A stretch of 13,745 nt of DNA, taken from Desulfuromonadales bacterium. GTDB lineage: Bacteria; Desulfobacterota; Desulfuromonadia; Desulfuromonadales; BM103. The notes under the pieces are model-generated. The model was not told the origin of the DNA and searched no databases. It saw only the letters and a program-made list of their open reading frames with translations. The stretch lies in NCBI GenBank assembly GCA_029859485.1, contig JAOUDB010000030.1, positions 1 through 13,745 on the forward strand. The letters are read 5' to 3'. Shown in pieces: positions 1 to 13,745 of the stretch. Position 1 is the first letter of the stretch; the number at the start of each line of letters is the position of its first letter. The translations under genes and the position numbers were made by a program.

Positions 1-1422
1 GTACTCGTCGACGCAACGGGCGATCTCGCGTCCCTCGCTGATGGCCCAGACCACCAGACTCTGACCTCTACGACAGTCGCCGGCTGCAAAAACGCCATCG
101 ACCGAGCTCATGCGGGTGTTGGGATCGGTTTTGATGTTGGAACGCAAGTCCGTTTCGCAGCCGCACTGTTTAACCAACTCTGAGCGCGGCCCTAGATAAC
201 CCATCGCCAGAAGGACGAGGTCGCATTTCCAGATATGCTCACTCCCCTCGATCTTTTCCGGTCGGCCATCGACCCATTTGACCTTGACGGTCTCGAGTCC
301 GGTGACTGTTTTGCCCCTGCCAATAAAGCGTGTGGTCATGATCTCATAAAAAACCTCACCACCCATAACTTGCATCTCCTCAACCGAAGTGCTGACACGC
401 ATGATGCGTGACCACTGCGGCCAAGGGTTGTCGGCGCTGCGTTGTTTCGGGGGTTGCTCGAGAAGCTCGAAGTTTACTACGCTGGTTGCTCCCTGGCGCA
501 TTGACGTGCCGATGCAGTCCGAACCGGTATCACCGCCACCGATGACAATAACTTTTTTACCTTTGGCACTGATCGTCTGCATTTTTGGGTGCAGGGCGGC
601 AATATTACTGTCTCCCCAGTTGGCGCGATTCTGCTGAGGTAAAAACTCCATTGCGAAGTGAATGCCCTCCAGGTCGCGGCCGTCGACGGGCAGATCCCGT
701 GGCTCTTCGGCACCCGTGGCAATAACGACTGCATCGAAAGCAGACTTGATCTCATCAAACTCCATATCCTTACCGACTTCACAGGAATAACGGAATTCAA
801 TCCCTTCCGCCTGCAACAGGTCGATGCGACGCTGGACCTTCTCCTTGCGCAACTTGTAATGAGGTATGCCATACATCACCAGACCTCCAGCACGGTCTGT
901 TTTTTCAATCACGGTCACGTTGTGGCCAGCACGATTCAGCTGTTGGGCACAGGCCAGACCGGCAGGCCCTGCGCCGATGATGGCAACGGTTTTGTCGCTA
1001 CGTAGGGCAGGCGGTTGCGGGACAATCCATCCCTCTTCGAAGCCCTTGTCAATGATGGAGACCTCGTGCAGTTTGATCGTTACCGCAGGTTCGTTGATGC
1101 CGAGGACACAAGAGGTCTCGCAAGGTGCAGGACAGACCCGGCCGGTAAACTCCGGAAAGTTGTTTGTGGCGTGCAGGGCCTGAAGCGCCTGTTTCCACTG
1201 GCCACGGTAGACCAGGTCGTTCCACTCAGGGATCAGGTTGCCCAGCGGGCAGCCCGTCATGCAGAAGGGAACCCCGCAATCCATGCAGCGAGAGGCCTGG
1301 GTCTTGACCTTCTCTTCTCTGGGGTAGTCATACTGCTCTTCATGATGCTGCAGTCGGGCGTTGACTGGTTGTAATGTCTTGTCACGCCGGCCATGTTTTA
1401 TAAATCCGCGTGGGTCACCCAT
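1..1422 (-). CDS. gltD: Glutamate synthase (NADPH) small subunit, 3' end cut by window
   Basis: This is the beta subunit of cytoplasmic glutamate synthase. It oxidises NADPH on FAD and passes electrons through Fe-S clusters to GltB. The open frame runs from an ATG at 1422 to the window edge with no stop (474 codons); E. coli GltD is about 472 residues and the last visible residues ([10 protein letters not shown]) match the family C-terminus, so probably only some 10-20 residues are missing. Visible motifs: an N-terminal cluster-binding region with C46, C49, C54, C58 ([14 protein letters not shown]) and C97, C101, C105 ([11 protein letters not shown]); the FAD-binding [10 protein letters not shown] near 148-157; the NADPH-binding [11 protein letters not shown] near 294-304; and the late FAD motif GVFAAGDC. 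The start overlaps the end of gltB by 8 nt (ATGGGTGA) and has a very strong ribosome-binding site inside gltB, so the subunits are probably translationally coupled. Confidence 0.97.
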
Positions 1423-4400
1423 GGGTGGCCTCCTTCTCTTTATTAGCTTTGGTCGCCCGTTCGGTCAGTACCCGGCGGTATTCACGGGGAAAGACGCGAA
1501 CGAAACGCGGCAAAGAATCATCCCAATTGGCGAGAATCTCTGCCGCACGAGGCGAGCCAGTCAGTTGGTGATGTTTGGTGATGATGTCCTGCAGCCATTG
1601 GGCATCCTCGTCCTCGTCAGACATCTGCTCGAGATCGATCATGGCCTGGTTGCAGCGGCGACGGAAACGATTGTCTTCATCCAGAACGTATGCAAAGCCC
1701 CCGGACATGCCCGCGGCGAAATTTCGTCCGGTACGACCCAGGCAGACCAGATGACCCCCCGTCATGTATTCACAGCCGTGATCCCCGGTGCCTTCGACAA
1801 CTGCAGTGGCTCCAGAGTTGCGAACGCAGAAGCGCTCACCAGCTTTGCCGGCGAAGAAGACCTCGCCGCCGGTGGCACCATAGAGGACGGTGTTGCCAAC
1901 GATCGAGTTTTCATGCCAGACGAAGGGGGCCCTGGGGTCGGGGTGGATGATGATCTGTCCACCGGCCATCCCTTTGCCGACGTAATCATTCGCTTCGCCG
2001 ATCAATTTCAGGTCAATGCCTGGTGCCAGGAAGGCACCGAAACTCTGGCCTGCAATGCCGGTCAGCTTGATGTTGATGGTGCCTGCGGGGAGCCCTTCGC
2101 GGCCATGGAGCATGGCAACCTGACCCGAGAGCATGGTGCCGAAGGTCCGGTTGGAGTTGCGGATCGGCATCTCGATGGACACCTTCTCCTTGCGTTCCAA
2201 TGCCGGTGCAGCGAGCTTGATCAACTGGTTGTCAAGTTGATCTTCCAGCCCATGCTCCTGTCCCTGAATGCGTCGGATGGCAACCTCGGTGTCGACATCG
2301 GGCTTGCTGAGAATGCGCGAGAAATCAAGGCCCTGATTCTTCCAGTGTTTGATCGCATCGTCCATCTCCAGGTACTGTGTCTGACCGATCAGCTCATCCA
2401 ATGTTCGCACACCCAACTCGGCCATTAATTCACGGACCTCTTCGGCGAGGAAGGTGAAATAGTTGACCACGTGTTCTGGCTTGCCGGTGAATTTGGCGCG
2501 CAGGGCCTTGTCCTGGGTGGCAACACCAACCGGGCAGGTGTTGAGGTGGCATTTGCGCATCATAATGCAACCCACGGTTATCAGTGCCACGGTGGCAAAG
2601 GCATATTCCTCGGCGCCGAGCAGCGCCGCGATGATGACATCGCGACCGGTGCGCAGTTGACCATCGGTTTGCACGATAATACGGCCGCGCAAGTCGTTGA
2701 GAACCAGCGTTTGCTGAGTTTCTGCCAGACCGATTTCCCAGGGGATGCCGGCATGCTTGATCGACGAGCTTGGTGAGGCGCCGGTGCCGCCATCGTGGCC
2801 GGCAATGATGACGCGCTCAGCGTGCCCTTTACTGACCCCTGCTGCAACGGTGCCGACGCCGACTTCACTTACCAGTTTGACCGTGATATCGGCTTTGGGG
2901 TTGCAGTTTTTCAGGTCGAAAATCAACTGTGCAAGATCTTCAATCGAGTAGATGTCATGATGCGGCGGCGGAGAAATCAGGGTGACGCCGGGGACGCTGA
3001 AGCGTAGTTCACCGATGTACTCGCTGACCTTGTGACCGGGCAGCTGCCCTCCCTCGCCAGGCTTGGCGCCCTGGGCAATCTTGATCTGCAGTTCGTCGGC
3101 GTTGACCAGGTAGTGGGGTGTGACACCGAAGCGTCCCGAAGCGACCTGCTTGATGGCGCTACGGCGTGAATCGCCGTTGGCGTCCGGGGTGAAACGGCGA
3201 GGGTCTTCGCCGCCTTCTCCGGTGTTGGATTTGCCGCCGAGACGATTCATGGCGATGGCCAGTGTTTCGTGGGCCTCTTCAGAGATAGAGCCGAGGCTCA
3301 TGGCACCGGTACAGAAGCGCTTTATGATGGCGCTGATAGGTTCGACTTCTTCAAGGGGTATCGATGGCTTCAGATTCTTGAACTTGAACAGGCCCCGCAG
3401 CGTGCAGATTTGCTCGCTCTGATTGTCGACCAGGTTAGAATAACGACTGAAGTCGTCGCGATTTCCGGAGCGCACAGCATGCTGCAGCAGAGCGATAACC
3501 TCCGGATTCATGAGGTGGGCTTCCCCCTCACGGCGCCAGGAGTATTCTGAGCCCCGCTCCAGGCCACGGTTGGGGTCTACCTGCTCGGCGTAGGCATTGC
3601 GGTGGCGTATCAGGCTCTCTGTTGCGATCTCATTCAACCCGGCGCCACCGATGCGACTGGCGGTGCCTGGAAAGTATTTGCTGATGAAATCCTGGTCCAG
3701 GCCGACCACTTCGAAGATCTGTGCGCTGCAGTAACTCTGCAGTGTGCTGATTCCCATCTTTGAGAAGACTTTGAGCAGGCCCTTGCCGACCGCCTTGATG
3801 TAGTTCTTGGTGTAGTGATAGACGATGTCGGTTTCTTCGTCAGCGTGTTTGTTGCCGTCCTGGCCTGGCAGCATTCCCAGAAGGACCATGTCCTGAAGGG
3901 TTTGAAAGGCGAGGTAGGGATTGATCGCTGTGGCACCATAACCAAGCAGTAGAGCAAAATGATGGACTTCACGCGCCTCGCCAGTTTCTACGACGAGCGA
4001 GCATTGACTGCGCTTGCCGACCCGGATCAGGTGGTGATGGATCCCGGACAGTGCCAGAAGTGCCGGGATAGGCGCTTTTTCAGCGCTGACACCACGGTCA
4101 GAGAGCACCAGAATTGTGCGACCGGCATCGATTGCCTCCTCGGCTTCGACGAAAAGTTCCTGTAAGCGCCGCTCAAGAGCCTCGGGGCCCTGCTCCGAGG
4201 CGAAGCGAGTGTTCAGCGTGGTACCACGGAAACCATCAATGTCGCTATGGCGTAATTGCTCAAGCACATCGTTGTTAATAACCGGGTGGTCGAGTTCGAG
4301 CATCCGACAGTGCTCCGGGCCAGGCATGAGGATATTGCGTGCCGGTCCCAGGTACTGTACCAGGCTCATGACCACTTCTTCGCGCAGGGGATCAATCGGA

Positions 4401-5980
4401 GGGTTGGTGATCTGGGCGAAGAGCTGAGAAAAGTACCAGTAGATAAGCTTGCTTTGCTTTGACAGGACTGCAACCGGAGTGTCGGTGCCCATAGAGCTGA
4501 CTGGTTCCTGACCGTTGATGGCCATTGGCGCCATGATTTCACGCATCTCTTCCAGGGTATAACCAAAGCTCACCTGTCTGCGCTTAAGTTCATCGCGCCG
4601 GGGGAGTCGTCTGGGTGCCGGAGTAGGCAGGTCATCAAGAGAGATTAATTGGTCGCGGACCCACGAAGCATAAGGTTGTTCCGCCGCAAGGTCGCCTTTG
4701 AGCTCATGGTCTTCCTTGAATTCGCCGGTTTCAATATCGATCAGGATCATCTTGCCTGGGGCCAGACGTTCTTTGCGCAGGATCTTTTCCGGGGCAATGT
4801 CCAGGACACCAGCTTCCGAGGCATAAATAATCTCGTCGTCGCTGGTGACCCAGTAGCGGGCCGGGCGCAGACCGTTGCGATCGAGGATGGCAACGACCTG
4901 TCGGCCGTCGCAGGCCACAATGTTGGCCGGGCCGTCCCAGGGCTCCATCATGGTTGCATGGTATTCGAAGAAGCCTTTCACCTCCTTGCGCAGGTGAGCC
5001 TTGGAGACCCATGCTTCTGGGACCAGCATCGCCAGCGAGTGGGCCAGGCTCCGACCTGTGACTAAAAGTAGCTCGAGGGCATTGTCGAGACAGGCGGTGT
5101 CAGAGCTTCCTTCGATGATGATCGGATCCAGATCCTTAACCGCATCTCCCAGTTCGGAATGCTCGAACAGGGCAGTTCGGGCGCGCATCCGATTGATGTT
5201 ACCGCGCAGGGTATTAATCTCGCCGTTGTGAGCCGCATAGCGAAAGGGTTGGGCCAGGTCCCAGGTCGGGAAGGTGTTGGTGCTGTAGCGCTGATGAACA
5301 AAGGCTATGGCGCTGACGAGACGTTCGTCAGCAAGTTCCGGAAAGAAGGTGTCCAGCTGCTCTGAGAGGAGCATGCCTTTATAAAGGACGGTGCGACTGG
5401 AGAGAGAGCAAATGTAGAAGAGTTCAGCGCCGGCAAGTTTCTCGTTGCGGATCGTATTTTCGGCGCGCTTGCGAGCCAGGTAAAGCATCAGTTCGAAGCG
5501 TGGCAGATCGACGTCACCCCGCCCAACAAAGATTTGCATGACCTTAGGCTCTACAGAGCGGGCGTTGCGACCGATGGTGTTGCCATCGGTCTGGATGTCA
5601 CGCCAGCCAAGGACGCTGCAGCCGACCCGAATCAGCTCTTGGTTCAACACCTCTGTGCAAGCTTCGCGGCGAGCTTTGTCTTGAGGCAGGAACACGATGC
5701 CGGCACTGAAATTACCAGTCTCTGGCAGCTCGAAATCACAGACCTCGCGGTAGTAGGCATCAGGGGTCTGGATCATCAAGCCGGCGCCGTCACCATCCAG
5801 AGGGTCGGCACCCACGGCACCACGATGGGTCAGGTTGCAAAGTATTTCAATGCCACGCTTGACGATAGAGTGGCTTTTACGGCCTTTGATGTTGGCGATA
5901 AAACCGACACCACAGTTGTCGTGTTCGTTGGCTGGATCGTAAAGGCCTTGTGCGGGCGGCATCCCTATGTGGTTTGTCAT
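1415..5980 (-). CDS. gltB: Glutamate synthase (NADPH) large subunit
   Basis: This is the alpha subunit of glutamate synthase: glutamine + 2-oxoglutarate + 2 e- give two glutamates. With the chosen start it has 1521 residues, normal for bacterial GltB. Domain order: a short propeptide; a class II amidotransferase domain beginning at nucleophile C23 ([13 protein letters not shown]) and holding [10 protein letters not shown]; a central linker domain; an FMN-binding synthase domain at about 870-1200 ([35 protein letters not shown]); a 3Fe-4S site at C1138, C1144 and C1149 ([15 protein letters not shown]); and a C-terminal GXGXG domain at about 1270-1470. Cleavage before C23 is expected from the family. 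An in-frame ATG at 6013 would add 11 residues but has only a weak ribosome-binding site; the ATG at 5980 follows AGGACC at good spacing. A third ATG, six codons further in, is possible. It is the first gene after an apparent promoter and leads directly into gltD. Confidence 0.97.
1429..1435 (-). promoter_or_regulatory. Strong Shine-Dalgarno for gltD
   Basis: The minus strand reads AAGGAGG, six bases before the gltD ATG. It lies inside the last codons of gltB. It fixes the gltD start and allows independent or coupled initiation for equal subunit amounts. Confidence 0.85.
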
Positions 5981-5986
5981 GGTTGG

Positions 5987-5990
5987 TCCT
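5987..5990 (-). promoter_or_regulatory. Shine-Dalgarno deciding the gltB start
   Basis: The minus strand reads AGGA, six bases before the ATG at 5978-5980. The upstream in-frame ATG at 6011-6013 has only an AGAAG stretch before it. This favours a propeptide of 22 residues before the catalytic cysteine. Confidence 0.55.
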
Positions 5991-6077
5991 CGGCTATTGG
6001 GGAACGGAAGCATGGGCTTCTGTTTCTACTTAGAATTTTCCCTCCTGTACGGGAGACTGGAGTGAGCAGAATCAGAA

Positions 6078-6106
6078 AATATGACGTGGACAGCACCTTT
6101 TGTCAA
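6078..6106 (-). promoter_or_regulatory. Probable sigma-70 promoter for gltBD
   Basis: On the minus strand a perfect -35 box TTGACA (6101-6106) is followed after 17 bases by CATATT (6078-6083), which matches 4 of 6 of the -10 consensus. Transcription would start near 6070, giving a leader of about 90 bases before gltB. It lies just downstream of the hairpin that follows dapL, as expected for a new transcription unit. I saw no sigma-54 type GG/GC element in the gap. Confidence 0.65.
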
Positions 6107-6143
6107 TACACATGAGTTTATCAGTCATGCAGCTCTCCACAAG

Positions 6144-6180
6144 ACTAAAGCCCCACACCAGATGAGTGCGGGGCTTTAGT
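6144..6180 (-). terminator. Strong hairpin after dapL, probable terminator
   Basis: The 15-base arms 6144-6158 and 6166-6180 pair with one mismatch around a 7-base loop (6159-6165). The core is AAAGCCCC facing GGGGCTTT. It starts 47 bases after the dapL stop. In the minus direction the stem ends in CTTTAGTCTT, a poor U tract, so termination may be partial or rely on the stem's strength. Its near symmetry could also stop transcription coming from the other strand. Confidence 0.7.
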
Positions 6181-6226
6181 ACTTTGATGATCGGACAAAA
6201 AGGGACTTTGGTCGTCTTATTGAGAA

Positions 6227-7462
6227 TTATTTGCCCCATTTTTCTCTGATCCGTTGTACGGCCGTTTCTACATTGGCACGATCACCAAAAGCCGAGAGGC
6301 GGAAGTAGCCTTCACCGGAAGGGCCGAAACCGCTGCCGGGAGTACCGACCACATGACACTCGTTCAGGAGCTTGTCGAAGAAGTCCCAGCTGGTCATGCC
6401 CCCAGGGGTTTCCAGCCAGATGTAGGGAGCATTGACGCCACCGAAGCAGGTGATGCCGGCGTCGGTAAGGCCTTCGCGAATAATCCGGGCATTCTCCATG
6501 TAGTAGTCGATGGTTTCCTTGATCTGTGCCCAGCCTTCATCAGAATAGACGGCTGCAGCGGCTTTCTGTACCGGATAAGAGACGCCGTTGAACTTGGTGG
6601 TCTGACGACGATTCCAGAGCTTGTTGAAACTGTATTTAGCACCTTCAGTTGTCGTGCCCATTAACTCTTCCGGAACAACCACCAGGCCGCAACGCACACC
6701 GGTGAAACCTGCTGTCTTGGAGAAAGAGCGGAACTCGATGGCACATTCGCGGGCACCTTCGACCTCATAGATCGAATGAGGAATCTCCGCTTCCGTAATA
6801 AAGGCTTCGTAGGCGGCATCAAAGAGTATGACCGCGTCATTGGCCAGAGCGTAATCGACCCATTTTTTCAGGTCCGCCCTGGTTGCCACCGCACCGGTCG
6901 GGTTGTTTGGGTAGCAGAGGTAAATGACGTCGACCTTTTCGTTCGGGATCGACGGGGTGAAGTTGTTGGCACCGGTGCAAGGCATGTAGTGGATGCCTTC
7001 ATAGTAGCCCTTGTCGTCCGCTTGGCCCGTGCGGCCGACCATAACATTGGTGTCGTTATAGACCGGGTACACCGGGTCGCAGATCGCGACCTTGTTGCCA
7101 AGGTCAAAGACGTCGAGAATGTTGGCACAGTCGCACTTGGAACCATCAGAGATAAAGACCTCTGAGGTTTTCAAGTCAACGCCAAGCGGTTTGTAAGCTT
7201 TGTCGATGATAATCTGGGAGAGCCAGTCATAGCCTTGCTCAGGGCCGTAGCCGTGGAATGTTTCGCCTTTGGCCATGTCATCGACACCTTCGTGGAATGC
7301 TTTAAGAACAGCCGGTGCCAGCGGCAGGGTGACATCGCCGATGCCGAGACGAATAACCTGAGCGCCAGTGTTGGCGTCGGTGAAAGCTTTAACGCGACGG
7401 CCGATTTCAGGGAAGAGGTAGCCTGTTTGTAATTTTAAATACGAATCGTTAATTCTTGCCAT
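6227..7462 (-). CDS. dapL: LL-diaminopimelate aminotransferase
   Basis: This PLP enzyme converts tetrahydrodipicolinate + glutamate to LL-diaminopimelate + 2-oxoglutarate in one step. It bypasses the succinylase and acetylase routes of lysine and peptidoglycan synthesis. At 411 residues it has the usual DapL length. It is a fold-type I aminotransferase with [14 protein letters not shown] near the N-terminus, SDGSKCD (105-111), CYPNNPTGA (183-191), FDAAYEAF with D215 and Y218 contacting PLP, the Schiff-base lysine K249 in [12 protein letters not shown], and R388 in FRLSAFG. The start is preceded by GAAGGAGT (7469-7476) at a spacing of six. It is the last dap gene before a strong hairpin. DapL family is well supported by the IGDVTLPL and GFTGVR signatures and by the adjacent dapA and dapB. 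Confidence 0.95.
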
Positions 7463-7486
7463 TTTTAAACTCCTTCAAAAATGTTT

Positions 7487-7561
7487 ACCACGAAGATCAC
7501 GAAGCACACGAACAAAAGGCCCTGCTGCTTCCCCTTCGTGTGCTTCGTGTTCTTCGTGTTT
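7487..7561. repeat. Inverted repeat built of 9-nt tandem units (family A, copy 1)
   Basis: The arms 7489-7512 and 7535-7558 are 24 bases each and pair with a single mismatch around a 22-base loop. Each arm is a tandem of the 9-mer CACGAAGNN. It fills the dapB-dapL gap, starting about six bases after the dapB stop and ending about ten bases before the dapL ribosome-binding site. There is no U tract, so it is not a typical terminator. A relative lies on the other side of dapB. Confidence 0.9.
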
Positions 7562-7566
7562 TATTG

Positions 7567-8370
7567 CTATTTCAATCCAAGAACATCCTGCATATCGTAA
7601 AGCCCGACTGGCTTTTCTGCCAGCCAACCGGCAGCGCGAACGGCACCACGGGCGAACATGTCGCGGCTCATGGCGCGATGGGTCAGTTCAATGCGTTCTC
7701 CCATGCCGATGAAGTAGACAGTGTGCTCGCCGACGATATCGCCACCGCGCACGGTCTGCATGCCGATCTCTTCCTGGCTGCGCTCACCGCACATGCCTTC
7801 ACGATGATAGTTGGCGACTTCGTTGTAATTACGATCGAGAGCATCGGCAACGATTTCGCCCATACGCACGGCTGTTCCCGAGGGAGAGTCTTTCTTCTTG
7901 TTGTGGTGCAGTTCAACGATCTCGACATCGAAGCCTTCGCCGAGGGTCTTGGCCATATCCTTGAGCAGCTTGAAGCAGACGTTGACACCAACACTCATGT
8001 TCGGTGCAAAAACCACCGGAGATGATTCAGCAACTCGAGAAATAACCTCACGTTGCTCTGGGTTCAGACCGGTTGTGCCGACCACCATGGCTTTGCCGAG
8101 CCTTGCGCAGACTTCGGCGTTATCGATCGTTACTTCCGGCCAGGTAAAGTCGATGAGGACGTCAGCGCTGGCAAGGGCCTGATCAAGGGAGTCGGTAATT
8201 GCGACACCGAGATCACCGCAACCGGCAACGTAGCCGGCGTCATCTCCGAGCCTGGCATGTCCAGCCATTTCGATCGCACCGGCGACTTCCAATCCCTCTG
8301 CTTCGGTAATCAGGGTAATGATACGGCCGCCCATACGCCCGGCGGCCCCAGTCACAGCAACTTTGATCAT
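7567..8370 (-). CDS. dapB: 4-hydroxy-tetrahydrodipicolinate reductase
   Basis: DapB reduces the DapA product with NAD(P)H to tetrahydrodipicolinate, the substrate of DapL. With the start at 8370 it has 267 residues, the normal family length. It shows the dinucleotide-binding motif VTGAAGRMGGR (8-16 region), VGTTG (97-101), FAPNMSVGVN (121-130), and the catalytic/substrate segment ELHHNKKKDSPSGTA with H155 and K159, equivalent to the E. coli catalytic His and Lys. The frame stays open upstream to a TTG at 8461-8463. Those 31 extra codons translate a family A repeat and have no place in DapB. The start at 8370 gives MIKVAVTG and follows GAGGT at a spacing of five. Repeats of family A lie on both sides of the gene. 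Confidence 0.96.
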   Translation of the reverse strand: MIKVAVTGAAGRMGGRIITLITEAEGLEVAGAIEMAGHARLGDDAGYVAGCGDLGVAITDSLDQALASADVLIDFTWPEVTIDNAEVCARLGKAMVVGTTGLNPEQREVISRVAESSPVVFAPNMSVGVNVCFKLLKDMAKTLGEGFDVEIVELHHNKKKDSPSGTAVRMGEIVADALDRNYNEVANYHREGMCGERSQEEIGMQTVRGGDIVGEHTVYFIGMGERIELTHRAMSRDMFARGAVRAAGWLAEKPVGLYDMQDVLGLK

Positions 8371-8375
8371 TTTTA

Positions 8376-8380
8376 ACCTC
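8376..8380 (-). promoter_or_regulatory. Shine-Dalgarno fixing the dapB start
   Basis: The minus strand reads GAGGT, five bases before the ATG at 8368-8370. It supports that start over the TTG 93 bases upstream, which lies in the repeat. Confidence 0.75.
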
Positions 8381-8388
8381 AATAATAG

Positions 8389-8460
8389 GCCACGAAAGAC
8401 ACGAAGAACAGAGAGATAACAACGGCTCTTTCCTTCGCGCTCTTCGTGATCTCTGTGGTT
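8389..8460. repeat. Inverted repeat built of 9-nt tandem units (family A, copy 2)
   Basis: This is a degenerate relative of the element at 7487-7561. The arms, about 8390-8415 and 8432-8458, again step by nine bases: CACGAAAGA, CACGAAGAA, CAGAGAGAT on one side, and (read from the minus strand) CACAGAGAT, CACGAAGAG, CGCGAAGGA on the other. It begins about four bases after the dapA stop and ends eight bases before the dapB ribosome-binding site. It is translated in the spurious 5' extension of dapB. Confidence 0.8.
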
Positions 8461-8463
8461 CAA

Positions 8464-9339
8464 TCAGATAATGGCATATTTTTTCAAAACGGTTTTTAAC
8501 TTCTCAAGTGTTTCATCATCCATGTCGACCAGGGGCAGTCGGACGTTCGCCTGCAATTTGCCCATCAGTTCCAGGGTTTTTTTGACCGGGACCGGGTTTG
8601 ATTCGATAAACATGGCATTGTGAAAGTCCAACATCTCCAGATGCAGCTTGCGAGCCATCATGTAGTCGGCGTTCAGGACCGCTTCGACCATGTCCTTGAC
8701 CTGCTTGGGAATGGCATTGGCGGAAACTGAAATAACCCCCTTGGCGCCGCAGCACATCATCGGGAAGGTGAGAAAGTCGTCACCGGAGATGACGTCGATC
8801 TTTTCACCGGCTTTTGCCAGAATCTCCGAGACCTGGGTCAGGCTGCCGGAGGCTTCCTTGATCGCAACGATGTTGTCGAATTCAGAGAGGCGGACAGTTG
8901 TCGCAGAGGTCATGTTAACGCCGGTACGACCGGGGACATTGTAGAGAATCTGGGGTAACGCAACCTCTTCAGCAAGCAACTTGTAATGCTGAAAGATACC
9001 TTCCTGGGAAGGTTTGTTGTAGTAGGGGCAGACCAGCAGGAGGCCATCGGCGCCCATGTCCTTGGCCTTGTTAGAGAGATGGATGGCTTCGGCCGTGTTG
9101 TTGGCACCTGTGCCGGCGATAACAGGAACACGCTTGTTGACCTGGTCGAGACAAACCTTGATGACATATTCGTGCTCGTCAACATCGAGGGTCGCTGATT
9201 CTCCTGTTGTGCCGCAGGGGACGATAACGTCAGTGCCGTTTTCGATCTGGAAGTCGATCAGCTGACGATAGGTCTCCTCGGCAAATTGCCCCTGGTTATC
9301 AAAAGGGGTGACGATCGCTACCATGGATCCACTGAACAT
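8464..9339 (-). CDS. dapA: 4-hydroxy-tetrahydrodipicolinate synthase
   Basis: DapA condenses pyruvate with aspartate semialdehyde, the first committed step of diaminopimelate/lysine synthesis. At 291 residues it is the usual length. The active-site residues fall at the same numbers as in E. coli DapA: T44 and T45 in PCGTTGES, Y107 in CPYYNKP, Y133 and R138 in YNVPGRTG, and Schiff-base K161 in VAIKEASG. Residues lining the lysine allosteric site (S48, A49, H56, N80, E84, Y106) are present, with V at position 53 where E. coli has H, so feedback inhibition by lysine is likely. The start MFSGSMVAIVTPF aligns with the E. coli N-terminus and follows AGGAG. The open frame extends 35 codons further up without family similarity. 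It is followed by a family A repeat and dapB. Confidence 0.97.
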   Translation of the reverse strand: MFSGSMVAIVTPFDNQGQFAEETYRQLIDFQIENGTDVIVPCGTTGESATLDVDEHEYVIKVCLDQVNKRVPVIAGTGANNTAEAIHLSNKAKDMGADGLLLVCPYYNKPSQEGIFQHYKLLAEEVALPQILYNVPGRTGVNMTSATTVRLSEFDNIVAIKEASGSLTQVSEILAKAGEKIDVISGDDFLTFPMMCCGAKGVISVSANAIPKQVKDMVEAVLNADYMMARKLHLEMLDFHNAMFIESNPVPVKKTLELMGKLQANVRLPLVDMDDETLEKLKTVLKKYAII

Positions 9340-9479
9340 GATTCTCTCCTTAAAGGGCGAAGACGACCGGATCTCATTGTCCGAACGTTCTCTGGTGCTA
9401 TTTGAATTTTCTGAAATCAAGTCACTGATGCACTTAGGTAACATAGCAGTAGACTCTTGTAAAGCCTGTATCTAGGCCC
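9340..9479. other. Gap between the lipoprotein gene and dapA, no gene seen
   Basis: This 140-base gap is the widest one upstream of dapA and is AT-richer than its surroundings. I found no coding sequence and no repeat of either hairpin family. A small palindrome (CCCTCAGTGAGGG) overlaps the lipoprotein stop codon, but its loop is too tight and no U run follows. A TTTACA at 9457-9462 on the minus strand could be a -35 box, but I see no good -10 at the right distance. This is where lysA would sit in the related gene order I recall. Confidence 0.4.
9344..9350 (-). promoter_or_regulatory. Shine-Dalgarno fixing the dapA start
   Basis: The minus strand reads AGGAGAG just before the ATG at 9337-9339 (AGGAG core at a spacing of six). 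It supports the 291-residue form over the longer frame beginning at 9444. Confidence 0.8.
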
Positions 9480-10271
9480 TCACTGAGGGGTCATCAGCAC
9501 ACCAGGGCTGGGCATACTTTCAAGCTGTTGGGTGCCAGTGCTTACGAGTGCGCTGACGCGATATTCATAGGCCCGTCCGTTATCGAGGCCGCGATCAAGC
9601 AGGTGGGTCTCCTGCAAGGGCTTGACGTTGACCGGAACAATCGGAAATGGCCGTTTTGCCTGTCTCCGATACAGGTTGTAACCGAGCAGCTCCAACCCTT
9701 CCGGAAGAGTGGGTGCGTCCCATTGCAGTGCAATTTGACCGTCACCAGATTCCGCTTTCAAGCCGCTGGGTGCAGGCGGTGATTGCCGGACTTCAAGATG
9801 AATCGTAGCGAACGGCGCTTCTATATTGCCAAGGGTGACAGGCACAATGGCATATCTGTAGCCTGTGCCCTCGCGAATATCGAAATCACGCCAGTAAATC
9901 CGGTTGCCAATCCTTTGCCCCGGGGTCGGATCCTTGATGTCAAGCTCGGCGACCTCGTCTTCCGGGGTGCGGCAGGTAGGGCAGCCTTCAGTCGCGTTAT
10001 AGGTCAGGCGTTTGATGATAAAGCCGGTCAAGTCTTCTGCACTGCCAACACGCTTGTCGGAAGGAATTGTCCAGCCGAGGACGAAAAGGTTGCCCTGCTG
10101 TTGCAGCGTGACATCGGTCGGAGCTTCCAGCTGTATGGCAACTTTTGGCCGGACCGGGCCCTTTTTACCGCAGGCAGAGAGCGACACAAGCAGCGAAAAA
10201 CTGATGGTGACGAGGAGCGCAGCTCGCAGGATCGAGGTCACGGGAAAAGCAAACAAACGGAAAAAACTCAT
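9480..10271 (-). CDS. Lipoprotein with two fibronectin type III-like domains
   Basis: The 263-residue product has a type II signal: a basic/hydrophobic N-terminus and the lipobox LSAC, with the lipidated cysteine at C34. G35 follows, which favours outer-membrane sorting. The mature start [10 protein letters not shown] resembles the CGxKGPL start of the small LptM/YifL lipoproteins, often encoded near lysA or dapF. The rest is predicted beta-rich: an FN3-like domain at about 49-162 and a clearer one at about 165-263 ([35 protein letters not shown]). The first domain carries a CPTC pair (C97, C100), possibly a disulfide or metal site. Its ATG overlaps the argH stop as ATGA and has AAAGG at a spacing of six, so translation is probably coupled to argH. 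Its function is unknown; it is not an enzyme of the neighbouring pathways as far as the sequence shows. Confidence 0.85.
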
Positions 10272-11656
10272 ACTTGGCCTTTCTTCAGGGCCTGGCGGGC
10301 GAGGCCAAGTTCTTTTTCGACCGCTGAGCGGGCTGTTCCGCCGGTAGCTGTGCGGGCATTCACAGAGGCTTCAAGGGTGACGTAATTGAAAATGTCGGAT
10401 TCGATGTCGCTGGAGAATTGCTGGAACTCGGCAAGAGTCAAATCGGGAATATCCTTTGCGTTCTCAACACAGTAACGCACGGTTTTGCCAACGACTTCGT
10501 GGGCGTTACGGAAGGGCAGGCCCTTGCGCACCAGGTAATCGGCAATGTCAGTGGCGGTTGAGAAGCCGCGTGCGGCAGCAATCCTCATCTGTTCCGACTT
10601 GATGCTCATCTCGGCGATCATCTCGGCGAAGACCTTGAGTGAACCACGTACTGTGTCGATGGTGTCGAAGAGAGGCTCTTTGTCTTCTTGCATATCCTTG
10701 TTATAAGCCAGGGGCAGGGACTTCATAAGCGTTAGTAAACTCATCGAATTGCCATAAACCCGGCCGGTTTTACCACGCACCAGTTCTGGGACATCGGGGT
10801 TTTTCTTCTGCGGCATGATCGAGCTGCCGGTGCAGAAGCCATCGGAGAGATCGATGAAGGCAAAATCGGCACTCGACCAGAGGATCAGTTCCTCGGAGAG
10901 TCTCGAGAGATGCATCATCATGATCGAGGCGAAGCTGCAGAACTCGAGCGCGAAATCACGATCGGAGACGGTGTCGAGGCTGTTGCGTGTGACACCGGCA
11001 AAACCGAGTTGCTCGGCCACCCATTCCCGGTCAATGGGGAAGGTTGTTCCCGCAAGGGCTCCGGCACCCAGAGGCATCAGGTTGAGGCGACTGCGCAAGT
11101 CGTGCAGACGACCGGTATCCCGCGCCAGCATCTCCACGTAAGCGAGCATGTGATGGGCAAAGAGAACCGGCTGTGCGGTTTGCAGGTGCGTGTAGCCCGG
11201 CATGATGACATCGAGGTTTGCCTCGGCCTGGTCAAGCAGGGCCGTTTGCAACTTCTTAAGGGCTGCGGAGATGGCATCAACTTCATCGCGCAGGTAGAGT
11301 CGCACATCGAGTGCGACCTGGTCGTTTCGTGAGCGTGCGGTGTGCAGCTTGCCACCGACCGAACCGATCTTTTCAATCAGGCGTGCTTCGATATTCATGT
11401 GAATATCTTCGCGGGCGACAGAGAAGGTAAAGTTGCCGGATTCGATCTCAAGCAGGATTTCGTTAAGGCCCGCAACGATCGTTTCGGCCTCGCCACCGGT
11501 AATGATCTCCTGCCGGGCGAGCATTCTGGCATGAGTGACAGAACCGAGGATGTCATAGCGGTAAAGGCGTTGGTCAAAGTTGATCGAAGCTGTGAATTCT
11601 TCGACAAAGGCATCGGTCGGTTGTGTGAATCGTCCGGCCCAGAGTTTGTCACTCAT
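10268..11656 (-). CDS. argH: Argininosuccinate lyase
   Basis: ArgH splits argininosuccinate into arginine and fumarate, the last step of arginine synthesis. The protein has 462 residues, normal for the fumarase/aspartase superfamily member. It shows the N-terminal [10 protein letters not shown] typical of bacterial Arg[14 protein letters not shown] (105-117), [10 protein letters not shown] with T156 and H157, and the superfamily signature [11 protein letters not shown] (277-287) carrying the catalytic serine loop. The frame is open 30 codons further up, running into the Nudix gene, but the ATG at 11656 gives the family N-terminus and follows AAGGA at a spacing of six. It lies 40 bases after the Nudix gene and overlaps the lipoprotein gene by four bases. 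Confidence 0.97.
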
Positions 11657-11662
11657 GTTTTT

Positions 11663-11667
11663 TCCTT
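11663..11667 (-). promoter_or_regulatory. Shine-Dalgarno fixing the argH start
   Basis: The minus strand reads AAGGA, six bases before the ATG at 11654-11656. This rules against the longer frame that would begin at 11746 inside the Nudix gene. Confidence 0.7.
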
Positions 11668-11696
11668 TAGCAAGGCAGTCTTGAACTGTTTTACGC

Positions 11697-12188
11697 TCAA
11701 GGTTTTTGGTCAATAATTCCAGCCAGATTGCGGTTTGTCTGTTCATCGTCCGGATTACCCGGATCCTGCAGTACGCCAGGGTAAATCTGGGCCAGGATAT
11801 GGCGTGTGCCGGGGGTCATGTCATATTTAGCAAGTCGTTCTGCAGAAACCCAGTCCGCCTCGGTGACTTCCTGATTATTTGGTACCAGTTCGACCGTCAA
11901 TGGGTGTGCCCGGTAATAGAGAATCACGTAGTGATCATTGTTGCCACCGATGGCAAGGTGTTCGTAAACATCGAGCAGACCGTCGATATGAACTTCGAGA
12001 CCGACTTCTTCACGAACCTCACGGTGCAGTGCTTCTGCTAAAGGTTCACCGTGATCGACCTTGCCTCCCGGCATGACCCACTGACCGCAAAAAGGCTCAA
12101 TGCAGCGCCGGGTCAAAAGGACGCGTTTCTGGTCGTCGATGATGCAGGCGACGATAGAGGTTTTGATCGACTGTTTTTTGAATTCCAT
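11697..12188 (-). CDS. Nudix hydrolase
   Basis: A 163-residue cytoplasmic Nudix protein that should hydrolyse a nucleoside diphosphate linked to another moiety, using Mg2+ or Mn2+. The Nudix box is complete at residues 42-64: G42, E48, R56, E57, E60, E61 and G63 fit GX5EX7REUXEEXGU exactly. The preceding GQWVMPGG is typical of MutT-like members. Substrate cannot be told from the sequence. The C-terminal 25 or so residues (from about PGNPDDEQ) look unstructured. It lies between argG and argH, whose enzymes act in sequence, but no Nudix step is known in arginine synthesis, so it may be a housekeeping passenger. There is no recognisable Shine-Dalgarno before its ATG, because a family B repeat reaches almost to the start codon; no alternative start was found. 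Confidence 0.92.
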
Positions 12189-12193
12189 TTTGG

Positions 12194-12260
12194 TTCAGGG
12201 AGCAGGGCCAAGGGCTAAGGGAAAACCCTGTGCCCTTAACCTTGAACCCTTCTCCTGCTT
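12194..12260. repeat. Inverted repeat built of 7-nt tandem units (family B, copy 1)
   Basis: The left arm is four consecutive heptamers of form NNNAGGG (12194-12221: TTCAGGG, AGCAGGG, CCAAGGG, CTAAGGG). The right arm is heptamers of form CCCTNNN (12226-12260, five units, two of them CCTNNNN). The arms face each other and can fold into a long imperfect hairpin. The element abuts the argG stop codon exactly and ends five bases before the Nudix ATG (eight if the leading GG is excluded). Confidence 0.85.
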
Positions 12261-13478
12261 TTATTTCTTTGCTTCTCTCTGCATCGCTGCAATTCTAAGA
12301 CGCAGCGCGTTCAGCTTGATAAACCCTTCGGCGTCTGCCTGGTTGTAAACTTCATCGGCCTCAAAGGTGGCGAAGTCGACATTGAAAAGGCTGTTGGTGT
12401 CTGAATCACGGCCAACCACGCGGCAGTGACCTTTGTAGAGTTTGACGCGTGCCTTACCGTTGACCGTCTGCTGGGTCTGGTCAACCATCGCCTGCAGCGC
12501 AATGCGCTCCGGAGCGAACCAGAAGCCGTTGTAGACCATCGTGGCGTAGCGGGAGATTATAGAATCACGCAGGTGCATGACTTCGCGGTCCATGGTGATT
12601 GATTCCACGGCGCGGTGAGCTTCTTCGAGAATGGTGCCACCGGGCGTTTCGTAGACCCCGCGACTCTTCATGCCGACAAAGCGATTCTCCATCAGATCGA
12701 CGCGGCCGATACCGTGCTTGCCGCCCAGTTCATTGAGCTTGGCAAGCAGTTTGGCCGGGGAGAGACGTTCGCCGTTAACGGCAACGGCATCACCTTTCTC
12801 AAAATCAATTTCAACATATTCCGGTTGGTCGGGAGCCTCTTCTGGTGCGACGCTGAGAACGTACATGTGCTCAGGTGCTTCGGCCCAGGGGTCTTCAAGT
12901 ATGTCGCCCTCGAAAGAAATGTGCAACAGGTTGCGGTCGCTACTCCAGGGACTCTTTTTGCTGGTCGGTACTGGGATGCCATGCTTCTTGGCATACTCTT
13001 CCAGTGCCGTACGGCTGTTTAAATCCCACTCGCGCCAGGGGGCGATGACCGTAACAGAAGGATCAAAGTGATAATAGGCGAGCTCGAAACGAACCTGGTC
13101 GTTGCCCTTGCCGGTTGCGCCATGAGAGACGGCGTCAGCGCCTTCTTTGGCGGCGATTTCCATCTGTGCTTTGGAGATCAACGGCCGGGCGATCGAGGTG
13201 CCGAGGAAATAACGTCCTTCGTAGATGGCGTTGGCGCGGAACATGGGGAAAACGAAATCGCGGACGAATTCTTCACGCAGGTCGAGGATGTGGCAGGCGC
13301 TTGCGCCGGTATCCTTGGCTTTCTGCGGGATGCCGTCGAGTTCTTCACCCTGGCCGAGGTCAGCCGAAAAGGCGATGACTTCACAACCATATTCTTCAAT
13401 CAGCCACTTCAGGATGATCGAGGTATCAAGACCTCCGGAGTAGGCGAGGACTGCTTTTTTGATTTGTGGTTTAGACAT
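12261..13478 (-). CDS. argG: Argininosuccinate synthase
   Basis: ArgG joins citrulline and aspartate using ATP (giving AMP + PPi) to form argininosuccinate, which ArgH then cleaves. The protein has 405 residues, the standard length of the common (type I) bacterial form rather than the longer E. coli type. The ATP pyrophosphatase P-loop AYSGGLDTS is at 12-20. Also visible are [14 protein letters not shown] (86-99), [14 protein letters not shown] (119-132) and [17 protein letters not shown]. The start has AAGGAG (13488-13493) nine bases upstream. Family B repeats sit on both sides. I see no promoter in the 98-base gap upstream, so it may be transcribed from further up, through the RDD gene. Confidence 0.97.
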
Positions 13479-13506
13479 TAAGAAGTGCTCCTTTTTATTT
13501 ATGATT

Positions 13507-13575
13507 GGTTCAGGACTCAGGGTAAAGGGCTAGGCTTTGATCTTCTTCCCTTGTCCCTGATCCCTTCACCTTAAT
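13507..13575. repeat. Inverted repeat built of 7-nt tandem units (family B, copy 2)
   Basis: The arms 13507-13529 and 13548-13570 pair at 17 of 23 positions around an 18-base loop. The left arm steps as TTCAGGA, CTCAGGG, TAAAGGG. The right arm steps as CCCTTGT, CCCTGAT, CCCTTCA, CCTTAAT, with the next heptamer running into the stop codon of the upstream gene. The left arm closely matches that of the copy after argG, in the same orientation. It ends about 13 bases before the argG ribosome-binding site. Confidence 0.85.
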
Positions 13576-13576
13576 C

Positions 13577-13745
13577 CTAAAGCTTTATAACGTAAGTATC
13601 GGCGATCTTGTCATGCAAACCCTGCTTGCGGTTGTCAAAGGCGACCATGAGATAGCCGATGCCGAGCAGGATGCTGGAAATAAACTTTCCAAGGACTTCG
13701 CGAAGTGCAGCGCGACCGTAGTTGATCGGGCTGCCGTCGGTGCGG
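13577..13745 (-). CDS. RDD-family membrane protein, C-terminal fragment (5' end outside window)
   Basis: Only the last 55 codons and a TAG stop are in the window. The frame reads into the right edge without a start. The visible part fits the C-terminus of RDD-domain membrane proteins: RAALREVLGKFISS, a hydrophobic stretch SSILLGIGYLMVAF that would span the membrane, then FDNRKQGLHDKIADTYVI, matching the conserved 'kqalHD..a.T.Vv' ending. RDD proteins are small multi-pass inner-membrane proteins of mostly unknown role, some linked to ion transport. No enzyme of the neighbouring pathways is suggested. It ends 98 bases before argG, and the heptamer repeat overlaps its last codons. Confidence 0.8.
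   Translation of the reverse strand, partial: RTDGSPINYGRAALREVLGKFISSILLGIGYLMVAFDNRKQGLHDKIADTYVIKL

Follow-up and report, generated by a model that had tools for sequence, protein, structure and literature searches.

The window, by which we mean the whole 13,745-nt stretch that was analyzed, covers positions 1-13,745 of contig JAOUDB010000030.1 from a Desulfuromonadales bacterium (BM103; assembly GCA_029859485.1), whose group consists of sediment bacteria. All of the genes concerned here lie on the minus strand, and four of the gaps between them carry repeat elements, which we refer to as E1 to E4:

7487..7560, minus strand: E1, hairpin of 9-nt CACGAAGNN units in the dapB-dapL gap; 6 free bases on the stop side, 24 on the start side
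7567..7569, minus strand: dapB stop codon (TAG)
8389..8459, minus strand: E2, hairpin of 9-nt units (CACGAAG, CACAGAG, CGCGAAG) in the dapA-dapB gap; 4 free bases on the stop side, 18 on the start side
8464..8466, minus strand: dapA stop codon (TGA)
11657..11696, minus strand: Nudix-argH gap, without a hairpin
12192..12255, minus strand: E3, hairpin of 7-nt GGNNNAG units in the argG-Nudix gap; 5 free bases on the stop side, 3 before the Nudix ATG
12261..12263, minus strand: argG stop codon (TAA)
13507..13577, minus strand: E4, hairpin of 7-nt GGNNNAG units in the RDD-argG gap; one base shared with the RDD stop, 28 free on the start side
13577..13579, minus strand: stop codon (TAG) of a putative RDD gene, so named in the first-pass annotation and cut by the window edge

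Genes were called with a purpose-made caller, which agrees with the set coordinates for the seven complete genes from dapL to argG but missed the truncated end of the RDD gene, added by hand. The four gaps measure 104 nt (dapB stop to dapL), 93 nt (dapA stop to dapB), 72 nt (argG stop to Nudix), and 98 nt (RDD stop to argG). In E1 and E2, a 9-nt unit made up of CACGAAG and two variable nucleotides is arrayed in inverted orientation, with CACAGAG and CGCGAAG variants present in E2; the 7-nt unit GGNNNAG is arrayed in the same way in E3 and E4. Each element has a more stable fold than its dinucleotide shuffles (z scores of -9.4, -3.7, -3.3, and -3.1 for E1 to E4). The first-pass annotation had described elements that begin 0-8 bases past a stop codon, one of them overlapping it, that end shortly before the next ribosome-binding site or start, and that have no U tract. 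Our measurements agree on each point: the elements start 6, 4, and 5 nt behind dapB, dapA, and argG and overlap the RDD stop by 1 base, they leave 24, 18, 3, and 28 free bases on the start side, and they form stable hairpins, none with an adjacent U-tract.

We measured stop-to-element distances across 101 stretches from the genus, collapsing orthologues and counting full hairpins only unless stated. A strict de novo inverted-repeat search recovered one of the four window elements, and the counts rest on looser and pattern-based searches; the G014 and G016 copies are a selection among the matches listed, and the G015 copies leave out 13 matches that looked unpaired. Distances were far from uniform for the two families found in the window. 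Full hairpins followed a stop at a distance of at most 15 nt in 11/16 cases for CACGAAG (P 3.5e-7) and 14/16 for GGNNNAR (P 2.9e-11), where uniform intergenic insertion predicts 12.8%, so the earlier claim that two unrelated families obey one placement rule holds beyond the window. When the orthologue groups of the window itself were omitted, the counts were 9/14 and 12/14. Co-directional gaps held 15/16 CACGAAG and 16/16 GGNNNAR full hairpins (31/32 combined, with 0 convergent, and 25/32 within 15 nt of a stop).

Other hairpins in the genus behaved differently. CACAGAG, a close cousin with an 8/9-nt unit, was found behind a stop in 3/18 cases (P 0.41), and aperiodic intergenic hairpins were not enriched there (31/215); CGCRRAG, a related 8/9-nt family from the same genomes, did not clearly follow the rule (5/16, P 0.044). 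Thus, what had been a vague notion that repeats like gene ends becomes a measured rule with internal controls, which two families obey and a cousin family and ordinary hairpins do not. Outside the genus, 15 elements in 27 loci chosen for dapL were all co-directional, and at these loci, which are tied to the dap operon and hold few copies, CACAGAG lay behind a stop in 5/6 cases and CGCRRAG in 3/5. Since CACAGAG can obey the rule there, the contrast between families may be specific to a lineage. The explanation that CACAGAG is exempt merely because its copies are younger was weakened: our first tallies, in which 12/15 CACGAAG groups and 4/19 CACAGAG groups were common to another genome, were skewed by the choice of loci. 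With further stretches of the window's own genome included, the orthologous gap in G000 could be compared for 11/21 CACAGAG and 8/15 CACGAAG elements of G015. All 8 of the CACGAAG gaps held a similar element or remnant, as did most of the 11 CACAGAG gaps, one of which was empty and one of which held a 7-nt array; because the stretches compared were picked by pattern matches, empty gaps are under-sampled in these counts.

The proximity to stops is mainly a matter of gap choice. Co-directional gaps with at most 60 empty nt held 10/16 CACGAAG and 13/16 GGNNNAR full hairpins, against 4.5% expected. Within a given gap, CACGAAG full hairpins lay at the stop in 11 cases versus 9.5 expected (P 0.22) and GGNNNAR in 14 versus 11.9 (P 0.07) under random placement sparing 15 nt before the start. 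The null expectations are sensitive to this reserve and to the 500-nt gap cap. The elements sit just behind gene ends because narrow operon gaps are favored, and the free space in such gaps is almost wholly behind the stop. The first-pass annotation's suggestion of targeting to, or retention at, gene ends therefore stands insofar as placement is nonrandom, with two families enriched and CACAGAG and the 215 aperiodic hairpins not, but most of the effect is the choice of tight operon gaps.

This pattern could have arisen by a preference for particular target sites, with a transposase or another activity inserting both families directly behind stops or beside ribosome-binding sites. Such a preference would fit the observation that two families, and not their cousin, favor the same sites. 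It would also fit the stop-side excess seen once single-arm copies are added (GGNNNAR 19 versus 13.0 expected, P 0.001; CACGAAG 13 versus 9.3, P 0.009), although the free space available to these copies is overestimated. Full hairpins in longer gaps showed no stop-side excess (2 versus 1.5 expected, in 7 cases only), and the two Y1 transposase (PF01797) genes in the window's own genome, an assembly that is 91.6% complete, had no unit pattern in the surrounding 2.6-3.4 kb. We consider this explanation improbable. A RAYT-driven REP system is excluded for the loci seen, as the Y1 genes are not flanked by repeat copies.

Alternatively, tight gaps may simply be a neutral refuge. Elements would insert anywhere, sloppy deletions would purge them from long gaps, and deletions in tight gaps would likely also hit a stop or a ribosome-binding site, which would leave survivors near stops without any function. 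The near-random position of elements within their gaps is consistent with this, as are single-arm remnants in tight gaps such as the 38-nt argG-Nudix gap of G013. However, CACAGAG elements are comparable in size and in many cases also retained in the orthologous gap of G000, yet they are not limited to tight gaps. Mere shelter also does not predict how the units evolve. Between orthologues, 7-nt unit sites differed at 17/589 positions, 2-nt spacers at 15/107, and loop sites at 68/597, such that units change approximately 5 times more slowly than spacers. Unit change was below that of a neutral simulation using the same detection filter, and folding energy was better preserved than random substitutions of matched classes would leave it (P 0.027 to 0.0025 over 13-18 pairs), although the P values of these comparisons are optimistic because orthologous pairs share lineages. 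We consider a neutral refuge rather unlikely.

The stems themselves are not maintained base by base, an explanation we excluded because spacers are not complementary in register. Spacers matched between arms at 23/74 positions in register and 46/150 out of register for CACGAAG, at 21/46 and 34/88 for CACAGAG, and at 5/18 and 16/28 for CGCRRAG. Units are kept and the spacers next to them drift, which suggests that the functional or recognized part is the unit rather than a perfect stem.

The first-pass annotation also raised the idea that the hairpins partly terminate transcription and so set relative expression within the operon. Stable stems between cistrons, and five T a few bases downstream of the E1 stem, are features that intrinsic or partial terminators setting operon stoichiometry might show. 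However, no terminator-like site was found at any of the four elements, and the region as a whole held 5 such sites versus a shuffle mean of 7.0. The idea is not supported, and we regard it as highly improbable; identity as intrinsic terminators is excluded, since the stems lack a directly following U-tract. Rfam models gave no match in the window at the gathering threshold, and a literature search for the unit strings returned unrelated matches only.

In sister species, the four window gaps often contain different hairpin families, while two neighboring gaps contain no hairpin; the Nudix-argH gap held one in 0/10 congeneric genomes read (the window's genome and nine others). Units were 7 nt long at RDD-argG in 7/9 species and at argG-Nudix in 7/7 species with a gap of at least 38 nt, and 8-9 nt long at dapA-dapB in 8/11. 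Several congeners have no element in these gaps, for example in the 18-nt argG-Nudix gaps of G011 and G014. The presence of unrelated families in the same gaps hints at a role, or else a refuge, that these families have in common. It is conceivable that certain operon gaps demand a hairpin behind the stop regardless of its sequence, and that unrelated families fill these gaps or are rewritten in place in sister species, often with a gap-typical unit length and a changed unit sequence. We think this unlikely, but if it were true, selfish repeats would be interchangeable spare parts for intercistronic control. In-place rewriting with constant unit length was rejected as a general rule, given that one orthologous gap had its 8/9-nt family exchanged for a 7-nt one (G015 L156:1368 versus G000 L033). 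Refilling by unrelated families in sister species offers a natural experiment on whether selection acts on intercistronic hairpins as structures.

Our preferred reading, to which we assign a probability of roughly 0.6, is that this Desulfuromonadales genus has several families of intercistronic repeats resembling REPs, and that the four elements represent two of them, inverted arrays of 9-nt (CACGAAGNN) and 7-nt (GGNNNAR) units that are probably mild post-transcriptional modulators. The CACGAAG and GGNNNAR families are found in tight co-directional gaps far more often than uniform insertion would produce. There they would be transcribed together with the genes and form hairpins where the upstream cistron ends on its 3' side, and these hairpins could have a mild influence on mRNA decay or on the terminating ribosome, as reported for E. 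coli REPs. A mild effect, combined with the confinement between a stop on one side and a ribosome-binding site on the other, would allow the elements to persist. From sequence comparison, an mRNA-stabilizing or translation-modulating role may be considered a candidate: slow unit evolution and the better-than-random preservation of folding energy speak for it, whereas the lack of in-register complementarity between spacers, and the absence or replacement of the element in the corresponding gaps of sister species, speak against it.

Both REPs near stop codons and repeats of heptamers have been published before, and the source cited for stop-proximal E. coli REPs is reportedly Liang, Rudd and Deutscher 2015. 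In the related order, Geobacter bemidjiensis and Pelobacter carbinolicus have multicopy nucleotide sequences; passages of PMC2996986 and PMC3543383 report, for G. bemidjiensis, palindromic families and direct repeats of 6-42 nt in 12% of intergenic regions, with several together in 31% of those, and we set these repeats beside the present families by description only. The TAACTGA repeats of Beggiatoaceae likewise form intergenic 7-nt arrays, and a (TAACTGA)n array is present in our relative G015 (L134:1097-1211), but as outlined in part of PMC4679880 these are direct arrays found mostly just upstream of start codons, unlike the inverted arrays here. In Xanthomonas and Nostoc, intergenic heptamers (GGGAATC and GGGGA(T/C)T, respectively) are found chiefly between aligned ORFs; many overlap a stop codon or lie no more than 50 bp from one, and some are inverted (passages of PMC4692102). 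Among our families, it is GGNNNAR alone that combines a 7-nt unit with co-directional gaps near stops (14/16). The same passages describe the heptamers as G-quadruplex-forming direct arrays, whereas ours are inverted arrays of other units, for which hairpin folding alone was computed.

The closest likeness is to the REPs and BIMEs of E. coli, which in the portions of PMC12306157 that concern them are multicopy extragenic palindromes, often just behind stops between co-transcribed genes, forming hairpins without a U-tract; REPs lying less than 16 nt away from a stop reportedly influence mRNA decay or the ribosome as it terminates. The present elements are likewise multicopy, extragenic, and palindromic. 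REPs are placed near gene ends in co-directional or convergent gaps; the CACGAAG and GGNNNAR hairpins lie near gene ends too, but do not use convergent gaps. By eye, the four elements and the printed copies had no consistent tag of the GTAG/GGAG or CGTC type beside the stem (tags as defined in excerpts of PMC3733652 and PMC2817692); CACGAAG hairpins start mostly with ACCACGAAG, and the TAG that E4 overlaps is the RDD stop. In contrast to REPs and BIMEs, then, the elements described here have no GTAG/CGTC tag at the ends of the four elements and no linked RAYT that we found, and they are built from short units in tandem, set apart by variable spacers, with several interchangeable families per genus.

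The four repeat hairpins E1 to E4 lie in a 3.45-Mb assembly of 637 contigs (completeness 91.6%, contamination 6.2%); the four best matches to the window's dapL protein are 82-84% identical, and two are in records named Desulfuromusa, which places the organism in the Desulfuromonadales. All genes concerned are on the minus strand. In gene orientation, the elements are arranged as follows.

E1, minus strand, dapB to dapL: CACGAAG-type units; 6 nt from the dapB stop, 24 nt from the next start
E2, minus strand, dapA to dapB: CACGAAG-type units; 4 nt from the dapA stop, 18 nt from the next start
E3, minus strand, argG to Nudix: GGNNNAG units; 5 nt from the argG stop, with 3 nt (12189-12191) between its end and the Nudix ATG
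E4, minus strand, RDD to argG: GGNNNAG units; one base shared with the RDD stop, 28 nt from the next start

These distances bear out the first-pass annotation, which had placed the elements directly behind stop codons. Since E3 ends only 3 nt from the Nudix ATG, there is no ribosome-binding site between the two, and G015 and G009, other genomes of the genus, are arranged alike. All four elements are inverted arrays, with two variable bases added to each unit in E1 and E2. All fold better than shuffles (4/4), and no terminator-like site in the window coincides with any of them.

We scored hairpins in the orthologous gaps of as many as 11 genomes from the genus. Hairpins were present at dapA-dapB in 10/11, dapB-dapL in 8/11, argG-Nudix in 6/10 and RDD-argG in 5/9, and were found in none of ten Nudix-argH gaps and none of 11 argH-lipoprotein gaps, the latter just 0-11 nt long. 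The family occupying a gap varies. At dapA-dapB we found CACGAAG-type units in the window's own genome (G000) and G015; G016 and G010 have an 8-nt CACAGAG/CACGGAG array there, G009 has a 7-nt one, and G011, G012, G013, G017 and G018 have CGCRRAG-like units. At dapB-dapL, G000, G015 and G009 carry CACGAAG, G016 a 7-nt GACGCGG-type array, and G017 and G010 a GTGGCGC-type array. The best period is 7, with differing units, in 7/9 species at RDD-argG and in 7/7 species whose argG-Nudix gap is at least 38 nt. Element-free gaps measured 18-40 nt (argG-Nudix in G011 and G014, dapB-dapL in G014, RDD-argG in G011). Outside the genus, dapA-dapB holds a hairpin, of varied family, in 11/17 loci versus 70/192 other co-directional gaps (P 0.022).

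Placement was analyzed in the window plus 100 of the 120 stretches fetched from its own genome and ten congeners (101 stretches, 760 kb; the last 20 own-genome stretches fell outside this set). A simple coding-potential script supplied the gene calls. Elements were classed as CACGAAG (A), CACAGAG (B), CGCRRAG (C), GGNNNAR (D) or other 7-nt repeats (E), giving 178 with single-arm copies counted, and orthologous elements were collapsed via flanking sequence. Our null model placed elements uniformly over emptied intergenic space (gaps of ≤500 nt, with the 15 nt ahead of every start kept free). It puts 12.8% of positions within 15 nt after a stop and 4.5% into tight gaps, defined as co-directional gaps of ≤60 nt.

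For A and D, stop distances, proposed earlier as a check, are not uniform over intergenic space: 11/16 full A hairpins (P 3.5e-7) and 14/16 full D hairpins (P 2.9e-11) lie ≤15 nt behind a stop, with 10/16 and 13/16 in tight gaps. The corresponding counts are 3/18 (P 0.41) and 2/18 for B and 5/16 (P 0.044) and 1/16 for C, and 31/215 aperiodic intergenic control hairpins lie ≤15 nt from a stop. With the window's own groups left out, the stop counts are A 9/14, D 12/14, B 2/17 and C 5/16 (A+D 20/27 versus B+C 7/33, P 7e-5); G015 alone, from which every hit except 13 unpaired-looking ones was fetched, gives A 9/12, D 7/8, B 1/15 and C 4/7. This contrast is limited to the genus, since B copies outside it lie behind stops in 5/6 cases.

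Tight co-directional gaps are firmly where A and D reside, and stop proximity largely follows from this. Given the gap, 11 full A hairpins lie near the stop versus 9.5 expected (P 0.22) and 14 full D hairpins versus 11.9 (P 0.07); seven full A/D hairpins sit in gaps that leave ≥40 nt of free space, and two of these are ≤15 nt from the stop, with 1.5 expected. For full hairpins, position within a given gap is thus about what chance would produce. Adding single-arm copies, for which free space is overestimated, gives 13 stop-side A elements versus 9.3 expected (P 0.009) and 19 D versus 13.0 (P 0.001). The proposal that two families obey one placement rule stands as enrichment behind stops, although that rule is largely one of tight-gap occupancy.

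The main rival reading is that the space between stop and ribosome-binding site is a neutral refuge for such elements. We kept 15 of 20 orthologous pairs, dropping five with loops <70% alike, three of which are family replacements at dapA-dapB. Differing sites numbered 17/589 in units, 15/107 in spacers and 68/597 in loops (unit versus spacer P 1.5e-5; before the loop filter 43/796, 21/137 and 117/770), some excess unit conservation being expected because elements are detected through their units. A neutral simulation with the same detection filter gave a unit rate about 0.7 of the loop rate, and the observed unit rate is below it (P 2e-7, sites treated as independent). Spacers of A match between arms no more often in register (23/74) than out of register (46/150). 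Measured against class-matched random substitutions, orthologues keep their folding energy somewhat better: the mean rank is 0.23 over 18 pairs (P 0.0025), 0.26 over the 15 pairs left when the three replacements are removed (P 0.011), and 0.29 over the 13 strictly kept pairs (P 0.027). Given slow units, unmatched spacers and retained folding energy, stems seem to be maintained roughly, via units, rather than pair by pair.

We favor the reading that the elements are REP-like intercistronic repeats, which would be retained in operon gaps and have a mild effect at the upstream cistron's 3' edge. Passages of PMC12306157 report that E. coli REPs <16 nt from a stop lower translation, and part of PMC13289151 describes a stabilizing role for REP hairpins free of U tracts. 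We found no mobilizing enzyme: loci around the two Y1 transposase genes of the window's genome lack the unit pattern. The better of these genes (L031:1501-1860) has, by eye, a short GC-rich hairpin-like sequence of a different kind on both flanks.

Compared with G015, one element of each family, in L045 (G000:C530, 15144-15468) and L038 (G000:C163, the gap orthologous to G015 L168:2992), is apparently split by a ~200-250-nt insert; a similar stretch common to both inserts suggests that another small mobile element has inserted into these repeats. In G015, convergent genes flank a CACAGAG element (L168:12564, gap 185 nt); the G000 counterpart (L038) is a gap of 34 nt, and the two form a clean filled/empty pair. 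CGCAAAG-type elements at L145:3464, L146:2331 and L038:1259 have nearly identical right halves at non-orthologous sites, suggesting recent spread. G015 also contains a long (TAACTGA)n array (L134:1097-1211), a heptamer described in Beggiatoaceae as well (PMC4679880, in part), and other stretches hold further pure 7-nt arrays, e.g., CAGTAAT, GAACACT and GCAAGCT.

Multicopy palindromes are on record in Geobacter (sections of PMC2996986), and in the main-text passages and literature listings consulted on such repeats we found no description of the present units. Closeness to stop codons is already known for REPs from portions of PMC12306157 and PMC3733652. Heptamer repeats of Xanthomonas and Nostoc, as excerpted from PMC4692102, likewise lie near stops between aligned ORFs. 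New here are a family-specific placement rule backed by internal controls, the finding that unrelated families refill the same gaps, and the conservation of units but not spacers.
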